This document shows, piece after piece, positions 1 to 64,000 of a DNA stretch of 64,000 bases (positions are counted from its first letter, which is position 1; each line of letters starts with the position of its first letter). Source of the stretch: Nocardioidaceae bacterium (lineage in GTDB: Bacteria; Actinomycetota; Actinomycetes; Propionibacteriales; Nocardioidaceae). A model generated the notes under the pieces. It was not told where the DNA came from. It did no database searches and worked only from the letters and a program-made list of their open reading frames with translations. The stretch is from the NCBI GenBank assembly GCA_017744365.1, contig JAGIBL010000002.1, forward strand, positions 310,001 through 374,000, written 5' to 3'. Position numbers and translations under genes: made by a program.

Positions 1-3000
1 CTCTCGTTGCCGTCGCCGGCCAGGTTGTAGGCCCAGTAGCGCACGGTCATGCTGGACTGGCCCGCCGGGATCCGCAGCACCAGCGGCACCGCTAGCGTGG
101 TCCGGGCGCCGGCCTCGCCGAACATCACCCGTGCGTAGTCACTGTCGGCGGGCACCTGGCCGACCACGTCCCGGGCGACCTCGCCGTCGCCGTCGGGGTC
201 GACCGTCCAGGACTGAAGCCCGAAGTCGTCGCCGAAGTCGAAGGTGACGTCGATGGTGCGGGCCCCGCAGGTGTGCGGGCCTCCGTTCGAGGTGTGGTAG
301 ACGGGCGTGGCGGCCGGCTTGTTCTCCGTCTCGGGCAGCGGAGCGAGCCGGTGCACCATCGTCGGCTTGCCACCGATCACCGAGCTGATGACGAAATAGC
401 GGTCGACCTCGGGGTCGATGCCTTGGAGCACCACCCGCTTCGGCCCCGGCGTCGAGGGCCCGGTGCCCGCGACGTAGTACTGGTGCACGTCGTCGGCGGG
501 CACCTCGCGGTAGTCGCCCTCCAGCCCGGACCTGGTGAAGAACCGGTACGCCGTCGCGCCGGGAACCTCGTCGAAGGTGAGCAGGGCCTTGCCGTGGGCG
601 CCCTTGAGCGCCTCGAACTGGGGCACCTCGCTGGTCGGCACCGCGCGGGGGTGCGCCGTGACCGTGGCACCGGGCGCGTCCTCGCCGGCGGACCGGGAGA
701 CGAAGGAGGAGCTCAGGTCGAGCGCACCGCTGACCTTCGGCACCAGGATGAAGTCGCGCGAGATCGTCTGGCCGGGATCGAGCCGGTCGGTGCCCAGCGA
801 CTCGGGCGAGAGCGGCTGCAGCACGAAGTTCTCGCGGCCCTGTGCCGTCAGGGCGACGTCGAGGTTGTAGACCGGCACGTCCGCGACGTTCTTCACGGTG
901 ATGGTGGCGTGGTACGGGTAGGCACCGACCCACTCCTGGAACGGGTTGTCGCGCTGGTCCCACATGCCGTACGCGGTGTCGTCGACGTCGACCGACAGCG
1001 TGATCGCCGAGGCACCCCAGACCTTGAGCGGCTTGGCGAGCTTGGCGGTCACCGAGACCGGGGTCCCGGTCGGCTCGAGCGTTCCGGCGTACGACGCGGT
1101 CAGGTCGTAGGAGCCCGCGGTGTCGCCGCGCACGATCCAGGAGACCGCGCTGCTCCCCCCGGCCGGGACGTCCGCGACCGGCATGGTCAGGCTCTGGTGG
1201 CTGGCCGTGGCGGGCAACGACATGCCGGCGGGCACGTTCAGGGTCGCCTGGCCGTGGCTGAACCGGAACGCGGCGTCGCCGGCCAGGTTCGTGACCTGCA
1301 TGGTGACCTGGAAGTACTCCTTGAGCCAGGTCGCCGTCGCCGGGACGATCATCCACGCGAGGCCGGGTTGCCCGTCCGCCGCGATCGGCCGCGCACAGGC
1401 CTGGTACCCGTTGTCCAGGGTGGTGCAGGCGACGTCCTCGTGCTGCGGGCAGTCCGGCGTCACGCCGTCGAACGACGGGCACATCGCGAACGTGGACCCG
1501 CCCGACCCGGTCGCGTGGTAGCCGGACATCGTGGTGCTGGTCCCGTTGACCAGCAGCCGGACAGAGAACTGGACCACCTGCTGGTTCGCGGGGTCGTCGG
1601 TGTCGATGCCGGCGGCCTCGACCTGGTCCGGCGTGAGCCGCTCCGAGGTCAGCACGGCCGAGGCGACGTTGCCGCTCTCCAGCACCACCACCGCCTCGCC
1701 GGCCCCGGCCGAGACGTTGGCCGACACCTTCCGCGGCAGGTAACCCGGCTTGGCGACGTACACGGTCTGGAACCCGTCGGGCAGGCCGAACAGCCGCCCG
1801 ACCCCGTCGGCTCCGGAGACCGCGGAGGCGCGCTGCCCGTCGGGCAGCTGCACGAACAGGTCGGCGCCCGGGATCACCGCGCCGCTGCCGGTGCGCACCT
1901 CGACCGCGAGCCCGCCGTCGGCCGGCTGCGGGTCGAGGACGGTGACGACGACCTCGTCGGACTCGGTGGCCGCGCCGGCGTACACGGTGAGCCGGGCGTG
2001 GTAGGTCCCGGCCGCGGCGTAGGTGTGCGTCGCGGTCACCGCGTCGACGTGGGTCGAGCCGTCGCCGAAGTCCCAGCTGTACCGGCTGATGCCGGCCTGC
2101 GGACGGCTGGCGGAGGCGTCGAGGACGACCCGGTCGCCCTTCTGGACCACCAGGTCGTCGCCGGCGTGGGCGGCGAGCGGCTCGTCGAGGGCGACCGTCA
2201 CCGTGGCGAACCGGACCACCGTGGCGCGGCCGTCGTCGATCGCGGTCCGGACGAGGTAGGTACCCCCGGCCTGGTAGCGGTGCGTGACCGGCTCGGTCGG
2301 CAGCGTGCCGGTGACCGCGGCGGTGCCGTCGCCGAAGTTCACGTTGTAGTGCAGCGTGTCGCCGTCCGGGTCGGTCGCGGCGAGGCTGGTGGTCACGTCG
2401 AGCGGAGCGGTGCCGCTGACCGGGTCGGTGCTGACCTGGACGGTCGGTGCGGTGTTCCCCGGCGGCGGGGTGGTTTCGTGCGGGGCGACCGTGATCCGCA
2501 GCTGGCGGCTGGTCTGGCCGCCGCCGTCGATGCTCGCGGTCACCAGGGCATAGTGGGTGCTCGTGTAGGACCCGGTGTGGTCGTAGACGTGGCTGAGCGG
2601 CAGGGTGGCGTAGGGGCTCGACACCGTCGTCGTCTCCACCAGGCTGCCGTCGCCCCAGTCCACGGTGATCGTGACGTCGCGGTCCTGGGTGTCCGAGGTC
2701 GTGGCGGAGAGCCGGGCCGTGAACGGAGCCCGCCCGGACACGGCGATCGGGGTCAGGGTGAGCGGCGGGTTCACGCTGTCCACGAGCACCGGGACCGGCC
2801 GGAAGCCATACCAGTGCTCGGTCCCGAACCGGTCCTTCCAGGTGGCGCTCCAGCTCACCGCAGCGGCCCCGGAGGTGAGGTCGCCGACGGGGATCGTGCC
2901 GCGCCACTGCCCGTCCACCGGGTCCGGGTGGTCCAGCGTGAGCGTGGCCGAGTCCGCGGACGTGCCGAGGACCGCCACGACCTGGGTGAGCGCCAGACCC

Positions 3001-6000
3001 GCGGTCGGCGCAAACTCGAACTCGGCGGCTCCGGCCAGGGTGGTCGCGCGCGCCGGCGCGACCGGCGTGCCCGGCATCCGGCGGTCGACGGCCAGGTCCA
3101 CCTGCCCGGTGTCGCTGGCACCGCCGGGCGCGGTCGCGGTCACCACGAAGTGGTAGAGGCCGTCCGGCACCGGGACGCCGCGGTTGTCGCGGCCGTCCCA
3201 GGTCATCCCGTCGCCGCCGTACCAGGGGCTCGGGCAGGTCGGCGCGAGGTCGCGCTGCGCCACGTCGAGGGAGCGCACCAGGGCGCCCGCCGCGTCCGTG
3301 ATCGTCTGGGTGACCCGGGCGACGCCGTCGCCGAGGACGCACGAGTCGAGGTCGATGTCGTCCTCGAAGTCCTCGCCGCCCGGCGAGAAGGAGCGGGCCA
3401 CGTACCCCGGGAAGGAGACCTGGGGCGTCCCCGGATCGAGGACGAGGGTGCCGCGCGGGACGTAGTAGCTGTGCGCCAGTGAGAAGGAGTCGTACCAGCC
3501 GACCGAGACCTGCACCGTACGACGACCCACGCCGCAGCTCGCGACGGGCAGCGTGCCCCGCCAGGCGTCCGAGGCGGCGTCCTTGGTCAGCACCAGCGAG
3601 CAGGTGGACGTGGTGGCGGTGTCCCGGGTGGCCAGCAGGTCCACGCGGGCCGAGCGGACGTCGATGCCGGCGAGCGGGGTGAGGACCACGTCGACCGGGG
3701 CGGCCACGTGCTGGCCGTCGAACACCGGCGTCACCTCCACCGGCACCCGCCGGTCGAGCACCACCACGACCGAGGTCTTGGTGTCCGCGAGGCCGTCGCC
3801 GTCGGTCGCCGTGACCCGGAACCGGTACTGCCCCTCCGGCGCCGGTGCGCCGCCGGCATCCTTGCCGTCCCACTCGCTCGTGCTGAAGAACGACCCCGCC
3901 CGGCGGTCCTCGTCGACGAGGGTGCGCACCACGGCCCCGGCCGTGTCGAGCACCTCCACGCGCACCCGCACGAGGTCGCCGGCGGTGGCGTCGGCCACCC
4001 GGTACTGGACAGGCACGGTGTCCTCGCTGCCATCGCCGTTCGGGGAGAAGGTGCGCCGGTTCTGGGTGCCCAGCGTGACCACCGGCGCGACCACCGGGTT
4101 GGCCAGCGTGACCGGGACCGGGGAGGTGAGGCTGAACCGGAAGCGGTGCTGCGCGTCCTGCCAGCTCACCAGCGCGCGGACGTTGCGGGGCCCGTCGCCG
4201 CACCCGGCGTTGACGGTGTCCAGCGGTGCGCGGAACACGCCGTCGAGGTCGGCCGCATAGACGGTCGCCGAGGAGCAGCCGTCGACCCCGGAGAGCGGGT
4301 CGAGCCGGAAGGACACCGACGAGACCGTCGCTCCCACGGCGGGCTTGAACCCGAACTGCGCGGCGCGCAGGACGGTCGCGCCGGCCGCCGGCTCGACCAC
4401 CGCGCCCGGCTCGTCGCCGGCCACCTGCACCGGCGCGGTCACGGTGTCGGAGAGCCCGCCGGCGTCGGTGAGGGTCACCTCGACGGTGTAGCTGCCGTCG
4501 AGGACCACGGCGCCCCCGGCGTCGCGACCGTCCCAGGTGACCTGCCCTGCCGACGGATCGTTCGCGCAGTAGTAGGCGTAGCTCTGCGGCGTGACCTGGA
4601 CCGGCTCGAAGGTCCGGACCGCGGTACCGCCGGCGGCGAGGATGCGGATGCGCGCCGAGAGCGCGCCGCCGTCGGCCGAGTCCACCGCGCATGGACGGAT
4701 CGTCGTCGTCCGGTAGAAGTCGTACGGCGCACGCGGCTGCACCAGCGCCTGGCTCACGTACGGCGTGACGGCGACCGGCGCCAGCCGGACGCGGATCTTG
4801 CGGACCTCCTGGTAGGTCCGGCTGAACCCGGACTCGTCGACCCAGTTCACCTGCAGGGAGAGGTCGATCACCTCGGGCGAGCCGGGGCAGGTCGCGGCGT
4901 CGACGTGGATGCGGTAGTGGCCGTCCGGGTCGGCCGTGGGCGCATCGCCGTAGTAGCAGGCGCCCTGGGCCCACACGTCGGTGATCTCCCGGGTGCCGTC
5001 CGGTGCGAAGTCGACGTCGAAGGTCGCCGGCTGGTCCCCGGTGGCCGGGCTGACGAAGTGGCCGGGGACGTCGCTGCCGTCGACGACGGTGACCCCGGTC
5101 GTGGTCACCGCGTAGCGCAGGTCGCCGTCCTCCAGCGCTGCCTCGAGCACGTAGGTCCCCGGACTCAGGGCGACACCGTCGGCGTCGCGACCGTCCCAGG
5201 TGATGTCGAGCGCGCAGCCGTACCACGGCTGCCAGGCCTGCGTCGGCGTGACGTTGCCGGCGAAGAGCTCACGGACGACCTCCTGGCCGCTGAGGACCCG
5301 CAGCCGGACGAACCGCTGGGCGACCACGAGCGCGGGGTCGTCGACGCAGACTGAGAGCGTGACGGTGTCCTGCACCCCGTCGCCGTCCGGCGAGATCTGG
5401 TAGTCCGACGCGCTGATGCCGACCGTAGGGCGCCCGACCGTCCACCGCAGGGGTGGCGGCGAGTAGGGCTCGTGGAGCTGACCGAAGCGGTCACGCCACT
5501 CCACCGTGACGTGGAGCGTGACGGTCCCGCTGCACGCGGAGACGTCGAGGTCGGCGACCGCGGAGCCGTCGTACGCGATGTCGGCGTCGGACTCGACCTG
5601 GCAGGCGGATCCGAAGTCGCCGACCAGGGCGTGCACGGAGTCGAGGTCGGTGCCGTCGTAGGGCGTGAACACCAGGTGCACCTGGTCGGGCAGGTGCGCG
5701 CCGTCGTACGGGGCCTGCAGGTAGCCGGGCGCCGAGCGCCGGACCGCGATCGGCCGGGTGCTGCTCAGCTCGCTGCCGTCGCCGAGGCGCGCGACCACCT
5801 CGAGGGTGTAGTCGCCGTCGCCCACGTGCTCGCCGTTCTCGTCGGTGCCGTCCCAGGTCGTCCCGGGGCAGGCGCCGTACCACTCGGCGTCGGTCACGTC
5901 GGGGTCCCGGGACCCGTCGGCGATCACCGCGACCACGTCACCGCCGGCGTCGAGGACGCGCGCGGTCACCTGCACCGCCGCGTCGCTGCCCGGGGTGAAC

Positions 6001-8105
6001 ACGCACCACGCGGGCGCGAGGACGTCCTCGTAGCCGTCACCGTCGGGCGAGAACTCCTGCGGGCCGTTGACCGACACGTGCGCGCTCACCCCGGCGCGGC
6101 GGCTGAGCGCCACGTGGGCGAGCCCGAACTCGTCGGTCCACCGAGCCCGGGCGCGCACGCTGAGGTCGGCGCCGGTCCCCGGGCACACGGCCGCGGACGG
6201 CGTGCCCCGCCAGGTCCCGTCCGGACCTGCGGGGGCATCCACCACGCACACCTCGTCGCCGGCGGCGTTCTGCACGACGATGTCGACCGAGGTCGTCGTG
6301 AAGCCCGCCGTCGGCGCGTAGACGACCTCGTCGCCGAGGGCGAAGGGCTGGTCGGTCCCCGGGGTGGTGATGCGGCCGGCCGCGCGCCGGTCGACCACGA
6401 TCTCGAGGGACTTGGTGAAGCTGGTGGTGTCGCCGCTCGCGCTGAGCCTGAGGGTGTAGCGGCCGTCGGGCACGGGGGTCCCGTCGCCGTCGGTACCGTC
6501 CCACGCCACGCTCCCGAGGCACTCGTGCTCGGCGACGGACCGCGGGGCGTCCGGCCCGGACGTGTCGTCGTTCTGCGCGTAGACGACCGTGCCGGTCGCA
6601 TCGAGGATCCGCACCCGGCGGTCCAGCCAGCTCGAGGTCGGGTCGACCGCGCACCAGGAACCGGACAGCGAGTCGTCGTTGCCGTCACCGTCCGGGGAGA
6701 AGACCCGGGCACCGTCGTAGCTGATCCCAGTCTCGACACCCGCGGGCCCGAGCGTGCGCCAGTGCTCGCCGCCGAGGACGTCGAGCCACCTCACGCCGGC
6801 CATCAGGTAGGAGCCGGCCGTGATCGGGCACTCGGGCTCGGTCGGCGTGGCCGACCAGGTCCCGTCCGGCTGCGTCGTCCCGTCGAGGTCGCAGCTCTCG
6901 TCGCCGCCGTAGACGCTGAACATGACCTCCTGGACCTGTAGCCCGGCCGTCGGCCGCAGCACGACGGGCGTGCCGGACACGAGGGTCTGCCCGGGGCCGG
7001 GCGCGACGATCGCGCCGGGAGCTCTGTTGTCGATCGCCAGGTCGAGACGCGCCTCGGACGGCGGGTCGACGGGATCGTCGACGGTGAGCACCGCCTGGTA
7101 GCGGCCCTCGGGCGCGACGTGGCCCTGGTCGTCGCGGCCGTCCCACTCGGCGTAGCCGTCGTCGCCGCCGTACCAGGGGCTGCAGTACTGCGTCGTGCCG
7201 ATCTTCTCGTCCGGGAGCTGCCGGACCGAGCCGCCGTGCGCGTCCACGATCTCGACACTGGCCGTCGCGGTGCCCGCGTTGGCGCTCACCGCGCAGAAGC
7301 TCAGCTCTGCGGTCTCGTCGTAGCCGTCGCCGTCGGGCGAGAACGCGACCGGCGTGCTGACGATGACCGCCCGGAGCGGACGCGCCGGCGCGTGCACCGC
7401 GACCGAGGTGAGATAGCTGTGCGACTCCCCGCGGACGTCGGTCCAGGAGACCTCGGCACCGGCGTGGAGCGCGCCCTCGCCGCACGAGGACGTGTTCAGG
7501 TCGGCGCGCCAGTCCCCCGCCTGCAGGACACCGTCCTCGCTGCACACCCACTCCGACTCGCCGGGCCCGACGCCGAAGCCGACCGCGTCGATGGTGAAGC
7601 CCGCCGCCGGGTGGAGCACGAACGTGGTGGTGCCGTCGACGAGACTGCCGGCCGTCGGCCGGGTGAGGGTGCCGGGCACCCGGGTGTCCACGTGCACCGC
7701 GAGGGTCTGCTCGAGCGGAGCGGTTGCAGACTGGGTGCGCGCCCGCACCGTGTAGTCGGCGTCCGGCACGACGGTGCCGGCCTGGTTCTTGCCGTCCCAG
7801 GTCGCCCCGTAGCAGTCGCCGGCCTCCTCCGGCGTGCCGGTCGGCGCGAGCGTGCGGATGACCGCCGCGGTCCCGTCGAGGACCTCGACGGTGACCGGCG
7901 CGAGCGGGTCGGGACAGATCTCGAGGGTGAGGGTGTCCTCGTTGCCGTCGCCGTTCGGCGAGAACGTCGAGGACTCCAGCGGGCTCACGGTGAGCTGAGG
8001 CGTCGCAGCGGCGGCCGGGACCGCGGCCAGGCCTCCGGCGAGCAGTGCCGTCGGGAGGACGGCCGCCGCGAGGACCCCGGTCGTGCGCGTGCCGAGCCGG
8101 GTCAT
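1..8105 (-). CDS. Giant secreted multidomain repeat protein (FlgD-like modules, PKD domains), 3' end outside the window
   Basis: This frame stays open from an ATG at 8105 to the window edge, giving at least 2,701 codons with no stop seen. The start overlaps the upstream stop as ATGA. An N-terminal signal peptide (residues 1-34, hydrophobic core, A-x-A end) predicts secretion. About eight modules of roughly 205-230 residues follow. Each opens with F-S-P-[ND]-G-D-G, has a central W-D-G-x-D-x-x-G and D-G-x-Y turn, and ends in V-D-x-R-x-x-G. The opening motif lies at 7962, 7341, 6699, 6051, 5394, about 4710 (degenerate), 4047 and 3387, always in the same frame. Three PKD domains (W/F-G-D-G) lie near residues 1780-2060, then a carboxypeptidase-regulatory-like fold near 2065-2145. 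The modules resemble FlgD/CHU_C Ig-like domains with acidic, possibly Ca-binding loops. I infer a cell-surface adhesin or scaffold; no enzymatic domain was recognised. Confidence 0.85.
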   Translation of the reverse strand, partial: MTRLGTRTTGVLAAAVLPTALLAGGLAAVPAAAATPQLTVSPLESSTFSPNGDGNEDTLTLEICPDPLAPVTVEVLDGTAAVIRTLAPTGTPEEAGDCYGATWDGKNQAGTVVPDADYTVRARTQSATAPLEQTLAVHVDTRVPGTLTRPTAGSLVDGTTTFVLHPAAGFTIDAVGFGVGPGESEWVCSEDGVLQAGDWRADLNTSSCGEGALHAGAEVSWTDVRGESHSYLTSVAVHAPARPLRAVIVSTPVAFSPDGDGYDETAELSFCAVSANAGTATASVEIVDAHGGSVRQLPDEKIGTTQYCSPWYGGDDGYAEWDGRDDQGHVAPEGRYQAVLTVDDPVDPPSEARLDLAIDNRAPGAIVAPGPGQTLVSGTPVVLRPTAGLQVQEVMFSVYGGDESCDLDGTTQPDGTWSATPTEPECPITAGSYLMAGVRWLDVLGGEHWRTLGPAGVETGISYDGARVFSPDGDGNDDSLSGSWCAVDPTSSWLDRRVRILDATGTVVYAQNDDTSGPDAPRSVAEHECLGSVAWDGTDGDGTPVPDGRYTLRLSASGDTTSFTKSLEIVVDRRAAGRITTPGTDQPFALGDEVVYAPTAGFTTTSVDIVVQNAAGDEVCVVDAPAGPDGTWRGTPSAAVCPGTGADLSVRARARWTDEFGLAHVALSRRAGVSAHVSVNGPQEFSPDGDGYEDVLAPAWCVFTPGSDAAVQVTARVLDAGGDVVAVIADGSRDPDVTDAEWYGACPGTTWDGTDENGEHVGDGDYTLEVVARLGDGSELSSTRPIAVRRSAPGYLQAPYDGAHLPDQVHLVFTPYDGTDLDSVHALVGDFGSACQVESDADIAYDGSAVADLDVSACSGTVTLHVTVEWRDRFGQLHEPYSPPPLRWTVGRPTVGISASDYQISPDGDGVQDTVTLSVCVDDPALVVAQRFVRLRVLSGQEVVRELFAGNVTPTQAWQPWYGCALDITWDGRDADGVALSPGTYVLEAALEDGDLRYAVTTTGVTVVDGSDVPGHFVSPATGDQPATFDVDFAPDGTREITDVWAQGACYYGDAPTADPDGHYRIHVDAATCPGSPEVIDLSLQVNWVDESGFSRTYQEVRKIRVRLAPVAVTPYVSQALVQPRAPYDFYRTTTIRPCAVDSADGGALSARIRILAAGGTAVRTFEPVQVTPQSYAYYCANDPSAGQVTWDGRDAGGAVVLDGSYTVEVTLTDAGGLSDTVTAPVQVAGDEPGAVVEPAAGATVLRAAQFGFKPAVGATVSSVSFRLDPLSGVDGCSSATVYAADLDGVFRAPLDTVNAGCGDGPRNVRALVSWQDAQHRFRFSLTSPVPVTLANPVVAPVVTLGTQNRRTFSPNGDGSEDTVPVQYRVADATAGDLVRVRVEVLDTAGAVVRTLVDEDRRAGSFFSTSEWDGKDAGGAPAPEGQYRFRVTATDGDGLADTKTSVVVVLDRRVPVEVTPVFDGQHVAAPVDVVLTPLAGIDVRSARVDLLATRDTATTSTCSLVLTKDAASDAWRGTLPVASCGVGRRTVQVSVGWYDSFSLAHSYYVPRGTLVLDPGTPQVSFPGYVARSFSPGGEDFEDDIDLDSCVLGDGVARVTQTITDAAGALVRSLDVAQRDLAPTCPSPWYGGDGMTWDGRDNRGVPVPDGLYHFVVTATAPGGASDTGQVDLAVDRRMPGTPVAPARATTLAGAAEFEFAPTAGLALTQVVAVLGTSADSATLTLDHPDPVDGQWRGTIPVGDLTSGAAAVSWSATWKDRFGTEHWYGFRPVPVLVDSVNPPLTLTPIAVSGRAPFTARLSATTSDTQDRDVTITVDWGDGSLVETTTVSSPYATLPLSHVYDHTGSYTSTHYALVTASIDGGGQTSRQLRITVAPHETTPPPGNTAPTVQVSTDPVSGTAPLDVTTSLAATDPDGDTLHYNVNFGDGTAAVTGTLPTEPVTHRYQAGGTYLVRTAIDDGRATVVRFATVTVALDEPLAAHAGDDLVVQKGDRVVLDASASRPQAGISRYSWDFGDGSTHVDAVTATHTYAAAGTYHARLTVYAGAATESDEVVVTVLDPQPADGGLAVEVRTGSGAVIPGADLFVQLPDGQRASAVSGADGVGRLFGLPDGFQTVYVAKPGYLPRKVSANVSAGAGEAVVVLESGNVASAVLTSERLTPDQVEAAGIDTDDPANQQVVQFSVRLLVNGTSTTMSGYHATGSGGSTFAMCPSFDGVTPDCPQHEDVACTTLDNGYQACARPIAADGQPGLAWMIVPATATWLKEYFQVTMQVTNLAGDAAFRFSHGQATLNVPAGMSLPATASHQSLTMPVADVPAGGSSAVSWIVRGDTAGSYDLTASYAGTLEPTGTPVSVTAKLAKPLKVWGASAITLSVDVDDTAYGMWDQRDNPFQEWVGAYPYHATITVKNVADVPVYNLDVALTAQGRENFVLQPLSPESLGTDRLDPGQTISRDFILVPKVSGALDLSSSFVSRSAGEDAPGATVTAHPRAVPTSEVPQFEALKGAHGKALLTFDEVPGATAYRFFTRSGLEGDYREVPADDVHQYYVAGTGPSTPGPKRVVLQGIDPEVDRYFVISSVIGGKPTMVHRLAPLPETENKPAATPVYHTSNGGPHTCGARTIDVTFDFGDDFGLQSWTVDPDGDGEVARDVVGQVPADSDYARVMFGEAGARTTLAVPLVLRIPAGQSSMTVRYWAYNLAGDGNE
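3380..7975 (-). repeat. Eight tandem ~0.64-kb protein-module repeats within the giant secreted gene
   Basis: The SPxGDG-type motif recurs at intervals of 621, 642, 648, 657, about 687, about 660 and 660 bp. Spacing lengthens slightly from the N- to the C-terminal modules. The sixth module (near 4710) has lost the motif and reads Y-D-F-Y instead. The copies are diverged, so this is an old domain duplication rather than a recent tandem array. Confidence 0.8.
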
Positions 8106-8665
8106 CGGGGCTCCCCCTGCGCGGGCTGCTTCGGGCGGGGGCAGGTGAACTTGCCGGCGCCGATCTCGGCGACCTTCCAGACCCCGCCGTCCTTCACCAT
8201 CCTCGCGGTGACGGCGAACGGGCCGGGCCGGTCCTTGCGGACCGTCTTGCCGGTCCGGGTGTCGTAGACGACTGTCTTCAGCGTCAGGCAGTCCTCGACC
8301 GTGGCCTCCTTGCCGGAGGCGAGGTCGACGACGCTGGCCTGGTGGGCGTACCGGCCACGCACCCCCTGGCGGCTACGCGCCCGCGCGTCCACCAGCGACC
8401 GGACGCGGTCGAGCTCGGGTGCGACCAGGACCGCGCCGAGCGCCTTCGCGTCCCTCCGCGGCGGGTTGAGTGCCGTGACGTACGCCGACCAGTAGCCCTC
8501 GTACGCCGAGGTCACCGCAGCCCGGGCTGCCGCCCCCGGCGTCCTCGTGGTGGGCGACCTGTCAGCGTCACCCCCACGCGATGCGACGAGGCCCCCGACC
8601 AGGACCAGGACCACCAGTGCCGACGCCGAGAACAGCACGACCGACCTACGCACGAACCACCCCAC
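8102..8665 (-). CDS. Small membrane-anchored protein with an NTF2/Mce-associated-like layout
   Basis: 187 residues from a GTG at 8665; another in-frame GTG a few codons later (at the Val of F-V-R-R-S) is also possible. A single hydrophobic segment (residues about 8-28) follows two arginines, which suggests one N-terminal anchor with an extracytoplasmic remainder. The C-terminal part (A-Y-x-G-Y-W-x-A-Y ... E-D-C-L ... V-W-K-V-x-E-I) looks like the NTF2-like fold of Mce-associated or SnoaL-like proteins; this is a pattern impression only. Its stop overlaps the start of the giant secreted gene (ATGA), so the two are translationally coupled and probably functionally linked. Two cysteines could form a disulfide outside the cell. 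Confidence 0.7.
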   Translation of the reverse strand: MGWFVRRSVVLFSASALVVLVLVGGLVASRGGDADRSPTTRTPGAAARAAVTSAYEGYWSAYVTALNPPRRDAKALGAVLVAPELDRVRSLVDARARSRQGVRGRYAHQASVVDLASGKEATVEDCLTLKTVVYDTRTGKTVRKDRPGPFAVTARMVKDGGVWKVAEIGAGKFTCPRPKQPAQGEPR

Positions 8666-8864
8666 GGATCCGACCGAACCCCACCCCGGGCCGGAATATA
8701 GGACCCGGGGGCGGCCGCCCGTCGTGTTTGTTCGCTGGGCGGCGACCAGTCCGCGACAAACCTCGTCGGCTTGGGCGGAATTGCCCCACTCGTCACGCGG
8801 CGGCCTGACTAGGCCAGGCAGGCAGAGGATTGGTCGAGGCGGTCACTACACTGACGCACGTCTC

Positions 8865-8937
8865 GCCCCGGTAGCTCAGTGGATAGAGCAGCCGCCTCCT
8901 AAGCGAAAGGTCGCGAGTTCGACTCTCGCCCGGGGCA
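8865..8937 (+). tRNA. tRNA-Arg (anticodon CCT)
   Basis: A 73-nt cloverleaf: 7-bp acceptor stem (8865-8871 with 8930-8936), D arm GCTC/GAGC, anticodon CCT at 8898-8900 in loop CTCCTAA, 5-nt variable loop, T arm GCGAG/CTCGC with TTCGACT, and discriminator A at 8937. CCA is not encoded. The anticodon stem has only three Watson-Crick pairs next to the loop; positions 27-43 and 28-42 are G-A and C-A. It would decode AGG, a rare codon in such genomes. Confidence 0.95.
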
Positions 8938-8978
8938 CCCTCGCGTAAGCAACGCGGCCTCGGTCACGTCTACCGCGC

Positions 8979-9521
8979 GTGACCGCGCTCGCCTCGTACT
9001 TCACCCTCCCCGGGGAGTCGACCCACCACCTCCTCGGCACGATCCACCTGACCGTGCGCACCCCGCGCCCTTCCGGGCCGCACCCGGTCGTGGTGCTCCG
9101 GTACGGCGAGCGAGGGTCCGGGTTCACCGACGCCACGACGGCCGCGCTCGCGCTGACGGCCGCCGGGTTCGCGACGGTGCTCTTCGGGTCCGAGCCGCCG
9201 GCCGTGGAGCAGGAGCAGGAACGGCCCGCCGATCCGCTCGACGACTGGTACGCGGTGCTGCCCTGGGTGGCCGGCCATCCCGCCGTACGGGAGGACGCGG
9301 TGGCGGCCTGGGGCGCGGGCGCCGACGCGCACGACGTACGGGAGCTGCTCATCGCCGGAGCCGTCCGCCTCGCGGTGCCGGTGACGCCCAGCGACCGGCG
9401 CGGGATGCTGCGCCGCCTGGTCGCGCGCGCCCGGCGAGAGGACGCCCTCGCGCCCCAGGGGCATCCGGAGGTGCTCCTCCCCGGCCAGATCGCGCTCCTG
9501 CGCGAGCACCTCCATCCCTAG
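8979..9521 (+). CDS. Hypothetical protein, possibly a degenerate alpha/beta-hydrolase fold
   Basis: 180 residues from a GTG 41 bp after the tRNA. I do not recognise the family. The pattern of a beta-strand-rich start (P-V-V-V-L-R-Y-G-E-R-G), a helix, a second strand (F-A-T-V-L-F-G), a W-A-A-W-G-like turn and a late V-P-V-T-P-S-D strand is reminiscent of dienelactone-hydrolase-type folds. No G-x-S-x-G nucleophile elbow is present, so catalysis is unlikely. It stands alone between the tRNA and the iron-regulated efeUOB operon. A long minus-strand frame over the same bases has no better start or domain content. Confidence 0.6.
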   Translation: MTALASYFTLPGESTHHLLGTIHLTVRTPRPSGPHPVVVLRYGERGSGFTDATTAALALTAAGFATVLFGSEPPAVEQEQERPADPLDDWYAVLPWVAGHPAVREDAVAAWGAGADAHDVRELLIAGAVRLAVPVTPSDRRGMLRRLVARARREDALAPQGHPEVLLPGQIALLREHLHP

Positions 9522-9564
9522 CCACCCCCGGTTTGGCACGTCCGAGCTCGTCGGTGTTTACTGA

Positions 9565-9583
9565 TAAGGCAAGCCTTACCTAT
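9565..9583 (+). promoter_or_regulatory. Candidate IdeR/DtxR iron box upstream of efeU
   Basis: The 19-mer TAAGGCAAGCCTTACCTAT matches the IdeR consensus TTAGGTTAGGCTAACCTAA at 13 of 19 positions, including both GG/CC half-site cores. It lies 15 bp upstream of the efeU start, in a locally AT-richer stretch, where a bound iron-loaded repressor would block transcription. The cognate regulator is probably the IdeR encoded at 16589-17272. Confidence 0.75.
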
Positions 9584-9597
9584 CTTCAGGGGACACT

Positions 9598-10428
9598 GTG
9601 CTCGGCAACTACCTCATCGGCCTCCGCGAGGGCCTGGAGGCGTCGCTGGTGGTCGTGATCCTGATCGCCTCCCTCGTCAGGAGCGACCGGACCCACCTGC
9701 TCCCCCGGATCTGGACCGGCATCGCGGTCGCGGTCGCGGTCTCGCTCGGCTTCGGCGCACTGCTCACCTGGGGTCCGCGCCGGCTCACCTTCCAGACCCA
9801 GGAGGCCCTGGGCGGCACGCTCTCGATCCTCGCCGTCGGCTTCGTCACCTGGATGGTCTTCTGGATGGCGAGCCACGCCCGCGGCCTGTCCGGTGAGCTG
9901 CGCGGGAAGATCGACGCCGCCGCCGACGCGAGCTGGGGCAGCCTGGTCGTCATCGCGGCGCTCGCGGTCGGACGGGAAGGTCTCGAGACAGCCCTGTTCC
10001 TCTGGTCCGCCACCGAGGCCACCCGCGGCGACGGCTCCACCACCGCCCCGCTGGCCGGGGCGTTGCTCGGCATCCTCACCGCCGTCGCGATGGGCTACGC
10101 CTTCTACCGCGGCGTCCTCCGGATCAACCTGTCGGTGTTCTTCACCTGGACCGGCGCGCTGCTCATCGTGATCGCCGGCGGCGTGCTCGCCTACGGCTTC
10201 CACGACCTGCAGGAGGCCGGGGTGCTGCCCGGCCTCGACGACAAGGCCTTCGACATCAGCGGCACCCTGGACCCGAGCTCCTGGCTCGGCACGCTGCTCA
10301 AGGGCACCGTGAACTTCCAGCCCGACCCGACCTGGCTGCAGGTCCTCGTCTGGTCCGTCTACCTCGTGCCGACGATGACGGTCTTCCTGCTGCGCGCCCG
10401 CAGCCGCACTCCCGTCACCTCCCACTGA
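9598..10428 (+). CDS. efeU: Ferrous iron permease EfeU (FTR1 family)
   Basis: 276 residues, GTG start. An integral membrane permease expected to move iron across the cytoplasmic membrane together with EfeO and EfeB. The two R-E-G-L-E motifs that define FTR1/EfeU proteins are visible, at residues 10-14 and again near 124-128, each inside a hydrophobic helix; about seven hydrophobic segments are present. It is the first gene of efeUOB, 10 bp upstream of efeO, and the upstream box predicts induction under iron limitation through IdeR. Confidence 0.93.
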   Translation: MLGNYLIGLREGLEASLVVVILIASLVRSDRTHLLPRIWTGIAVAVAVSLGFGALLTWGPRRLTFQTQEALGGTLSILAVGFVTWMVFWMASHARGLSGELRGKIDAAADASWGSLVVIAALAVGREGLETALFLWSATEATRGDGSTTAPLAGALLGILTAVAMGYAFYRGVLRINLSVFFTWTGALLIVIAGGVLAYGFHDLQEAGVLPGLDDKAFDISGTLDPSSWLGTLLKGTVNFQPDPTWLQVLVWSVYLVPTMTVFLLRARSRTPVTSH

Positions 10429-10438
10429 AAGGCATCTC

Positions 10439-11599
10439 GTGAAGCTCCCCTCCCTGGTCGCTGCCTGCGCCCTGCTCGCGCTGCCCCTGAGCGCCTGCAG
10501 CCTGACCGAGTCCAACGACGACGACCCGAAGGCGGGCGGCCCGATCTCGGTCGCCTCCTCCGACGACGCCTGCAAGGTCTCGACGAGGAAGGCCGAGTCC
10601 GGGACGCTGACGTTCCGGGTGAAGAACACCGGCAGCAAGGTCACCGAGTTCTACCTGTACGGCGAGGACGGGCTGCGCATCGTCGGCGAGGTCGAGAACG
10701 TCGGGCCCGGCCTGACCCGCGACCTGGTGCTGACCGCGCAGCCCGGGACGTACGTCACCGCGTGCAAGCCGGGCATGGTCGGCAAGGGCATTCGGGCGGC
10801 GTTCACGGTCAGTGACTCCGGCAAGGACACCGCGGTCACCGGCGTGGACCAGGCCACCATCGACACCGCGCTCGGCCAGTACGCGTCGTACGTGAAGGAC
10901 CAGGCGGGCCAGCTCGTCACCGCCACCCGGGAATTCGTCACCGCCTACAAGGCCGGCGACGACGACCGGGCACGCACGCTCTTCCCGGCCGCGCGATTCC
11001 ACTGGGAGGCGATCGAGACCGTCGCGGAGTCCTTCGGCGACCTCGACCCGAGGACCGACCTGCGTGAGGCCGACCTCGAGCCCGGGCAGCGGTGGACCGG
11101 CTGGCACCGGATCGAGAAGGACCTGTGGCCGCCGGCGTCGGGCTACCGGGGTCTCTCGACGCGCGACCGCGCGACGTACGCCGACGACCTGATGGCCAAC
11201 GTCACCACGCTGCACACGCGGGTGCAGACGCTGACCTACACCGTCGACCAGGTCAGCAACGGCTCCAAGGGCCTGCTCGACGAGGTCGCCACCGGCAAGA
11301 TCACCGGCGAGGAGGACATCTGGTCGCACACCGACCTGTGGGACTTCCAGGCCAACGTGGTCGGCGCGAAGGTCGCCTACGAGACCCTCAAGCCGCTGCT
11401 GGACGTCAAGGACAAGGCACTCTCGACCACGATCGGCGCCCGGTTCACCGCGCTGCAGGCGCTGCTCGACCGGTACAAGAAGGGCGATGGCTTCGTCTTC
11501 TACGACACCGTCGACGAGGCCGGGCGCAAGCAGCTCTCCGACGCGGTCAGCGCGCTCGCCGAGCCGCTGTCCAAGATGACCGGGGCGCTGACCCTGTGA
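10439..11599 (+). CDS. efeO: Iron uptake lipoprotein EfeO (cupredoxin + M75 imelysin-like)
   Basis: 386 residues, GTG start. The N-terminus has a lipoprotein signal with lipobox L-S-A-C (Cys at residue 20), so the protein is probably membrane-tethered outside the cell. A cupredoxin-like beta domain spans about residues 40-125, followed by a helical imelysin/M75 domain with the H-x-x-E motif in W-H-R-I-E. EfeO is thought to bind iron and pass it to EfeU, with EfeB assisting oxidation. The efeB start overlaps this stop by GTGA. Confidence 0.92.
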   Translation: MKLPSLVAACALLALPLSACSLTESNDDDPKAGGPISVASSDDACKVSTRKAESGTLTFRVKNTGSKVTEFYLYGEDGLRIVGEVENVGPGLTRDLVLTAQPGTYVTACKPGMVGKGIRAAFTVSDSGKDTAVTGVDQATIDTALGQYASYVKDQAGQLVTATREFVTAYKAGDDDRARTLFPAARFHWEAIETVAESFGDLDPRTDLREADLEPGQRWTGWHRIEKDLWPPASGYRGLSTRDRATYADDLMANVTTLHTRVQTLTYTVDQVSNGSKGLLDEVATGKITGEEDIWSHTDLWDFQANVVGAKVAYETLKPLLDVKDKALSTTIGARFTALQALLDRYKKGDGFVFYDTVDEAGRKQLSDAVSALAEPLSKMTGALTL

Positions 11600-12834
11600 C
11601 CGTCTCGCGCCGGCAGGTCCTCGGCGCGGGCGCGGCCGGGCTGGCCGCCGGGGCCGCCGCGGTCGGGGGCTTCGAGCTGGCCCAGGCTGCCTCCGCCTCG
11701 GACCCGGCCCCCGATCCCGCGCTCGCCTACGACTTCCACGGCGAGCACCAGGCCGGCATCGTCACGCCCGCCCAGGACCGGCTGCACTTCGCTGCGTTCG
11801 ACGTCACCACGTCCTCGCGCGACGAACTGGTCGCCCTCCTGCGGGCATGGACCTCGGCCGCGGCGGCGATGACGGCGGGCCGCCCGGTGGGTGCCGGCAC
11901 GGTGGGCAGCTACGACTCCCCGCCGGCCGACACCGGCGAGGCGCTCGGGCTGCCGGCCTCGGGGCTGACGCTGACGTTCGGCTTCGGTCCGTCCCTGTTC
12001 ACCCGCTTCGGACTCTCCTCGCGCAAGCCCGCGGCCCTGGAACCGCTGCCGCACTTCCCCGCCGACAACCTCGACCCGGCCCGCAGCGACGGCGACCTCT
12101 GCGTCCAGGCCTGCGCGAACGACCCCCAGGTGGCGGTGCACGCGATCCGCAACCTGGCACGGATCGGCTTCGGGACCGTGGCGATGCGCTGGAACCAGCT
12201 GGGCTTCGGCCGTACGTCGTCGACCTCGACCTCCCAGGCGACCCCGCGCAACCTGATGGGCTTCAAGGACGGCACCGCGAACCTGCGCGCCGAGGACACC
12301 GCGGACATCGCCCGCTTCGTCTGGGTCGGGCCCGAGGACGACCCGAAGGCCGAGTGGCTCGCCGGCGGCTCCTACCTGGTGGCGCGGCGGATCAACATCG
12401 CCATCGAGCCCTGGGACCGCACCTCTCTGCGCGAGCAGGAGAACCTGATCGGCCGCGAGCGCGCCCACGGTGCCCCGCTGTCCGGCGGCACCGAGTTCAC
12501 CGAGCTCGACCTGGACATGAAGGGCAGCACCGGCCCGATCATCCCGATGAACGCGCACGTCCGGCTGGCGCACCCGACGCAGAACGACGGCACCAGGATG
12601 CTGCGCCGCGGCTACAACTTCACCGACGGCACCGACACCCTCGGCCGCCTCGACGCCGGCCTCTTCTTCCTCGCCTACGTCCGCGACCCGGGGCGCCACT
12701 ACGTCCCGATGCAGAACAAGCTCTCCGCGCACGACGGCCTCATGGAGTACCTCCAGCACACCGGCTCGGGCCTCTGGGCAGTCCCCCCGGGGGTCAGGCG
12801 GGGCGAGTACGTCGGCCAGGCGCTCTTCGCGTAG
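11596..12834 (+). CDS. efeB: Deferrochelatase/peroxidase EfeB (DyP type, Tat-exported)
   Basis: 412 residues from the GTG at 11596, which overlaps the efeO stop and puts a twin-arginine signal (S-R-R-Q-V-L-G) at the very N-terminus. The same frame is open much further upstream, but that stretch is antecedent efeO sequence. The DyP hallmark G-x-x-D-G (G-F-K-D-G) is present near residue 220, and the terminal region has R-G-Y-N-F. EfeB proteins are haem peroxidases exported folded by Tat, acting with EfeO/EfeU in iron acquisition. It is the last gene of the operon, followed by an inverted repeat. Confidence 0.93.
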   Translation: MTVSRRQVLGAGAAGLAAGAAAVGGFELAQAASASDPAPDPALAYDFHGEHQAGIVTPAQDRLHFAAFDVTTSSRDELVALLRAWTSAAAAMTAGRPVGAGTVGSYDSPPADTGEALGLPASGLTLTFGFGPSLFTRFGLSSRKPAALEPLPHFPADNLDPARSDGDLCVQACANDPQVAVHAIRNLARIGFGTVAMRWNQLGFGRTSSTSTSQATPRNLMGFKDGTANLRAEDTADIARFVWVGPEDDPKAEWLAGGSYLVARRINIAIEPWDRTSLREQENLIGRERAHGAPLSGGTEFTELDLDMKGSTGPIIPMNAHVRLAHPTQNDGTRMLRRGYNFTDGTDTLGRLDAGLFFLAYVRDPGRHYVPMQNKLSAHDGLMEYLQHTGSGLWAVPPGVRRGEYVGQALFA

Positions 12835-12840
12835 GTCTGC

Positions 12841-12929
12841 CGGTTTCCCAAGGGAACATGTGAAACCGGCACTTCCGATCTGAAGTTTCGCCAGTTCGGA
12901 GCAGTTTCCCCACTTCCCTCGGGAAACCG
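12841..12929. terminator. Inverted repeat between convergent genes, possible bidirectional terminator
   Basis: CGGTTTCCC (12841-12849) is exactly complementary to GGGAAACCG (12921-12929), with 71 bp between. A nested TTCCC/GGGAA pair and a third GAAACCG lie inside. Efe (+) and the following gene (-) converge here. The loop is too long for a textbook hairpin, so function as a terminator is an inference. Confidence 0.45.
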
Positions 12930-12936
12930 CGCACCC

Positions 12937-14181
12937 TCAGACGACCTCGAATCGAATCCCCGCGCGCTCCAGCCGCTCGGTGAGCGCGTCCCCCATGGCC
13001 ACCGCGGTGGTCACCTGGCCCGCGACCTTCGGGTTGTCGTCGTACGCCAGGGAGAGGGCGGACTCGGCGAGCATCTTGGCCGTCTCGGTGTAGCCCGGGT
13101 CGCCGCCGGAGACGCGGGTGTGCACGGACTTCCCGCCCCCGGAGCCGACGAAGTCGACGGTGAACCAGGATTTCGCGCGCCGCGACTCCGAGGGACCCTC
13201 GCCCTGCGGCACCCGCTTCTTCAGGGCCTCGCGCACCGGCTTGACCTGCGCGGCCACGGCCAGCGCGCCGACCCCGAGCGCCCCGCCGACGGTGTAGCGC
13301 AGCGTCTTCAGCCCGGCGTAGTGGCCGTAGGAGAACTTCGGCCCGTACGCCGACAGCGCGGCCGCCGAGCGCAGCACGATCTGCGGGTCGATGGTGGGCA
13401 GCGGCAGCAGCCAGTAGCCGAGCTCGGAGTCCCGGGCCGGGCGGCCGGTGGCGCTCTTGACCGAGCGTCCGTCCGAGGGACGGCCCTCGACACGGCGCCG
13501 CTCCTCGAAGGCCTGCTTCATCTGCCGGGCCCGCGAGAAGGCACCCATCGCGGAGTGGAAGGTGCCGCCGGAGAACTGGGCCGCGCTGCGCACCACGCCG
13601 CGCACCGAGATCGGCTCGCCTCCGGGCAGGTGCTTGACGGTGAAGTACGCGCCGAGGTCGTGCGGGATCGAGTCGAACCCGCAGGCGTGCACGATCCGGG
13701 CGCCGCTGGCGACGGCGGTCTCGTGGTACTTCAGGTACATCCGGTCGACGAACTCGGGCTCGCCGGTCAGGTCGACGTAGTCGGTGCCGTGCTTCGCGCA
13801 CGCCGCGACCAGCGGTTCGCCGTACGCGAGGTAGGGACCGACGGTGGTGATGACCACCCGCGCCCGCGAGGCGACGTCGTCGATCGAGGACGGGTCGGCG
13901 ACGTCGGCGTGCAGCAGCGCCAGCGAGGAGAGGGCGGGGTCGATCGCCGTCAGCTGGCGCCGTACCTCCTCGAGCTTCGCGGTGTTTCGGCCGGCGAGCG
14001 CCCAGCGGCATCCCGGCGGTGCGTGCGCGGCCAGGTACTCCGCGGTCAGCTCGCCGGTGAACCCGGTCGCGCCGAACAGGACAATGTCGAACTCGCGCTC
14101 GGGGGCGGCGGGTGCGGCCTTCTTGGCGGCCCGCTTGCGGGCGGGCTTCTCGGCGGCTTCGTCGACGGGCTCGTCGGGCAT
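12937..14181 (-). CDS. Saccharopine dehydrogenase-family / trans-acting enoyl reductase-like protein
   Basis: 414 residues from the ATG at 14181, chosen because CAGGAG lies 6 nt upstream; an in-frame ATG 48 bp earlier lacks such a site. A basic Ala/Lys/Pro-rich N-terminus precedes a Rossmann start (I-V-L-F-G-A-T-G-F-T-G), as in mycobacterial trans-acting enoyl reductases (Rv2449c/Rv2953 type) and other saccharopine-dehydrogenase-like proteins. It presumably binds NAD(P) and reduces a lipid or polyketide intermediate; the substrate cannot be told. It is divergent from the beta-propeller gene, 59 bp away, and convergent with efeB. Confidence 0.8.
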   Translation of the reverse strand: MPDEPVDEAAEKPARKRAAKKAAPAAPEREFDIVLFGATGFTGELTAEYLAAHAPPGCRWALAGRNTAKLEEVRRQLTAIDPALSSLALLHADVADPSSIDDVASRARVVITTVGPYLAYGEPLVAACAKHGTDYVDLTGEPEFVDRMYLKYHETAVASGARIVHACGFDSIPHDLGAYFTVKHLPGGEPISVRGVVRSAAQFSGGTFHSAMGAFSRARQMKQAFEERRRVEGRPSDGRSVKSATGRPARDSELGYWLLPLPTIDPQIVLRSAAALSAYGPKFSYGHYAGLKTLRYTVGGALGVGALAVAAQVKPVREALKKRVPQGEGPSESRRAKSWFTVDFVGSGGGKSVHTRVSGGDPGYTETAKMLAESALSLAYDDNPKVAGQVTTAVAMGDALTERLERAGIRFEVV

Positions 14182-14240
14182 GGCGCGCTCCTGGATCTCG
14201 GGGAGGGGAACCAATCGCAGCCTACCCACGTCCGATCCGC

Positions 14241-16202
14241 ATGCGCCTCGTCGAGAAGCTCCTCCTGGGCGGCGGAGTCGCCGGCACCGCCACCGCCCTC
14301 GGCATCGCGGTCGCCGGTCTCGCCACCACCACCGCCGTCGTGGTCACCGGGCCGCTGGCCGCGCCCGCCGGCGCGGAAGCCCTCAAGCCGTTCGCCGGCT
14401 GCGACCAGCTCCGCGACTGGTACGTCGGCCGCGCGCTGCGCGAGGTCGGCCCGTGGGGCTGGGGCGGCGGCCGGCTCTACGCGTACGACGGCCTCGAGCG
14501 CAGCGGCACCATGGACCTCGCGACCGGCGTGCCGGTGCCTGCCGCCGCGCCCGGTTCGGCGCCTGTGGCCGGGTCCACGTCGGTCGCCGAGCAGGCCGGC
14601 ACCGAGACCGGCACCAACGTCCAGGAGGCCGGCGTCGACGAGCCGGACATCGCCAAGTCCGACGGCAAGCGGGTCGTCCGGATCGTCAATGGCAACGACG
14701 GCCGCGGCACGCTCGTGGTCAGCGACGTCACCGGCACCCGGCCGGTCGAGCTCGGCCGGCTGGCCCTGCCCGAGGACGCGACGTACGGCGCCGAGCTGCT
14801 GCTCTCCGGGGACCACGCCCTGGTGGTGACCACCGGCGGGGGCGTGGTCTACCCGATGGGTGATGTCATCTACGACGGGCCGATGCGGCCCGGACCGAGC
14901 GGCAGCAAGCTCCTCGACGTCGACCTCGCCGACCCGGCACATCCTCGGCTCGCGCACGCCGAGAACTACGACGGCACGATCGTCTCCGCGCGGCTGTACG
15001 GCGACACCGTCCGGGTGGTCACCTCGACGCCGCGGCCCGACCTGCCGTTCACCTACCCGGAGAAGGGCATCTCCGAGCAGACCGCGAAGGCGCGCAACCA
15101 GGCCGCCGTCCGGCAGACCACGATCGAGGACTGGCTGCCGAGCGTGACCGTCAACGGCCTGCGCACCCCGCTGGTCTCCTGCGACCAGGTGCTGCACCCA
15201 CCGACGCCCGGCGGCCTCGAGACCCTCACGGTGACCACCTTCCCGGCTGACGACGCCGAGGACCGCTCGGCGGTCGCGGTCACCGCCGACGGGCAGGTCG
15301 TCTACTCCGCCACGGACCGGCTCTACGTGGCCACCGTGCGGATGGACCAGCCCGACCAGCCGAACCCCGGGATCGCGCGCGACCGGGTGCTGGTCGCGCC
15401 GCTGGACGTGAAGACCGACGTGCACGCCTTCGCCCTCGACGGTCGGCGCACGACGTACGTGGCCTCGGGGACCGTGGACGGGTCGGTGCGGGACCGCTGG
15501 TCGATGGACTCGTACGACGGTGTGCTGCGGGTGGCCTGGACGCGGGACCGTTGGACGAAGGCGGGACGCGAGCACGTGCGCAACGGCCTGACCACCTTCA
15601 CCGAGGAGGGCGGGCGGCTGGTGCCGCGAGGCGAGGTCGGCGACCTCGGCATCGACGAGAACCTGCAGTCGGTGCGCTGGTTCGACGACCTGGCGGTTCT
15701 GGTGACCTTCCGGCAGATGGACCCGCTGTACACCGTCGACCTGCGCGACCCGGCCCACCCGCGGACCCTGGGCGCGCTGAAGATCCCGGGGTACTCGGGC
15801 TACCTGCACCCGATCGGCCCGGACCGGCTGCTCGGGCTCGGCGTCTCCGCGACCGAGGAGGGCCGGCGGACCGGCACGCAGGCCGCCGTCTTCGACCTCG
15901 CCGACCTGACCCACCCGCGGCAGACCGGCAAGGTCGACCTGGGCGGCGAGAGCTCCGATCTGCCCGCCCTCGGCGACCCGCGCGGCTTCACGTGGCTGCC
16001 CGACGGCGACACCGGTCTGACCACGGTCACCGACTGGACCGGGCGCGGCGAGCTGGTCGCGCTCGAGGTCACCGGAGCCGGCGGGATCAGCAGCCGGGTC
16101 GTCGCCCGGGACCTGCAGGGCTGGCAGGCCCGGACCCTTCCGCTGCCCGACGGCCGGGTCGCCCTGGTCGACCGCGACCTGCGCCTCCTCGACCTGCCCT
16201 GA
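14241..16202 (+). CDS. Membrane-anchored beta-propeller domain protein (PF09826-type)
   Basis: 653 residues from ATG 14241. A longer open frame upstream is antisense to the divergent gene and was rejected. The N-terminus has a Gly/Ala-rich hydrophobic segment (about residues 5-40) that should anchor or export the protein. The diagnostic N-V-Q-E-A-G-V-D-E-P-D-I-x-K-x-D-G of the secreted C-terminal beta-propeller family starts near residue 130, followed by repeated D-L-x-D-P-x-x-P blades. Function in the family is undefined. No partner gene is obvious here. Confidence 0.85.
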   Translation: MRLVEKLLLGGGVAGTATALGIAVAGLATTTAVVVTGPLAAPAGAEALKPFAGCDQLRDWYVGRALREVGPWGWGGGRLYAYDGLERSGTMDLATGVPVPAAAPGSAPVAGSTSVAEQAGTETGTNVQEAGVDEPDIAKSDGKRVVRIVNGNDGRGTLVVSDVTGTRPVELGRLALPEDATYGAELLLSGDHALVVTTGGGVVYPMGDVIYDGPMRPGPSGSKLLDVDLADPAHPRLAHAENYDGTIVSARLYGDTVRVVTSTPRPDLPFTYPEKGISEQTAKARNQAAVRQTTIEDWLPSVTVNGLRTPLVSCDQVLHPPTPGGLETLTVTTFPADDAEDRSAVAVTADGQVVYSATDRLYVATVRMDQPDQPNPGIARDRVLVAPLDVKTDVHAFALDGRRTTYVASGTVDGSVRDRWSMDSYDGVLRVAWTRDRWTKAGREHVRNGLTTFTEEGGRLVPRGEVGDLGIDENLQSVRWFDDLAVLVTFRQMDPLYTVDLRDPAHPRTLGALKIPGYSGYLHPIGPDRLLGLGVSATEEGRRTGTQAAVFDLADLTHPRQTGKVDLGGESSDLPALGDPRGFTWLPDGDTGLTTVTDWTGRGELVALEVTGAGGISSRVVARDLQGWQARTLPLPDGRVALVDRDLRLLDLP

Positions 16203-16204
16203 CC

Positions 16205-16290
16205 GCCGAATCCGGCCTTCTGGCGCGCCGAGTCCGGCCCTTTGGTTGCCAAAACCCCTGATTCGGCGGACCAAAGGGCCCGATTCGGCG
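16205..16290. repeat. Intergenic 22-bp-period GCCGAATC repeat, with inverted copies
   Basis: Units begin GCCGAATCCGG at 16205 and GCCGAGTCCGG at 16227, and a decayed unit (GCCAAAAC) at 16248, a period of 22, 21. Downstream, GATTCGGCGG occurs twice in inverted orientation (about 16259-16290), with CCAAAGGGCC matching GGCCCTTTGG of unit 2. The same 22-bp period and core recur at 32962-33020. It sits between the beta-propeller gene and the DUF2277 gene. Confidence 0.75.
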
Positions 16291-16306
16291 GGCTAGGCTC
16301 GGGGGC

Positions 16307-16576
16307 ATGTGCCGCAACATCAGGACCCTGCACAACTTCGAGCCGCCGGCCACGAACGACGAGGTGCATGCCGCCGCGCTGCAGTTCGTGCGGAAGGTGA
16401 GCGGGACGACCAAGCCGTCGCAGGCGAACCAGGCCGCGTTCGACGAGGCGGTCCACGAGATCGCCCACATCACCCGGCACCTGCTCGACCACCTGACGAC
16501 CAGCGCGCCGCCGAAGAACCGCGAGGTCGAAGCCGCCAAGGCGCGGGCGCGCGCGGAGGTCCGCTACGCCCGCTGA
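16307..16576 (+). CDS. DUF2277 family protein
   Basis: 89 residues. The start M-C-R-N-I-R-T-L-x-N-F-E-P-P-A-T and the A-x-Q-F-V-R-K-V-S-G stretch are typical of the DUF2277 family, small proteins of unknown function found across bacteria. It is full length and all-helical in appearance, and ends in a basic tail. It converges with ideR 12 bp away and follows a repeat-rich intergenic stretch. Confidence 0.9.
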   Translation: MCRNIRTLHNFEPPATNDEVHAAALQFVRKVSGTTKPSQANQAAFDEAVHEIAHITRHLLDHLTTSAPPKNREVEAAKARARAEVRYAR

Positions 16577-16588
16577 GTCAGATCAGGA

Positions 16589-17272
16589 TCACACGACGTG
16601 GACGAAGATGTGGTCCGCGGCCTCGGTCACGATCTCGGCGGTCTCGCCGCCGCTGCCGAGCATGACGCCCTCGTCGGTGGCCACCGCGGCCACGGTCTCC
16701 CCCGGCTGAGCCCCGATCCGGCGCAGCACGCCCATCAAGGTCTCGTCCTTCTGCATCTCCTCGGAGATCCGGCGTACCCGCACCCGCGCCGACTCCGGGC
16801 CGGCAGCCTCGGACAGCGGGGTGACCCCGTCCATGAACTCCTCGGCGTGCTCGTCGCCGAGCTCGGCCAGGCCCGGGATCGGGTTCCCGTACGGCGACTC
16901 CGTGGGGTGGTCGAGCAGGTCCAGCAGCCGGCGCTCGACGGCCTCGCTCATCACGTGCTCCCAGCGGCAGGCCTCGGCGTGCACCAGCTCCCAGTCGAGC
17001 CCGATCACGTCGACCAGCAGCCGCTCGGCGAGCCGGTGCTTGCGCATCACCCGGGTGGCCGCGTCCAGGCCCTTGTCGGTCAGCTCGAGGTGCCGGTCGC
17101 CCTCGACGGTGAGGAGCCCGTCGCGCTCCATCCGCGCCACCGTCTGGCTGACGGTCGGGCCGCTCTGGTGCAGCCGCTCGGCGATCCGGGCCCGGAGCGG
17201 GACGATGCCCTCCTCGACGAGCTCGTAGATGGTGCGGAGATACATCTCCGTGGTGTCGATCAGGTCACTCAC
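16589..17272 (-). CDS. ideR: Iron-dependent repressor IdeR (DtxR family)
   Basis: 227 residues, GTG start. Residue numbering coincides with DtxR/IdeR: Met10, His79, Glu83, His98, Cys102, Glu105 and His106 are all present, so both metal sites look intact. An N-terminal winged helix (about 1-70, with S-G-P-T-V-S-Q-T-V-A-R-M), a dimerisation domain, and a C-terminal SH3-like domain (about 150-227) follow the full-length IdeR layout. With Fe(II) it should bind boxes like the one before efeU, 7 kb away. It is preceded by a small hypothetical gene 12 bp upstream. Confidence 0.93.
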   Translation of the reverse strand: MSDLIDTTEMYLRTIYELVEEGIVPLRARIAERLHQSGPTVSQTVARMERDGLLTVEGDRHLELTDKGLDAATRVMRKHRLAERLLVDVIGLDWELVHAEACRWEHVMSEAVERRLLDLLDHPTESPYGNPIPGLAELGDEHAEEFMDGVTPLSEAAGPESARVRVRRISEEMQKDETLMGVLRRIGAQPGETVAAVATDEGVMLGSGGETAEIVTEAADHIFVHVV

Positions 17273-17284
17273 GGAGCCATTGTG

Positions 17285-17704
17285 TCATCGGTCGCGAAGC
17301 GACTGCGCCACGCGGCGCTGCATCGGGATCCGGTGGGCGGCACCGGAGCGCGCGAGCAGATCGGCGACGTCCTGCACCGAGACCTTCGGCTGCGCGGGGA
17401 CGGCGGGCTGCGCCGGGATCGCGGGCTGCGCCGGAGCGGCGGGCTGCGTCGGGGCGATCTCGCCCACCAGGGCGTCCGCGGCGAGCTTCGCGGGCACCTT
17501 GCCGCCGAGAACCATCCGGTAGTGGGTGTCGTTGAGGTCGAAGTCGATGTCCACCACGACGGCGGTGCGGTACTCCTCGCCGGAGCGGACCAGCACCCGC
17601 TCGCCGTACTCCAGGCCGCGGGTCAGGTCGGTCTCGCCGTGGGCGATCGCAAGCGAGCGGCTCCGCCGCGTGAACTCCGACAGCTCGGTGACGATGAGCT
17701 CCAT
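17285..17704 (-). CDS. Hypothetical protein with a Pro-Ala-Gln repeat linker
   Basis: 139 residues from ATG 17704, with GGAGAG nearby upstream. Not recognised. The N-terminal 75 residues read like a small beta domain (G-E-R-V-L-V-R-S-G-E-E-Y-R-T-A-V-V-V-D-I). A low-complexity linker of P-A-Q-P units (about residues 83-105) joins it to a C-terminal helical, Arg-rich tail with Q-D-V-A-D-L-L-A-R-S-G. It lies 12 bp upstream of ideR in the same direction and may be co-transcribed. Plus-strand frames over the same bases look like shadows. Confidence 0.65.
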   Translation of the reverse strand: MELIVTELSEFTRRSRSLAIAHGETDLTRGLEYGERVLVRSGEEYRTAVVVDIDFDLNDTHYRMVLGGKVPAKLAADALVGEIAPTQPAAPAQPAIPAQPAVPAQPKVSVQDVADLLARSGAAHRIPMQRRVAQSLRDR

Positions 17705-17888
17705 GATGATCTCTCCCCTGACTGGTCACACCCACGGTGACTTCACGCAGGTCAACGATCAAGCCAGGTGTCGGTTACGCCCGATTTTGCAGTGTTTTCG
17801 CCCGAACCGGTCTAGCCAGTTCCTCCCGATAGGGACCAGTTGGCCCATTCGCCTGCATATGCCCGTTTCATCACGGTAGAACTTCCCT

Positions 17889-18530
17889 GTGCGGTCCTCC
17901 CTACGCGTCTTCCTCCTCGACGACCACGACATCATCCGGCGTGGCGTGCGGTCCCTCCTGGAGACCGACGGGTTCGAGGTCGTCGGCGAGGCCGGCACCG
18001 TGGCTCATGCGGCGCACGCCATCCCGGTGCTCAAGCCCGACGTGGCCATCCTGGACGCCAGCCTGCCCGACGGCTCCGGCATCGAGCTGTGCGGCCAGCT
18101 GCGCCTCACCGCGCCCGACGTACGGTGCCTCATCCTGTCCAGCCACGAGACCGAGGAGGTCGTCGTGGCGGCCATCCAGGCGGGTGCCTCGGGCTACCTG
18201 CTCACCGGGATCGGCGGCGAGACGCTGCTCTCCTCGGTGCGCGCGGTCGGCGAGGGGCACTCGCTGATCGACCCGGCGATGGCGCAGCGCGTGATCGCCT
18301 GGATCGAGCGCGGCACCGCCGGTCCGCGCGAGCTGGCCGGCCTCACCGAGCAGCAGCGCCGGATCCTCGAGCTGCTGGCCGAGGGCCTGACCAACAAGGA
18401 GATCGGCGAGCGGCTGTTCCTCGCCGAGAAGACCGTGAAGAACCACGTCACCCGGATCCTGGCCAAGCTCGGTGTGCAGCGCCGGACCCAGGCCGCGCTG
18501 CTGGCCTCCCGGCTGCTCGCGCACACCTGA
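17889..18530 (+). CDS. Orphan NarL/LuxR-type response regulator with an atypical receiver
   Basis: 213 residues, GTG start. The receiver has the acidic pair D11-D12 and phospho-acceptor D56 (L-D-A-S-L-P-D-G), but the conserved switch Lys after beta-5 is Thr106 (Y-L-L-T-G). The C-terminal LuxR HTH (about 151-206; L-T-E-Q-Q-R-R-I-L-E-L-L-A-E-G-L-T-N-K-E-I) is complete. No sensor kinase is nearby. Missing Lys suggests altered phosphorylation or constitutive activity. It lies between ideR and the flagellar cluster, but a role in either is only a guess. Confidence 0.9.
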   Translation: MRSSLRVFLLDDHDIIRRGVRSLLETDGFEVVGEAGTVAHAAHAIPVLKPDVAILDASLPDGSGIELCGQLRLTAPDVRCLILSSHETEEVVVAAIQAGASGYLLTGIGGETLLSSVRAVGEGHSLIDPAMAQRVIAWIERGTAGPRELAGLTEQQRRILELLAEGLTNKEIGERLFLAEKTVKNHVTRILAKLGVQRRTQAALLASRLLAHT

Positions 18531-18558
18531 TCTCCGGCCGATTTCAGGGCCGAAAGTC

Positions 18559-18586
18559 CTCAACCCGCTCGCGACGGCGCCGATAG
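18559..18586 (+). promoter_or_regulatory. Sigma-28 (FliA)-like promoter pointing toward the csrA 3' end
   Basis: CTCAA (18559-18563), 15 bp, then GCCGATAG (18579-18586), close to the sigma-28 pattern TAAA-N15-GCCGATAA. The six bases before it (AAAGTC) also parallel the flagellin promoter (AAACTT). No plausible sense gene lies downstream; the next 100 bp hold only a hairpin and the end of csrA on the other strand. Confidence 0.6.
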
Positions 18587-18652
18587 ACCATACGACGAGC
18601 AGGTACGTGTCCCCGAGATGCGTACTGCCCGCCATCGCGCGGGGGGTGTGAG

Positions 18653-18685
18653 CGCCGGGGCGGCCCAGGGGGTGCCGCTCCGGCG
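18653..18685. terminator. Hairpin between the orphan promoter and csrA
   Basis: CGCCGGGGCGGC (18653-18664) pairs with GCCGCTCCGGCG (18674-18685) with one mismatch and a 9-nt loop. It lies 9 bp beyond the csrA stop, so it probably ends the minus-strand flagellar operon. It could equally end a short plus-strand RNA of roughly 90-100 nt from the promoter at 18559. Confidence 0.6.
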
Positions 18686-18694
18686 TTCTGCGTC

Positions 18695-18931
18695 TCAGTC
18701 GGTGTGCTTCTTGAGCGCTTCGCTGAGGTTCGCGACGGTGTCGTCGCTCGGCGACGCGGCCGCCCGGTTGGTGTCCTCGATCTCGGCCAGCAGCTCGGCG
18801 CGCTGCACCTTCACCGACCGTGGCGCGTCGATGCCGACCCGGACCACGTCCCCGCGGACCTCCAGGATCGTGATGGTGACGTCGTCGCCCACGACCACGC
18901 TCTCGCCCACGCGGCGACTCAGGACCAGCAT
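18695..18931 (-). CDS. csrA: Carbon storage/flagellin translation regulator CsrA
   Basis: 78 residues. M-L-V-L-S-R-R-V-G-E-S-V-V-V-G-D-D-V-x-I-x-I-L is the classic CsrA start, and the RNA-binding Arg-rich strand (R-V-G-I-D-A-P) follows. CsrA binds GGA motifs in leaders of target mRNAs; in Gram-positive flagellated bacteria it represses flagellin translation and is itself held by FliW. It is the last gene of flgN-flgK-flgL-fliW-csrA, 23 bp after fliW. The C-terminal extension (D-D-T-V-A-N-L-S-E-A-L-K-K) may be the FliW-contacting tail. Confidence 0.95.
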   Translation of the reverse strand: MLVLSRRVGESVVVGDDVTITILEVRGDVVRVGIDAPRSVKVQRAELLAEIEDTNRAAASPSDDTVANLSEALKKHTD

Positions 18932-18954
18932 GCGGGTAACGCTACCGCCCGTGA

Positions 18955-19380
18955 CTACGCGAACGCGGGGGCGAGCAGCGGCGCGGCGAGCGGCAGCGTC
19001 GCGTCCTCCAGGATCACCTGGCCGGCCCGCCGGGTGGCGGTGTTGACCAGCACCGGCGCGAGCAGGTTCGCGGTGGTGTCCTCGAGCGAGCCGCCGGCGT
19101 TGAGCACCAGCAGCACCACCACGTCGTCGGCCGAGCCGATCTCCAGCTCGGCGACCACCTCGTCGGAGACCTCGGGTGCGTAGTCCGGGAAGAACGGCGC
19201 CGGCGGCACCACCAGGAAGCGCACCTCCGGTCGCTCCAGCGAGCGCAGCTCACAGAGCACGCCGTCATCGTCGAGCCGTACCAGCGCGAACGAGCGGCAG
19301 TCGGGGAAGCCGGGCATCGGCTGCACGAAGTCCAGGCCCCCGAGATCGCCCAGGCCCGCGAGATCCTCCAGGACCGTCAT
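18955..19380 (-). CDS. fliW: Flagellar assembly factor FliW
   Basis: 141 residues, ATG overlapping the flgL stop (ATGA). The family pattern G-F-P-x-x-x-x-F-A-L-V (P-G-F-P-D-C-R-S-F-A-L-V) and F-F-P-D-Y are visible. FliW binds flagellin and antagonises CsrA, coupling flagellin synthesis to secretion. Position directly between flgL and csrA is the common Gram-positive arrangement. Confidence 0.92.
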   Translation of the reverse strand: MTVLEDLAGLGDLGGLDFVQPMPGFPDCRSFALVRLDDDGVLCELRSLERPEVRFLVVPPAPFFPDYAPEVSDEVVAELEIGSADDVVVLLVLNAGGSLEDTTANLLAPVLVNTATRRAGQVILEDATLPLAAPLLAPAFA

Positions 19381-20267
19381 CGCAGGAAGTCCAGCAGGCT
19401 CGGCTGCATCACCCGCGCGGTGGCGGCCAGTGAGGCCTGGTACGCGGTCTGCTGCAGCTGCAGGTCGACGATCACCTTGGGCAGGTCGGCGTTCTCGACG
19501 TTGGACAGCGAGGTCTTCAGGTTCAGCTCGCCGTCCTGGGAGGCCTGGATCGCGCCCTCCACCCGCAGCTGCCGGCTGCCGACCTCGGTCTGGGTGGTGG
19601 TGATCCGGTCCCGGTCGCCGTCCAGCGTCGCGATCGAGGCGGTGATGGCGGCCTGGTTGCCCGTGCGCAGGGCGTTCGCGAGCGCGTCGAGGTGGTCGAA
19701 GACCGAGGACCCGGTCGGGCCGAACGCGGTGGTGCCGTCGACGTCGACGCGGATCGTGGTGCCGTCGCCGATGGTCCGGGTCACCGCGCCGGGGGTCCCG
19801 ACGTAGGTGCCGGTGGCGTCGTAGGCCGCGGCCCCGGCGGTGATGCCGCCGAAGACCGGACGCCCGAGGTAGGAGGTGTTCGCGATGTCGACCAGGCCGT
19901 CGCGCAGCTGGTCGACCTCGGCGGCGAGCGCCTCCCGCGCGGCCGGGCCCATGCTGCCCTCGTTGGCTCCCTCCAGCGCCAGGTCGCGCGCCCGCATCAC
20001 CACGTCGGTGGACTGGGTCAGCGCCGAGTCGATCTGCGTCAGCCAGCCGTTGCCGTCCGAGGCGTTGCGCCCGTACTGCTGCACGTTCGCCAGCGAGGAG
20101 CGGATCCGCATCGCCGAGGTGACGTCGGCCGGGGAGTCCGAGGGCCGGTTGAGGATGCGCCCGGTGGAGAGCTGCTCCTGCAGCCGCGCCAGCCGGGACA
20201 GGCCGGTCTGCAGCGAGCTCAGCGACCGGTCGCTGAGCATGTTCTGGGTCACCCGCTGGATGGCCAT
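19377..20267 (-). CDS. flgL: Flagellar hook-associated protein 3 FlgL
   Basis: 296 residues. The N-terminus (R-V-T-Q-N-M-L ... L-x-x-L-Q-x-x-L-S-T-G-R-x-I-N-R-P-S-D-x-P) and C-terminal coiled-coil end (Y-Q-A-S-L-A-A-T-A-R-V-M-x-x-S-L-L-D-F-L) are typical of FlgL/HAP3, which joins hook to filament after export. It overlaps flgK by one base (TGATG) and fliW by four, so the operon is tightly coupled. Confidence 0.94.
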   Translation of the reverse strand: MAIQRVTQNMLSDRSLSSLQTGLSRLARLQEQLSTGRILNRPSDSPADVTSAMRIRSSLANVQQYGRNASDGNGWLTQIDSALTQSTDVVMRARDLALEGANEGSMGPAAREALAAEVDQLRDGLVDIANTSYLGRPVFGGITAGAAAYDATGTYVGTPGAVTRTIGDGTTIRVDVDGTTAFGPTGSSVFDHLDALANALRTGNQAAITASIATLDGDRDRITTTQTEVGSRQLRVEGAIQASQDGELNLKTSLSNVENADLPKVIVDLQLQQTAYQASLAATARVMQPSLLDFLR

Positions 20268-21658
20268 CAGCGGGTCACCCCGGTCCGGTTGATGAGGGTG
20301 TCGAGCACCGAGTCCACGGTGGTCATCACCCGGGAGGCGGCCTCGTAGGCGCGCTGCGCGGCGAGCATGGACACCATCTCCTCGTCGAGGCTGACTCCCG
20401 AGAGCTGCTCGCGGGAGCCGTCCACCTGGCTGGTGAGCACCTGCTGGTTGGCCGCGAGCCGGCGCACCGAGGCGACCTCGGTGCCGAAGCCGTTGACCAG
20501 CCGCTGATAGGAGCCCTCGACCGCGGTCAGGTTCGAGAGCGCGGTGGCGTTGCCGCCGTCCAGGCCACCGCCGGCGACCGCGGAGGCGGCCACCAGGTCG
20601 GGGTCGGTGATCGCGACGCTGAGCGACCCCGCCGGGTCGGCGGCGTTGTAGGCGAACAGCGCCGTGCCCGGGTTGCCGGCGGCGTCGAAGCCGAGGGCGT
20701 GCTGGGCGTTGACGGTGTCGGCGAGCTCCTTCGCGACCGCGCCGAGACCAGCGGCGTACGCCGGGAGCGTGGTGCTGAGCAGATCCGCGACCCCGCCGAT
20801 CTCACCGGTCATCCCGGCCGGCAGCGCGGTGGTGCCGGAGCCGTCGGTGATCGAGAAGGTGACCGGGTTGCCGTCCGCGCCGCCGGTCGGGGTGACCCCG
20901 GTGGCGATGTCGAGGGTGCCGGCGGTCTTGCCGACCACCAGCGGGACGCCGTTGACCGAGACGTCGAAGCCGCCGTCGGCGCGCGCGGTGGTGGTCGCCC
21001 CGGTGAGCGCCGAGAGCCGCATCGCCAGCTGGTCGCGCTTGTCGAGCAGGATGCCCGCGTCGGTGCCGTTGAGGGTCGCCACCGCGATGCTCGCGTTGGT
21101 GGCGGCCAGGTCGCTGGCGACCGTGTTCACCTCGGCGACGTCGGAGAGCAGCCGCATCCGCTGGTCGCCGGCCTCGGCCTCGACGTTGCGGGACTGGACA
21201 CGGATCGCGTCGGCCAGAGCGGTGGCGCGGCCGAGGACCTGGGAGCGGGCGGCGTCGCTGCCCGGGTTGTTCGCCAGGTCGTGCCAGGCGGAGCGGAAGT
21301 CGGCCAGCGCGGCCGCGACCCCGGAGTCGCCGGGCTCGCCGATGCCGGTCTCGACGCGCTCGAGGACGGCCTGGCGGATGTCCAGGTAGGCCTGGTTGCC
21401 GTGCTCGCGCCGGGCCCGGATGTCCAGCAGAGGGTCGGTCATCCGGTTGATCGAGCCGACCGCGACGCCGCCGCCGGCGCCCTCGTACCGCGACCACATC
21501 GCCGGCCGGTCGGGGGCCCCGACGCTGACCCCTTCGGCCCGGCGGCGGACATAGCCGTCGGTGCCGGCGTTGGCGATGTTGTTGGAGGCCACGTCCATCG
21601 CGACCCGGTTGTAGCGCAGCGCGGAGAGCGCGGTCTCGAGGGAGGAGAAGGCGGCCAT
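20267..21658 (-). CDS. flgK: Flagellar hook-associated protein 1 FlgK
   Basis: 463 residues from the ATG at 21658 (M-A-A-F-S-S-L-E-T-A-L-S-A-L). This start overlaps the flgN stop by one base and gives the standard N-terminus with S-N-N-I-A-N-A-x-T-x-G-Y; the same frame runs further upstream through flgN and was trimmed. The C-terminal motif S-L-D-E-E-M-V-x-M-L-A-A-Q-R-A-Y-E-A-A-S-R is complete. FlgK is the first hook-filament junction protein, exported with FlgN as chaperone. Confidence 0.95.
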   Translation of the reverse strand: MAAFSSLETALSALRYNRVAMDVASNNIANAGTDGYVRRRAEGVSVGAPDRPAMWSRYEGAGGGVAVGSINRMTDPLLDIRARREHGNQAYLDIRQAVLERVETGIGEPGDSGVAAALADFRSAWHDLANNPGSDAARSQVLGRATALADAIRVQSRNVEAEAGDQRMRLLSDVAEVNTVASDLAATNASIAVATLNGTDAGILLDKRDQLAMRLSALTGATTTARADGGFDVSVNGVPLVVGKTAGTLDIATGVTPTGGADGNPVTFSITDGSGTTALPAGMTGEIGGVADLLSTTLPAYAAGLGAVAKELADTVNAQHALGFDAAGNPGTALFAYNAADPAGSLSVAITDPDLVAASAVAGGGLDGGNATALSNLTAVEGSYQRLVNGFGTEVASVRRLAANQQVLTSQVDGSREQLSGVSLDEEMVSMLAAQRAYEAASRVMTTVDSVLDTLINRTGVTR

Positions 21659-22137
21659 CACAGGCTCCAGTCCACGAGCCGGCGCTCGCTGGTGGTGACG
21701 CTGACCGCGTCGCCGTCGGCGTTGTAGCCCTCGGCGCTGTCGCCCAGGGTCATCAGGGTCTCCCGGGCCGAGCGGTACCCGGCGGTGATGAGCTCGCGGT
21801 TGGCGTCGGCGAGCGCACCGATCTCCCGGGTCACCGTGCGGAAGGCCTCGTGGTGGTCGAGCAGCAGCGAGTGCCACGGCTCCTCGACGGCCTCGGCCAG
21901 GGCCCGCAGGCTCGGGTTGTGCTCCAGGCCGAGCGCGGCGGCGGCCTCGTCGGAGGCGACGGCGCGCAGGATCTCGGTCTGCCGGAGCGTGTCGAGCACC
22001 TGCTCGACCTCGCGGGCGGCGCGCAGCAGCCAGCGGTTGCGCCCGCTGGCCAGGACGAGCTGCTCGGTCTCGAGCTTGAACAGCAGCGTGTCGAGCAGCT
22101 CGCGTTCGCGCCACAGGATCTGTGACAGCTTCTCCAT
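21658..22137 (-). CDS. flgN: Flagellar export chaperone FlgN
   Basis: 159 residues from ATG 22137 (M-E-K-L-S-Q-I-L-W-R-E-R-E-L-L), preceded by AAGGG; an in-frame earlier ATG at 22236 would include promoter sequence. Leucine-rich helical repeats (L-L-x-x-L-L-F-K-L-E-T-E-Q-L-V-L-A-S-G-R) match the FlgN family, the cytoplasmic chaperone of FlgK and FlgL, which are the next two genes. It is the first gene of the minus-strand operon, about 50 bp from a sigma-28-like promoter. Confidence 0.88.
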   Translation of the reverse strand: MEKLSQILWRERELLDTLLFKLETEQLVLASGRNRWLLRAAREVEQVLDTLRQTEILRAVASDEAAAALGLEHNPSLRALAEAVEEPWHSLLLDHHEAFRTVTREIGALADANRELITAGYRSARETLMTLGDSAEGYNADGDAVSVTTSERRLVDWSL

Positions 22138-22187
22138 GACGGCCCTTCGGTTGTACGGCCCGGATCCGCCGGGGCCTTCCACCCCTC

Positions 22188-22214
22188 TGATCGGCCACGT
22201 TTTCGCGAGTTGAG
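22188..22214 (-). promoter_or_regulatory. Sigma-28 (FliA)-like promoter of flgN-flgK-flgL-fliW-csrA
   Basis: On the minus strand, AAACCCCTCAA is followed by 14 bp and GCCGATCA. The -10 element equals that of the flagellin promoter and the upstream AAA-CTCAA also matches. It lies about 50 bp before the flgN start. The spacer is one base shorter than in the other two copies. Confidence 0.65.
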
Positions 22215-22234
22215 GGGTTTGCCGCCAGGAAGTC

Positions 22235-22276
22235 ACTAGTCACACCTGACCCCAACGGGTCAGAAGGGACTAGTCA
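22235..22276. promoter_or_regulatory. Dyad and direct repeats between flgN and fliA, candidate operator
   Basis: TGACCCCAACGGGTCA (22247-22262) is a perfect 6-bp dyad around CAAC. ACTAGTCA flanks it on both sides as direct repeats (22235-22242 and 22269-22276), 34 bp apart. The stretch is clearly AT-richer than its surroundings and lies about 85 bp upstream of fliA. A master flagellar regulator could bind here; the identity is unknown. Confidence 0.45.
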
Positions 22277-22360
22277 GATAGTCCTCACTTAAGGCTCCAA
22301 ACGGTCATTAACCATTCAAAGGTCTATCAAATCGGACATTTCTCTCAGAGGCTGTGACCC

Positions 22361-23197
22361 ATGAGGGAGACCGCCACCATCGACCTGGACGAGCTCGTCA
22401 CCAGCACGATCCCCGTCGTCACCCACATCGTCCGCGAGACCATGGGCCGGGTTCCGAGCCACGTCAGCCGCGACGACCTCACCTCCGCCGGGCTGGCCGC
22501 GCTGGTCCAGGCGAGCCGCTCCTTCGACGCCGCCCGCGGCGTGCCCTTCGCCCGCTACGCGGCCACCCGGGTCCGGGGCGCCATCCTCGACGAGCTGCGC
22601 GGCATCGACTGGGCGTCCCGTTCCGTACGACGCCGCGCCCGCGACCTGGACGCCACCCGGGCCCAGCTGGCCGGCATCCTGGGCCGCACCCCGACCCCCG
22701 CCGAGGTGGCCGAGGCCGCCGGGATGACCCTGGCCGAGATCGCCCAGAACGACGAGGACATCGCCCGCGCCCAGGTGCTCTCCCTGCAGGGCGCCCAGGA
22801 CGCCTCCCTCGACGACGTGCTTCCCGCCAACGGGCCCACCCCCGAGCAGCTGGTCGAGCACCGCGAGCGGCTGGCCTACCTGGTCGAGGCGGTCGCCGAG
22901 CTGCCCGACCGGCTGCGCATCGTCATCTCCGACTACTTCCTCGAGGAGCGTCCGATGGCGGAGATCGCCGCCGAGCTGGGCGTCACCGAGTCCCGGGTCT
23001 CGCAGATGCGTGCCGAGGCGCTGGTGCTGCTGCGCGACGCCCTCAACCACGAGCTCGACCCCGAGCAGCTGGTCCCGCACGCCCGCCCGCAGGGCTCGGC
23101 CGCGCGTCGCCGCGACGCCTACTTCGCCGCGGTCGCCAGCCGTCACGCCGCCTCGGTGCGCCGACCGGCGCTGTCCGCGCTCGACGCCACGGCCTGA
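22361..23197 (+). CDS. fliA: Flagellar sigma factor FliA (sigma-28/WhiG class)
   Basis: 278 residues. Region 2 (R-D-D-L-T-S-A-G-L-A-A-L-V-Q-A-x-x-x-F-D, F-A-R-Y-A-A-T-R-V-R-G-A-I-L-D-E-L-R), region 3 (T-P-A-E-V-A) and region 4 HTH (M-A-E-I-A-A-E-L-G-V-T-E-S-R-V-S-Q) are complete. A basic Ala/Arg tail of about 40 residues follows region 4. The factor should read the CTCAA/GCCGAT promoters seen before flgN and fliC. No anti-sigma FlgM is found in the window. Confidence 0.93.
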   Translation: MRETATIDLDELVTSTIPVVTHIVRETMGRVPSHVSRDDLTSAGLAALVQASRSFDAARGVPFARYAATRVRGAILDELRGIDWASRSVRRRARDLDATRAQLAGILGRTPTPAEVAEAAGMTLAEIAQNDEDIARAQVLSLQGAQDASLDDVLPANGPTPEQLVEHRERLAYLVEAVAELPDRLRIVISDYFLEERPMAEIAAELGVTESRVSQMRAEALVLLRDALNHELDPEQLVPHARPQGSAARRRDAYFAAVASRHAASVRRPALSALDATA

Positions 23198-23227
23198 CGT
23201 CGTACGGCGAAAAAGAAAAGCAAACTT

Positions 23228-23255
23228 CTCAACCCCTCCGGCCCCGGGCCGATCA
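23228..23255 (+). promoter_or_regulatory. Sigma-28 (FliA)-like flagellin promoter
   Basis: CTCAA (23228-23232), 15 bp, GCCGATCA (23248-23255), preceded by AAACTT. It lies about 57 bp before the flagellin start. It fits the sigma-28 pattern (TAAA-N15-GCCGATAA) and is the reference copy for the other two elements. Confidence 0.75.
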
Positions 23256-23312
23256 GAGTCGCCGAGGCCAAGGACGGCCTCGAGAAGCGACTCGAATCCA
23301 GGAGGGATCATC

Positions 23313-24113
23313 ATGAGTCTTCGCATCAACCAGAACACCGACGCGTTCAACTCCTACCGCAACCTGTCGGTCACCCAGGGCCAGCTGTCGAAGTCCCTGG
23401 AGAAGCTGTCCAGCGGCTTCCGCATCAACCGCGCCGCCGACGACGCCGCCGGCCTCGCGATCTCCGAGGGCCTGCGGGCCCAGGTGGGCGGCCTCAAGGT
23501 CGCGGTCCGCAACGCGCAGGACGGCATCAGCGTCGCGCAGACCGCTGAAGGTGCGCTGACCGAGGTCCACTCCATGCTCCAGCGCATGAACGACCTCGCG
23601 GTGCAGTACAACAACGGCACCCAGAACGTCGACTCGCAGGCCTCGCTGGCCCAGGAGTTCAACGCGCTGAAGACCGAGATCGGCCGGATCGAGACCAACA
23701 CCAAGTTCAACGGTGTGGCCCTGTTCGGCGGTGGCGCGGCCACCAACTTCCAGGTCGGCTACTCCAGCACCGACACGATCGCGGTGGACCTGTCCTACAC
23801 GCCGACCACCGACACCGGCGCCCTGGACATCACCTCGGCGACCGCGTCGGACGACGTGCAGACCGCCATCACCGCGGTCTCGACCGCGCGTGCCGGGCTC
23901 GGTGCGATCCAGAACCGGTTCGAGCACACCATCAACAACCTCAACGTCGCGGTGGAGAACCTGACCGCGTCGGAGAGCCGGATCCGGGACACGGACATGG
24001 CGCTGGAGATGGTGAACTTCACCCGCGCCAACATCCTGTCGCAGGCCGGCACCGCGATGCTCGCCCAGGCCAACCAGGCCCCGCAGAGCGTCCTGCAGCT
24101 GCTGCGCGGCTGA
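23313..24113 (+). CDS. fliC: Flagellin
   Basis: 266 residues from ATG 23313, preceded by a strong AGGAGG. The frame is open much further upstream, but this is the canonical start (M-S-L-R-I-N-Q-N). D0/D1 N-terminal helices (S-S-G-x-R-I-N-R-A-A-D-D-A-A-G-L-A-I-S-E) and the C-terminal helix (Q-A-G-T-A-M-L-A-Q-A-N-Q-A-P-Q-S-V-L-Q-L-L) are intact. The central variable region is very short, so filaments would be thin-walled on the outside. Single copy in the window; the leader between promoter and start is a likely CsrA target. Confidence 0.96.
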   Translation: MSLRINQNTDAFNSYRNLSVTQGQLSKSLEKLSSGFRINRAADDAAGLAISEGLRAQVGGLKVAVRNAQDGISVAQTAEGALTEVHSMLQRMNDLAVQYNNGTQNVDSQASLAQEFNALKTEIGRIETNTKFNGVALFGGGAATNFQVGYSSTDTIAVDLSYTPTTDTGALDITSATASDDVQTAITAVSTARAGLGAIQNRFEHTINNLNVAVENLTASESRIRDTDMALEMVNFTRANILSQAGTAMLAQANQAPQSVLQLLRG

Positions 24114-24130
24114 TCGCCCAGCAGATGGTC

Positions 24131-24175
24131 ATGAACCCGGGCGGGGGCTCACTGCCTGGCCCCCGCCCGGGTCAT
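24131..24175 (+). terminator. Rho-independent-type terminator after flagellin
   Basis: CCCGGGCGGGGGC (24136-24148) pairs exactly with GCCCCCGCCCGGG (24159-24171), extended by ATGA/TCAT with one bulged A; the loop is 10 nt. There is no T tract, as usual in high-GC actinobacteria. It separates the highly expressed fliC from fliD. Confidence 0.85.
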
Positions 24176-24205
24176 GTCCGACGTACGACGGGAAGGAAGT
24201 GAGCG

Positions 24206-25531
24206 ATGGCCGGCACCACCAGCGTGGGCGGACTCGTCAGCGGCCTGGACACCGCCACGATCATCTCCCAGCTGATGCAGGTCGAGGCGCAGACCCAGAC
24301 CCGCATCAAGACCCAGCTGAGCACCGCGCAGAGCACGCTGACCTCCGTCAAGGACCTCAACGCCAAGCTCGCCTCGCTCACCACCAGCGCCGCCGACCTG
24401 GCCAAGACGACCAGCTGGAACCCGGTCACGGTGACCAGCTCGAGCACGCTGGTCTCGGTCACCCCGGGCAGCAACGCCGTCGCCGGGCCGCTGACGTTCA
24501 CCGTCGGCCACACCGCCCTGGCGCACCGGCTCTCGTTCACCAGCACCGCCGCCCTCACCGACGTGGTCACGACCGGCTCGACCAAGGTCCGGCTGGACCG
24601 GCTCGACGGCACCAGCGTCGACCTCGACACCGGTGACGGCACCCTGCGCGGCCTGGTCGCCGCGCTCAACGCCTCCGGGACCGGCGTCAAGGCCAGCACC
24701 GTCCGGCTCGACGACGGCACCTACCGGCTCCAGGTCACCTCGGCGACCACCGGCGCCGCCTCCGACTTCACCCTCACCAACCTCGACGGCTCCGCGCTGC
24801 TCGGCGGGGCGGGGGTCACCGCGGGCCGCGACGCCGAGATCACCGTCGGCACCGACGTGCTGCACTCGGCGACGAACACCTTCGCCGGCGTGGCCAACGG
24901 GCTCAGCATCACCCTCAAGCCGAGTGTCCCCGACGGCACCGTGGTCGACCTCGACGTGGTCGGCGACACCGCCGGGATGGCCGCCAAGGTCAAGGGCCTG
25001 GTGGACGCGGTCAACGACGCGCTGAGCAAGATCGACGCGCTCTCGTCGTACAACACCACGACGAAGACCGCCGGTCCGCTGGCCGGCGACGCGGCCGTCC
25101 GGGCCGTGCGCAACGCGCTGCTCAACACGGTGTACCCGACCGACGGCACCTCGCTGGCGAGCGCCGGCGTGCAGCTGGACCGGTACGGCAAGCTCACCTT
25201 CGACGCCGACAAGTTCACCGCCGCGTACGCCGCGGACCCGAGCGCGGTCGCGGCCCAGCTCGGCACCGGCTTCGCGGGCCGGGTGCAGGCGGTGGCCAAG
25301 GGCGCCAGCGACTCGGTCAAGGGCACCGTCACCACCTCGATCAACGGGCGGACCTCGGCCATCGACCGGATGCAGGACAGCATCGCGGACTGGGACAACC
25401 GGCTCGCGATCCGCAAGGACGCGCTCACCCGCCAGTTCACCGCGCTGGAGACGGCGCTGAGCCAGATGAACAGCCAGTCCTCCTGGCTGTCCGGCCAGCT
25501 GGCCAAGCTCAACTCCGGAGGATCGTCATGA
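24206..25531 (+). CDS. fliD: Flagellar filament cap protein FliD
   Basis: 441 residues. The start (G-G-L-V-S-G-L-D-T-A-T-I-I-S-Q-L-M-Q-V-E-A-Q) and the C-terminal coiled coil (S-x-I-x-R-M-Q-D-S-I-A-D-W-D-N-R-L) are diagnostic of HAP2/FliD, which caps the growing filament and folds flagellin outside the cell. A GGAAGGAAG site precedes the ATG. Its stop overlaps fliS by ATGA, so fliD, fliS and the next gene form one operon. Confidence 0.95.
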   Translation: MAGTTSVGGLVSGLDTATIISQLMQVEAQTQTRIKTQLSTAQSTLTSVKDLNAKLASLTTSAADLAKTTSWNPVTVTSSSTLVSVTPGSNAVAGPLTFTVGHTALAHRLSFTSTAALTDVVTTGSTKVRLDRLDGTSVDLDTGDGTLRGLVAALNASGTGVKASTVRLDDGTYRLQVTSATTGAASDFTLTNLDGSALLGGAGVTAGRDAEITVGTDVLHSATNTFAGVANGLSITLKPSVPDGTVVDLDVVGDTAGMAAKVKGLVDAVNDALSKIDALSSYNTTTKTAGPLAGDAAVRAVRNALLNTVYPTDGTSLASAGVQLDRYGKLTFDADKFTAAYAADPSAVAAQLGTGFAGRVQAVAKGASDSVKGTVTTSINGRTSAIDRMQDSIADWDNRLAIRKDALTRQFTALETALSQMNSQSSWLSGQLAKLNSGGSS

Positions 25532-25917
25532 TGACCCAAGCCCGCGCGGCCTACCTGGACGCGTCCATCGCCACCGCGAGCCCGGCCCGGCTGCTGGTGA
25601 TGCTGCTCGAGCGCCTGGTCCTCGACGTGCAACGCGGCCTGGACGCCCTCCTCGACGACCCGGCCGAGGCGCACCGGCAGCTCACCCACGCGCAGGACAT
25701 CGTGCTCGAGCTGCAGGGCAGCCTTCGGGCCGAGGAGCTCAACGGCGGCCACCAGCTCGCCGCCCTGTACGGCTACCTGCACCGCCGCCTGGTGCAGGCC
25801 AACGTCCGCAAGGACCAGGAGGTGGCGGCCGAGTGCCTGACGCTCGCCGGCCAGCTCCGCGACATCTGGCGAGACGCCGCGCTCGCCGCCGCGACACCGA
25901 TCTCGGAGAGTGCCTGA
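25528..25917 (+). CDS. fliS: Flagellin export chaperone FliS
   Basis: 129 residues, ATG overlapping the fliD stop. The motif A-R-A-A-Y-L-D-A-S-I-A-T-A-S-P-A-R-L-L-V-M-L-L-E-R-L and the later L-Y-x-Y-L-x-R-R-L-V-x-A-N match FliS, a helical cytoplasmic chaperone that binds the flagellin C-terminus. Two adjacent ATGs (25528, 25531) are possible starts; the first gives the coupling overlap. Confidence 0.93.
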   Translation: MMTQARAAYLDASIATASPARLLVMLLERLVLDVQRGLDALLDDPAEAHRQLTHAQDIVLELQGSLRAEELNGGHQLAALYGYLHRRLVQANVRKDQEVAAECLTLAGQLRDIWRDAALAAATPISESA

Positions 25918-26234
25918 TGAACGCCGACCGCATCCGGTCGATCTGGGAGACCGAGATCGACCGCCTCGAGCTCGAGGTGATCCGCATCGAACGGCTGCTG
26001 CGCGGGCTGCACGCCGCTCCCGCCGAGCCGTGGCAGCCGCCCGCGGTACCCGAGCCGATCCCCGCCGACCTGCTGGCCCGCGCCACCGACCTGCTGGACC
26101 GCCAGGAGATCGCGCGTACGGCGCTCAAGGACGCCCTGGCCGAGGCCCAGAAGCAGGTCGCCTACGCCGACCGGGTCGCCCAGGTCACCGGCCGCTCCCT
26201 GACCGAGCCGGTCTACCTGGACCTCGAGGCCTGA
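25917..26234 (+). CDS. Small helical protein after fliS, possible FliT-type chaperone
   Basis: 105 residues from the ATG that overlaps the fliS stop by one base (TGATG). No family recognised by sequence. It is predicted nearly all helical (W-E-T-E-I-D-R-L-E-L-E-V-I-R-I-E-R-L-L) with a Pro-rich break at residues 35-50. FliT, a small helical FliD chaperone, usually occupies this place after fliS; size, fold impression and tight coupling fit, but no FliT motif is certain. Confidence 0.7.
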   Translation: MNADRIRSIWETEIDRLELEVIRIERLLRGLHAAPAEPWQPPAVPEPIPADLLARATDLLDRQEIARTALKDALAEAQKQVAYADRVAQVTGRSLTEPVYLDLEA

Positions 26235-26293
26235 CCCCTCCCCCGCACGCGCTGCCTCAGCGGCTGCGGCCGGGGCGCGTGCGTACCCGGGCC

Positions 26294-26352
26294 TGCGAAT
26301 GTCGCTGGTGGGGCGCGCGGGAACCTCAGCCGTCACTCGCGCGACATTCGCA
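26294..26352. repeat. Perfect 12-bp inverted repeat between convergent genes
   Basis: TGCGAATGTCGC (26294-26305) and GCGACATTCGCA (26341-26352) are exact reverse complements separated by 35 bp. It lies in the 180-bp gap between the fliD-fliS operon (+) and moaE (-). The loop is long for a terminator; it belongs with the other intergenic inverted repeats in this window. Confidence 0.65.
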
Positions 26353-26414
26353 TGCTGGTTTACGTACGGCACCGCGGCAGGCGCGGCGGCGGCAGGGGAC
26401 GGTGCAGGGGCGGA

Positions 26415-26864
26415 TCAGCAGTGGCCGGGCTCGACCCAGTCCTCGGAGCCGTCGGCGTAGTGCTGATGCTTCCAGATGGGCACCCGCTCCTTGAGCCGGT
26501 CGATGAGCGCCCGGGTCGCCTCGAAGGCCTCCGGGCGATGCCGGGCCGAGACCGCGCAGATCACCGCGGTGTCGCCGATCTCCAGGTGCCCCACCCGGTG
26601 CACCGCGGCGACGGCGACGACGTCGAACTCGGCAGCCACCTCGGCGGCCACCTCCTCCAGGCGGGCCAGCGCGGTCGGGTGCCCGACGTACTCGAGCCCG
26701 GTGACGGGCTGACCGCTGTCGTGGTCGCGGACCACGCCGAGGAACACGTCGACGCCCCCGGCGCTCCGGTCCGCGACGGCCGCGGTCACCTCGGCGAGAT
26801 CGAGAGCGTCCTCGCGTACGCCGACAAGCCGCACGGCACCGGTGTTGGTGGAGAGGGAGGTCAC
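26415..26864 (-). CDS. moaE: Molybdopterin synthase catalytic subunit MoaE
   Basis: 149 residues. G-A-V-x-x-F-x-G-x-V-R-D-H-like start (V-D-V-F-L-G-V-V-R-D-H-D), H-R-V-G-H-L-E-I-G-D, and the catalytic K-E-R-V-P-I-W-K segment are all visible. MoaE converts precursor Z (cPMP) to molybdopterin using MoaD-thiocarboxylate. MoaD is not adjacent; the MoeZ-type protein at 53.3-54.5 kb could activate it. It diverges from the next gene, 46 bp away. Confidence 0.92.
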   Translation of the reverse strand: MTSLSTNTGAVRLVGVREDALDLAEVTAAVADRSAGGVDVFLGVVRDHDSGQPVTGLEYVGHPTALARLEEVAAEVAAEFDVVAVAAVHRVGHLEIGDTAVICAVSARHRPEAFEATRALIDRLKERVPIWKHQHYADGSEDWVEPGHC

Positions 26865-26910
26865 GAAGAGAGCCTACGAGGCTCAGGATCTCCTCGGTAC
26901 CGTGGTCCGC

Positions 26911-28221
26911 ATGAGCAACGAGCCGACCGACCGTCCCGGCGACCCCGAGGACAGCGGCGCGAACCCCTTCAAGGGGACCCCGTTCGAGCAGATCTTCGCC
27001 AACCTCGGCAGCGGCGCCGGACTCGGCGGGATGGACCTGAGCGCGATGATGGGCCAGCTCCAGCAGCTGATGCAGCCGTACGACGGGCCGGTGAACTGGA
27101 ACCTCGCCGTCGACACCGCCCGCAAGGTCTCCGCACAGACCCCTGACCCGACCCCGGGCCGCGAGGACCAGGCCAAGGTCGCCGACGCGATCCGGCTCGC
27201 CGACCACTGGCTCGACGAGACCACTGCCCTGCCCTCGGGCATCACCACCACCGCGGCCTGGAGCCGCGCCGACTGGATCGAGGAGACCACCGCGGTCTGG
27301 CGGGTCCTGGTCGAGCCGGTCGCCGAGCACGTCGTCGGCGCGATGGGCGAGGCGATCCCCGAGGAGGCCAAGGCGATGGCCGGCCCGCTGATCGGCATGA
27401 TCGGCAAGGCCGGCGGCGCCATGTTCGGCTCCCAGGTCGGCCAGGCTCTCGGCGGGCTCGCCGGTGACGTCCTCACCGCCTCGGACATCGGGCTGCCGCT
27501 CGGCCCGGCCGGGAAGGCGGCGCTGCTGCCGGCCAACGTGGCCGAGTTCGCCGCCGGGCTCGACGTCTCGGCCGACGACGTGCTGCTCTACCTGGCCCTG
27601 CGCGAGGCCGCCCACCAGCGGCTGTTCGCGCACGTGCCGTGGCTGCGCGGCCACCTCATCGCGGCCGTCGAGGACTTCGGCCGCGGCGTCACCCTGGACC
27701 TGTCCGGCATCGAGCGCTCGATCGCGGACATCGACCCGGCCAACCCGGCCGCGATCCAGGAGGCCATCGACGGTGGCCTGTTCGAGCCGCAGAAGACCCC
27801 CGCCCAGGAGGCGGCACTGGCCCGGCTGGAGACCACGCTCGCGCTGGTCGAGGGCTGGGTCGACGAGGTCGTCGGCCAGGCCGCCGGCTCACGGATGCCG
27901 GACGCGGGCAAGCTGCAGGAGGCGATCCGCCGTCGCCGCGCCGCGGGCGGTCCCGCTGAGGAGACCTTCGCGGCGCTGGTCGGCCTGGAGCTGCGCCCGC
28001 GCCGGCTCCGCGACGCCTCCGCGCTGTGGGGCTCGCTGCGCACCCGCCAGGGCCACGAGGCCCGCGACGCGGTCTGGGCGCACCCGGACCTGCTTCCCAC
28101 CGCCGCCGACCTGGACGACCCGCTGGGCTTCCGCGAGGACATGCCGGACGTGCCGTCGCTCTCCGACGAGGCGTGGGACGAGGCGATCGCGGAGCTGCTG
28201 GACGGCGAAGACCCCCAGTGA
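26911..28221 (+). CDS. Zincin-like metalloprotease-family protein (DUF2342)
   Basis: 436 residues from ATG 26911. The fold impression, G-x-M-F-G-S-Q-V-G-Q-A-L-G, and the R-E-A-A-H-x-R-L-F-A-H-V-P-W-L core are those of the actinobacterial zincin_2/DUF2342 family (M. tuberculosis Rv3195 type, from memory). The E-A-A-H site is not a classic H-E-x-x-H, so protease activity is unproven. The adjacent NUDIX gene overlaps its stop by GTGA. Confidence 0.82.
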   Translation: MSNEPTDRPGDPEDSGANPFKGTPFEQIFANLGSGAGLGGMDLSAMMGQLQQLMQPYDGPVNWNLAVDTARKVSAQTPDPTPGREDQAKVADAIRLADHWLDETTALPSGITTTAAWSRADWIEETTAVWRVLVEPVAEHVVGAMGEAIPEEAKAMAGPLIGMIGKAGGAMFGSQVGQALGGLAGDVLTASDIGLPLGPAGKAALLPANVAEFAAGLDVSADDVLLYLALREAAHQRLFAHVPWLRGHLIAAVEDFGRGVTLDLSGIERSIADIDPANPAAIQEAIDGGLFEPQKTPAQEAALARLETTLALVEGWVDEVVGQAAGSRMPDAGKLQEAIRRRRAAGGPAEETFAALVGLELRPRRLRDASALWGSLRTRQGHEARDAVWAHPDLLPTAADLDDPLGFREDMPDVPSLSDEAWDEAIAELLDGEDPQ

Positions 28222-28760
28222 CCTCCTTGCACGCGGACGCCCTGGGTGTCCTCGACGGCTGGACCGCGCCCGACGACGCCCAGGAGGCCTGGCGGCGCGA
28301 GTACGTCGACCATCTCCGCGCTCGCGAGGACGGCGTCTGGAAGGCCTGCTACCCCACCCACCTGACCGCCGGCGCGCTGGTGCTCAGCCACGACGGCTCG
28401 GAGGTGCTGCTCAACCTGCACCGCAAGGCGCAGCGCTGGTTCGCCTTCGGCGGTCACCTGGAGCCCGGCGACACCACGCTGGCCGCCGCCGCGCTGCGCG
28501 AGGGCACCGAGGAGTCCGGGCTGGCCGGCCTGGTGGTCGACCCGGTCCCGGTGCACCTGTCCCTGCACACGGTCGAGTTCTGCAGCCCGCGCGGGCCGGT
28601 GCGCCACCTCGACGTACGGTTCCTCGCCCGTCTCGGGGACAGCGCCGACCCGGTGGTCAGCGAGGAGTCCCTGGACGTGCGCTGGTTCGACGCCGACGAC
28701 GTGCCCACCGACGAGCAGGACATGCTCGACCTGATCCGGCTGGCACGAGAGCGGATCTAG
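28218..28760 (+). CDS. NUDIX hydrolase
   Basis: 180 residues from the GTG at 28218, overlapping the previous stop; the same frame is open upstream but lies inside the zincin-like gene. The Nudix box G-x5-E-x7-R-E-x-x-E-E-x-G is complete (G-H-L-E-P-G-D ... R-E-G-T-E-E-S-G), so it should hydrolyse a nucleoside-diphosphate-linked substrate with Mg. Substrate unknown. Its TAG stop interlocks with the stop of the convergent gene within a CTAG palindrome. Confidence 0.88.
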   Translation: MTSLHADALGVLDGWTAPDDAQEAWRREYVDHLRAREDGVWKACYPTHLTAGALVLSHDGSEVLLNLHRKAQRWFAFGGHLEPGDTTLAAAALREGTEESGLAGLVVDPVPVHLSLHTVEFCSPRGPVRHLDVRFLARLGDSADPVVSEESLDVRWFDADDVPTDEQDMLDLIRLARERI

Positions 28761-29269
28761 AGCTCCTCGAAGTCGAGGTTGGCAGCCGCGGCGACCCCCT
28801 CCAGGTAGCCCTTGGCCCGCTCCGCCTTCGGGAACCGGTCCACCCACTGCCAGAACCGGGCGCCGTGGCCGGGCTCGAGCAGGTGCGCCAGCTCGTGCAG
28901 CAGCACGTAGTCGATCACCCAGACCGGCATGGTCTGCAGCCGGTCGAAGAGCCGGATGGTGCCGTCGCCGGTGGTGCACGAGCCCCAGCGCGTGGTCATG
29001 TTGTCGACCCAGCGGATCGAGACCGGCCGCGCGCGACCGTCGAGGTACTCCCGGCTCAGCTCCCGGGCGCGCCTCATCAGCTGCTCGTCCGTACGACGGG
29101 TGCGCTGCTCGGACCGCTCCAGCTTGGTCAGCATCGCGTCGACCCACTCGGACTCCTCGGCACGGGTGAACCGCGCCGGGATCATCACGATCACCTTGCC
29201 GTCCTTGCGATAGGCGGACACCGTGCGAGTCCGCCGCGCGGATCGGCGAACCTCCACGTCAGGCCTCAT
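28757..29269 (-). CDS. YgjP-like (DUF45/M48-type) zinc metallopeptidase
   Basis: 170 residues from ATG 29269; a TTG 63 bp further upstream is open in frame but gives no family sequence. H-E-L-A-H with a downstream H-G (L-L-H-E-L-A-H-L-L-E-P-G-H-G-x-x-F-W) forms the zinc site, and the T-R-W-G-S-C and D-Y-V-L-L-H-E-L-x-H context is that of YgjP/SprT-like proteins. Substrate unknown. Head-to-tail convergence with the NUDIX gene. Confidence 0.85.
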   Translation of the reverse strand: MRPDVEVRRSARRTRTVSAYRKDGKVIVMIPARFTRAEESEWVDAMLTKLERSEQRTRRTDEQLMRRARELSREYLDGRARPVSIRWVDNMTTRWGSCTTGDGTIRLFDRLQTMPVWVIDYVLLHELAHLLEPGHGARFWQWVDRFPKAERAKGYLEGVAAAANLDFEEL

Positions 29270-29335
29270 GGCGAGAAAATACTCCGGCCCACCCCCGGGC
29301 GCGGTGCGTTCGGTCGTGTCGGGAGTGGACAACCC

Positions 29336-30379
29336 TCAGATCTTCGAGCCCGCCCAGGCCAGCAGCCGGTCCGCCGACCACGTGTTGACGATGCGGTCCG
29401 GGTCCAGGCCGAGCTCCTCTGCGCGGGCGCAGCCGTAGACCTGGAAGTCGAGCTGACCCGGAGCGTGCGCGTCGGAGTCGATGGAGAACAGGCAGCCGAT
29501 CTCGATCGCCAGCTCCAGCAGCGCGGTCGGCGGGTCGCGGCGCTCGGGCCGCGCGTTGATCTCCACGGCGACGTCGTTGGCCACGCAGGCCTCGAAGACG
29601 GTGCGCGCGTCGAACTCCGACTGCCCGCGGGTGCCCCGGCTGCCGGTGACCAGCCGGCCGGTGCAGTGCCCGAGCACGTTGGTGAACGGGTTCTCGATGG
29701 CGTTGACCATCCGCCGGGTCATCGGCCGCGCGTCCATGGCGAGCTTGGAGTGCACGCTGGCCACGCGTACGTCGAGCTGCGCGAGCATCTCCTCGGTCTG
29801 GTCGAGGCCGCCGGTGTCGAGGATGTCGACCTCGATCCCCTTCAGCAGCCGGAACGACCCGTCGAGGTGCTCGTTGACGGCCTCGACCACCTCCAGCTGC
29901 CGGGTCAGCCGGGCGACCGAGAGCCCGTTGGCCACCCGCAGCCGCGGCGAGTGGTCGGTGAGCACCAGGTACTCGTGGCCCAGCTCGATCGCGGTGAACG
30001 CCATCTCCTCGATCGGCGAGCCGCCGTCGGACCAGTCGCTGTGCGAGTGCAGGTCACCCCGGAGCGCGGCACGGATCGACCCGCCGCCCTCGACCAGCGG
30101 GCCCCCGGACTTCTCCTCCAGCGCGGCCAGTCGCTCGGGGACCCGGCCCTCGACCGCCTCGGCGATGACCGTGGCCGTGGAGGCCCCGATCCCGGGGAGC
30201 TCGCGCAGGGTGCCGGCCCGGGCACGCTCGGCGATCTCCTCGGCCGGCAGCGGCAGGATCGTGTCCGCGGCGGACCGGAACGCCTTGACCTTGTAGGTCT
30301 CCTCGCGACCGCGCTCGAGCAGGAACGCGATCCGGCGCAGCGCGGCCACCGGGCTGCCGTCGTACGAGGGGCCGGTCAT
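29336..30379 (-). CDS. HhH plus PHP-domain protein (PolX C-terminal-half-like)
   Basis: 347 residues from ATG 30379 (M-T-G-P-S-Y-D-G); an earlier ATG exists 9 bp upstream. An N-terminal helix-hairpin-helix (L-P-G-I-G-x-x-x-A-x-x-I, about residues 62-80) is followed by a PHP domain with the metal motif D-L-H-S-H-S-D-W-S-D-G, L-T-D-H-S-P-R, G-I-E-V-D-I-L and a late D-S-D-A-H. This is the layout of the PolX C-terminal half without the polymerase domain, suggesting a phosphoesterase acting on DNA ends. Its upstream region holds the DnaA-box cluster. Confidence 0.85.
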   Translation of the reverse strand: MTGPSYDGSPVAALRRIAFLLERGREETYKVKAFRSAADTILPLPAEEIAERARAGTLRELPGIGASTATVIAEAVEGRVPERLAALEEKSGGPLVEGGGSIRAALRGDLHSHSDWSDGGSPIEEMAFTAIELGHEYLVLTDHSPRLRVANGLSVARLTRQLEVVEAVNEHLDGSFRLLKGIEVDILDTGGLDQTEEMLAQLDVRVASVHSKLAMDARPMTRRMVNAIENPFTNVLGHCTGRLVTGSRGTRGQSEFDARTVFEACVANDVAVEINARPERRDPPTALLELAIEIGCLFSIDSDAHAPGQLDFQVYGCARAEELGLDPDRIVNTWSADRLLAWAGSKI

Positions 30380-30418
30380 GGGCCCCATTCTTGCCGGTCC
30401 GAGGGCCCAGCCACCGCT

Positions 30419-30481
30419 CTGTCCACCGTGATCCACAGCGTCAGCGGGACTGTCCACACCAAGTCCACAGGGTTATCCACA
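30419..30481 (+). promoter_or_regulatory. Cluster of five DnaA-box-like sites
   Basis: All in one orientation: CTGTCCACC (30419), TGATCCACA (30429), CTGTCCACA (30450), AAGTCCACA (30461) and TTATCCACA (30473, the exact E. coli consensus). Starts are 10, 21, 11 and 12 bp apart, close to helical turns. The region lies upstream of the PHP gene (minus strand) and is not next to dnaA or dnaN within the window. Confidence 0.65.
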
Positions 30482-30639
30482 GGCTGGGGAGAATCGGCCC
30501 GGAACCCGGATTGACCGCGGCGAACCGCTCCCCTAGCGTGACGCCCAGACGAGGCCCCCGGTCCTCGCCGGAGCGTGTTCGCAAGGGGAAGGCAAGCACG
30601 TGACGGCAGGGTTCGGGGGCCTCTTCATTCCCCCGACCC

Positions 30640-30752
30640 GGCACAAAGGTGCGCGTGTTTTCGCTGACCTGGCGCAAAGGTGCGAGTGCACTCGCGCCTT
30701 TGCGCCAGGTCAGCGTCAGAACGTGCACCTTTGCGCCAGGTCAGCGCCCTGC
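30640..30752. repeat. Near-perfect 52-bp palindrome plus partial copies
   Basis: Bases 30663-30714 form a palindrome whose arms carry GCTGACCTGGCGCAAAGG and its complement, with a central GCGAGTGCACTCGC; only one base pair is mismatched. A degenerate upstream copy (GGCACAAAGGTGCGCGTG, about 30640) and a downstream inverted copy (GTGCACCTTTGCGCCAGG, about 30723) flank it. It lies in the 373-bp gap between the PHP gene and the enoyl-CoA hydratase, whose stop is at 30753. No other gene is seen in this gap. Confidence 0.85.
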
Positions 30753-31571
30753 TCAGCGGCCGCGGAACTCGGGGCGGCGCTTCTCGCGGGCGGCCCGGAC
30801 GCCCTCCTGGAGGTCCTCGGTGGCCAGCGTGATCGGCTGGGCGAGCGCCTCCCACTGGATCGCCGACTCGAAGTCCGCGTGGCCGCCGTCGCGGAGCGCG
30901 ACCTTCGTGTACCGGCTCGCGATCGGCGCGGTCGCCGCGATCTCCTCGGCCACCTCCAGCACCCGGGTCTGGAGCTCGTCGTCGCCGAAGACCCGGTTGA
31001 CCAGCCCGATCCGGAGCGCCTCCTCGGCGTCGACCGCGCGGCCGGTGAGCAGCAGCTCGCGGGCGGCGGCCGGGCCGACCACGTTCGGCAGCAGGTAGGT
31101 GCCGGCCATCCCCGGGTTCATCCCGAGCCGGACGAACGGCACGCTCATCCTCGCGCTCGCCCCGGCGTACCGGAGGTCGCAGGCCAGCGGCATGCACAGC
31201 CCGGCCCCGACCGCGGCGCCGTTGATCGCGGCGATGGTCGGCACCTCCAGTCGGCGGATCGAGAGCCAGGCGCGGTAGAAGGCCATCATCCGGGTCCGCA
31301 GGTAGTCGACGCTCGCGTCCGGCTCGCCGGCGATCCAGGCCGGGTTGCCGCCGGAGCAGAACGCCTTGCCCTCGCCGGTGACGACCACGACACGGACCTC
31401 CGGATCGGTCGCCAGCGCGTCCACCGCGCGCACCCAGGAGGCGGTCATGTCCTCGGACATGGCGTTGCGCTGGGCGGGGTTGTCGAGGACCAGCCGGACG
31501 ACGCCGGGGGCCGGGCGCTCCAGCCGCAGGTCGGTCAGTTCCAGGGTCTCGTCAGGCGTCTGCTCGGGCAT
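30753..31571 (-). CDS. Enoyl-CoA hydratase/isomerase family protein
   Basis: 272 residues. Crotonase-fold motifs: V-V-V-T-G-x-G-K-A-F-C-S-G-G-N (oxyanion loop, near residue 65-78), A-A-I-N-G-A-A-V-G-A-G-L-x-M-P-L-A-C-D-x-R and F-x-R-L-G-M-N-P. The Glu of hydratases corresponding to the second catalytic position (E164 in rat ECH) is replaced in the A-R-E-L-L-L-T-G region context only by conventional spacing, so hydratase versus isomerase cannot be fixed. A short C-terminal basic tail follows. Single gene between repeat-rich gaps. Confidence 0.88.
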   Translation of the reverse strand: MPEQTPDETLELTDLRLERPAPGVVRLVLDNPAQRNAMSEDMTASWVRAVDALATDPEVRVVVVTGEGKAFCSGGNPAWIAGEPDASVDYLRTRMMAFYRAWLSIRRLEVPTIAAINGAAVGAGLCMPLACDLRYAGASARMSVPFVRLGMNPGMAGTYLLPNVVGPAAARELLLTGRAVDAEEALRIGLVNRVFGDDELQTRVLEVAEEIAATAPIASRYTKVALRDGGHADFESAIQWEALAQPITLATEDLQEGVRAAREKRRPEFRGR

Positions 31572-31829
31572 GGCCGGAGGCTACCTTCGCCCGCGCGGGG
31601 GCGGGCCCGTGCGGGATGCATCTCACATCGCTGGTTCCTGGTGCCCGTTTTATACCGATTTGTCATAGTCATTTACGCGTGACACACCGTCATCGGGGGG
31701 TGCGCTCCCCGGATTCCGCACACGTGTGGTCTAGGGTCGAATCGGACCAAGACATGGGCCCCGGCGGGTCTTCCCCCGTAAGACAACCGCCGCGACGACC
31801 ACAGCAACACATGGATCAAGGAGGCCGTC

Positions 31830-31988
31830 ATGGCGGAGACCTGGAGCGGCGAGTTCTACTGCGTGAAGTGCAAGGAGAAGCGGGAGGCCGAGGGCCACAT
31901 CGAGGTGAACGACAAGGGCACCAAGATGGCCAAGGCAACCTGCCCGGTGTGCGGCACCAAGCTGAACCGCATCCTCGGCAAGGCCTGA
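31830..31988 (+). CDS. DUF5679-type small zinc-ribbon protein
   Basis: 52 residues from ATG 31830 after AAGGAGG. It has two C-x-x-C knuckles (C-V-K-C near residue 11 and C-P-V-C near 39), a charged middle (E-K-R-E-A-E-G-H-I-E-V) and a short basic end. The pattern matches the DUF5679 family, of unknown function. A strong terminator follows 24 bp later, so it is probably expressed on its own from a promoter in the 258-bp gap upstream. Confidence 0.85.
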   Translation: MAETWSGEFYCVKCKEKREAEGHIEVNDKGTKMAKATCPVCGTKLNRILGKA

Positions 31989-32011
31989 GCACCAACCCCA
32001 AGACAACGACA

Positions 32012-32045
32012 GCGGCGGGTCCCACCTCCGGGTGGGGCCCGCCGC
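32012..32045 (+). terminator. Strong terminator after the DUF5679 gene
   Basis: GCGGCGGGTCCCACC (32012-32026) pairs with GGTGGGGCCCGCCGC (32031-32045) with one G-T wobble and a 4-nt loop, followed by TTCGTTCT. This gives a long stable hairpin with a partial T tract. Confidence 0.88.
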
Positions 32046-32120
32046 TTCGTTCTGCCCGCCGCGGCCTGCCTGTGGACAACCGTTCGCGCCGTACGACGTC
32101 CGCCCGTACCGTCGCCGCCC

Positions 32121-32945
32121 ATGACCCGCCTCGTCCTCGCCCCCGGCCTGCGCGTCCTCGACCGCGGCCCGTGGGATGTCCAGATCGGCATCACCCCCGG
32201 CGCCGCGCTCCGGGTGCCGGCCGGCCCCGCCGTACGACGGGCGCTGGACCTGCTCGAGGCCGGCGAGACCGTGCCCGGCGACCTCGCCCCGGCCCTCGCC
32301 CCGGCTCTGGTGGACGCCGACGCGCTCGCGCCCGAGGGCGTCGACCCGCGGGACGCGGCCGCCGCCGCCCTGCACGACCCGGCCGGGTTCGCCTGGCGGC
32401 TGCACGGCCGCCGGGCTGCCCGGGTCCTGGTCCTCGGCGACCTGGGCCACCCCGGGACCGACCCGCGTCCGCTGCTGACCGCGGCCGGCGTCGGTCTGGC
32501 GGCGGCGAGCGAGCCTCCCGACGCCGTGCTCCTGCTCGCCACCGAGGAACCGGACCGCGCCCTGCTGGACCCGCTGGTCCGCGACGAGGTGCCCCACCTG
32601 CTGGTCCGCGCGGTCGAGGGCACCGTCGTGGTCGGTCCCCTCGTCGAGCCCGGGCGAACGGCCTGCCTGCGCTGCCTCGACGCCCACCACGCGGTCGACG
32701 ACCCGCTGTACCCGGCCCTGGTCGCGGTCCACCACCGGGCCGAGCGCCAGGACGGCGTCGCCGAGCCCGTGGACGGCGCCCTGGCCGTGCTCGCGGTGGC
32801 CTGGGCCGTGCGCGACCTGGTCACCCACCTCGACGGCGAGCGCGCGGCCACCTGGTCGGCGACCGTGCACGCCGGCCCGCACCTGGCCGACCTGGCCGCC
32901 GTCCAGTGGCAGCGACACCCCGACTGCGGCTGCCGCTGGACCTGA
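32121..32945 (+). CDS. Orphan TOMM cyclodehydratase-like / ThiF-related protein
   Basis: 274 residues. The last 100 residues carry P-G-R-T-A-C-L-R-C-L-D-A-H-H (two Cys near residues 181 and 184) and H-P-D-C-G-C-R-W (Cys near 270 and 272), the four-Cys zinc pattern of the bacteriocin-biosynthesis cyclodehydratase/TOMM leader-binding E1-like family. A shortened Rossmann strand (V-L-V-L-G-D-L-G) replaces the ATP-binding glycine loop, so adenylation activity is doubtful. No YcaO, precursor peptide, dehydrogenase or transporter is in the neighbourhood. I infer a recruited, housekeeping-like role; M. tuberculosis Rv3196 may be its counterpart, but this is from memory. Confidence 0.7.
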   Translation: MTRLVLAPGLRVLDRGPWDVQIGITPGAALRVPAGPAVRRALDLLEAGETVPGDLAPALAPALVDADALAPEGVDPRDAAAAALHDPAGFAWRLHGRRAARVLVLGDLGHPGTDPRPLLTAAGVGLAAASEPPDAVLLLATEEPDRALLDPLVRDEVPHLLVRAVEGTVVVGPLVEPGRTACLRCLDAHHAVDDPLYPALVAVHHRAERQDGVAEPVDGALAVLAVAWAVRDLVTHLDGERAATWSATVHAGPHLADLAAVQWQRHPDCGCRWT

Positions 32946-32961
32946 CCCGCCTCCCCAGCCC

Positions 32962-33020
32962 GCCGAATCAGGCCATCTGGCTCGCCGAATCAGGAGGCAT
33001 GGCTTGCCGGATCCGGGAGA
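32962..33020. repeat. Second copy of the 22-bp-period GCCGAATC repeat
   Basis: Units start at 32962 (GCCGAATCAGG), 32984 (GCCGAATCAGG) and 33006 (GCCGGATCCGG), exactly 22 bp apart. Each continues with a variable stretch ending in TGGC and then C/T-T/C before the next unit. It is the same family as the array at 16205. It ends right against the start of the ABC1 kinase gene. Confidence 0.8.
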
Positions 33021-33029
33021 ATGAACTGC

Positions 33030-34361
33030 GTGACCGAGCTCCCCCGCAAGGCGATGGCGCGCACCGCCCGGCTGGCCGCGCTGCCGCTGGGGTACGCCGG
33101 CCGCAGCGCGATCGGCCTCGGCAAGCGGATCGGCGGAGCCCCAGCCGACGCGGTGATGACCGAGCTGCAGCAGCGCACCGCCGAGCAGCTGTTCAAGACG
33201 CTCGGCGAGCTCAAGGGCGGCGCGATGAAGTTCGGCCAGGCCATGTCGATCTTCGAGGCGGCCCTGCCCGAGGACCTGGCGGCGCCGTACCGGGAGCAGC
33301 TCACCCGGCTGCAGGACTCAGCTCCACCGATGCCGACGATCACCGTGCGCGAGATCCTGGCCGCCGAGCTCGGTGCCGACGCGGGCCGGCTGACCGACCT
33401 GCAGGCCGACCCGGCCGCGGCCGCCTCGATCGGCCAGGTGCACCGGGCCCGCTGGGACGGGCAGGACGTCGCGGTGAAGATCCAGTACCCGGGTGCGGCC
33501 GAGGCGCTGCGCAACGACCTGCGCCAGCTGGCCCGGGTCGCCCGCGGCATCGGCCCGGTCTTCCCGGGCATCGACGTGAAGCCGCTGGTCACCGAGCTGC
33601 AGGCGCGTGCCGAGGAGGAGCTCGACTACCGCCTGGAGGCGGAAGCGCAGCGGGTCTTCGCGGCCGAGTACGCCGGCGATCCGGTCATCGAGGTTCCCGG
33701 CGTGCTCGCCGGCACCGAGAAGGTGCTCGTCAGCACCTGGATGGAGAGCCCCGACTCGCTGGCCCGGGTGATCCGGGAGGGCAGCCAGGCCGAGCGCGAC
33801 CACTACGGCGAGGAGTTCGTCCGGTTCCTCTTCGGGGCACCGGCCCGGACCGGGATGCTGCACGCCGACCCGCATCCCGGGAACTTCCGGCTGCTGCCCG
33901 AGTCCGACGGGTCTCCCGGCCGGCTGGGCGTGCTCGACTTCGGTGCCGTCGCCCGGCTTCCCGAGCGCGGGCTGCCGCGCACGCTGGGCGCACTGATCCG
34001 GATCGCCTGCCTCGACGACTACGGCCAGCTCGTGGACGCGCTGCGCGCGGAGGGGTTCATCCGCGAGCGGATCCAGGTCGACGCCGCGCAGCTCCGCTCC
34101 TACCTCGGCCCGTTCGTGGAGCCGGCCAGCGTGGAGGAGTTCACCTTCTCGCGGGCCTGGATGCAGGAGCAGTTCCGCCGCGTGAACGACCCGCGCGGGG
34201 AGGCCTACCAGGTGATGCTGCGGCTCAACCTGCCGCCGTCGTACCTGCTCATCCACCGCACCTGGGTCGGCGGCGTCGGCGTGCTCAGCCAGCTCGGTGC
34301 CCGGATCCCGTTCCGCGAGATCCTGCTGGAGTCCCTGCCCGGGTTCGCGGAGGAGGGCTGA
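33030..34361 (+). CDS. ABC1/UbiB-family atypical kinase (MABC1-like)
   Basis: 443 residues from GTG 33030, whose distance to GGGAG (10 nt) is better than that of the ATG 9 bp earlier at 33021. The atypical-kinase features are all present: the K-x-G-Q loop (M-K-F-G-Q-A, near residue 67), V-A-V-K-I-Q-Y-P-G, the A-rich loop before it, E-L-D-Y-x-x-E-A, H-A-D-P-H-P-G-N (catalytic Asp) and D-F-G (metal). Members act on ubiquinone or membrane isoprenoid/lipid pathways; the actual target in actinobacteria is not established. It matches the place of Rv3197 next to whiB7. The next gene starts 1 bp after its stop. Confidence 0.88.
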   Translation: MTELPRKAMARTARLAALPLGYAGRSAIGLGKRIGGAPADAVMTELQQRTAEQLFKTLGELKGGAMKFGQAMSIFEAALPEDLAAPYREQLTRLQDSAPPMPTITVREILAAELGADAGRLTDLQADPAAAASIGQVHRARWDGQDVAVKIQYPGAAEALRNDLRQLARVARGIGPVFPGIDVKPLVTELQARAEEELDYRLEAEAQRVFAAEYAGDPVIEVPGVLAGTEKVLVSTWMESPDSLARVIREGSQAERDHYGEEFVRFLFGAPARTGMLHADPHPGNFRLLPESDGSPGRLGVLDFGAVARLPERGLPRTLGALIRIACLDDYGQLVDALRAEGFIRERIQVDAAQLRSYLGPFVEPASVEEFTFSRAWMQEQFRRVNDPRGEAYQVMLRLNLPPSYLLIHRTWVGGVGVLSQLGARIPFREILLESLPGFAEEG

Positions 34362-34362
34362 G

Positions 34363-34527
34363 ATGGCGACGACCTGCTCGTTCTGCGGCAAGGTCGACGA
34401 GGGCGAGACGCCGCCGCTGACCTGGACCACGGCGGTCGAGCTCGGGAAGACGAAGTGGTTCTGCGACACCTGCTCGCGCGAGCACCTGCGCGCGATGGAG
34501 TCCAAGCTGGACTCCGAGTGGTGGTAG
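34363..34527 (+). CDS. Small zinc-finger protein
   Basis: 54 residues, ATG 34363 directly after GGAGGAGGG, 1 bp downstream of the ABC1 kinase stop. Two C-x-x-C pairs (C-S-F-C at 5-8 and C-D-T-C near 36-39) frame a W-T-T-A-V-E-L-G-K-T-K-W-F segment, suggesting a structural zinc site. It resembles the small ClpX-zinc-finger-like proteins annotated next to ABC1 kinases in actinobacteria. It should be co-expressed with the kinase, as the terminator follows it. Confidence 0.85.
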   Translation: MATTCSFCGKVDEGETPPLTWTTAVELGKTKWFCDTCSREHLRAMESKLDSEWW

Positions 34528-34544
34528 GAGCTCCCTGAACGACG

Positions 34545-34580
34545 AAACCGCCGCCCCGGCCGAAGCCGGGACGGCGGTTC
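34545..34580 (+). terminator. Terminator after the ABC1 kinase-zinc finger operon
   Basis: GAAACCGCCGCCCCGGC and GCCGGGACGGCGGTTC pair over about 15 bp with one mismatch and one bulge, around a CGAA tetraloop. TTCTTCC follows. It also faces the 3' end of the small minus-strand gene at 34614 and could serve both. Confidence 0.88.
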
Positions 34581-34613
34581 TTCCCGCGATCGAACGAGAA
34601 GTTTGGTGCTTGC

Positions 34614-34808
34614 TCAGATCACGCGGGCGACGGCCAGACGCGCCTGGGCAGCGGCGCGCTCAGCCTTGCGGGAGAGGCGCCGGGCGGCGACGAGACGGTC
34701 TCCTCGCCGCGACTTGCGCGCCTGCTCGAGGCGCGCGCTGATATGCGCTCGCGCCAGGTCTTCATGGATGAAGTTCATCTTGGTGCTCCGATCAAAGTTC
34801 TGGGTCAT
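34614..34808 (-). CDS. Small basic helical protein of unknown function
   Basis: 64 residues from ATG 34808 (M-T-Q-N-F-D-R); a second ATG at the M-N-F-I-H-E-D-L-A-R-A-H start (34778) would give 54 residues and resembles a family of short proteins seen in related genomes. The rest is a highly charged helix rich in Arg/Ala (R-L-E-Q-A-R ... R-R-L-S-R-K-A-E-R-A-A). No function known. It is downstream of whiB7 in the same direction, 44 bp away, and could be part of that transcript. Confidence 0.6.
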   Translation of the reverse strand: MTQNFDRSTKMNFIHEDLARAHISARLEQARKSRRGDRLVAARRLSRKAERAAAQARLAVARVI

Positions 34809-34852
34809 GGTGTGAGGTGATTCCTGGTTGCTGGATGGGCCGGACGCGACAT

Positions 34853-35128
34853 CTAGGCCGCGACCTCGTTCTTGCGGGGCCGACCGCGCGGACGCTTGCG
34901 GGGGATCACCACTCCCTGAAGGAACAGCTCGCCACCCCACACGCCCCACGGCTCACGCCGCTCGAGCGCCCCTGCGAGGCACTCGGCGCGAACCGGGCAG
35001 CCCTGGCAGAGGGCCTTGGCCAGCTCGACGTCGCTGGGCGACTCGGCGAAGAAGAGCTCCGCGTCGTTGGTCCGGCACGGGAGCAGCTCCGCCTCGAGGC
35101 TCATCGGGTCGAGGACGCTGATGCTCAT
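34853..35128 (-). CDS. whiB7: WhiB7-type redox/antibiotic-response regulator
   Basis: 91 residues. Four Fe-S-ligand cysteines at 18, 41, 44 and 50, the turn E-P-W-G-V-W-G-G-E, and a C-terminal AT-hook (R-G-R-P-R-K, about 81-86) identify WhiB7 among the WhiB family. With sigma-A it activates intrinsic resistance genes after ribosome-targeting drug exposure. An A-G-A-A-G-G-A-G-G-T-G site precedes the ATG. Neighbours are ABC1 kinase and uvrD2, the mycobacterial arrangement. The 375-nt leader contains two small ORFs and a hairpin (separate entries), implying attenuation control. Confidence 0.93.
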   Translation of the reverse strand: MSISVLDPMSLEAELLPCRTNDAELFFAESPSDVELAKALCQGCPVRAECLAGALERREPWGVWGGELFLQGVVIPRKRPRGRPRKNEVAA

Positions 35129-35144
35129 GTGTCACCTCCTTCTC

Positions 35145-35249
35145 TCATGTGTTCGATCGCTGGAAAAAAGACTCTGTAGAAGCAAGAAGGCCGCGGATCC
35201 CTTGTCGGGTTCCGCGGCCTTGGAGGTGCCGTCCTGAGCATCTACTCAT
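35145..35249 (-). CDS. Leader ORF 2 of whiB7, reading through the attenuator
   Basis: 34 codons from an ATG that overlaps the stop of leader ORF 1 (ATGA at 35249-35246). It is translated through both arms of the hairpin 35187-35221 and stops 16 bp before the whiB7 start. The peptide is Arg/Gly-rich (R-G-T-R-Q-G-I-R-G-L-L) and has no recognised domain. Expression is not proven; the tight coupling and position over the hairpin suggest a regulatory role. Confidence 0.55.
   Translation of the reverse strand: MSRCSGRHLQGRGTRQGIRGLLASTESFFQRSNT
35187..35221 (-). terminator. Attenuator hairpin in the whiB7 leader
   Basis: AAGGCCGCGGATCCC and GGGTTCCGCGGCCTT pair over 15 positions with a single mismatch and a 5-nt loop. 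On the minus strand the 3' arm is followed by CTTGCTTCT and, further on, a TTTTTT run. It lies between leader ORF 1 and whiB7, where a Rho-independent attenuator is described for whiB7/wblC. Confidence 0.85.
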
Positions 35250-35437
35250 GTGACGGGCGGACTCCAAGGCAGACCCGAACCCGGGGTGGTGGCCTGGAAG
35301 GCATCGGCGTGGCGGCGCTTGAGGGAGCTGACGTTCACAGCAGCCTTCGGGCACACGTCACCCATGCCGTAACCGTTGGTGGGCGCGACAAAAGCCGACC
35401 GAACCACGGTCGTGTTGAGCCAGATGTTGTTGCTCAT
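35246..35437 (-). CDS. Leader ORF 1 of whiB7 (upstream ORF)
   Basis: 63 codons from ATG 35437, preceded by a very strong GGAGGAGG at good spacing. It encodes M-S-N-N-I-W-L-N-T-T-V-V ... and ends in P-W-S-P-P-V-T. whiB7/wblC leaders in actinobacteria are known to contain an upstream ORF whose translation senses ribosome inhibition; a drug-stalled ribosome would change folding of the downstream hairpin. The stop overlaps leader ORF 2. Confidence 0.75.
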   Translation of the reverse strand: MSNNIWLNTTVVRSAFVAPTNGYGMGDVCPKAAVNVSSLKRRHADAFQATTPGSGLPWSPPVT

Positions 35438-35509
35438 GTGTCGCACCTCCTCCAGAGGTTTCAGGCGCCAGCTTTGTCAGGGCTGTGATGCGCGTCAGGC
35501 AGTGAGAGC

Positions 35510-35539
35510 AAAGTACGCGGGTTCTAACAGGGCGCGCAA
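35510..35539 (-). promoter_or_regulatory. Candidate whiB7 promoter
   Basis: On the minus strand TTGCGC (35539-35534), 18 bp, TACTTT (35515-35510), preceded immediately by the AT-rich AAATGAT. An AT-rich element just upstream of -35 is what WhiB7 itself recognises, so autoregulation is plausible. The start site would lie about 65 nt before leader ORF 1. The wider stretch 35440-35590 is markedly AT-rich. Confidence 0.45.
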
Positions 35540-35574
35540 ATCATTTAACGAAGAAAATTCAGAACAGGCAGAAA

Positions 35575-37656
35575 TCATGCACTGTTCAGCACGGCGAGCA
35601 CGTCGTCCGCGTACTTCTCCAGCTTGGCGGCGCCGATCCCATTGATCCGCAGCAGCCCCTGGCGGTCGGTCGGCTTCACCTCGGCCAGCGCCTCCAGGGT
35701 GGCGTCGGAGAAGACCACGAAGGCCGGCACGCTCTCGGCGTCGGCCCGCTCGCGGCGCCACGCCTTGAGCGAGGCGAACAGCTCCTCGTCGTACGGGGGC
35801 GGGCAGTCCGCGCAGAAGCCCCGGTTGCGCTCGCGCGAGGAGGCCAGCGGCTTGCGGCACAGCCGGCAGGCCGAGGCCTTGCGGCCGCGCTTGGACCCGC
35901 TCGAGCCGGAGGCGGCCGGCGCCTTGTCGGTCACCGACTCCGGGCGCATTCCCGCCAGGAACCGGGACGGCTTGCGGCGCGCCTGGCCTCCGGGGTTGCG
36001 GGCCAGCGCCCACGACAGCGAGAGGTGCTTGCGGGCGCGGGTGATGCCGACGTAGAGCAGCCGGCGCTCCTCCTCGACCGCCGCCGGGGTGTCGGCGTAC
36101 GTGATCGGCATCGACCCCTCCTGCAGCCCGGCCAGGAACACCGCGTCCCACTCCAGGCCCTTGGCCGTGTGCAGCGTGGCGAGCGTGACGCCTTCGGCCA
36201 CCGGGGCGTGCTGCTCGGTGGCCCGCCGGTCGAGCTCGGTGACGAAGCCCTCCAGCGTCGGCGCGAGCTCGCCGCCCGCGTACTCCTCGGCCTGCGAGAC
36301 CAGCGCGGTCAGCGACTCCCAGCGGTCGCGGGCCTGGCCGCGACCGGACGGCGCCTCGGCATTCCAGCCCATCCCGGCGAGCACCGCGCGGACCTGGTCG
36401 ACGAGGCCGTCGCGGGCCGCCTCGCCGGCGCGCAGGCTGGCTCGCAGCAGCGCCAGCGCCTGGCGCACCTCGGGTCGCTCGAAGAACCGGGCCGCACCGC
36501 GCACGACGTACGGGATGGACCGGGAGGCGAGCGCCTCCTCGAAGGCCTCGGACTGGGCGTTGATCCGGAACAGCACCGCCATCTCCCGCAGCGGCACCCC
36601 GGTGTCGCGCAGCCGGGCGATCTCGGTGGCGACGGCCTCGGCCTCGGCGACCTCGTCGGGTGCCTCCTGCCAGCGCAGCTCGGGGCCGGACTCGGCCTGG
36701 GCGCGCAGCGTCACCGCACCCGTGGAGGTGCCGGCCAGCAGCGCGTTCGCAGCCTTGATGACCTGCGGCGTGGACCGGTAGTTGCGGACCAGCTCGACGT
36801 TGGTGCCACCGGGATGCTTCGCGGGGAACTCGGTCAGGTAGTCGGCCCGGGCGCCGGCGAAGGAGTAGATGGTCTGCGCCGGGTCGCCGACCACGCAGAT
36901 CTCCTGGCGCCCGCCCAGCCACAGGTCGAGCAGTGCGGCCTGGATCGGGCTGACGTCCTGGTACTCGTCGACGACGAACCACTTGTACTGCTGCCGCACC
37001 GAGGCGGCCACCCGGTCGTCCTCGGTCAGCAGGGCGGCGCCGAGGAGCAGCACGTCCTCCATGTCCATCCGGCCCTGCTCGCGCTTGAGCTCCTCGTAGG
37101 TGCCGAAGACGTGGGCCACCGAGGCCGCGTCCAGGCCGCTCACCTCGCGCCCGCGGGTCGGGGCGATCTGCTCGTAGCGGTCGGGCCGGACGTTGGTCAC
37201 CTTGGCCCACTCGATCTCGCTGGCCAGGTCGCGCAGCCGGGCCTGGTCGACCTCGATCCGGTTGCGCCGGGCGGCGCCGGCGATGATCGGGATCTTCGAC
37301 TCGGTCAGCTGGGGCGGCTCCCCGCCGTACACCTTCGGCCAGAAGTACCGGACCTGGCGCAGCGCCGCGGAGTGGAACGTCCGCGCCTGCACCCCGGGTG
37401 CACCCAGCGCGCGGAGCCGCCCGCGCATCTCGCCCGCGGCGCGGGTCGTGAAGGTGACCGCGAGCACCTCGGTCGGGTTGTAGGTGCCGGTCGCCACGCC
37501 GTACGCGATCCGGTGGGTGATCGCCCGGGTCTTGCCGGTGCCCGCGCCCGCGAGCACGCGCACGGGCCCCCGGAGCGCCTCGGCGACCCGGCGCTGCTCC
37601 GGGTCGAGGTCCTCCAGAAGACGTTCGGCGTGGCCGCCGTACGGGGTGGTGGAAAT
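35575..37656 (-). CDS. uvrD2: ATP-dependent DNA helicase UvrD2 (SF1A), probable ATT start
   Basis: About 693 residues. Walker A G-A-G-T-G-K-T, D-E-Y-Q-D motif II, V-V-G-D-P-A-Q-T-I-Y-S-F and V-G-I-T-R-A-R-K are complete; a four-Cys motif (C-R-L-C ... C-A-D-C) and an HRDC-like C-terminus mark UvrD2 (Rv3198c type) rather than UvrD1. A GTG at 37563 would begin inside the Walker A region and remove the Q-motif, so the start must lie upstream. No ATG, GTG or TTG occurs in frame back to the TAG at 37692-37690 (minus strand). ATT at 37656, 8 nt after GGAG, gives full family length. It diverges from the mycoredoxin gene. Confidence 0.88.
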   Translation of the reverse strand: MSTTPYGGHAERLLEDLDPEQRRVAEALRGPVRVLAGAGTGKTRAITHRIAYGVATGTYNPTEVLAVTFTTRAAGEMRGRLRALGAPGVQARTFHSAALRQVRYFWPKVYGGEPPQLTESKIPIIAGAARRNRIEVDQARLRDLASEIEWAKVTNVRPDRYEQIAPTRGREVSGLDAASVAHVFGTYEELKREQGRMDMEDVLLLGAALLTEDDRVAASVRQQYKWFVVDEYQDVSPIQAALLDLWLGGRQEICVVGDPAQTIYSFAGARADYLTEFPAKHPGGTNVELVRNYRSTPQVIKAANALLAGTSTGAVTLRAQAESGPELRWQEAPDEVAEAEAVATEIARLRDTGVPLREMAVLFRINAQSEAFEEALASRSIPYVVRGAARFFERPEVRQALALLRASLRAGEAARDGLVDQVRAVLAGMGWNAEAPSGRGQARDRWESLTALVSQAEEYAGGELAPTLEGFVTELDRRATEQHAPVAEGVTLATLHTAKGLEWDAVFLAGLQEGSMPITYADTPAAVEEERRLLYVGITRARKHLSLSWALARNPGGQARRKPSRFLAGMRPESVTDKAPAASGSSGSKRGRKASACRLCRKPLASSRERNRGFCADCPPPYDEELFASLKAWRRERADAESVPAFVVFSDATLEALAEVKPTDRQGLLRINGIGAAKLEKYADDVLAVLNSA

Positions 37657-37718
37657 GTTTACGACTCCGTCCTGGTTGGATGGTTCGTCAGCCTAGTTGC
37701 GAGAGGGGACACATCTCG

Positions 37719-37970
37719 ATGTCCGGCCAGTTCACGATGTACACCACGCCCTGGTGCGGCTACTGCCACCGCCTCAAGAGCCAGCTGGACCGCGAGGGCA
37801 TCGCGTACGAGGTCGTCGACATCGAGCAGGATCCCGCAGCGGCCGACCTGGTGATGAGCGTCAACGGCGGCAACCAGACCGTCCCCACGCTGGTCTACCC
37901 CGACGGCACCGCGCAGACCAACCCGAGCGTCGCGCAGGTCAAGGCCAAGCTCGACGAGCTCGCTGCTTAG
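37719..37970 (+). CDS. mrx1: Mycoredoxin (glutaredoxin-like)
   Basis: 83 residues from ATG 37719 (M-S-G-Q-F-T-M-Y-T-T-P-W-C-G-Y-C), with the frame open further upstream but no other good start. The C-x-x-C is C-G-Y-C at residues 13-16, and T-V-P-T (cis-Pro) lies near 55. Mycoredoxin-1 reduces mycothiol-mixed disulfides in actinobacteria. Divergent from uvrD2, its neighbour in M. tuberculosis as well; its stop abuts the nudC stop. Confidence 0.92.
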   Translation: MSGQFTMYTTPWCGYCHRLKSQLDREGIAYEVVDIEQDPAAADLVMSVNGGNQTVPTLVYPDGTAQTNPSVAQVKAKLDELAA

Positions 37971-38879
37971 TCACCAGGCCCCGGGCAGCGCCCCGCCGTA
38001 CCAGTGCTCCACCAGCGAGCGGGAGATCGAGATCCCGCCGGGGAGCACGAGCGTCCCCGCCTCGGCCTCGGCCTTCATCTGCTCGCGCGTGAACCAGCGC
38101 GCGTCCTCGAGTTCGTCGCCGTCCACCGAGATCTCCGTCGACTCCGCCTTCGCCAGGCAGCCGACCATGAGCGATCGCGGCAGCGGCCACGGCTGGCTGC
38201 CGAAGTAGGCCACCTCGCCGACCTGGACGCCGGCCTCCTCCATCACCTCGCGGCGCACCGCCTGCTCGATCGACTCTCCCGGCTCCACGAACCCCGCCAG
38301 GGTCGAGTACCGCCCCGGCGGCCAGGCCGGGTTGCGGCCCAGCAGGCAGCGGTCCTCGGGGTACTCGCCGTCGGTGACGATCATGATGACCGCCGGGTCG
38401 GTGCGCGGGAACTCGTCGCGCCCGCAGGCCTGGCAGCGCAGCACGTGCCCGAGCATCCGCGGCTCCAGCGGGCCGCCGCAGCGCGGGCAGAACCGGGTCG
38501 CCCAGAGCCACTCGGCGATGCCGACCGCGTGCACCACCAGCGGGGCGTCGGACTCCTCGAAGGCCCCCAGCAGCTGGCGCAGCCCGACCCAGCCCTCGTC
38601 GGCGACCTCGGCCGGCGCGATCACCGCGAAGTAGACGTCGCCGTCGCGCTCGCCGAGCAGCACCTTCTCGCCCTCGGGCGCTTGCGCCGGCGAGACCCAG
38701 GAGACCTTGCCGTCGGCCAGCCGGACCCGGGTACCCGCCATCACGAGCACGCGCGTCTCCTCCAGCGCCCACACCGACGCCAGCCACGCTTCGTCGGTCC
38801 GGCGACCCGCGATCCGGTCGTGCGCGTAGGCCGAGAGCGCGATCGGCGTTCCCGCGCCGGGGCTCAGCCGTTCAGCCAT
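37971..38879 (-). CDS. nudC: NADH/NAD(H)-RNA decapping pyrophosphatase NudC
   Basis: 302 residues from ATG 38879. Zinc ribbon C-P-R-C-G and C-Q-A-C-G (about residues 124-142), Nudix box G-F-V-E-P-G-E-S-x-E-x-x-x-x-R-E-V-x-E-E-x-G, and the NudC signature S-Q-P-W-P-L-P-R-S-L-M are all present. It cleaves NADH and NAD-capped RNA. Its start overlaps the 3' end of the M3 peptidase gene by 16 bp, so they may be one transcript; it converges with mycoredoxin with no gap. Confidence 0.94.
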   Translation of the reverse strand: MAERLSPGAGTPIALSAYAHDRIAGRRTDEAWLASVWALEETRVLVMAGTRVRLADGKVSWVSPAQAPEGEKVLLGERDGDVYFAVIAPAEVADEGWVGLRQLLGAFEESDAPLVVHAVGIAEWLWATRFCPRCGGPLEPRMLGHVLRCQACGRDEFPRTDPAVIMIVTDGEYPEDRCLLGRNPAWPPGRYSTLAGFVEPGESIEQAVRREVMEEAGVQVGEVAYFGSQPWPLPRSLMVGCLAKAESTEISVDGDELEDARWFTREQMKAEAEAGTLVLPGGISISRSLVEHWYGGALPGAW

Positions 38880-40774
38880 GCCGAGAACGCCTCGGTGTCG
38901 TAGGGGCGGCCCAGGAAGTCGGCGACCAGCGCGGCGGCGTCGCGGGACCCACCCGGTTCCAGGATCCTCTCGCGGTACCGGCGCGCGACGCCCGCGTCGA
39001 ACAGGTCGCCGGGGTCGAAGGCACTGAAGAGGTCCTTCGCGATCACCAGCGACCACATGTAGGTGTAGTAGCCGGAGGAGTACCCGTCCAGGTGCCCGAA
39101 GCCGGCGTGGAAGTGGGTGCCCTCCAGCGGGGTGACCAGGCTGTACAGCGGGTAGAGCTCGAAGAGCCGCGCCGTCAGGTCGTCGGGCACCTCGACGTGG
39201 AGGAGGTAGGAGACCGCCGCGTAGAACATCTGCGTGCGGGCGAGGAAGCCCTTCCCGAACTCGTCGGCCTCCTTCATCGCGGCGACCAGCTCGGCCGGGA
39301 TCGGGGTGCCCTCGGCGTCGGTGGCGAAGGTCCGCAGCACCGCCGCGTCCCAGGCCCACTCCTCCAGCAGCTGCGAGGGCGCCTCCACGAAGTCCCACTC
39401 GGTCGCCACGCCGGAGAACCGGACCCACTCGTGCCGGCCGGCGAGCACGTGGTGCAGCAGGTGGCCGAACTCGTGGAACAGGGTGACCACCTCGTCGTGG
39501 TCCATCAGGCCGCGGTTGAAGTTGCAGACCAGCACGCCCTCGGGCAGCTGCCGGTCGCGGACGCCGGAGACCAGGTCGAACTGCGCGGCGTGGTTGTACT
39601 TGCGGTCCCGCGGGTGCAGGTCCAGGTGGATCCGGCCGAGCCGCTCGCCGGTGGCCTCGTCGTGGACGTCGTACGTCGAGACCTCGTCGTGCCAGGTGGC
39701 CAGGGCGACCGGCTCGTAGCGCAGTCCGAAGAGCCGGCCGGTGACCGCGAGCAGGCCGTCGTGCACCTTCGCGAACTCGAAGTACCGGCGGACCTGCTGG
39801 GCGTCGACGCCGTACCGCTCCCGCTTGACCGCCTCGAAGCAGTACCGCCAGCTCGACAGGTCGATCTGCTCGATGCCGTCGCGGGCGCCGCGCTCGCGCA
39901 GCACGGCGAGGTCGCGCTCGCCGGCGGGCAGCGCCTCCGCGGCCACCTTGTCGACGAACTCCATGATCGCGGCGCCCTTGCCGATCATCTTGATCTCGGC
40001 GTCGAAGTCGGCCCAGTCCGCGTAGCCGAGCAACTGGGCCTTGTCCCGGCGCAGCCGGAGCAGGTCGCCGAGGACCTCGTCGTTGGCCGGCCAGGCCAGG
40101 TTGAAGTACTCCAGCGCGACCGTACGACGAGCGTCCGCGTCGGTGCTGTAGGTCAGGAACGGGTGCACGTCGGGGTACTCGGTGGTGATCGTGACCAGCC
40201 CGTCGTCATCCGCGGGGTGGTCGGCGACGAAGTCCGCGGGCAGGCCGGCCAGCGCGCTCTCCGGGACCTTCGCCTCCCGGCGGCCGTCGCGGATGTTGCG
40301 GGAGAACGCCTGGCTCAGCTCGGTCTCGCGCTCGTTCAGCGAGCGCAGCCGGTCCCGGGTCGCCTCGTCCTTGTCGACCCCCGCGCGCCGGAAGGCCCGC
40401 AGCGCGTCGGCCAGCACCCGCCGGGCGCCGTCGTCGAGCGGGTCGGTCCGGATGCTGCTCAGCTTGTCGAAGACCTCGCGGTCCAGCAGCAGGTCGGTGT
40501 GGAAGCGGCGCGCCTCGACCTCGATCGCCTCGGCCTGCTCGATGACCACCGGGTCCGGGTGCACCGAGGACAGCAGGCTGGTCACCGCGAACGCGTTGGA
40601 GAGCGCCACCGCCGCGTCGTTCCACAGCTGCAGGATCGCGGTGTCCTGGGGGTGCGCGCTCTTCAGCGCGGCGATCTCCTCGCCGGCCAGTCGCAGCGAC
40701 CCCAGGCCACGCTCGTCGAGCCACCCACCCCACCCGTCCGGGTCGGCGGGCAGGGACAGCGGTTCGAGACTCAT
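38864..40774 (-). CDS. M3-family zinc oligopeptidase
   Basis: 636 residues from ATG 40774 (M-S-L-E-P-L-S-L-P-A-D); the frame is open further but overlaps the divergent phosphorylase promoter. The zinc site H-E-F-G-H-x-x-H (L-F-H-E-F-G-H-L-L-H-H) and the later E-x-P-S-Q-x-x-E-x-W (V-E-A-P-S-Q-L-L-E-E-W) match thimet oligopeptidase/Dcp-type M3A enzymes, cytosolic peptidases that clear short peptides. No signal peptide. Not part of the mycobacterial order here, so an insertion in this lineage. Confidence 0.93.
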   Translation of the reverse strand: MSLEPLSLPADPDGWGGWLDERGLGSLRLAGEEIAALKSAHPQDTAILQLWNDAAVALSNAFAVTSLLSSVHPDPVVIEQAEAIEVEARRFHTDLLLDREVFDKLSSIRTDPLDDGARRVLADALRAFRRAGVDKDEATRDRLRSLNERETELSQAFSRNIRDGRREAKVPESALAGLPADFVADHPADDDGLVTITTEYPDVHPFLTYSTDADARRTVALEYFNLAWPANDEVLGDLLRLRRDKAQLLGYADWADFDAEIKMIGKGAAIMEFVDKVAAEALPAGERDLAVLRERGARDGIEQIDLSSWRYCFEAVKRERYGVDAQQVRRYFEFAKVHDGLLAVTGRLFGLRYEPVALATWHDEVSTYDVHDEATGERLGRIHLDLHPRDRKYNHAAQFDLVSGVRDRQLPEGVLVCNFNRGLMDHDEVVTLFHEFGHLLHHVLAGRHEWVRFSGVATEWDFVEAPSQLLEEWAWDAAVLRTFATDAEGTPIPAELVAAMKEADEFGKGFLARTQMFYAAVSYLLHVEVPDDLTARLFELYPLYSLVTPLEGTHFHAGFGHLDGYSSGYYTYMWSLVIAKDLFSAFDPGDLFDAGVARRYRERILEPGGSRDAAALVADFLGRPYDTEAFSAWLNG

Positions 40775-40805
40775 GCCGACGAGGCTAGCCGTTAGGTTCA
40801 CAGCC

Positions 40806-41513
40806 ATGAGCACACATATCGGGGCGGCCCCCGGCGAGGTCGCTCCCCTGGTCCTGCTGCCCGGCGACCCGCTGCGGGCGAAGTGGATCGCGGAGACGTT
40901 CCTCGACGGCGCCACCTGCTACTCCGAGGTGCGCGGGATGTACGGGTTCACGGGCACCTGGCAGGGCCGGCCGGTCTCGGTGCAGGGGTCCGGCATGGGA
41001 CAGCCGTCGATGGCGATCTACGTCAACGAGCTCTTCGCGTCGTACGCCGTGCAGCAGATCGTCCGGGTGGGCTCCTGCGGCGCGCTGACCGAGGAGGTGG
41101 CCCTGCGCGACATCGTGCTGGCCAGCGGTGCGTGCACGAACTCGAGCATGAACCAGCAGCGCTTCCACGGCCTCGACTACGCCCCCGTCGCGGACTTCGG
41201 GCTGCTCCGGGCCGCGTACGACGCCGCGACCGCGCGCGCGGACGTGACCTCCCACGTCGGGCTGGTCTTCTCCACCGACAGCTTCTACTGGCCGCGGGTC
41301 GAGCTGATGAAGCCGATGGCCGAGCACGGGGTGCTGGCCGTGGACATGGAGGCCTCCGCGCTCTACACGCTGGCGGCGCAGTACCGGCGCAAGGCGCTGG
41401 TCATCAACACCGTCTCCGACCACATCGTCACCGGCGAGGAGACGAGTGCCGCGGAGCGGGAGCGGACCTTCGGGGCGATGGTGGAGATCGCGCTGGCGGC
41501 TGCGCTCGGTTAG
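40806..41513 (+). CDS. deoD: Purine-nucleoside phosphorylase DeoD
   Basis: 235 residues from ATG 40806, 31 bp from the divergent M3 gene; the frame upstream is an antisense shadow of that gene. G-D-P-x-R-A-K-W-I-A, V-G-S-C-G-A-L, V-D-M-E-A-S-A-L-Y and T-V-S-D-H-I match the hexameric bacterial (DeoD) type, which cleaves purine nucleosides with phosphate. Its TAG stop overlaps the stop of the convergent exported-protein gene. Confidence 0.93.
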   Translation: MSTHIGAAPGEVAPLVLLPGDPLRAKWIAETFLDGATCYSEVRGMYGFTGTWQGRPVSVQGSGMGQPSMAIYVNELFASYAVQQIVRVGSCGALTEEVALRDIVLASGACTNSSMNQQRFHGLDYAPVADFGLLRAAYDAATARADVTSHVGLVFSTDSFYWPRVELMKPMAEHGVLAVDMEASALYTLAAQYRRKALVINTVSDHIVTGEETSAAERERTFGAMVEIALAAALG

Positions 41514-43309
41514 CTGACCGAGAACACCACGACGTTGCTCGTCGCGCTCGGCGAGGTCTGGAACGCCTGCGTGGTGAACGTGCCCGCGCCGTTGAGCAGC
41601 TTGGTGAACGTGACCGACCAGGTGCCGCCGGCGCCGACCGTGGTGGTCTGCGGGTTGGTGAAGTTGGAGTTGCTCACCAGGAACGCGCTCCCGGATCCGC
41701 AGGAGGCCCGGTTCCCGTTGCAGATGTAGACGCTGACGTTCGCGCCGACCGTGCCCGTGCCGGACACGATGGTCGTGTTCTGCGGCGAGCCGGAGGTGCG
41801 GCCGGTGATCGCGAAGGTGCCGCCGGCCACCGTGAAGCTCTGCTGCACCTGCGGAGCCGCGTTGTACGTCCCGTTGCCGGCCTGGTTGGCGTTGACGTGG
41901 CAGGTGCCGGCGGCGACGAAGGAGACCGCGCCGGCAGAGGTGACGGTGCAGACCGACGCCGTGTCGGTCGAGAACGTCACCGTGAGCCCCGAGCTCGCGG
42001 TCGCGGTGGCCGCGTAGGTGCCGCCGACGGTCGCGCTGCCGGGTGCCGTCGAGGTGAAGGTGATCGTCTGGTCCTGCTTGGTCACGCCGAAGGACTGCTG
42101 CACCTGGGCGGCGGCCAGGTAGTCGGCGTTGCCGGCCTGGTTGGCGTTCACGACGCAGGTGCCCGCCCCGACGAAGGTCACCGTCGAGCCGCTCACCGTG
42201 CACACCGACGGGCTGCCGCTGCTGAAGGTGACCGCGTTGCCGGAGGCACCGCCGGTGGCCGTCACCGTGTACGTCGACCCGCCCACCTTCGCGTTGCCCG
42301 GAGCGGTCGAGGTGAACGTGATCGCCTGCGCGCCCGGGCCCACCGTGTACGACTGCTGCACCTGCGAGGCCGCCAGGTAGTCGGCGGTGCCGGCCTGGTT
42401 GGCGTTCACGGTGCAGGTGCCGGCGTGCTGGTAGGTGACCACGCCACCGCTGAGCGAGCACACCCCGCCGGTGCTCGCGTCGATGGTGAAGGTCACCGGG
42501 TTGCCGGAGGCACCGCCGGTCGCGGCCGGGGTGTACCCGGCTCCCCCGACGACCGCCGCGGACGGCGCCGTCGAGGTGAAGGAGATCGTCTGCGCGGCCT
42601 TGGCGACCGTGAACGTCTGCTGGTTCTGCGGGGCCGCGCTGTAGTAGGTGCTGCCAGCCTGGTCCGCGTTGATCGTGCAGGTGCCGGCGTGCAGGAAGCT
42701 CACCGCCGAGCCCGAGACCGAGCACACGCCCGGGGTGGCCGAGCCGAAGGTGACCGGGTTGCCCGAGCCGCCCCCGGTTGCGGTGACGGTGTAGCTGCCG
42801 CCGTACGTGGGCGAGACCGGCGAGGACGTGAACGTGATCGTCTGGCTCGCCTGGGCCACGGTGACCGTGGCACTGGGCGCCGACGTCGCCGTCCAGCTGC
42901 GGAACACCGCGACCACCTCGTAGGTGTGGCTGCCGAGCGGGACACCGGTGTCCGAGCAAGAGGTCGCGGTGGTGAGCGAGGCGGCCGAGGTGCCGCAGGC
43001 AGCCACGGCGGGGCCGCTGCTCGGCAGCCGGCGCACGTAGTACCCGTCGGGGGCCGGGGTGCCGGACGACGCGGTCCAGGACACCGTGACGGTGCCGGTC
43101 CCGGACGTCTGCGCGCCCGTCACGCCCGTCGGCGCGGCCAGGGTGCCGGTGGTCACCGAGCCGGTCGAGGAGCCGGTCCCGCTGAAGTACCCGTAGGCGA
43201 CCTGGCCGAGGGCGACCAGCGCGGTCAGCGTCGCGGCCACCACGACGAGGCGCCGCGGGTGCGGCGAGCGCCGCCGCAGCGCGCGGTGAGAGGCCTGGTA
43301 GGTCGCCAT
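41510..43309 (-). CDS. Exported Ig-like repeat protein with a SipW/TasA-like N-terminus (cassette gene 3)
   Basis: 599 residues from ATG 43309, overlapping the preceding stop by one base (TGATG). The N-terminus has a basic stretch, a TM segment (V-V-V-A-A-T-L-T-A-L-V-A-L-G) and then A-Y-G-Y-F-S-G-T-G-S-S-T-G, resembling the SipW-cognate TasA/CalY pattern. A fibronectin-III-like domain (about residues 48-150) is followed by four ~83-residue beta repeats and a C-terminal beta domain with two Cys (C-N-G-N-R-A-S-C). No LPxTG motif. It is the third gene of a three-gene operon reading from 44882. Confidence 0.8.
   Translation of the reverse strand: MATYQASHRALRRRSPHPRRLVVVAATLTALVALGQVAYGYFSGTGSSTGSVTTGTLAAPTGVTGAQTSGTGTVTVSWTASSGTPAPDGYYVRRLPSSGPAVAACGTSAASLTTATSCSDTGVPLGSHTYEVVAVFRSWTATSAPSATVTVAQASQTITFTSSPVSPTYGGSYTVTATGGGSGNPVTFGSATPGVCSVSGSAVSFLHAGTCTINADQAGSTYYSAAPQNQQTFTVAKAAQTISFTSTAPSAAVVGGAGYTPAATGGASGNPVTFTIDASTGGVCSLSGGVVTYQHAGTCTVNANQAGTADYLAASQVQQSYTVGPGAQAITFTSTAPGNAKVGGSTYTVTATGGASGNAVTFSSGSPSVCTVSGSTVTFVGAGTCVVNANQAGNADYLAAAQVQQSFGVTKQDQTITFTSTAPGSATVGGTYAATATASSGLTVTFSTDTASVCTVTSAGAVSFVAAGTCHVNANQAGNGTYNAAPQVQQSFTVAGGTFAITGRTSGSPQNTTIVSGTGTVGANVSVYICNGNRASCGSGSAFLVSNSNFTNPQTTTVGAGGTWSVTFTKLLNGAGTFTTQAFQTSPSATSNVVVFSVS
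41815..42846 (-). repeat. Four tandem ~255-bp repeats in the Ig-like gene
   Basis: Repeats start near 42845, 42591, 42330 and 42070 and end about 41820. Each opens Q-x-I-x-F-T-S, has G-G-x-x-Y-T-x-x-A-T-G-G-x-S-G-N and V-C-x-V-S-G-S, and closes A-G-T-C-x-V-N-A-N-Q-A-G ... Q-Q-S-F-x-V. The second to fourth copies are more like each other than the first is. Confidence 0.8.
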
Positions 43310-44400
43310 CACGCACCGTTCCCGGTGCCGGAGTGGTGCAGCTGCACGGTCGCGCCCTTGCAGGCGTCCTGGTTGACCGGCAGGTTCAGCATGGCGACCT
43401 GCGGCCACTGCGCGCGCGGCACGCCGAGCTGCTGCAGCGTGCGGGTGCTGTTCGGCGGGATGGTCAGCGTGGCCGGGCCGCCGTACGCGGTGACCGCGTA
43501 GTTGCTCGCCGCGCAGCCGGGCTTGTCGGTGCCGGTCACGGTGACGCCGAGCCCGGTGACGGTCATCGTCGCGCCGAACGGGTTGGTGATCGCCAGGTTG
43601 ACCGCACCCGCTTCGCTGCCGGGCGCCAGCACCCGGTCGGCACTGCCGGCGATCGGGAAGTCCGGGTAGGTCTGCGGCACCACGATCAGGTAGACGGTCG
43701 CGCTGCCCGAGGCGAGCAGGGCACTGCCCTTGACGGTGATCGGGTAGACGCCCGGCACCACGTTGGTGGCGGTGCTGATCTTGAGCGAGGCGTGGCTGCC
43801 GAGCAGGGACAGCGAGGGCGAGACCTTGGCGGTCGCGTTCGCCGGGACGCCGCTGACCTTGAGCGCGATCGGGCCGGAGAGCAGGCCGCGGTCGATGTCG
43901 ATGTCGTACGTCGTGGACTCACCGTCGACCACGGTGGCCGAGGTCGGCGACATGGTCATGGTGAAGCCCGTGGGCAGCGAGACCACCAGCTGCACGGTGA
44001 TCGACTGGGTGTAGGTCCCGCTGGTGGCGGTGATGGTCAGCAGGTAGCTGCCGACCGGGGTCGAGGCGCCGGTGAAGACCGTGACGATCGCCGGGATGCC
44101 GGGCAGCCGCAGCGGGTTCGGGGTGATCCCGACGTGCGCGCCGACAGGTGCTCCGGTCACCGCGAGCGAGACCGGCCCGACCCAGGACCCGGGCTGGCTG
44201 ACCGAGACGGCGAAGACCGCGTTCGCACCCACGGTCACGCCGACGGTCGTCTGGTCGACGCTGAGCGTCAGGCCGGCGGAGATCGTCGTCGCCGTCGGCC
44301 GCAGCGCCCCCGAACCGACCGATGCGGCCAGCAGGGCAGCCACCAGCAGCGCGAGAAGACGGGTCTTCCCACGCCACAGGCGTCCTGCCCCGGGCCGCAT
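43309..44400 (-). CDS. Exported protein with a shared NQDACKG C-terminal domain (cassette gene 2)
   Basis: 363 residues, ATG at 44400. An N-terminal signal/TM (L-L-A-L-L-V-A-A-L-L-A-A-S-V-G) is followed by three or four Ig-like beta stretches with F/V-x-V-x-G-x-P motifs. The last 70 residues (G-C-A-A-S-N-Y-A-V ... V-N-Q-D-A-C-K-G-A-T-V-Q-L) match the C-terminus of gene 1 (44430-44882), including two Cys, so the two share a domain. Function unknown; 29 bp after gene 1 and overlapping gene 3. Confidence 0.78.
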   Translation of the reverse strand: MRPGAGRLWRGKTRLLALLVAALLAASVGSGALRPTATTISAGLTLSVDQTTVGVTVGANAVFAVSVSQPGSWVGPVSLAVTGAPVGAHVGITPNPLRLPGIPAIVTVFTGASTPVGSYLLTITATSGTYTQSITVQLVVSLPTGFTMTMSPTSATVVDGESTTYDIDIDRGLLSGPIALKVSGVPANATAKVSPSLSLLGSHASLKISTATNVVPGVYPITVKGSALLASGSATVYLIVVPQTYPDFPIAGSADRVLAPGSEAGAVNLAITNPFGATMTVTGLGVTVTGTDKPGCAASNYAVTAYGGPATLTIPPNSTRTLQQLGVPRAQWPQVAMLNLPVNQDACKGATVQLHHSGTGNGA

Positions 44401-44429
44401 CGGTCGTCAGATCGAAGGAGTCGGCTGGA

Positions 44430-44882
44430 TCAGCTGGCGTCGACCTTGAGGTTGACGGTCACGCCCTTGCAGGCGTCCTGGTTCACGCCGGTGTCGATCA
44501 TCTTCACCGTGAAGGAGCCGTTCACCGTGGCACCCGAGGCGATGGGCCCGTAGGTGATCGTGGTCGGGCTGACCTGGAAGTCAGCGGCGGTGCAGCCCGC
44601 GTTCGAGGTGCCGGTGACGCTCGCGGTCGTCGACGCGAGGCTCTGGACACCCGAGTTGTTGTTCTTCACCGAGAACCCGACGGTGTCGGCCGGGCCGCCC
44701 GGGGTCAGGTCGGCGAGGTTCACGTTGTCGACGGTGACCTCCCAGGCGGTGGAGGTGCCGGTGGTCGCGGACCCGGAACCGGAGCCGGTGCTGGTCCAGT
44801 AGGCGAAGGCGATGCCGCCGGAGGCGACCACCGCGACGGCGGTACCGGCGACCAGGTACTTCTTCTTGGTCAAGCGAGGCAT
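44430..44882 (-). CDS. TasA/CalY-like exported subunit (cassette gene 1)
   Basis: 150 residues from ATG 44882 (M-P-R-L-T-K-K-K-Y); an in-frame earlier start at 45062 adds no family sequence and lacks a ribosome site. A single TM (V-A-G-T-A-V-A-V-V-A-S-G-G-I-A-F-A-Y) ends at A-Y-W-T-S-T-G-S-G-S-G-S-A-T-T-G, the signature of SipW-processed fibre subunits. A short beta domain and the N-Q-D-A-C-K-G-V-T-V-N-L end follow. I infer a matrix or surface-fibre subunit. No dedicated signal peptidase (SipW) is in the window. Confidence 0.8.
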   Translation of the reverse strand: MPRLTKKKYLVAGTAVAVVASGGIAFAYWTSTGSGSGSATTGTSTAWEVTVDNVNLADLTPGGPADTVGFSVKNNNSGVQSLASTTASVTGTSNAGCTAADFQVSPTTITYGPIASGATVNGSFTVKMIDTGVNQDACKGVTVNLKVDAS

Positions 44883-45095
44883 GGGTTTGCTTCCCTTCGA
44901 TCTGATGAACAGGCCCAGGGCCGGGCCCGCGCAGCGCATTCCCCGAGCGAAGCGACAGCACGATGAGCAACGAGACCCCCCGCGGCTCGTCATGGCCCAG
45001 AACGAGCCGGGCCCGCATTCGGTACGGACGGTCAGCGGCACATGGCCCGAACGGGTCATCACCCCCGGGACCCGGGGACCGATCTGCCCGTTTCG

Positions 45096-48000
45096 TCAGG
45101 CCTCGGCGACGAGCCGGTCTAGCGCGGCCCGGTCCGGCAGCGTGTCCGGCTCGACGGTCCGGCCGGTGCGGACGAAGTGGAAGACCGCGCGCACGCGGTC
45201 GAGCGGGACGTCGTGGAGCTCGGCCCAGGCGAGCCGGTAGACGGCGAGCTGCAACGGGTCCGCGTGCGACTCGTGGCCGGTCTTCCAGTCGACGACGAGC
45301 CAGCCCTGGCTGCCGTCCGGGCCGGGCTCGGCGTACACCGCGTCGATCCGGCCGCGGACCACCTGGCCGGCCAGCACCAGCGCGAACGGCGCCTCGACGG
45401 CGTGCGGCACCCGGTCCGCGAACGGCCCGCGCTCGAAGGCCTCGGCCAGGGCGGCCAGGTCGGCCTCGTCCTCGATGCCGGCGTCGCCGCGCCCGGACAG
45501 CTCGTCGAGCTCGACCAGCTGCTGCTGGCCGAACCGGGCCTCCACCCACGCGTGGAACCGGGTGCCGAACCGGGCCGCGCGCGAGGGCGGCCGGGGCATC
45601 GGCCGGGCCAGGTCGCGGGCGAACCGCTCCGGGTCCTCGCTGAGCCGGGCCAGCGCGGTCGCCGAGAGCGCCGCCGGCATCGGCACCTCGAGCACGTCCG
45701 GCCGGCTGCTGCGGGCATCGGCGAGCAGCCGGTCCAGCTCCTCGTCCCACTCGGCCACCCGGGCGGTCTCCACCATGTCCAGGCCGGTGTCCTCGGCCTC
45801 GGGGTCGGCGGCGCGGACCCGCTCGGCCGCCTCCAGCCGGAGCAGCGCCTCGGCTCCTCGTGCGGACGGCGGCCACGGGCGCGAGGTGTCCTGCTCGTCG
45901 TACGGGTTGGGGGTGCCCTTCGCCGGCTTCTCCCGCCAGTCGGTGACCGGCTCGCCCCAGGACTCCAGCGCCTCGCGCACGGTCTCCTGGTACGGCGAGG
46001 GCCCGAACGGCGTGGCCCGCTGGCTCCACAGGTACGACGTCACCGCGAGCCGGTGCGCGGCCCGGGTGAACGCGACGTACCCGAGCCGCAGCTCCTCGAC
46101 CTGGCCGTGGTCGCGGGTCGCCTGCCGGTAGGCGTCCAGGGCGGCCTTGTCGTAGCCGTCGAGCTGCGGCAGGTCGGCGGCGTCGCCGCGCAGCGCGGCC
46201 GGCAGCACCGCCGGCGAGGAGGTCCACAGAGTCCGCGACCGGTTGGAGGGGAACCGGGTCTCGCCGACCCCGACCAGGAAGACCGTGCCCCACTCCAGCC
46301 CCTTGGACCGGTGCACGGTGAGCAGCTTGACCGAGTCGGCCTCCGACGGGGTGGCCACGTCCAGGCCGTTGCCCTGGTCGTCCTCGGCGGTCAGGTAGGC
46401 CAGCAGCGCGGGCAGGGTGACGTCTCCGTCGACCGCCTGGAACTCCGCGACCGCCTTCACGAACAGGTCGAGGTTGTCGCGCCGGGCCGCGGCCGCGGGA
46501 TTGTTCGAGGAGGCCAGCTCGACGTCGACGCCGGTGACCTCGATGATCCGCCGCACGACGTCGAGCAGCGGCTCGCCCACCGAACGGCGCAGCCGGCGCA
46601 GCTCGGCGGCCAGCAGCCCGAACCGCTCGCGCGCCTCGACCGAGTACGCCGCCTCGCCGGGGTCGTCGAGCGCGTCAGCCAGCGCGGGCAGCTCGGCGGG
46701 GTCGATGCCGTCGGCGATGTCGGCCAGCTGGTCGCCGATGTCCGCGCTCGCCGTCCGCCCCTGCTGCCCGGTCAGGACGGCGGCCCGCTCGGCGAGCAGC
46801 CGCAGGTCGCGTGGCCCGACCGCCCACCGCGGGCCGGTGAGCAGGGTGAGCAGCGCGGCGTTCGCGGTGACGTCGTGCAGCAGGTGCAGGACGGCGACCA
46901 CCTCGGCGACCTCGGGCAGCCGCAGCAGGCCGGAGAGGCCGACGATCTCGACCGGGACGCCGGCGGTGGAGAGCGCGTCGAAGACCTCCTCGGCGTGGCT
47001 GTTGTCGCGGGTGAGCACCGCGATGTCGGACCACAGGCCACCGGTCTCGTGGGTGGCGCGGGCAGTCTCGGCCAGCCAGGCGAGCTCGTCGGCGTTGGTC
47101 TCGAACACCTTGACGGTGACCGCGCCCTCGGCCGCGCCCGGGGCCGGTTCCAGCGGGCGCACCTCGTCGAGCGCCTCGTAGAGCGGCGCGGCCAGCCGGT
47201 TGGCGACCTCGAGGATGCGCCGGTCCGAGCGCCGGTTCACCGTCAGCGGCAGCACCGGGACGGTCCCCTCGCCCGCGGGGAACGTCGCAGGAAAGGTCTC
47301 AGGGAAGTTGAGGATGTTGGAGACCGAGGCGCCCCGCCAGCCGTAGATGGCCTGGTTCGGGTCGCCGACCGCCATCACCGCGTGCCCGCCGCCGAACAGC
47401 CGGGACAGCATGGTTGCCTGCGCCACCGAGGTGTCCTGGTACTCGTCGAGCAGCACCACCTTGTACTTGTCACGCTCGAGCGCGCCGACCTCGGGCTGCT
47501 CGGCGGCCAGCCGGGCGCCGAGGGCGATCTGGTCGGAGAAGTCCATGAGGCCGAGGTCGCGCTTGAGCCGCCGGTAGGACGCGACCAGCTGGAGCAGCTC
47601 GGCCCGCCGGTCGATCGCGGAGACCGCCTTCTCGCAGGCCTCGCGGTAGGTCTTGCGGTCCTTGCCGGCGCGCTCGGCCGACAGCGCGCGCACGAAGCCG
47701 GCCCTGGCCTCGGCGTCGACGCGGCGGACGTCCTCGGCCTCGACCAGGTGCTCGGTCATCGCCGCGTCCAGGGCGAGCAGGTTCTGGATCACGGTCGGGG
47801 GGTGGTCGCTCAGCGCCTCGACCTCGCCGGTGAACCGGTCCACCGCGCGGGCGCCGAGCTGGTAGCGAGACGCGTCGGTGATGACCCGGGTCTCCGGCTC
47901 GTGCCCGATCCGCAGGCCGTGCTCGACGAGCAGGTCCGCGGCGTAGGCGTTGTAGGTCGCCACCACGGGCTCGAGCACCTCGTCGACCTCGAGCCCCGGT

Positions 48001-48308
48001 TTGGGCAACGCACCAGCCGCCTCGAGGGCGTCGCGGATCCGGGTGCGCAGCTCGGCGGCGGCCTTCGTGGTGAAGGTGAGGCCGAGGACCTCCTCGGGGC
48101 GGACCTGCCCGGTCAGCACCAGGTACACCACGCGCGCGGCCATGAGCGTGGTCTTCCCGGAGCCGGCGCCCGCGATCACCACGGTGGGCGAGAGCGGCGC
48201 GGTGATGGCCGCCCACTGCTGCGCGCTGGCCACCCAGGGCGTGCCCATGGCGCGCTGCAGGTCCTCGGGGGTCTCCAGGGTCAGCGGCCGGTCCTCGAGC
48301 GCGGTCAT
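45096..48308 (-). CDS. adnB: AdnB, lead helicase-nuclease subunit of the AdnAB end-resection motor
   Basis: 1,070 residues from ATG 48308, which overlaps the adnA stop (ATGA); a longer open frame in adnA was discarded. Walker A (G-A-G-S-G-K-T-T) and D-E-Y-Q-D, V-G-D-P-N-Q-A-I-Y-G-W-R-G, V-H-R-S-K-G-L-E-W motifs are intact. The C-terminal RecB-like nuclease has V-V-D-W-K-T-G and Q-L-A-V-Y. AdnAB (Rv3201c/Rv3202c) processes double-strand breaks in mycobacteria in place of RecBCD; AdnB drives translocation. Confidence 0.93.
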   Translation of the reverse strand: MTALEDRPLTLETPEDLQRAMGTPWVASAQQWAAITAPLSPTVVIAGAGSGKTTLMAARVVYLVLTGQVRPEEVLGLTFTTKAAAELRTRIRDALEAAGALPKPGLEVDEVLEPVVATYNAYAADLLVEHGLRIGHEPETRVITDASRYQLGARAVDRFTGEVEALSDHPPTVIQNLLALDAAMTEHLVEAEDVRRVDAEARAGFVRALSAERAGKDRKTYREACEKAVSAIDRRAELLQLVASYRRLKRDLGLMDFSDQIALGARLAAEQPEVGALERDKYKVVLLDEYQDTSVAQATMLSRLFGGGHAVMAVGDPNQAIYGWRGASVSNILNFPETFPATFPAGEGTVPVLPLTVNRRSDRRILEVANRLAAPLYEALDEVRPLEPAPGAAEGAVTVKVFETNADELAWLAETARATHETGGLWSDIAVLTRDNSHAEEVFDALSTAGVPVEIVGLSGLLRLPEVAEVVAVLHLLHDVTANAALLTLLTGPRWAVGPRDLRLLAERAAVLTGQQGRTASADIGDQLADIADGIDPAELPALADALDDPGEAAYSVEARERFGLLAAELRRLRRSVGEPLLDVVRRIIEVTGVDVELASSNNPAAAARRDNLDLFVKAVAEFQAVDGDVTLPALLAYLTAEDDQGNGLDVATPSEADSVKLLTVHRSKGLEWGTVFLVGVGETRFPSNRSRTLWTSSPAVLPAALRGDAADLPQLDGYDKAALDAYRQATRDHGQVEELRLGYVAFTRAAHRLAVTSYLWSQRATPFGPSPYQETVREALESWGEPVTDWREKPAKGTPNPYDEQDTSRPWPPSARGAEALLRLEAAERVRAADPEAEDTGLDMVETARVAEWDEELDRLLADARSSRPDVLEVPMPAALSATALARLSEDPERFARDLARPMPRPPSRAARFGTRFHAWVEARFGQQQLVELDELSGRGDAGIEDEADLAALAEAFERGPFADRVPHAVEAPFALVLAGQVVRGRIDAVYAEPGPDGSQGWLVVDWKTGHESHADPLQLAVYRLAWAELHDVPLDRVRAVFHFVRTGRTVEPDTLPDRAALDRLVAEA

Positions 48309-51300
48309 GCCAGCACCGCCCCCGCGCTCTTGATCGGGCACACCGGCACGAACGGGCACTGCTCGCAGTGCGCGCCCGCCACCGCCGGGAAGGACTCGGT
48401 GCGCAGGTAGACCGCGGCCTGCGCGAGAGCCTCGCGCAGCGGCTCGCGAGCGGCCTCGTCGGCCACCGGCTGCGGTTGCACGACCGCGTCCGGGGACTCG
48501 TCCAGGATGCCGAGCTGGACGAGCTCCGCTCCCCCGCTGCGCAGCGGCCGGCCGTCCCCGAGCCGGTCGAGCGCACCGCTGTCGACGGCGTACTGGTAGA
48601 GCCCGAGCTGGACGTCACGCTCGACCGCGGGCTTCGACGGCGCCGTCCGGCCGGTCTTGAGATCGACCACGACCACGTGCCCGTCCGCGTCCAGCTCGAG
48701 CCGGTCCGCGTAGCCGACGAGACGGACCGTCTCGTCTCCGTCCAGCGTCACGATCGCGTCGAAGCGCTGCTCGACGGCGAGCAGCCGGCGCCGGTTGTGC
48801 CGGTGCCAGGCCAAGAACCGGGCCAGCGCGCTCCGGATCCGGCCGTACTCGCGCGCCCGCGACCAGGGGGTCCGGAACTCCAGCCGGTCCCAGACATTGT
48901 CGACCTCGCCCATGAGCGCCTCGAGGTCAGCGTCGGGTCCGTCTTCTTGGCCAAGCTCGCCCCGGGCGACGCGCTCGGCGAGCGCGTGCACCAGCTGGCC
49001 GACGTTGGCGGCCTGGTGGGCGGCGGTGACCCCGCCCGCCTCACGGGTGAGGAACCACTGGGTCGGGCAGACCAGCACCGAGGTCAGCAGGCTGGCCGAG
49101 ATCGGCACCGGCTCCTGCTCCGGGCGCATCGGCACCGTCGAGCGGCTCGCCGCCCGGGTGCCCCACCAGGTGCCCGGGTCGGCCTGCGGCACCAGTGCCC
49201 GCGAGCCAGCGGTCTCGCCGGCGAGGCGGGCCAGCCGGCGGGCCGCGGCGTCGCGCAGCGCCGGGCTCGCCTCCGCATCGGCGACCGTGCGGCGCAGCTC
49301 GGCGACCACACCGGGCAGCGAGAGCGGCCGGCGCGGGCGGCCGACCACGTGGTCGAGGTCCAGGCCGAGCTCCTCGAGGAACCGGGACGGCTGCTCGCCG
49401 TCGTCCTCGGGCGAGGCCACCGCCGTGACCACGAGCCGCTCGCGGGCACGCGTGCAGGCGACGTAGAACAGCCGGCGCTCCTCGGCGAGCAGCTCGCGGG
49501 TGGAGACCGGCGGCTGCAGCGCCCCTCTGCCGGTCGGGTCCGCACCGATCCGGTCGGCGCCGAGCAGCGTCGAGCGGCGACGCAGGTCCGGCCAGCCGCC
49601 CTGCTGCACGTGCGCGACCACGACCAGCCGCCACTCCAGGCCCTTGGACCGGTGCGCGGTGAGCAGCCGGACCGCCGCCCCTCGCAGGCCGCGCTCGGCA
49701 AGCGTGTCGGCCGGGATCTCCTGGCCCTCGAGCGTGGCCAGGAAAGCGGCGACGCCGGTGTGGTCGCGCTGCTCCTCGGTGCGCGCCGCCGTCTCGAACA
49801 GGGCGCACAGCGAGTCGAGGTCCCGGTGCGCGCGGCCCGAGCCGGTGCCGCGCTGCTCGGCGGCCCGCTGCAGCCGCTGCGGCCAGTCGGTCCCGGACCA
49901 GAGCGTCCACAGCACCGCGGTCGCGTCCTCGCCGCCGTCGAGCACCCGACGGGCCTCGGCCAGCAGCGAGGCGAACAGGCGGGCACGGTCGACCTCCGGC
50001 CCGTCGAGCCCGTCCAGGAAGGTCCCGTCGACCACCGCGAGCCGCAGCAGCTCTCGCGAGGTCCGGTGTCGCTCGCCCGGGCCGAGGACGCGGGCCTTCT
50101 CGCGCTGGCGCAGGCGCCGGCCCAGCCGCCGCACGTCGCCCGCGTCGAGCCCGGCGAGCGGGCCCAGCAGCATCGCCTCGGCACGCCCGGCGTCGACGTA
50201 CCCGACGTGCTCGGGGTCGTGGTTGTCCAGGTTGAGCACCGCCCGGAGCGCGTCCAGCAGCGGCTGCACCGCCGGGTCGCGGACCAGCGGCACCTCGTCG
50301 GCGGCCACCTCGACCGGGATCCCCGCGGCGGTCAGCGCGCGCCGCAGCCCCGGCAGGGTGGAGCGGCCGGAGCGGACCAGCACGGCCATCTCGTCCCAGC
50401 CGAGCCCGTCGGTCAGGTGCGCCCGGCGGAGCAGGTCGGCCAGGTGCTCGGCCTCGGCGCGCTCGGTGTCGAAGGTGTGCACCTGCACGCGGCCGGCGCC
50501 GTACGGTCCCGGCTCGCAGACCGGCTCCCGGAACGCGACCCGCGCCTCCTCGCCGATCGACCCGGCCCAGGCGAGCTGCCCGGCGACCCGTTGCGCGGCC
50601 GCCATCAGCCGCGGGCCGAACCGGCGGGTGCGGCGCAGAACCGCCACCGGCGCGGGCGTGCCCGAGGCAGCCGGGAACTGCTCGGGGAAGTCGAGGATGC
50701 CGCGCACGTCCGCCCCGCGGAAGGCGTAGATGGACTGGTGCGGGTCACCGACCACGACCAGGTCCCGGCCGTCGCCGGCGAGCTGGCGCAGCAGCGCGAC
50801 CTGGCCGGGGTCGGTGTCCTGGTACTCGTCGACGAAGACGTGCCGGAACTGCGCGCGCAGCTCGTCGCGGTGCGCGGCGGCCTCGATGGTGGCCCGCCGG
50901 ATCAGGTCGGCGTAGTCGGTGGCGCCCTCGCTGTCGAGCACCGTCAGGTACTGCTCGAGGAACAGCCCGGCGGCCTCGAACTCGGGTAGCCGGTGCTCGG
51001 CGCCGAGGCGGCGCAGGTCCTCGGGGTCCAGGCCCTTCTCCCGGGCGCGGCCCAGCACCGCGTGCACCTCGCGCGCGAACCCGCGGGTGCCCAGCGCGTG
51101 CCGCAGCGCGTCCGGCCAGCTGACCGCCTCGGGGTGGTGCTCGAGCAGCTCGCGGAGCACGGTGTCCTGCTCGGGAGCCGAGAGCAGCCGCAGCGGCGCG
51201 ACGTACAGCTCGGCGGGCGCGAACCGGCGCAGCAGCCCGTAGGCGAAGGAGTGGAACGTGGCGCACACCCCCGCCGTGGTCGTCCGGCCCAGCCGGGCGG

Positions 51301-51547
51301 CGACCCGGTCGCGGAGCTGGTCGGCGGCCTTGCGGCTGAAGGTCAGCGCGAGCACCGACTCGGGCGCCGCCCCGCGCCCCTCGATCCGCTCGACGATCGC
51401 CTCGACCAGGGTGGTGGTCTTGCCGGTCCCTGGACCGGCCAGCACCAGCAGCGGACCACCGGCGTGCTCGACCACCCGGCGCTGGTCCTCGTCGAGCGAC
51501 GGGGCCTGCACCGGGGCGGCGGCACGGACGAGACGGTGGGTGGTCAC
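48305..51547 (-). CDS. adnA: AdnA, helicase-like/nuclease subunit of AdnAB with a 4Fe-4S site
   Basis: 1,080 residues, GTG start at 51547. P-loop G-P-G-T-G-K-T-T and D-E-Y-Q-D-T-D are present. The nuclease domain has V-V-V-D-L-K-T-G and Q-L-G-L-Y-Q-Y, with four cysteines (C-P-T-Q-W earlier and C-E-Q-C-P-F-V-P-V-C at the C-terminus) forming the AddB/AdnA-type iron-sulfur cluster. It is first in the operon, followed by adnB without a gap. Together they make the RecBCD-like resection complex. Confidence 0.93.
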   Translation of the reverse strand: MTTHRLVRAAAPVQAPSLDEDQRRVVEHAGGPLLVLAGPGTGKTTTLVEAIVERIEGRGAAPESVLALTFSRKAADQLRDRVAARLGRTTTAGVCATFHSFAYGLLRRFAPAELYVAPLRLLSAPEQDTVLRELLEHHPEAVSWPDALRHALGTRGFAREVHAVLGRAREKGLDPEDLRRLGAEHRLPEFEAAGLFLEQYLTVLDSEGATDYADLIRRATIEAAAHRDELRAQFRHVFVDEYQDTDPGQVALLRQLAGDGRDLVVVGDPHQSIYAFRGADVRGILDFPEQFPAASGTPAPVAVLRRTRRFGPRLMAAAQRVAGQLAWAGSIGEEARVAFREPVCEPGPYGAGRVQVHTFDTERAEAEHLADLLRRAHLTDGLGWDEMAVLVRSGRSTLPGLRRALTAAGIPVEVAADEVPLVRDPAVQPLLDALRAVLNLDNHDPEHVGYVDAGRAEAMLLGPLAGLDAGDVRRLGRRLRQREKARVLGPGERHRTSRELLRLAVVDGTFLDGLDGPEVDRARLFASLLAEARRVLDGGEDATAVLWTLWSGTDWPQRLQRAAEQRGTGSGRAHRDLDSLCALFETAARTEEQRDHTGVAAFLATLEGQEIPADTLAERGLRGAAVRLLTAHRSKGLEWRLVVVAHVQQGGWPDLRRRSTLLGADRIGADPTGRGALQPPVSTRELLAEERRLFYVACTRARERLVVTAVASPEDDGEQPSRFLEELGLDLDHVVGRPRRPLSLPGVVAELRRTVADAEASPALRDAAARRLARLAGETAGSRALVPQADPGTWWGTRAASRSTVPMRPEQEPVPISASLLTSVLVCPTQWFLTREAGGVTAAHQAANVGQLVHALAERVARGELGQEDGPDADLEALMGEVDNVWDRLEFRTPWSRAREYGRIRSALARFLAWHRHNRRRLLAVEQRFDAIVTLDGDETVRLVGYADRLELDADGHVVVVDLKTGRTAPSKPAVERDVQLGLYQYAVDSGALDRLGDGRPLRSGGAELVQLGILDESPDAVVQPQPVADEAAREPLREALAQAAVYLRTESFPAVAGAHCEQCPFVPVCPIKSAGAVLA

Positions 51548-51559
51548 GAGGTCACCTCA

Positions 51560-51889
51560 TCATCCGGGGCCGACAGAATCGCGGCGGCGTTCCGGAGGCA
51601 GCCAGACCGCTGCTCGCAGGTCCACCGCACCCGAGGAGCGCAGCGGTGTCCCCTCCTCGAGGTAGGCCTGCCGGGCCTCGGGGCCGTGCGAGTCGGGCAG
51701 CGAGCCGTCGGCCCGGACCACCCGCCACCACGGCACTCCCCCGCCGTACAGGGCCATCGTCCGGCCGACCTGACGAGGGCCGCCGCGACCCACGGCCTCG
51801 GCGATCAGCCCGTACGTCGTGACCCGGCCGCGCGGGACCTGCTCGACCAGCGAGAGCACCGCCTCGACGTACTCCTCCGACACCACCAC
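51560..51889 (-). CDS. Alkyltransferase-like protein (MGMT family, catalytic Cys replaced)
   Basis: 109 residues, GTG start at 51889; two following GTGs are alternatives. The MGMT C-terminal domain helix-turn-helix (V-P-R-G-R-V-T-T-Y-G-L-I-A) and V-G-R-T-M are complete, but the P-C-H-R-V active site is P-W-W-R-V, as in alkyltransferase-like (ATL) proteins that bind O6-alkylguanine and recruit excision repair. 12 bp upstream of adnA, an obvious repair operon. Confidence 0.9.
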   Translation of the reverse strand: MVVSEEYVEAVLSLVEQVPRGRVTTYGLIAEAVGRGGPRQVGRTMALYGGGVPWWRVVRADGSLPDSHGPEARQAYLEEGTPLRSSGAVDLRAAVWLPPERRRDSVGPG

Positions 51890-51979
51890 GCGACGAGGCT
51901 AGGACAACCGTCCTCAGGTACCGCAGCCCGGCACCTGCGACCGATCGGCGGGCCGCGCCGTGTTCCTACCGTCGAGGAG

Positions 51980-52390
51980 GTGAAACGGCTCCTCGCTCTC
52001 GCCCTGCTCGCCGGCTACTCGCTCGTGGTGGCGCAGCTGACGCTGCGCGACCCCGAGCACGGACGCTGGGCGTTCTCGTTCGCCGACCGGCTGGCGACCA
52101 GCGCCTCGAGCGGCCGGCTGTCCTGGGACCGCACCGAGGTGCTCGCGAACGTCGCCCTCTTCGTGCCCTACGGATTCCTGCTCCGGATCCTGCTCGGCCG
52201 CGCGTGGGCCGCGGTGCTGCTCTGCGTGCTGATCTCGGCCGGCATCGAGCTCGCGCAGCAGGCCTACCTGCCGACGCGCGTCCCCACCGTCGCCGACGTC
52301 GAGCACAACGCGCTCGGCGGGCTGCTGGGCGCGCTGCTGGCGAGCCTCCTCACGACGTTCGGAAGGGCTGGGTCCCCGGGACGAGCGTGA
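51980..52390 (+). CDS. VanZ-like membrane protein
   Basis: 136 residues from GTG 51980; no strong ribosome site, start somewhat uncertain. Four hydrophobic segments, with the VanZ core R-T-E-V-L-A-N-V-A-L-F-V-P-Y-G-F-L-L, S-A-G-I-E-L-A-Q, R-V-P-T-V-A-D-V-x-x-N and G-G-L-L-G. VanZ proteins modulate teicoplanin resistance or are just envelope proteins of unknown role. Its 3' end overlaps the convergent protease gene by 41 bp. Confidence 0.82.
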   Translation: MKRLLALALLAGYSLVVAQLTLRDPEHGRWAFSFADRLATSASSGRLSWDRTEVLANVALFVPYGFLLRILLGRAWAAVLLCVLISAGIELAQQAYLPTRVPTVADVEHNALGGLLGALLASLLTTFGRAGSPGRA

Positions 52391-53198
52391 GCGAGCGCAG
52401 CCAGACCTGCCGTGCCCAGGCGACCTCGAAGCCCAGGTCGCCGATGGTGTTGGTGACCAGGCCGCCGATGCCGAGCCCGATGGTCAGCGTGGACAGCACG
52501 CCGCGGGCCCGGCCGCGCGCGTCCAGGAAGCCGCTGCCGGAGTCGCCGGGGATGCCGCCGCCGCTCTTCTTGATCTGGTAGCCGTAGCCGCTGGCGTCCC
52601 GCCGGATCACCGAGCCGGTCTTGGCCGTCCCGAACCCGGTGCCGAACCGCAGCGAGGAGTTGCCCAAGGTGTAGAGCGGAGACCTCGGCGTCAGCACCGG
52701 GCCGCCGAGGCTGGCCGGCCCGCCCCAGTGCGGCACGGTCGGGTTGACCTTGCCGCGGTCGGCGGCACTGACCCGGACCAGCGCGAAGTCGTTCCACAGG
52801 CACAGCGGCGAGGCGTGGCTGACCCGGCGCCGTTGCATCGCCAGCCAGGAGCTGTAGACCAGGGTGCCGCGGCCGACCAGCGCGCCCGCGGAGAAGAGGG
52901 TGCCGCCGGTGCGGAACTCGACCGTGGTGCCGAGCGGGTTCGACGGCGTGGTGCAGCCGTTGACGTCGTTGGAGTCGCCCTTGCCGGCGCAGTGCGCGGC
53001 GTAGCCGACGTACACGTTGCGGGCCGCGTCGGTGAAGACGAAGTTCGCGGTGCACTGCGCGCCCGCGGTGTACATCTGCACGCCGGGTCGGATCTTCGCC
53101 GTCGAGACCGGCGCCCAGGTGGGCGCGGCCGCGCCGCTGCCGGAGAACGCCGAGACGCCCAGGAGCAGGGCGAGAAGCACCACGAGCACACGCTGCAT
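52350..53198 (-). CDS. Secreted trypsin-like serine protease (S1)
   Basis: 282 residues. Signal peptide residues 1-24. His in Y-A-A-H-C (near 70), Asp in N-D-F-A-L-V (near 137) and Ser in G-D-S-G-S-G (near 220) form the triad; five Cys suggest disulfides. The spacing is that of S1/streptogrisin-like proteases without a pro-region, so it may be active on secretion. It stands alone between moeZ and vanZ. Substrate unknown. Confidence 0.9.
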   Translation of the reverse strand: MQRVLVVLLALLLGVSAFSGSGAAAPTWAPVSTAKIRPGVQMYTAGAQCTANFVFTDAARNVYVGYAAHCAGKGDSNDVNGCTTPSNPLGTTVEFRTGGTLFSAGALVGRGTLVYSSWLAMQRRRVSHASPLCLWNDFALVRVSAADRGKVNPTVPHWGGPASLGGPVLTPRSPLYTLGNSSLRFGTGFGTAKTGSVIRRDASGYGYQIKKSGGGIPGDSGSGFLDARGRARGVLSTLTIGLGIGGLVTNTIGDLGFEVAWARQVWLRSLTLVPGTQPFRTS

Positions 53199-53234
53199 CG
53201 GACCTCCAGGGGTGAGGTCCTCTTCAACGACGAC

Positions 53235-53285
53235 GGCCGCCCTCGGGTCACGAGGGCGGCCGCACGACGAGACGAGACGTCTCGT
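53235..53285. terminator. Terminator downstream of moeZ plus adjacent palindrome
   Basis: GGCCGCCCTCG (53235-53245) pairs exactly with CGAGGGCGGCC (53251-53261) around a 5-nt loop, a good moeZ terminator. Ten bases on, ACGAGACGTCTCGT (53272-53285) is a perfect 14-bp palindrome of unknown use. Confidence 0.85.
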
Positions 53286-53295
53286 TCCGTCAGCG

Positions 53296-54495
53296 TCAGT
53301 AGGCGGGCTGGGACGGGTCGATCTGGTTCACCCAGGCGACCACGCCACCGCCGACGTGCACGGCGTCGGAGTATCCCGCGCCCTTGACGATCGCGAGCGT
53401 CTCGGCCGAGCGCACGCCGGTCTTGCAGTGCATCACGATCTGCTTGTCGCTCGGGAGCTGCTCGAGCGCGGAGCCGTTGAGGAACTCGCCCTTGGGGATC
53501 AGCACCGAGCCCGGGATGTGGTTGATCTCGTACTCGTTGGGCTCGCGCACGTCGACGAGCACGAAGTCACGGGTGCCCTCCTCGCGCTCCTTCAGCATCT
53601 GCTCGAGCTGGACCACCGAGATCGTCGAGTCGGCGGCGGCGTCGGCGGCCTCCTCGCTGATCGCGCCGCAGAAGGTCTCGTAGTCGATCAGCCCGGTGAC
53701 GGTCGGGTGCTCGCCGCACAGCGCGCAGTTGGGGTCCTTGCGCACCTTGAGCTTGCGGTACTCCATCTCCAGGGCGTCGTAGATCATCAGCTTGCCGACC
53801 AGCGGGTCGCCGATGCCGGTGAGCAGCTTGATGGCCTCGTTGACCTGGATCGAGCCGATGCTCGCGCACAGCACGCCCAGCACGCCGCCCTCGGCGCAGG
53901 AGGGGACCATGCCCGGCGGCGGCGGCTCGGGGTAGAGGCAGCGGTAGCAGGGCGCGTCCTCGGTCAGGGTCGGCGCGAACACGCTGGCCTGGCCGTCGAA
54001 CCGGTAGATCGAGCCCCAGACGTACGGGATGCCCAGGAAGTACGCGGCGTCGTTGACCATGTACCGCGTCGCGAAGTTGTCGGTGCCGTCGACGATCAGG
54101 TCGTAGCCCTTGAAGACGTCCATGACGTTGTCGTTGTCGAGGCGCTCGTTGTGCACGACCACGTTGACCAGCGGGTTGATCTCGGCGATGGAGTCGCGCG
54201 CGGACTCGGCCTTCGGCCGGCCGATGTCGCTCTGCCCGTGGATCACCTGGCGCTGCAGGTTGGACTCGTCGACCTCGTCGAACTCGACGATGCCCAGCGT
54301 GCCGACGCCGGCCGCGGCCAGGTAGAGCAGCGCCGGGCTGCCCAGGCCACCGGCGCCGATGACCAGCACCTTGGCGTTCTTCAGCCGCTTCTGACCGGTC
54401 ATCCCGACGTCGGGGATGATCAGGTGACGGCTGTAGCGACGGACTTCGTCGATGGTGAGCTCAGCGGCGGGCTCGACCAGAGCTGGCAGGGACAC
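53296..54495 (-). CDS. moeZ: MoeZ/MoeB-type adenylyltransferase-sulfurtransferase
   Basis: 399 residues from GTG 54495, placed 4 nt after AAGGAG; the frame is open upstream without a ribosome site. The E1-like N-terminal domain has G-A-G-G-L-G-S-P, two C-x-x-C zinc pairs (C-Y-R-C and C-A-L-C), and the C-terminal rhodanese domain has its catalytic Cys in C-K-T-G-V-R-S (near residue 375). It activates ubiquitin-like sulfur carriers (MoaD, ThiS, CysO type), and could serve moaE at 26.4 kb. M. tuberculosis order is preserved. Confidence 0.94.
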   Translation of the reverse strand: MSLPALVEPAAELTIDEVRRYSRHLIIPDVGMTGQKRLKNAKVLVIGAGGLGSPALLYLAAAGVGTLGIVEFDEVDESNLQRQVIHGQSDIGRPKAESARDSIAEINPLVNVVVHNERLDNDNVMDVFKGYDLIVDGTDNFATRYMVNDAAYFLGIPYVWGSIYRFDGQASVFAPTLTEDAPCYRCLYPEPPPPGMVPSCAEGGVLGVLCASIGSIQVNEAIKLLTGIGDPLVGKLMIYDALEMEYRKLKVRKDPNCALCGEHPTVTGLIDYETFCGAISEEAADAAADSTISVVQLEQMLKEREEGTRDFVLVDVREPNEYEINHIPGSVLIPKGEFLNGSALEQLPSDKQIVMHCKTGVRSAETLAIVKGAGYSDAVHVGGGVVAWVNQIDPSQPAY

Positions 54496-54538
54496 GGCAC
54501 TCCTTGTGGCACGGCATGGACGTTCGGGCGACGTTGCC

Positions 54539-54581
54539 CTGAACACCCGGACGGTCTCCAGTGTTCCTCGCGGGTGTTCAG
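54539..54581. terminator. Hairpin at the end of the sortase gene
   Basis: CTGAACACCCG (54539-54549) is exactly complementary to CGGGTGTTCAG (54571-54581), with a 21-nt loop. It overlaps the sortase stop codon on the minus strand and closes the sortase transcript before moeZ. Confidence 0.7.
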
Positions 54582-56326
54582 CCGGTGCCGCCCGGTCCGC
54601 CATCTGGGACCTGGGTGTCCTGCGTCACTGGCGTCGCCGGCGCCCCGCGGAAGGGCTCGTCGGCCACCGGTACGGCGTACACGACCGCGTTCGAGCGGTA
54701 CTCCGTGCCGTCCCAGTCGTCGCAGGTGATGAGCACCAGCCGCCCGTCGCCGCCCTGGCGGAAGATGTCCTCGGAGTTCTTGGCCAGCCCGGCCACCGAG
54801 TAGATCCGCGAACGTCGTACGACGTAGGTGATCCAGCCCGTGGCGGTGCGCACCCGCAGCCGGTCGCCGGGGACCAGCTCGGCCAGGTGGTCGAAGGCGC
54901 CGCCGCCGGTGTGCACGGTGTGACCGGTGACCACGGCCGACCCGGCCACCTCGCCGGCGCCGCGGCCCTCCTGCCACCAGCCGAGCACCTGCGGGTCGTC
55001 CGGCGGGGTCAGCTCGCCGCTCTGGCCGCTGATCGGGATGACGTCGGACTTCACGTGCAGCCGCGGTACGTCGACCTGCAGCGGCCGTCCCGCCGAGGCC
55101 AGCGCGACGCCGGCGTACGGGCCGGAGGCCTGCTTGACGCTCACCGGCCCGATGAAGCCCTGCGCGGGCTCGACCTTGGGGTCCTCGATCTGCTGGCCGC
55201 CGACCGCCTTGTCGGGGACCGAGCCGGCCAGCCAGTCCGCGATGCCGGGCGCGACCCAGGGAGCCGCGGCGGCGCCGCCCAGGAGGACCACGAAGAGGAC
55301 ACCCACCACGGCCCGGCGGTGACGACCGGTGGGCTTGGCACGCCGGCGCCGCGGCAGCTTCGGCGCGGGGACGTGCGCGAGCCAGTCGTCCGGCAGCGTG
55401 TCCTCGGGCTCGTCGGGCGGGTCGAGCACCTCGGCGTGCTGGTCGGCGGGGACGCCGGTGAGCTCGAGCGCCGCGACGTCGGCCTCGGTCTGCACCGCGG
55501 CGATCTCGTCGGAGGCGGCCGCGAGGGCGCGCATCTCCCGGGCACTGCGGCGCTTGCCCTTGCGGCGCGTCCTCGCCCTCGGCTCTTCCGGTACGGCGGC
55601 GGCAGGCTCGTCAGCAAACAGGTCGTCGAGGTGGAGCGGCTCGGGCACGTCGGCAGCACCTTGCGGGGTTGCCTTCGCGGCCTTCGCCGCAGCCTTCTCC
55701 CGGCGGCGCTCGGCGCGGCGTTCGCCGCGGGGGGGCTCGGCGAGCGGCACGGCGGCGAGCTGCTCGTTCGCGGAGGACGCGGCCATCAGGTCCTGCACGT
55801 CGCGCAGGAAGAACTCCGAGACGTCCGGGGGTCGCACCACCTCGGCCTGATCGGCCACGGCGACCTCGACCTGAGCCACCTGAGGCTCCTGCTCCGGCTC
55901 TGGCTCCGGCTCCGGCTCTGGCTCCGGCTCTGGCTCCGGCTCCGGCTCTGGGCGCAGGTACTGCTCCGGGATCACCCGCGGCAGCGGGTCGAACTCCACC
56001 GGGGTGGCGAAGATCTGCGCGGCGATGGGCAGCGGCGGCGGCTCGGGCATCTCGACGGGCTCGACGGGCTCCGGCGCGGGCGGCTCCACCTCGACGACCC
56101 GCTGCTCCGGGATCATCGTCACGGGCTCAGGCTCGGGCGCAGCCGGCTCCGGCACGGGAGGACGGGGCGCGGGCGGTGGTGGCGCCGTCTGCGCAGCCCT
56201 CGCACGCTCCTCCTGCTTGCGGAGCAGCGCGGTCGCGCCGACGACGAGAAGGCCGAGAGCGGCGGTGCGGAGCCTTCGCCGCCCGCCGCCCTCAGCACTG
56301 GTGCGTTCAGCTCTGTCTCGTGCCAC
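54578..56326 (-). CDS. Sortase (class E/F-like) with a long Pro/Glu-rich N-terminal region
   Basis: 582 residues, GTG start overlapping the substrate-A gene by 20 bp. The catalytic domain (about residues 385-565) has His in T-G-H-T-V-H-T-G (near 469), Cys in L-I-T-C-D-D-W (near 535) and Arg in Y-R-S-N-A (near 544). A TM segment lies near 339-357 after a basic R-R-R-R-A-K cluster, so the domain is outside. Before it come roughly 300 residues rich in Pro, Glu, Ala and Lys, including P-E-P-E repeats, an unusual length for a sortase; a short hydrophobic stretch near the start may be a second TM. It would join the two adjacent VVHAGL proteins to peptidoglycan or pili. Confidence 0.88.
   Translation of the reverse strand: MARDRAERTSAEGGGRRRLRTAALGLLVVGATALLRKQEERARAAQTAPPPPAPRPPVPEPAAPEPEPVTMIPEQRVVEVEPPAPEPVEPVEMPEPPPLPIAAQIFATPVEFDPLPRVIPEQYLRPEPEPEPEPEPEPEPEPEPEQEPQVAQVEVAVADQAEVVRPPDVSEFFLRDVQDLMAASSANEQLAAVPLAEPPRGERRAERRREKAAAKAAKATPQGAADVPEPLHLDDLFADEPAAAVPEEPRARTRRKGKRRSAREMRALAAASDEIAAVQTEADVAALELTGVPADQHAEVLDPPDEPEDTLPDDWLAHVPAPKLPRRRRAKPTGRHRRAVVGVLFVVLLGGAAAAPWVAPGIADWLAGSVPDKAVGGQQIEDPKVEPAQGFIGPVSVKQASGPYAGVALASAGRPLQVDVPRLHVKSDVIPISGQSGELTPPDDPQVLGWWQEGRGAGEVAGSAVVTGHTVHTGGGAFDHLAELVPGDRLRVRTATGWITYVVRRSRIYSVAGLAKNSEDIFRQGGDGRLVLITCDDWDGTEYRSNAVVYAVPVADEPFRGAPATPVTQDTQVPDGGPGGTG
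55891..55950 (-). repeat. Hexanucleotide tract, two identical 30-bp halves
   Basis: Ten GCTCCG/GCTCTG hexamers; bases 55891-55920 and 55921-55950 are identical. They encode (Pro-Glu)n in the sortase linker (residues about 126-145). Because the unit is six bases, slippage would change linker length without shifting frame. Confidence 0.9.
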
Positions 56327-57140
56327 CGCGCGGTCGTACCGTTCCGAGACCAGCGGCGATGACCATCAGGATCATCCCGGCAACCAACAGGGTCAGGCCC
56401 TCCTGCGAGGTGTCACGAGCCCCGGCCAGACCGGCGTGCACCACGGTGGGCGACTCGGCGGGCGGGGTCACGACCTCGGCTTCGGGCGGGTTCACCTCGG
56501 GGGGCTCCACGACCGGAGGGCTCACCACCGGCGGCGGGACCACGCTGCAGTTCGTCTCCGCGGCGTTGAAGGTGTGCGTGAACACCTGCGTGGTGCCGCC
56601 TCCCTCGAAGGTGAAGTTCTCGTCGGCCGTCGCGGTGACCTCGATGGACGCGCCGGGCGCGGCGCTGCCGTCGGTGACCGCGAACGAGACGTGCTCACCG
56701 GTGGTGTCGAACGAGGCCGTGTTCTCGTTGGCGCAGGTCGGCTCGTCGAAGTCGACGTCGGCGACCGCCTCCGCCACCGTCACCTCACCGTTGCAGGTCG
56801 CCTCGGTGACGTTGCCGTCCAGCCCCTGGATCAGGTCGGGCTTGGCCTGGCCGGCCGTGTGCGCGACCCCGTTGAAGGTGCCGTCCGACTTCCACTTCTT
56901 GTTGGGCGAGTTCCGGTGCGCCAGGTGCGCCTCGAACTTCGCGGAGTCGTCGTCGACGGTGATGAACACGTACGGGTTCGTGTCCGAGCTCGTCGCATGA
57001 CAGATGTTCACCGGCGTCTTCGCCGCACTGGCCGGGCTCGCGGCCACCATGACCGCCACCCCGCTCGACATGACCAGCATCCCGACGGCAGCGAGAGCGA
57101 CTGCCACTCTGCGCGCCGTCAGCTTGTTCTTGATTCCCAT
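56307..57140 (-). CDS. Predicted sortase substrate A (VVHAGL surface protein)
   Basis: 277 residues from ATG 57140. Signal peptide with L-V-M-S-S-G and A-S-A cleavage near residue 38. A beta domain with A-D-V-D-F-D-E-P-T-C-A-N-E-N, H-V-S-F-A-V-T-D-G-S, and E-V-T-A-T-A-D-E-N-F-T-F-E-G-G repeats that of substrate B. A Pro-rich spacer leads to T-V-V-H-A-G-L-A, a short linker, a TM segment (L-L-V-A-G-M-I-L-M-V) and a basic tail. The layout is that of a sortase anchor with V-V-H-A-G-L in place of L-P-x-T-G. It overlaps the sortase gene. Confidence 0.8.
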   Translation of the reverse strand: MGIKNKLTARRVAVALAAVGMLVMSSGVAVMVAASPASAAKTPVNICHATSSDTNPYVFITVDDDSAKFEAHLAHRNSPNKKWKSDGTFNGVAHTAGQAKPDLIQGLDGNVTEATCNGEVTVAEAVADVDFDEPTCANENTASFDTTGEHVSFAVTDGSAAPGASIEVTATADENFTFEGGGTTQVFTHTFNAAETNCSVVPPPVVSPPVVEPPEVNPPEAEVVTPPAESPTVVHAGLAGARDTSQEGLTLLVAGMILMVIAAGLGTVRPRGGTRQS

Positions 57141-57361
57141 CTCAGCCCCCACGTGGCTCGAGCACTCAATGTGGAAGGCAGCCCCCGAGCGGTGCCCAGA
57201 CAGGGCCTCTCGACGCGGTCGGGAGGTCCCGCATGTCCGGGTCCCGCACGGTGTCCCGGATGATCCATCAATACCCCCAACGTGCCCGCCGACAAGCAGG
57301 TCACGAGGGTGGTCTAGTCAGGTTCGCCGGGACGGCTCGGCCGCCCTCCTCCCCCGAGGGA

Positions 57362-57400
57362 CCGAGGGCGGTGACGGAGTCGCTCCGTCACCGCCCTCGG
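57362..57400. terminator. Perfect 18-bp stem terminator between the two surface-protein genes
   Basis: CCGAGGGCGGTGACGGAG (57362-57379) and its exact complement (57383-57400) enclose a 3-nt loop. It lies 18 bp past the stop of substrate B (57419), so B is transcribed apart from A and the sortase, or read-through is limited. Confidence 0.92.
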
Positions 57401-57418
57401 CATCGCTCCTCGGAAGGA

Positions 57419-58489
57419 TCAGCTCTCGCTGCGGCGGCCGGTGAACCCGACACCGCCGGCGACGACCATCAGGATCATCCCGCCCACCAGCAGGGCCAGG
57501 CCCTGCTGACCGCGCAGGTCCGGCTTCACCTCGGCGAGGCCGGCGTGCACCACCTGCGGCGTGGCGACGACCTCGTCCGGGGTCTCCGTCTCGCTGCCCG
57601 GGACCACGGTCGGCGGCTCGACGATCGTGCAGCCGGTGACCTCGGCGAAGGTGTGCTCCCAGTGGGTCTTCGCACCCTCGGCCAGCTCGCTCGGCGCGAT
57701 CGCGGTCGCGTCGACCTGGACGGTCTCGCCCGGGCCCACGGTGCCGGTGATCTCGTAGTGGACGCCGTCGACGTCCTTGCCGAGAGCCGCGCGCTCGTTC
57801 TCGACCGGCGCCGCCTCCGGCAGCACCACGGCCGCCTCGGTGTCGCAGGTCGGGTCGATGAAGTTCACGTCACCGGGGGTGACCCGGGTCGGCGGGTTCA
57901 CGATCACGCACGGCGGGCCCTCGAGGTCGACCTCCGGGTCGAAGGTGTGCGTGAAGACCTTGGTGGTCGAGCCGCCCTCGAAGACGAAGCCCTCGTCGGT
58001 GGTCGCGGTGACCTCGATCGACTTGCCCGGCTCCAGGCTGCCGTCGGTGACCTTGAAGGAGACGTGGTCGCCGGTGCCGGACCAGTCCACGTCGTTCTCG
58101 TTGGCGCAGGTCGGGTCGGTGAAGGTGACGTCCGCGGTGGTGACGTCCGGGTTCTGCGGCTTCGGGCACTCGCTGACCGACGGCTCCGGCTGGCCGGTGT
58201 CCTCGGCGATGACGTAGGAGCGGCCGTGCGCGTCGTTGAAGAACGACCCGATCACGACAGGGTCCTCGCCGATGGCGTTGCCCGACACGCTGATCGGGTT
58301 GTTGCCGGTCTGCAGGCGCTCGTCGACGCCCGGCGTACCGACGTACTTGCAGACGAAGTACTTCGGCGCGGGCGCGGCGTTGGCCGAGCCGGCGGTGAGC
58401 ATCAGAGCGATGCCGCTGGACATGACGAGCGTCGCCAGGGCGGCCAGCAGCGCGGCCGCACGACGACGCATGACGTTCTTGGTTCCCAT
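57419..58489 (-). CDS. Predicted sortase substrate B (VVHAGL surface protein)
   Basis: 356 residues from ATG 58489. Signal peptide (L-V-M-S-S-G-I-A-L-M-L) ending near A-N-A at residue 38. Two related beta domains follow: one is the A-D-V-T-F-T-D-P-T-C-A-N-E-N domain of substrate A, the second a diverged copy starting P-G-D-V-N-F-I-D-P-T-C. The end is Q-V-V-H-A-G-L-A, 11 residues, TM (L-L-V-G-G-M-I-L-M-V), basic tail. It is a longer paralogue of A and probably a co-substrate of the same sortase. Confidence 0.8.
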   Translation of the reverse strand: MGTKNVMRRRAAALLAALATLVMSSGIALMLTAGSANAAPAPKYFVCKYVGTPGVDERLQTGNNPISVSGNAIGEDPVVIGSFFNDAHGRSYVIAEDTGQPEPSVSECPKPQNPDVTTADVTFTDPTCANENDVDWSGTGDHVSFKVTDGSLEPGKSIEVTATTDEGFVFEGGSTTKVFTHTFDPEVDLEGPPCVIVNPPTRVTPGDVNFIDPTCDTEAAVVLPEAAPVENERAALGKDVDGVHYEITGTVGPGETVQVDATAIAPSELAEGAKTHWEHTFAEVTGCTIVEPPTVVPGSETETPDEVVATPQVVHAGLAEVKPDLRGQQGLALLVGGMILMVVAGGVGFTGRRSES

Positions 58490-58844
58490 GATGTTGCCCC
58501 AGATTCAGTTGCTCGTTACCTATGCGGCCTGCCCCCATCGAGCCCGGCCCCCGCGTCCTCGATCCACCCCCCGGACCACGACCACGAGACGGGACACCCA
58601 CGTCCCGCGGGTCTCATGGAAAGGGGCAACACGGGTCAAGCGCCAATGCGGGGACGCTCCGGTCTAGTCCGAAAAACCGGACAAAACCGGGCGAAATGGA
58701 TTGAAGAACCTGAAATTTCCGCAACCTGTATCAGGTCGGGCCGCTGCGGCTCGTCCACCGTCACGGAGTAGGCTCCACGCCACTGTCCGGCGAGGCGTTC
58801 GCCGGCGACGTACGACGTACGTCCGACGCACCCCTGGAGGCCCC
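58490..58844. other. 355-bp intergenic region with a 17-bp inverted repeat near the TetR start
   Basis: No gene found. 58671-58740 is AT-richer than the surroundings and may hold promoters. At 58807-58823, GACGTAC-GAC-GTACGTC is a dyad of 7-bp arms with a 3-bp spacer, 21 bp before the TetR start, a good place for an autoregulatory operator. CGTACG-type words are frequent in this genome, so the dyad is weak evidence by itself. Confidence 0.5.
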
Positions 58845-59501
58845 GTGTCCACCCCGGCGACCACGTCCGGCGAGCAGACCCCTGCGCGGGGCAGCCGGCT
58901 GCCTCGCCGCGCCCGCCGCGCCCAGCTGCTCGAGTCCGCCCGCGAGGTGTTCGTCGCGCAGGGCTACCACGCCGCCGCGATGGACGACATCGCGGAGAAC
59001 GCCGGCGTCTCCAAGCCGGTGCTCTACCAGCACTTCCCCGGCAAGCTCGACCTCTACCTGGCGCTGCTCGACCAGGCCGTCGACAAGGTCATCGACGGCA
59101 CCCGCGCGGCGCTGGAGTCCACCGAGGACAACAAGCAGCGGGTGGCCGCGACGATGACCGCGTTCTACCACTACGTGGCCAGCGAGCAGGGCGAGTTCCG
59201 GCTCGTCTTCGAGTCCGACCTGACCAACGAGCCCGCCGTGCGGGAGCGGATCGACCGGGTCACCCACGAGTGCGCCGCGCTGATCGCGCACGTGATCCAC
59301 GACGACACGGGGCTGCCCGACGCGCAGTCGCGGCTGCTCGCGGTCGCGCTGGTCGGCATGGGCGAGGTCTCCGCCCGGTTCTGGCTGCAGGACCGCTTGA
59401 ACGGCGGTGAGACCATCGAGCTGGACACCGCGGCCGCGCTGGTCGCCGGGCTGGCCTGGCGGGGCATCCGCGGCTACCCCCGCTCCGACGAACCAGCCTG
59501 A
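58845..59501 (+). CDS. TetR-family transcriptional regulator
   Basis: 218 residues from GTG 58845, preceded by TGGAGG; the frame is open further upstream but lacks support. HTH region R-R-A-Q-L-L-E-S-A-R-E-V-F-V-A-Q-G-Y-H-A-A-A-M-D-D-I-A-x-x-A-G-V-S-K-P-V-L-Y-Q-H-F (about residues 22-65) is standard. The ligand domain has R-L-V-F-E-S-D and conserved W/F features of the Rv3208 type. Regulates presumably itself; target unknown. The next gene (DUF3107) is 61 bp away and co-directional. Confidence 0.9.
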   Translation: MSTPATTSGEQTPARGSRLPRRARRAQLLESAREVFVAQGYHAAAMDDIAENAGVSKPVLYQHFPGKLDLYLALLDQAVDKVIDGTRAALESTEDNKQRVAATMTAFYHYVASEQGEFRLVFESDLTNEPAVRERIDRVTHECAALIAHVIHDDTGLPDAQSRLLAVALVGMGEVSARFWLQDRLNGGETIELDTAAALVAGLAWRGIRGYPRSDEPA

Positions 59502-59562
59502 CCCACCGCTCCTTCTCTTACTTCTCGACAACCGCTACGTCTCGACACAGGAGGTCCTCCGG

Positions 59563-59784
59563 ATGGAGGTCAAGATCGGCGTCATCCACGTCAACCGCGA
59601 GCTCACCATCGACACCGAGCTCGACGCGAAGGCGATCGAGAAGCAGGTCCAGGAGGCCCTCACCGCGGGCGGCGTGCTCTCCCTGACCGACGCCAAGGGC
59701 CGTCGCGTCGTGGTTCCGGCCGAGAAGCTCGCGTACGTCGACGTCACCGCGGGCACTGCCGGGCCCGTGGGTTTCCGCTCCTGA
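59563..59784 (+). CDS. DUF3107 family protein
   Basis: 73 residues from ATG 59563 (M-E-V-K-I-G-V-I-H-V-N-R-E-L), with GGAGG upstream; a longer open frame carries non-family residues. It fits the DUF3107 family (TB9.4/Rv3208A type), a short actinobacterial protein of unknown function that follows a TetR gene in several genomes. No known motif for catalysis. Confidence 0.9.
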   Translation: MEVKIGVIHVNRELTIDTELDAKAIEKQVQEALTAGGVLSLTDAKGRRVVVPAEKLAYVDVTAGTAGPVGFRS

Positions 59785-59868
59785 GGGGTGTTTGACCGCC
59801 GTACGGCGGGAGCATGATGGGCCCCGGTACGACGGATTCGGCCGTCGTCGGAGCAAAGGAGCACCGTC

Positions 59869-60183
59869 ATGTTCTGGACGATCGTCGGTTCCATCATCGG
59901 AGGCCTCATCATCGGCCTGCTCGGCAAGTTCGTCGCCCCGGGTGACCGGGACAGCATCCCGCTCTGGCTCACGATCCTGTGCGGCATCGGCGGGATCTTC
60001 CTCGGCAGCTACCTGTACTTCGCGATCTTCGACGTCGCGGACAACGTCAAGAACAACCCCGACTACGACTGGCTCAACACCACCAAGGGCGTCGACTGGT
60101 GGCGCCACGTCTGGCAGATCGCCGTCGCCGCGGTCCTCGTGATGGTCGCCGCCACCGTGACCGGCCGCGCCAAGAAGTCCTGA
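59869..60183 (+). CDS. GlsB/YeaQ/YmgE-like stress-associated membrane protein
   Basis: 104 residues. Hydrophobic segments with G-G-L-I-I-G-L-L-G-K-F-V-A-P-G-D and I-L-C-G-I-G-G-I-F-L-G match the transglycosylase-associated (YeaQ/YmgE) family, small glycine-rich membrane proteins often linked to envelope stress. A third hydrophobic segment lies near the C-terminus (I-A-V-A-A-V-L-V-M-V-A-A). Its stop is 1 bp from the convergent ferritin-like gene. Confidence 0.85.
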   Translation: MFWTIVGSIIGGLIIGLLGKFVAPGDRDSIPLWLTILCGIGGIFLGSYLYFAIFDVADNVKNNPDYDWLNTTKGVDWWRHVWQIAVAAVLVMVAATVTGRAKKS

Positions 60184-60184
60184 C

Positions 60185-60898
60185 CTACGACGCCAGCCCC
60201 AGCTCGGCCATCCGCTGGGCGTGGTTCTCGGTGAGCCGGGTGAACATCCGGCCCAGCGCGGCCAGGTCGAGCCCGGGGCGGTCGACGCCCCCGGCAAGCA
60301 AGGCGGCCAGGGAGTCCCGCTCGGCGGCGACCCGCTGCGCCTGGGAGAGAGCCTCCCCCATGAGCCGGCGGCCCCACAGCGCCAGCGGGCCGGCGACCCG
60401 GTGGTCGGCCGCGATCGCCTGGCGGACCTGCTCGACGACGAAGTCGGAGTGGCCGGCGTCGGAGAGCGCGGTGACGATCAGGTCGCGGGTGTCGGCGTCC
60501 AGGAAGGCCGCCACCTCGCGGTAGAAGTCCGCGGCCAGGCCGTCGCCGACGTACGCCTTGACCAGGCCCTCGAGCCAGCTGCTGGGCGCCGTGCGCGCGT
60601 GGAAGGCGTCGAACGGCTTCACGAACGGCGCCATCGTGGCCATCGGCTCCGAGCCGAGCGCCTCGATCCGCGCGATCAGCGGCTCGACGTGGTTGAACTG
60701 GATCGCCGCCATCTTGGCCAGGGCCAGCTTCCCGGGCAGCGTCGGGGCGAGCTTGGCGTCCTCGGCCAGCCGCTCGAAGGCCGAGATCTCGCCGTACGCG
60801 ATCGCGCCGAGCAGGTCCACGACCGCCGCCCGGTAACCGGGGTCCTGGAAGGCGACCGGCACGTCCAGGGTCGGGTCGGAAGCGGAGATTTCGGCCAT
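60185..60898 (-). CDS. Ferritin-like fold protein (Rv3210c type)
   Basis: 237 residues from ATG 60898; the frame is open upstream beyond the ribosome site. Helical, with E in A-Y-G-E-I-S-A-F-E-R-L, H in N-H-V-E-P-L and a further H-S-D-F, consistent with a ferritin-like (MiaE-like) di-iron fold. M. tuberculosis has a similar protein next to rhlE. Function unknown; the iron ligands are not all certain. Confidence 0.85.
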   Translation of the reverse strand: MAEISASDPTLDVPVAFQDPGYRAAVVDLLGAIAYGEISAFERLAEDAKLAPTLPGKLALAKMAAIQFNHVEPLIARIEALGSEPMATMAPFVKPFDAFHARTAPSSWLEGLVKAYVGDGLAADFYREVAAFLDADTRDLIVTALSDAGHSDFVVEQVRQAIAADHRVAGPLALWGRRLMGEALSQAQRVAAERDSLAALLAGGVDRPGLDLAALGRMFTRLTENHAQRMAELGLAS

Positions 60899-61032
60899 GC
60901 AGGGAGGGTACCGATAGACTGTGCCCGCTAGACGGCCCCTGTCGTCGCGCGGACCGGCCCCTTCCGGTCCAGCACGGAGCGCCCGGAGCGGCCTCGGCAC
61001 AGACTTCGATTCACACACAGAACGGCAAGATC

Positions 61033-62481
61033 CTGACCACCTTCAGAGAGCTCGGGGTAATCCCCGAGATCGCCGACGCCCTCGAGCGCGCCGGCATCGT
61101 GAACCCCTTCCCGATCCAGGAGATGACCCTCTCGGTCGCTCTCATGGGCACCGACCTCATCGGCCAGGCGCGCACCGGCACCGGCAAGACGCTGGCCTTC
61201 GGCATCCCGGTGCTGCAGCGCACGGTCGCCCCGCACGACCCCGACTACGAGGAGCTCGTCGCTCCGGGCAAGCCGCAGTCGCTCGTCGTCGCGCCGACCC
61301 GTGAGCTCGCTCTCCAGGTCTCCAGCGACCTCGCCCTGGCCGGCGCCGACCGCAAGATCCGGGTCCTCACCGTGTACGGCGGCGTCGCCTACGAGCCGCA
61401 GCTGGAGCAGCTGGCCGCGGGCGTCGAGGTCGTCGTCGGCACCCCGGGCCGGCTCATCGACCTGATGAACCGCGGCGCGCTGGACATCTCGCACGTCAAG
61501 TGCCTGGTCCTCGACGAGGCGGACGAGATGCTCGACCTGGGCTTCCTGCCCGACGTCGAGCGGCTGCTGGCCAAGACGCCGGAGACCCGGCAGACGATGC
61601 TGTTCTCCGCGACCATGCCGGCCGCGATCGTCGCGATGGCCCGCACCCACATGCGGCACCCGATGAACATCCGCGCGGAGTCGTCGGTCGACAGCCAGAC
61701 CGTGCCGGCGACCGCGCAGTTCATCTACCAGTGCCACGACCTGGACAAGCCGGAGATGCTCGGCCGGATCCTGCAGGCCGAGGGCGCCGACCTGACCATC
61801 GTGTTCACCCGCACCAAGCGGCAGGCCCAGCGGGTCGCCGACGACATGGAGGAGCGCGGCTTCAAGGCGGCGCCGCTGCACGGTGACATGGCCCAGGCCG
61901 CGCGCGAGCGGGCGCTGAAGAAGTTCCGCGAGGGCAAGCTGCAGGTGCTGGTCGCCACCGACGTGGCCGCCCGCGGCATCGACGTCACCGGCGTGACCCA
62001 CGTGGTCAACTACGCCTGTCCCGAGGACGAGAAGACCTACGTGCACCGGATCGGCCGCACCGGCCGCGCCGGCGCCACCGGCACCGCGATCACCATGGTC
62101 GACTGGGCGGACCTGCACCGCTGGAAGATGATCAACAAGGCGCTGGACCTGCCCTTCGACGAGCCGCTGGAGACCTACTCCAGCTCCGAGCACTTCTTCC
62201 ACGACCTCGGCATCGTGCCGGGCACCAAGGGCCGGATCGTGCCCGAGGGCACCGTGGAGAAGAAGCCTCGCGAGGAGAAGCCGGCCGGCGGTCGCTCCGG
62301 AGGCGGCCGGTCCCGCAGCCGCCGCGGCGGCGAAGGTCGCACCGGAGGCAACGCCGAGGCCCGTACGTCGGAGAGCCGGCCCGCCGGAGGCGAGGAGAAG
62401 GCCGACCGGCCGCGCCGCTCGCGCAGCCGGCGCCGCACCCGAGGCGGCAAGGCGGCCGGCGAAGCCGCGACGACCGACTGA
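61033..62481 (+). CDS. rhlE: DEAD-box RNA helicase RhlE-like, probable CTG start
   Basis: About 482 residues. Motifs: Q-motif F-P-I-Q, G-Q-A-R-T-G-T-G-K-T (I), P-T-R-E-L-A (Ia), D-E-A-D (II), S-A-T (III), H-R-I-G-R-T-G-R (VI); the C-terminal 90 residues are Arg/Gly/Ser-rich and basic. The obvious GTG at 61099 would cut away L-T-T-F-R-E-L-G-V-I-P-E-I-A-D-A-L, which is the usual N-terminal segment of this family. No ATG, GTG or TTG is in frame for at least 180 bp upstream; the CTG at 61033 aligns with the usual M-T-T-F start. ATT at 61009 is another candidate. Ends one base before the convergent transpeptidase. Confidence 0.88.
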   Translation: MTTFRELGVIPEIADALERAGIVNPFPIQEMTLSVALMGTDLIGQARTGTGKTLAFGIPVLQRTVAPHDPDYEELVAPGKPQSLVVAPTRELALQVSSDLALAGADRKIRVLTVYGGVAYEPQLEQLAAGVEVVVGTPGRLIDLMNRGALDISHVKCLVLDEADEMLDLGFLPDVERLLAKTPETRQTMLFSATMPAAIVAMARTHMRHPMNIRAESSVDSQTVPATAQFIYQCHDLDKPEMLGRILQAEGADLTIVFTRTKRQAQRVADDMEERGFKAAPLHGDMAQAARERALKKFREGKLQVLVATDVAARGIDVTGVTHVVNYACPEDEKTYVHRIGRTGRAGATGTAITMVDWADLHRWKMINKALDLPFDEPLETYSSSEHFFHDLGIVPGTKGRIVPEGTVEKKPREEKPAGGRSGGGRSRSRRGGEGRTGGNAEARTSESRPAGGEEKADRPRRSRSRRRTRGGKAAGEAATTD

Positions 62482-62482
62482 C

Positions 62483-63151
62483 CTACACCACGACGACGTT
62501 CGTCCCGACGCTCGCGAAGTCCCACATCCGCTGGGCGTCGGTCAGCTTCTGCCTGATGCAGCCGTGCGACTGCGGCGAGCCGAGCTGGGCGACCGTCTGC
62601 AGCGCCCGGCCGTTCTTGGTCGGGATCGAGTGGAACCCGATGGCCGCGTTCGGCCCGTGCGCGAACCGGACGAAGTACTGCATCACGCCGGAGTCGTCGA
62701 CCCCGACGGCCCAGCGGGACTTCGAGTAGACGTCGTACTTCCCGGGCTGCAGGTTGTCGGTGACGCTGCCGGAGACCAGGTACGTCGAGACGACCCGGTT
62801 GCTCGCGTCGACCAGCCAGACCCGCTGTGCCGACTCGGAGAACACCACCCGGCGACCGCTGCCGGTGCCGGCGGGAAGATCGGTCGGCTTCGCGGTCGCG
62901 GTGACCTGCGGAGCGCTGGGCAACGACCGGCTGGCGTCGTGACCGGCGGTCGAGCGGGTGTCCTCGCCCGCGCCCTGACCGAGGTCGGCCGCCGCGTTGC
63001 GGGTCGTCTCGGGAGTCCCGCCGTTGAGCGGGATCAGCCCGATGCCACCGAGCAGCGCCACCGCGGTCACCACCAGCGACAGCGCCGCCGCGACCATCCG
63101 CCCGTAGCGGGCACGGACCCGCCGCGGGCGCGCTGCGCGGTGCTTCGACAT
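62483..63151 (-). CDS. L,D-transpeptidase (YkuD fold)
   Basis: 222 residues. An N-terminal basic stretch and TM (M-V-A-A-A-L-S-L-V-V-T-A-V-A-L-L) anchor a YkuD domain with the catalytic H-x-x-x ... S-H-G-C-I-R (Cys near residue 195). Members make 3-3 peptidoglycan cross-links; the domain is short and single, so a simple sortase-like transpeptidase is likely. It lies 4 bp after the ParA gene and should be co-transcribed. Confidence 0.9.
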   Translation of the reverse strand: MSKHRAARPRRVRARYGRMVAAALSLVVTAVALLGGIGLIPLNGGTPETTRNAAADLGQGAGEDTRSTAGHDASRSLPSAPQVTATAKPTDLPAGTGSGRRVVFSESAQRVWLVDASNRVVSTYLVSGSVTDNLQPGKYDVYSKSRWAVGVDDSGVMQYFVRFAHGPNAAIGFHSIPTKNGRALQTVAQLGSPQSHGCIRQKLTDAQRMWDFASVGTNVVVV

Positions 63152-63155
63152 CGGC

Positions 63156-63920
63156 TCAGGACCGTCCCAGCAGGTTCTTCGCGACCTGGCGGTAGGCGTC
63201 GGCGCCCTTGTTCGAGGTTGCCGTGGTGAGGATGGAGCGGCCGGCCGCGGGGGCCTCCGCGAACCGGATCGACTTCGGGATCGGCGGCTCGATCACGGCC
63301 AGGTCGTAGGTCTCCGAGATCGTCTCCAGCACCGTGCGCGCGTGGTTGGTGCGCCCGTCGTACAGGGTCGGCAGCACGCCCCAGACCTCCAGGCCCCGGT
63401 TGGTGAACCGCCGTACGTCGTGGACGGTGTCCAGCAGCTGGCCGACGCCGCGGTGCGAGAGCGTCTCGCACTGCAGCGGGATCACCACGCCGGTGGCCGC
63501 GGTCAGCGCGGCGACGGTGAGCACGCCCAGCGAGGGCGGGCAGTCCAGCAGCACCCAGTCGTAGGGCTCGTCGAGGTCCTCCACCATGGTCCGGACGACG
63601 TACTCGCGGCCGGTCCGGGTCAGCAGGTCGGCCTCGGCACGGGCCAGCTCGATGGTCGCGGGGACCAGGTCGACGCCGTCCTCGGTGGTGGCCATCACCT
63701 CGCTGGGGGCCACCCCCTTGGTGAGCACGTGGTGCAGCGAGAGCTCGAGGTCCTCCGGGTCGATGCCGAGGCTGAAGGTCAGGCAGGCCTGCGGGTCGAG
63801 GTCCACGAGCAGGACCCGCTGACCCAGCTCGGCGAGGGCGCTGCCGAGCGAGGCCACGGTCGTGGTCTTGGCCACGCCACCCTTCTGGTTGGCGACGGCG
63901 ATCACGCGGGAGGAGGACAT
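63156..63920 (-). CDS. ParA-family ATPase (Rv3213c type)
   Basis: 254 residues from ATG 63920 (M-S-S-S-R-V-I-A-V-A-N-Q-K-G-G-V-A-K-T-T); two further ATGs (63929, 63932) are possible. Deviant Walker A K-G-G-V-A-K-T-T, D-L-D-P-Q-A, and D-C-P-P-S-L-G match ParA/MinD-like partitioning ATPases, but there is no ParB and it is not beside oriC genes, so it is one of the actinobacterial orphan ParA proteins. Gene runs to within 80 bp of the window end. Confidence 0.9.
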   Translation of the reverse strand: MSSSRVIAVANQKGGVAKTTTVASLGSALAELGQRVLLVDLDPQACLTFSLGIDPEDLELSLHHVLTKGVAPSEVMATTEDGVDLVPATIELARAEADLLTRTGREYVVRTMVEDLDEPYDWVLLDCPPSLGVLTVAALTAATGVVIPLQCETLSHRGVGQLLDTVHDVRRFTNRGLEVWGVLPTLYDGRTNHARTVLETISETYDLAVIEPPIPKSIRFAEAPAAGRSILTTATSNKGADAYRQVAKNLLGRS

Positions 63921-64000
63921 CGGGTCCATCATGCCGCACGTGCCTTGCCGGGGTGCTCGCCTCAGGGCAATGCTGTGCCGCATGTCGCACTCACGCTCGG

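Follow-up and report, generated by a model that had tools for sequence, protein, structure and literature searches.

A class-F-type sortase beside two putative substrates with a sorting signal other than LPXTG in a Nocardioidaceae bacterium

Results

A sortase gene overlaps the gene of one of two paralogous secreted proteins

The DNA analysed, referred to here as the window, is a stretch of 64,000 nt from a soil actinobacterium, Nocardioidaceae bacterium (assembly GCA_017744365.1, contig JAGIBL010000002.1, positions 310,001-374,000), and at window positions 54578-58489 its minus strand carries genes for one predicted sortase and two paralogous secreted proteins, which we call substrates A and B (Table 1). 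The three genes lie where an earlier note on this sequence had placed them, and the overlap that it had described, between the start of the sortase gene and the gene of substrate A, amounts to 20 nt. No second sortase is present in the cassette. The perfect hairpin between the two substrate genes is a possible terminator that might set substrate B apart as a unit of its own.

Table 1. Features of the sortase locus in window coordinates.
Feature	Position	Strand	Evidence or remark
Class-F-type sortase gene, 582 aa, GTG start	54578..56326	-	PF04203, NCBIfam class_F, AlphaFold model
Asn546, position of the catalytic Arg in other sortases	54689..54691	-	Asn in 109/110 class-F-type rows
Predicted catalytic Cys535 (LITC)	54722..54724	-	Cys in 110/110 class-F-type rows
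Predicted catalytic His469	54920..54922	-	His in 110/110 class-F-type rows
Main TM helix of sortase (AVVGVLFVVLLGGAAAAPWV), Arg-rich stretch before it	55253..55312	-	Sequence
Substrate A gene	56307..57140	-	Secreted; single ADVxFxxPTCANEN beta domain and a CHATSSDTNPY module; sorting signal at the C-terminus
C-terminal hydrophobic helix of substrate A, then Arg-rich tail	56343..56396	-	Sequence
Sorting motif of substrate A, PTVVHAGL	56427..56450	-	
Perfect 18-bp hairpin between substrates B and A	57362..57400	.	
Substrate B gene	57419..58489	-	Secreted paralogue; two beta domains (by sequence) and a CKYVGTPG module; sorting signal at the C-terminus
C-terminal hydrophobic helix of substrate B, then basic tail	57443..57499	-	Sequence
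Sorting motif of substrate B, PQVVHAGL	57536..57559	-	Within tail-profile match, window 57422-57562

Substrates A and B are 48% identical and have in common the blocks LVMSSG, ADVxFxxPTCANEN, HVSFxVTDGS, VVHAGLA and LLVxGMILMV, all of which had been pointed out before. Both end in P-x-V-V-H-A-G-L-A, a TM helix and a basic tail, and the spacer between VVHAGLA and LLV comprises 11 residues in one protein and 13 in the other, instead of the 11-12 given earlier. Sequence inspection and a hydropathy scan find the general cell-wall sorting layout in both, namely motif, C-terminal TM, basic tail and a predicted N-terminal export signal. As had been noticed, neither tail contains LPxTG, LAxTG or NPQTN, and Pfam and NCBIfam anchor models gave no match to the window proteins at E <= 1. 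A fold of substrate B calculated without an alignment reached a pLDDT of 41 and was set aside.

The sortase scores best with the class F model and has an asparagine at the position of the catalytic arginine

The sortase begins with a long N-terminal region rich in Pro and Glu, followed by a single clear TM and a C-terminal catalytic domain (residues 396-570 or so). Some 338 residues precede the main TM, so that the long Pro/Glu-rich region of the earlier description was real and its length of about 300 residues too low; a second, shorter hydrophobic stretch near the N-terminus (residues 22-35 or so) is also present in several orthologues. Pfam model PF04203 matches residues 419-554 with an E-value of 5e-18 and 65.5 bits, above the gathering cut-off of 26.6. 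Among NCBIfam class models, class F scored best (8.4e-18), followed by sortase_fam (8.6e-7) and class E (1.2e-6). The score obtained with the class F model NF033748 (64.5 bits) is below the curated cut-off of 166, as is that of another sortase of the same genome (83 bits). In a tree with long branches and only two outgroup rows, the enzyme falls inside the class-F-type rows, apart from the class C and class E rows of its own genome, and membership in class E was rejected on the class-model scores and this tree. The AlphaFold model of the catalytic part has a pLDDT of 74.6 and matches solved sortases; a search of solved structures returned nothing with the single sequence and matches with a profile, and among the chains listed there none bears the name class F. 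Since class F is the best model and the enzyme is placed among class-F-type sortases whose partners have related tags, it appears to be a member of this group and not a wholly new class. Of the proposal that it represents a sortase class with its own recognition motif, what stands is a distinct group with neighbours carrying a non-LPxTG signal.

In the alignment, Asn546 shares a column with the Arg found in the class C and class E rows of the same genome, and hhalign puts it in the column of the invariant Arg of class E. As nearly every class-F-type row has Asn here, the residue is shared across the group examined and is no peculiarity of the window enzyme. With no Arg to complete the triad, activity as a sortase should not simply be assumed.

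The tail occurs in genomes that have a close orthologue of the sortase

Strong matches to a profile of the tail occurred in exactly the nine of 24 genus genomes that have a close sortase orthologue, and in none of the 15 others. There were 13 such matches (E <= 1.6e-9), every one within about 5.4 kb of the close orthologue; 12 of them had themselves been rows of the profile, and the news therefore lies in the absence from the other 15 genomes, in the 13th match and in a distal match at E 5.9e-4. Two findings that the earlier note had named as speaking against its reading were not encountered: no tail match at E <= 1e-3 was obtained in the 15 genus genomes without a close orthologue (best 0.004), and LPxTG was absent from the anchor place in the tails of sortase orthologues. 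A degenerate DNA pattern for PT-x-VHAGL, which misses substrate B (PQVVHAGL) and Glu variants, gave 10 matches in the 24 genomes, distributed over seven genomes that all have the close orthologue and each near it, and its reversed control gave none. Sortase and tail remain together although the moeZ/TetR surroundings of the locus were found at only 3/9 close-orthologue loci, which we count in favor of a cassette.

The motif in this lineage takes the form P-T-[VL]-V-[HE]-[AS]-G-L, with Q for T in substrate B. It is not confined to exactly the two neighbours of the sortase, as had been claimed, because a third tail-bearing protein (TPTRVHAGLAG) is encoded elsewhere in the same genome, distal to the sortase. 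A motif restricted to VVHAGL was ruled out by this protein and by the variation in orthologues. The tail is found on differing mature parts, in two proteins of genome G007 and in the distal protein of the window's own genome, indicating that the signal and not the protein is conserved. In genome G106, the proteins L148 and L149 carry the motif yet end straight after it.

Related signals accompany class-F-type sortases more widely

By a census rule that was drawn up after some loci had already been viewed, and that called for P-x(2,3)-[VAPIML]-x-[TAS]-G together with a TM and a basic tail in a partner encoded upstream, 92 of 109 class-F-type sortases scored positive, 79 of them with Val. Counted by tails, the values were 94/118 (79/118 with Val) as compared to 2/76 (0/76 with Val) for control tails. 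One positive, L123, is doubtful for its LARTG-like tail. A loose canonical pattern was found in 8/118 census tails versus 11/76 control tails, and the matches inspected lay mostly in or near the helix. Class E loci gave 0/30 under the census rule, a weak control since a TM-tail ORF was present upstream in only 2/30. The wider signal reads P-x(2,3)-V-x-[TAS]-G, of which the PTVVHAGL type is one lineage's form. VVHAGL as such, proposed as the motif, did not hold, given that the wider set varies at H (E/D/S/N/P/T), at A (S/T) and at the first V (L/A/S/R and others).

When the same rule was applied to fresh loci, 14 of 17 from the family and 12 of 23 (8 strict) from the whole class were positive; at the other 11 class-wide loci no such partner was detected within about 1.5 kb upstream, which means that many class F genes have no such close neighbour. 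The fresh loci L241 and L245 offered only 80 and 536 upstream bases to search, and L262 was searched 728 bases away from its proper place, where no tail lay in range. In seven Streptomyces-type genomes, 36 of 44 tail matches lay within 2 kb of a class F sortase, where about 0.3% would be expected, and 11 of the 42 sortases had no tail match within 2 kb. Tails far from any sortase do exist, in these genomes and in the window's own, and two of the eight distal matches in the Streptomyces-type genomes were rejected as LAETG proteins, that is, false class F matches. Across the phylum, the partners beside class F sortases include DUF4397, ice-binding-like, DUF4331 and other proteins; PRGSVKTGVGG is an example of a partner tail from Streptomyces. 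Clades of the sortase tree track the motif variants: the window clade (n = 9 rows) has an SH-aLRT of 99 and the Nocardioidaceae-Kribbella clade (48 rows) one of 100, and all 47 motif-bearing rows of the latter have Pro at -6.

Discussion

The locus is probably a cell-wall anchoring cassette, in which a Nocardioidaceae class-F-type sortase is combined with two dedicated substrates. This reading is based on the pairing of the genes, on a motif kept on differing mature domains and on the co-occurrence with the sortase; the cleavage site, the contact between enzyme and substrate and the anchoring to the wall we infer from sequence. The N-terminal signal would export the substrates and the C-terminal helix would hold them in the membrane. 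The sortase would then cut in the register in which LPXTG is cut between Thr and Gly, here between Ala and Gly of T-P-T-V-V-H-A-G-L, and join the Ala to a peptidoglycan precursor. Read in this way, the class F signal would have Val at the place of the Pro of LPXTG or the Ala of LAXTG, and a Pro 3-4 residues further out.

A protease or polymerase role, in which the enzyme would cleave the signal and then free or cross-link the proteins without joining them to peptidoglycan, is in our opinion rather unlikely. The altered active site would suit such a role, as would the many class F sortases with one or few adjacent partners, a trait reminiscent of pilus sortases, whereas the single sortase of the cassette and its general sortase fold speak against it. 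We consider it improbable that another sortase of the genome, of class E or C, processes the substrates while the neighbouring enzyme has lost canonical activity, as the missing Arg might suggest. The genome does contain ten sortase matches, class C and class E among them, but its class C locus has LPFTG and LPDTG proteins of its own, and an active site that keeps His and Cys in all 110 class-F-type rows does not look like one in decay; the class E control says little here because so few of its loci have a tail at all. That the tails are plain membrane anchors, with the PTxVHAG block kept by paralogy alone and the sortase serving other proteins, is very improbable: the window pair are indeed paralogues and their cleavage is a prediction, but the block occurs on unlike mature parts, strong tail matches are absent from the genus genomes where the close sortase is absent, and related blocks stand beside class F sortases on DUF4397, ice-binding-like, DUF4331 and other proteins throughout the phylum.

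Beyond the preferred reading as an anchoring cassette, we regard it as an evenly balanced question whether class F follows a chemistry and a code peculiar to it, with a His-Cys-Asn active site, a P-x(2,3)-V-x-[TAS]-G signal, often one dedicated substrate per enzyme, and lineage dialects such as PTVVHAGL. If true, such a code would account for the failure of LPXTG-like searches to reveal a role for class F enzymes. The replacement of Arg by Asn would, if confirmed, bear on the statement, in the available part of one paper, that a His-Cys-Arg triad is common to all sortases (PMC13257024). The occurrence of related class F enzymes beside related tags suggests what this little-studied class acts on, and the signal read from gene neighbours provides concrete class F substrates, a testable peptide and possibly an orthogonal ligation tag.

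Comparison with known systems

The LPXTG cell-wall sorting signal, which we take to be of the PF00746 type, has motif, hydrophobic helix and basic tail as in the window proteins, which lack LPXTG itself. Class E sortases acting on LAXTG, such as SrtE1 of S. coelicolor, resemble the window system, as far as the accessible text goes, in being actinobacterial, in a signal without the Pro of LPXTG and in an N-terminal extension before the TM (PMC5148588); they differ in the class model matched, in keeping the Arg and in having Thr before the cut, and LAXTG is not found in the window tails.

Class F sortases (NF033748; SrtF of C. acnes, Streptomyces and Actinoplanes) are like the window enzyme in best model, place in the tree and Asn at the Arg position. 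In contrast, the window enzyme stays below the NF033748 cut-off, has its long region before the TM, and belongs to a Nocardioidaceae clade reached by a long branch. The C. acnes enzyme, one class F sortase tested in print, takes LPXTG according to the available portions of two papers (PMC13257024, PMC7451113), a point against the reading preferred here. In the accessible part of another, no physiological role is known for class F sortases, and joint deletion of four of them in Actinoplanes missouriensis gave no phenotype, substrates having been sought there only with LPXTG, NPXTG, SPXTG, PPXTG, LPXTA and LAXTG (PMC13251363). A literature search that left subscription journals open turned up no printed class F motif and no report of Asn for Arg.

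The idea of a signal unknown to curators had to be discarded, as NCBIfam already names a related sorting domain, NF058571 (GVDTG_CTERM, 'GVDTG sorting domain-containing protein'); the motif is broader than VVHAGL and partly known already through this entry. NF058571 does not match the window substrates P0002 and P0003 at E <= 1, nor P0003 at E <= 10, and in a scan of the genus their places are absent among the matches listed. At E <= 0.01 the model recognises 17 of the 61 class F partners, two of them with 26.4 and 19.6 bits, both under the cut-off of 29. GVDTG_CTERM has the layout seen in the window substrates, from which the window lineage differs by its P-T-x-V-x-[AS]-G-L.

Gene organization of the window cassette

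The two paralogous secreted proteins encoded beside the window sortase, substrates A and B, carry the candidate sorting motifs PTVVHAGL and PQVVHAGL, respectively. They are 48% identical, and their pairwise comparison bears out the earlier note in that the blocks it had named are common to both. The substrate A and sortase genes overlap by 20 nt and, given the hairpin between B and A, substrate B may form a transcription unit of its own, apart from A and the sortase.

Coordinates of the cassette and of related features
Feature	Position	Strand	Remark
Whole cassette	window 54578-58489	minus	
Substrate B	58489-57419	minus	gene call
Perfect 18-bp hairpin	57362-57400		between B and A
Substrate A	57140-56307	minus	gene call
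Sortase	56326-54578	minus	gene call
Residue at catalytic-Arg column (Asn546)	window 54689-54691		Asn in 109/110 class-F-type rows, Ser in one (orthologue L052)
Third own-genome protein with window-type signal	G000:C7:970900-975200 (L230 1971-2756)	minus	profile A2 match, far from sortase

The window enzyme contains a sortase domain (Pfam E 5e-18), and among the class models class F scored best with 64.5 bits, below its cut-off of 166. The catalytic domain, modelled with AlphaFold from 24 sequences (pLDDT 74.6), matches solved sortases (probability 1.00, TM about 0.5-0.6, for the 50 of 401 matches listed). Substrates A and B gave nothing firm against Pfam, the top match being Flg_new_2 (E 0.0074, under its cut-off). 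The sortase also has, close to its N-terminus, a short run of hydrophobic residues with Arg on either side (window 56222-56263), which recurs in orthologues L048, L049, L051, L052, and L053; with this stretch and the main transmembrane helix, more than one topology has to be considered for the long Pro/Glu-rich linker.

Window-type tails accompany the close sortase within the genus

Some match to the window sortase was found in 21 of 24 genus genomes, and a close one (E <= 1.3e-64) in nine (G000, the own genome, G005, G006, G007, G012, G016, G017, G019, and G020). Named kin are chiefly Nocardioides, and also Marmoricola, Pimelobacter, and Kribbella. In each of the nine genomes, one to three sortase neighbours have a tail made up of [TSA]P[TQ][VL]V[HE][AS]GL, a spacer, often DLRGEQGL, then a helix and finally basic residues. 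When profile A2, made from 12 such tails, was searched in the 24 genomes, it gave 13 matches at E <= 1.6e-9. All 13 fell in the nine genomes, no further than about 5.4 kb from the sortase, and 12 were themselves rows of the profile. The next match (E 5.9e-4) was a distal own-genome protein with TPTRVHAGLAG, whose Pro/Lys-rich mature part does not resemble the other substrates. No strong A2 tail was detected in the 15 genomes without a close sortase (best E 0.004). Similarly, a DNA pattern for PT-x-VHAGL matched 10 times in seven genomes, all among the nine and each time near the sortase, while a control pattern gave no match. The moeZ/TetR surroundings are kept in the window, G006, and G007; a search of the other six retrieved stretches, each 6.5 to 12 kb long, did not find these genes. 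At a class C locus of the own genome (L039, G000:C11:78000-89000), the sortase is accompanied by proteins carrying LPFTG and LPDTG, so canonical and class-F-type signals coexist in one genome.

A wider signal upstream of class-F-type sortases

The earlier note had proposed a sortase class with its own motif, VVHAGL, instead of LPxTG. Upstream neighbours of other class-F-type sortases of the genus end in LPTAVSAG, PTVVDSG, VPTAVEAG and similar, and endings across the phylum include PRGSVKTGVGG, PVDGVEAGFGG, and PTGGVETGGGS. In a census of 109 sortases in 107 loci, duplicates removed, 97 had a same-strand upstream ORF with a transmembrane helix and basic tail within 3.6 kb. Such a partner fits P-x(2,3)-[VAPIML]-x-[TAS]-G for 92 sortases, with Val in 79, and lies within 1.6 kb for 88. 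By source, fits amounted to 45/60 for the phylum draw, 27/29 for the genus and 20/20 for named records, where two L177 sortases have one partner in common. Counted by tails, 94 of 118 fit (79 with Val), compared to two of 76 control tails, none with Val, from 864 kb of other DNA of the same genome kinds. Seventeen sortases did not fit the rule. Five of them have variants or a motif lacking a transmembrane helix (L101, L131, L148, L149, L152), L130 has PRGAADTGVA in an ORF removed by the coding filter, L114 is located where a contig begins, and the remaining ten have no visible motif, several with only 1.5 kb of flank. In genome G106, the proteins upstream of two class F sortases (L148, L149) carry the motif as PRGGAATGGGG and PRGGAQTGGGG and stop directly behind it, and the same frame encodes no transmembrane helix.

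Since the rule had been formulated after most census loci had been seen, it was applied to fresh loci. It fitted 14 of 17 loci of the family, one of which (L285) duplicates L164 and another (L299) has 5 bases upstream, and 12 of 23 class-wide class F loci, eight with Val. For 11 of these 23, no neighbour of this kind was seen closer than about 1.5 kb; many class F genes thus lack a close motif-bearing neighbour. None of 30 class E loci fitted, and as only two have any transmembrane helix and basic tail upstream, this indicates that class E genes are without such neighbours, not that their tails differ.

In the converse direction, from tail to sortase, profile A3 (18 Streptomyces-type tails) was searched in seven genomes, six of them row donors, with 150 of 357-500 first-look candidates scored per genome. 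Among the candidates scored, 44 matches (E < 1e-5) covered the motif, and for 36 of them one of 42 class F sortases was no more than 2 kb away (chance expectation about 0.3%); 31 of the 42 sortases have a match at that distance. The eight remaining matches comprise two LAETG proteins and six that resemble class-F-type tails elsewhere. In two loci (L120 4833-5513, plus; L231 2173-3240, minus), the surroundings of a Streptomyces-type class F sortase include, besides the usual partner, a second secreted protein on the opposite strand that ends in GGV[RQ]GGLGGSS, a transmembrane helix and a basic tail.

Sortase phylogeny and active site

In a tree of 114 sortase rows, 48 Nocardioidaceae and Kribbella rows form one clade (support 100), and the window enzyme belongs to a nine-member clade (SH-aLRT 99) in which every partner has TPT[VL]V[HE][AS]GL. 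Over the tree, counted without a shuffled control, the Pro position (-6 or -7) changes twice and the residue before Gly 14 times. Shared operon descent would produce the same pattern of tree and motif.

His469 and Cys535 are invariant over 110 class-F-type rows. All but one of these rows have Asn at the catalytic-Arg column, where the own-genome rows of class C and class E carry Arg; of two remote own-genome relatives, L044 has Arg and L042 Asn. When aligned by hmmsearch with the solved structure 5go6, a class E enzyme, Asn lies opposite Arg, and when 18 class-F-type rows were compared with 10 class E rows by hhalign, the window Asn546 fell opposite an Arg invariant in the class E alignment. 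Arg is present at -6 or -4, on the strand preceding Cys, in 100 of the 110 rows.

Reading of the tag and relation to known families

Aligned in the LPXT/G register (slash, cut), the tag would read V-V-H-A/G, with Val in place of Pro, Ala, Ser or Thr before the putative cut and Gly after it. In 61 aligned partner proteins the motif Gly is the sole invariant column, partly by choice, because all were picked for motif fit. Pfam recognized DUF4397 in nine, ice-binding-like domains in six, and DUF4331, AMIN-like and CHRD once each.

The roles of class F sortases are described as unknown in an excerpt of PMC13251363. Two papers that contain the string 'GVDTG' deal with other matters. The NCBIfam model NF058571, 'GVDTG sorting domain', gave no match to the window proteins, whose places are absent among the matches listed in the genus scan. 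It matches 17 of the 61 partners at E <= 0.01, so NCBI curators had seen part of the signal, which is already partly known.
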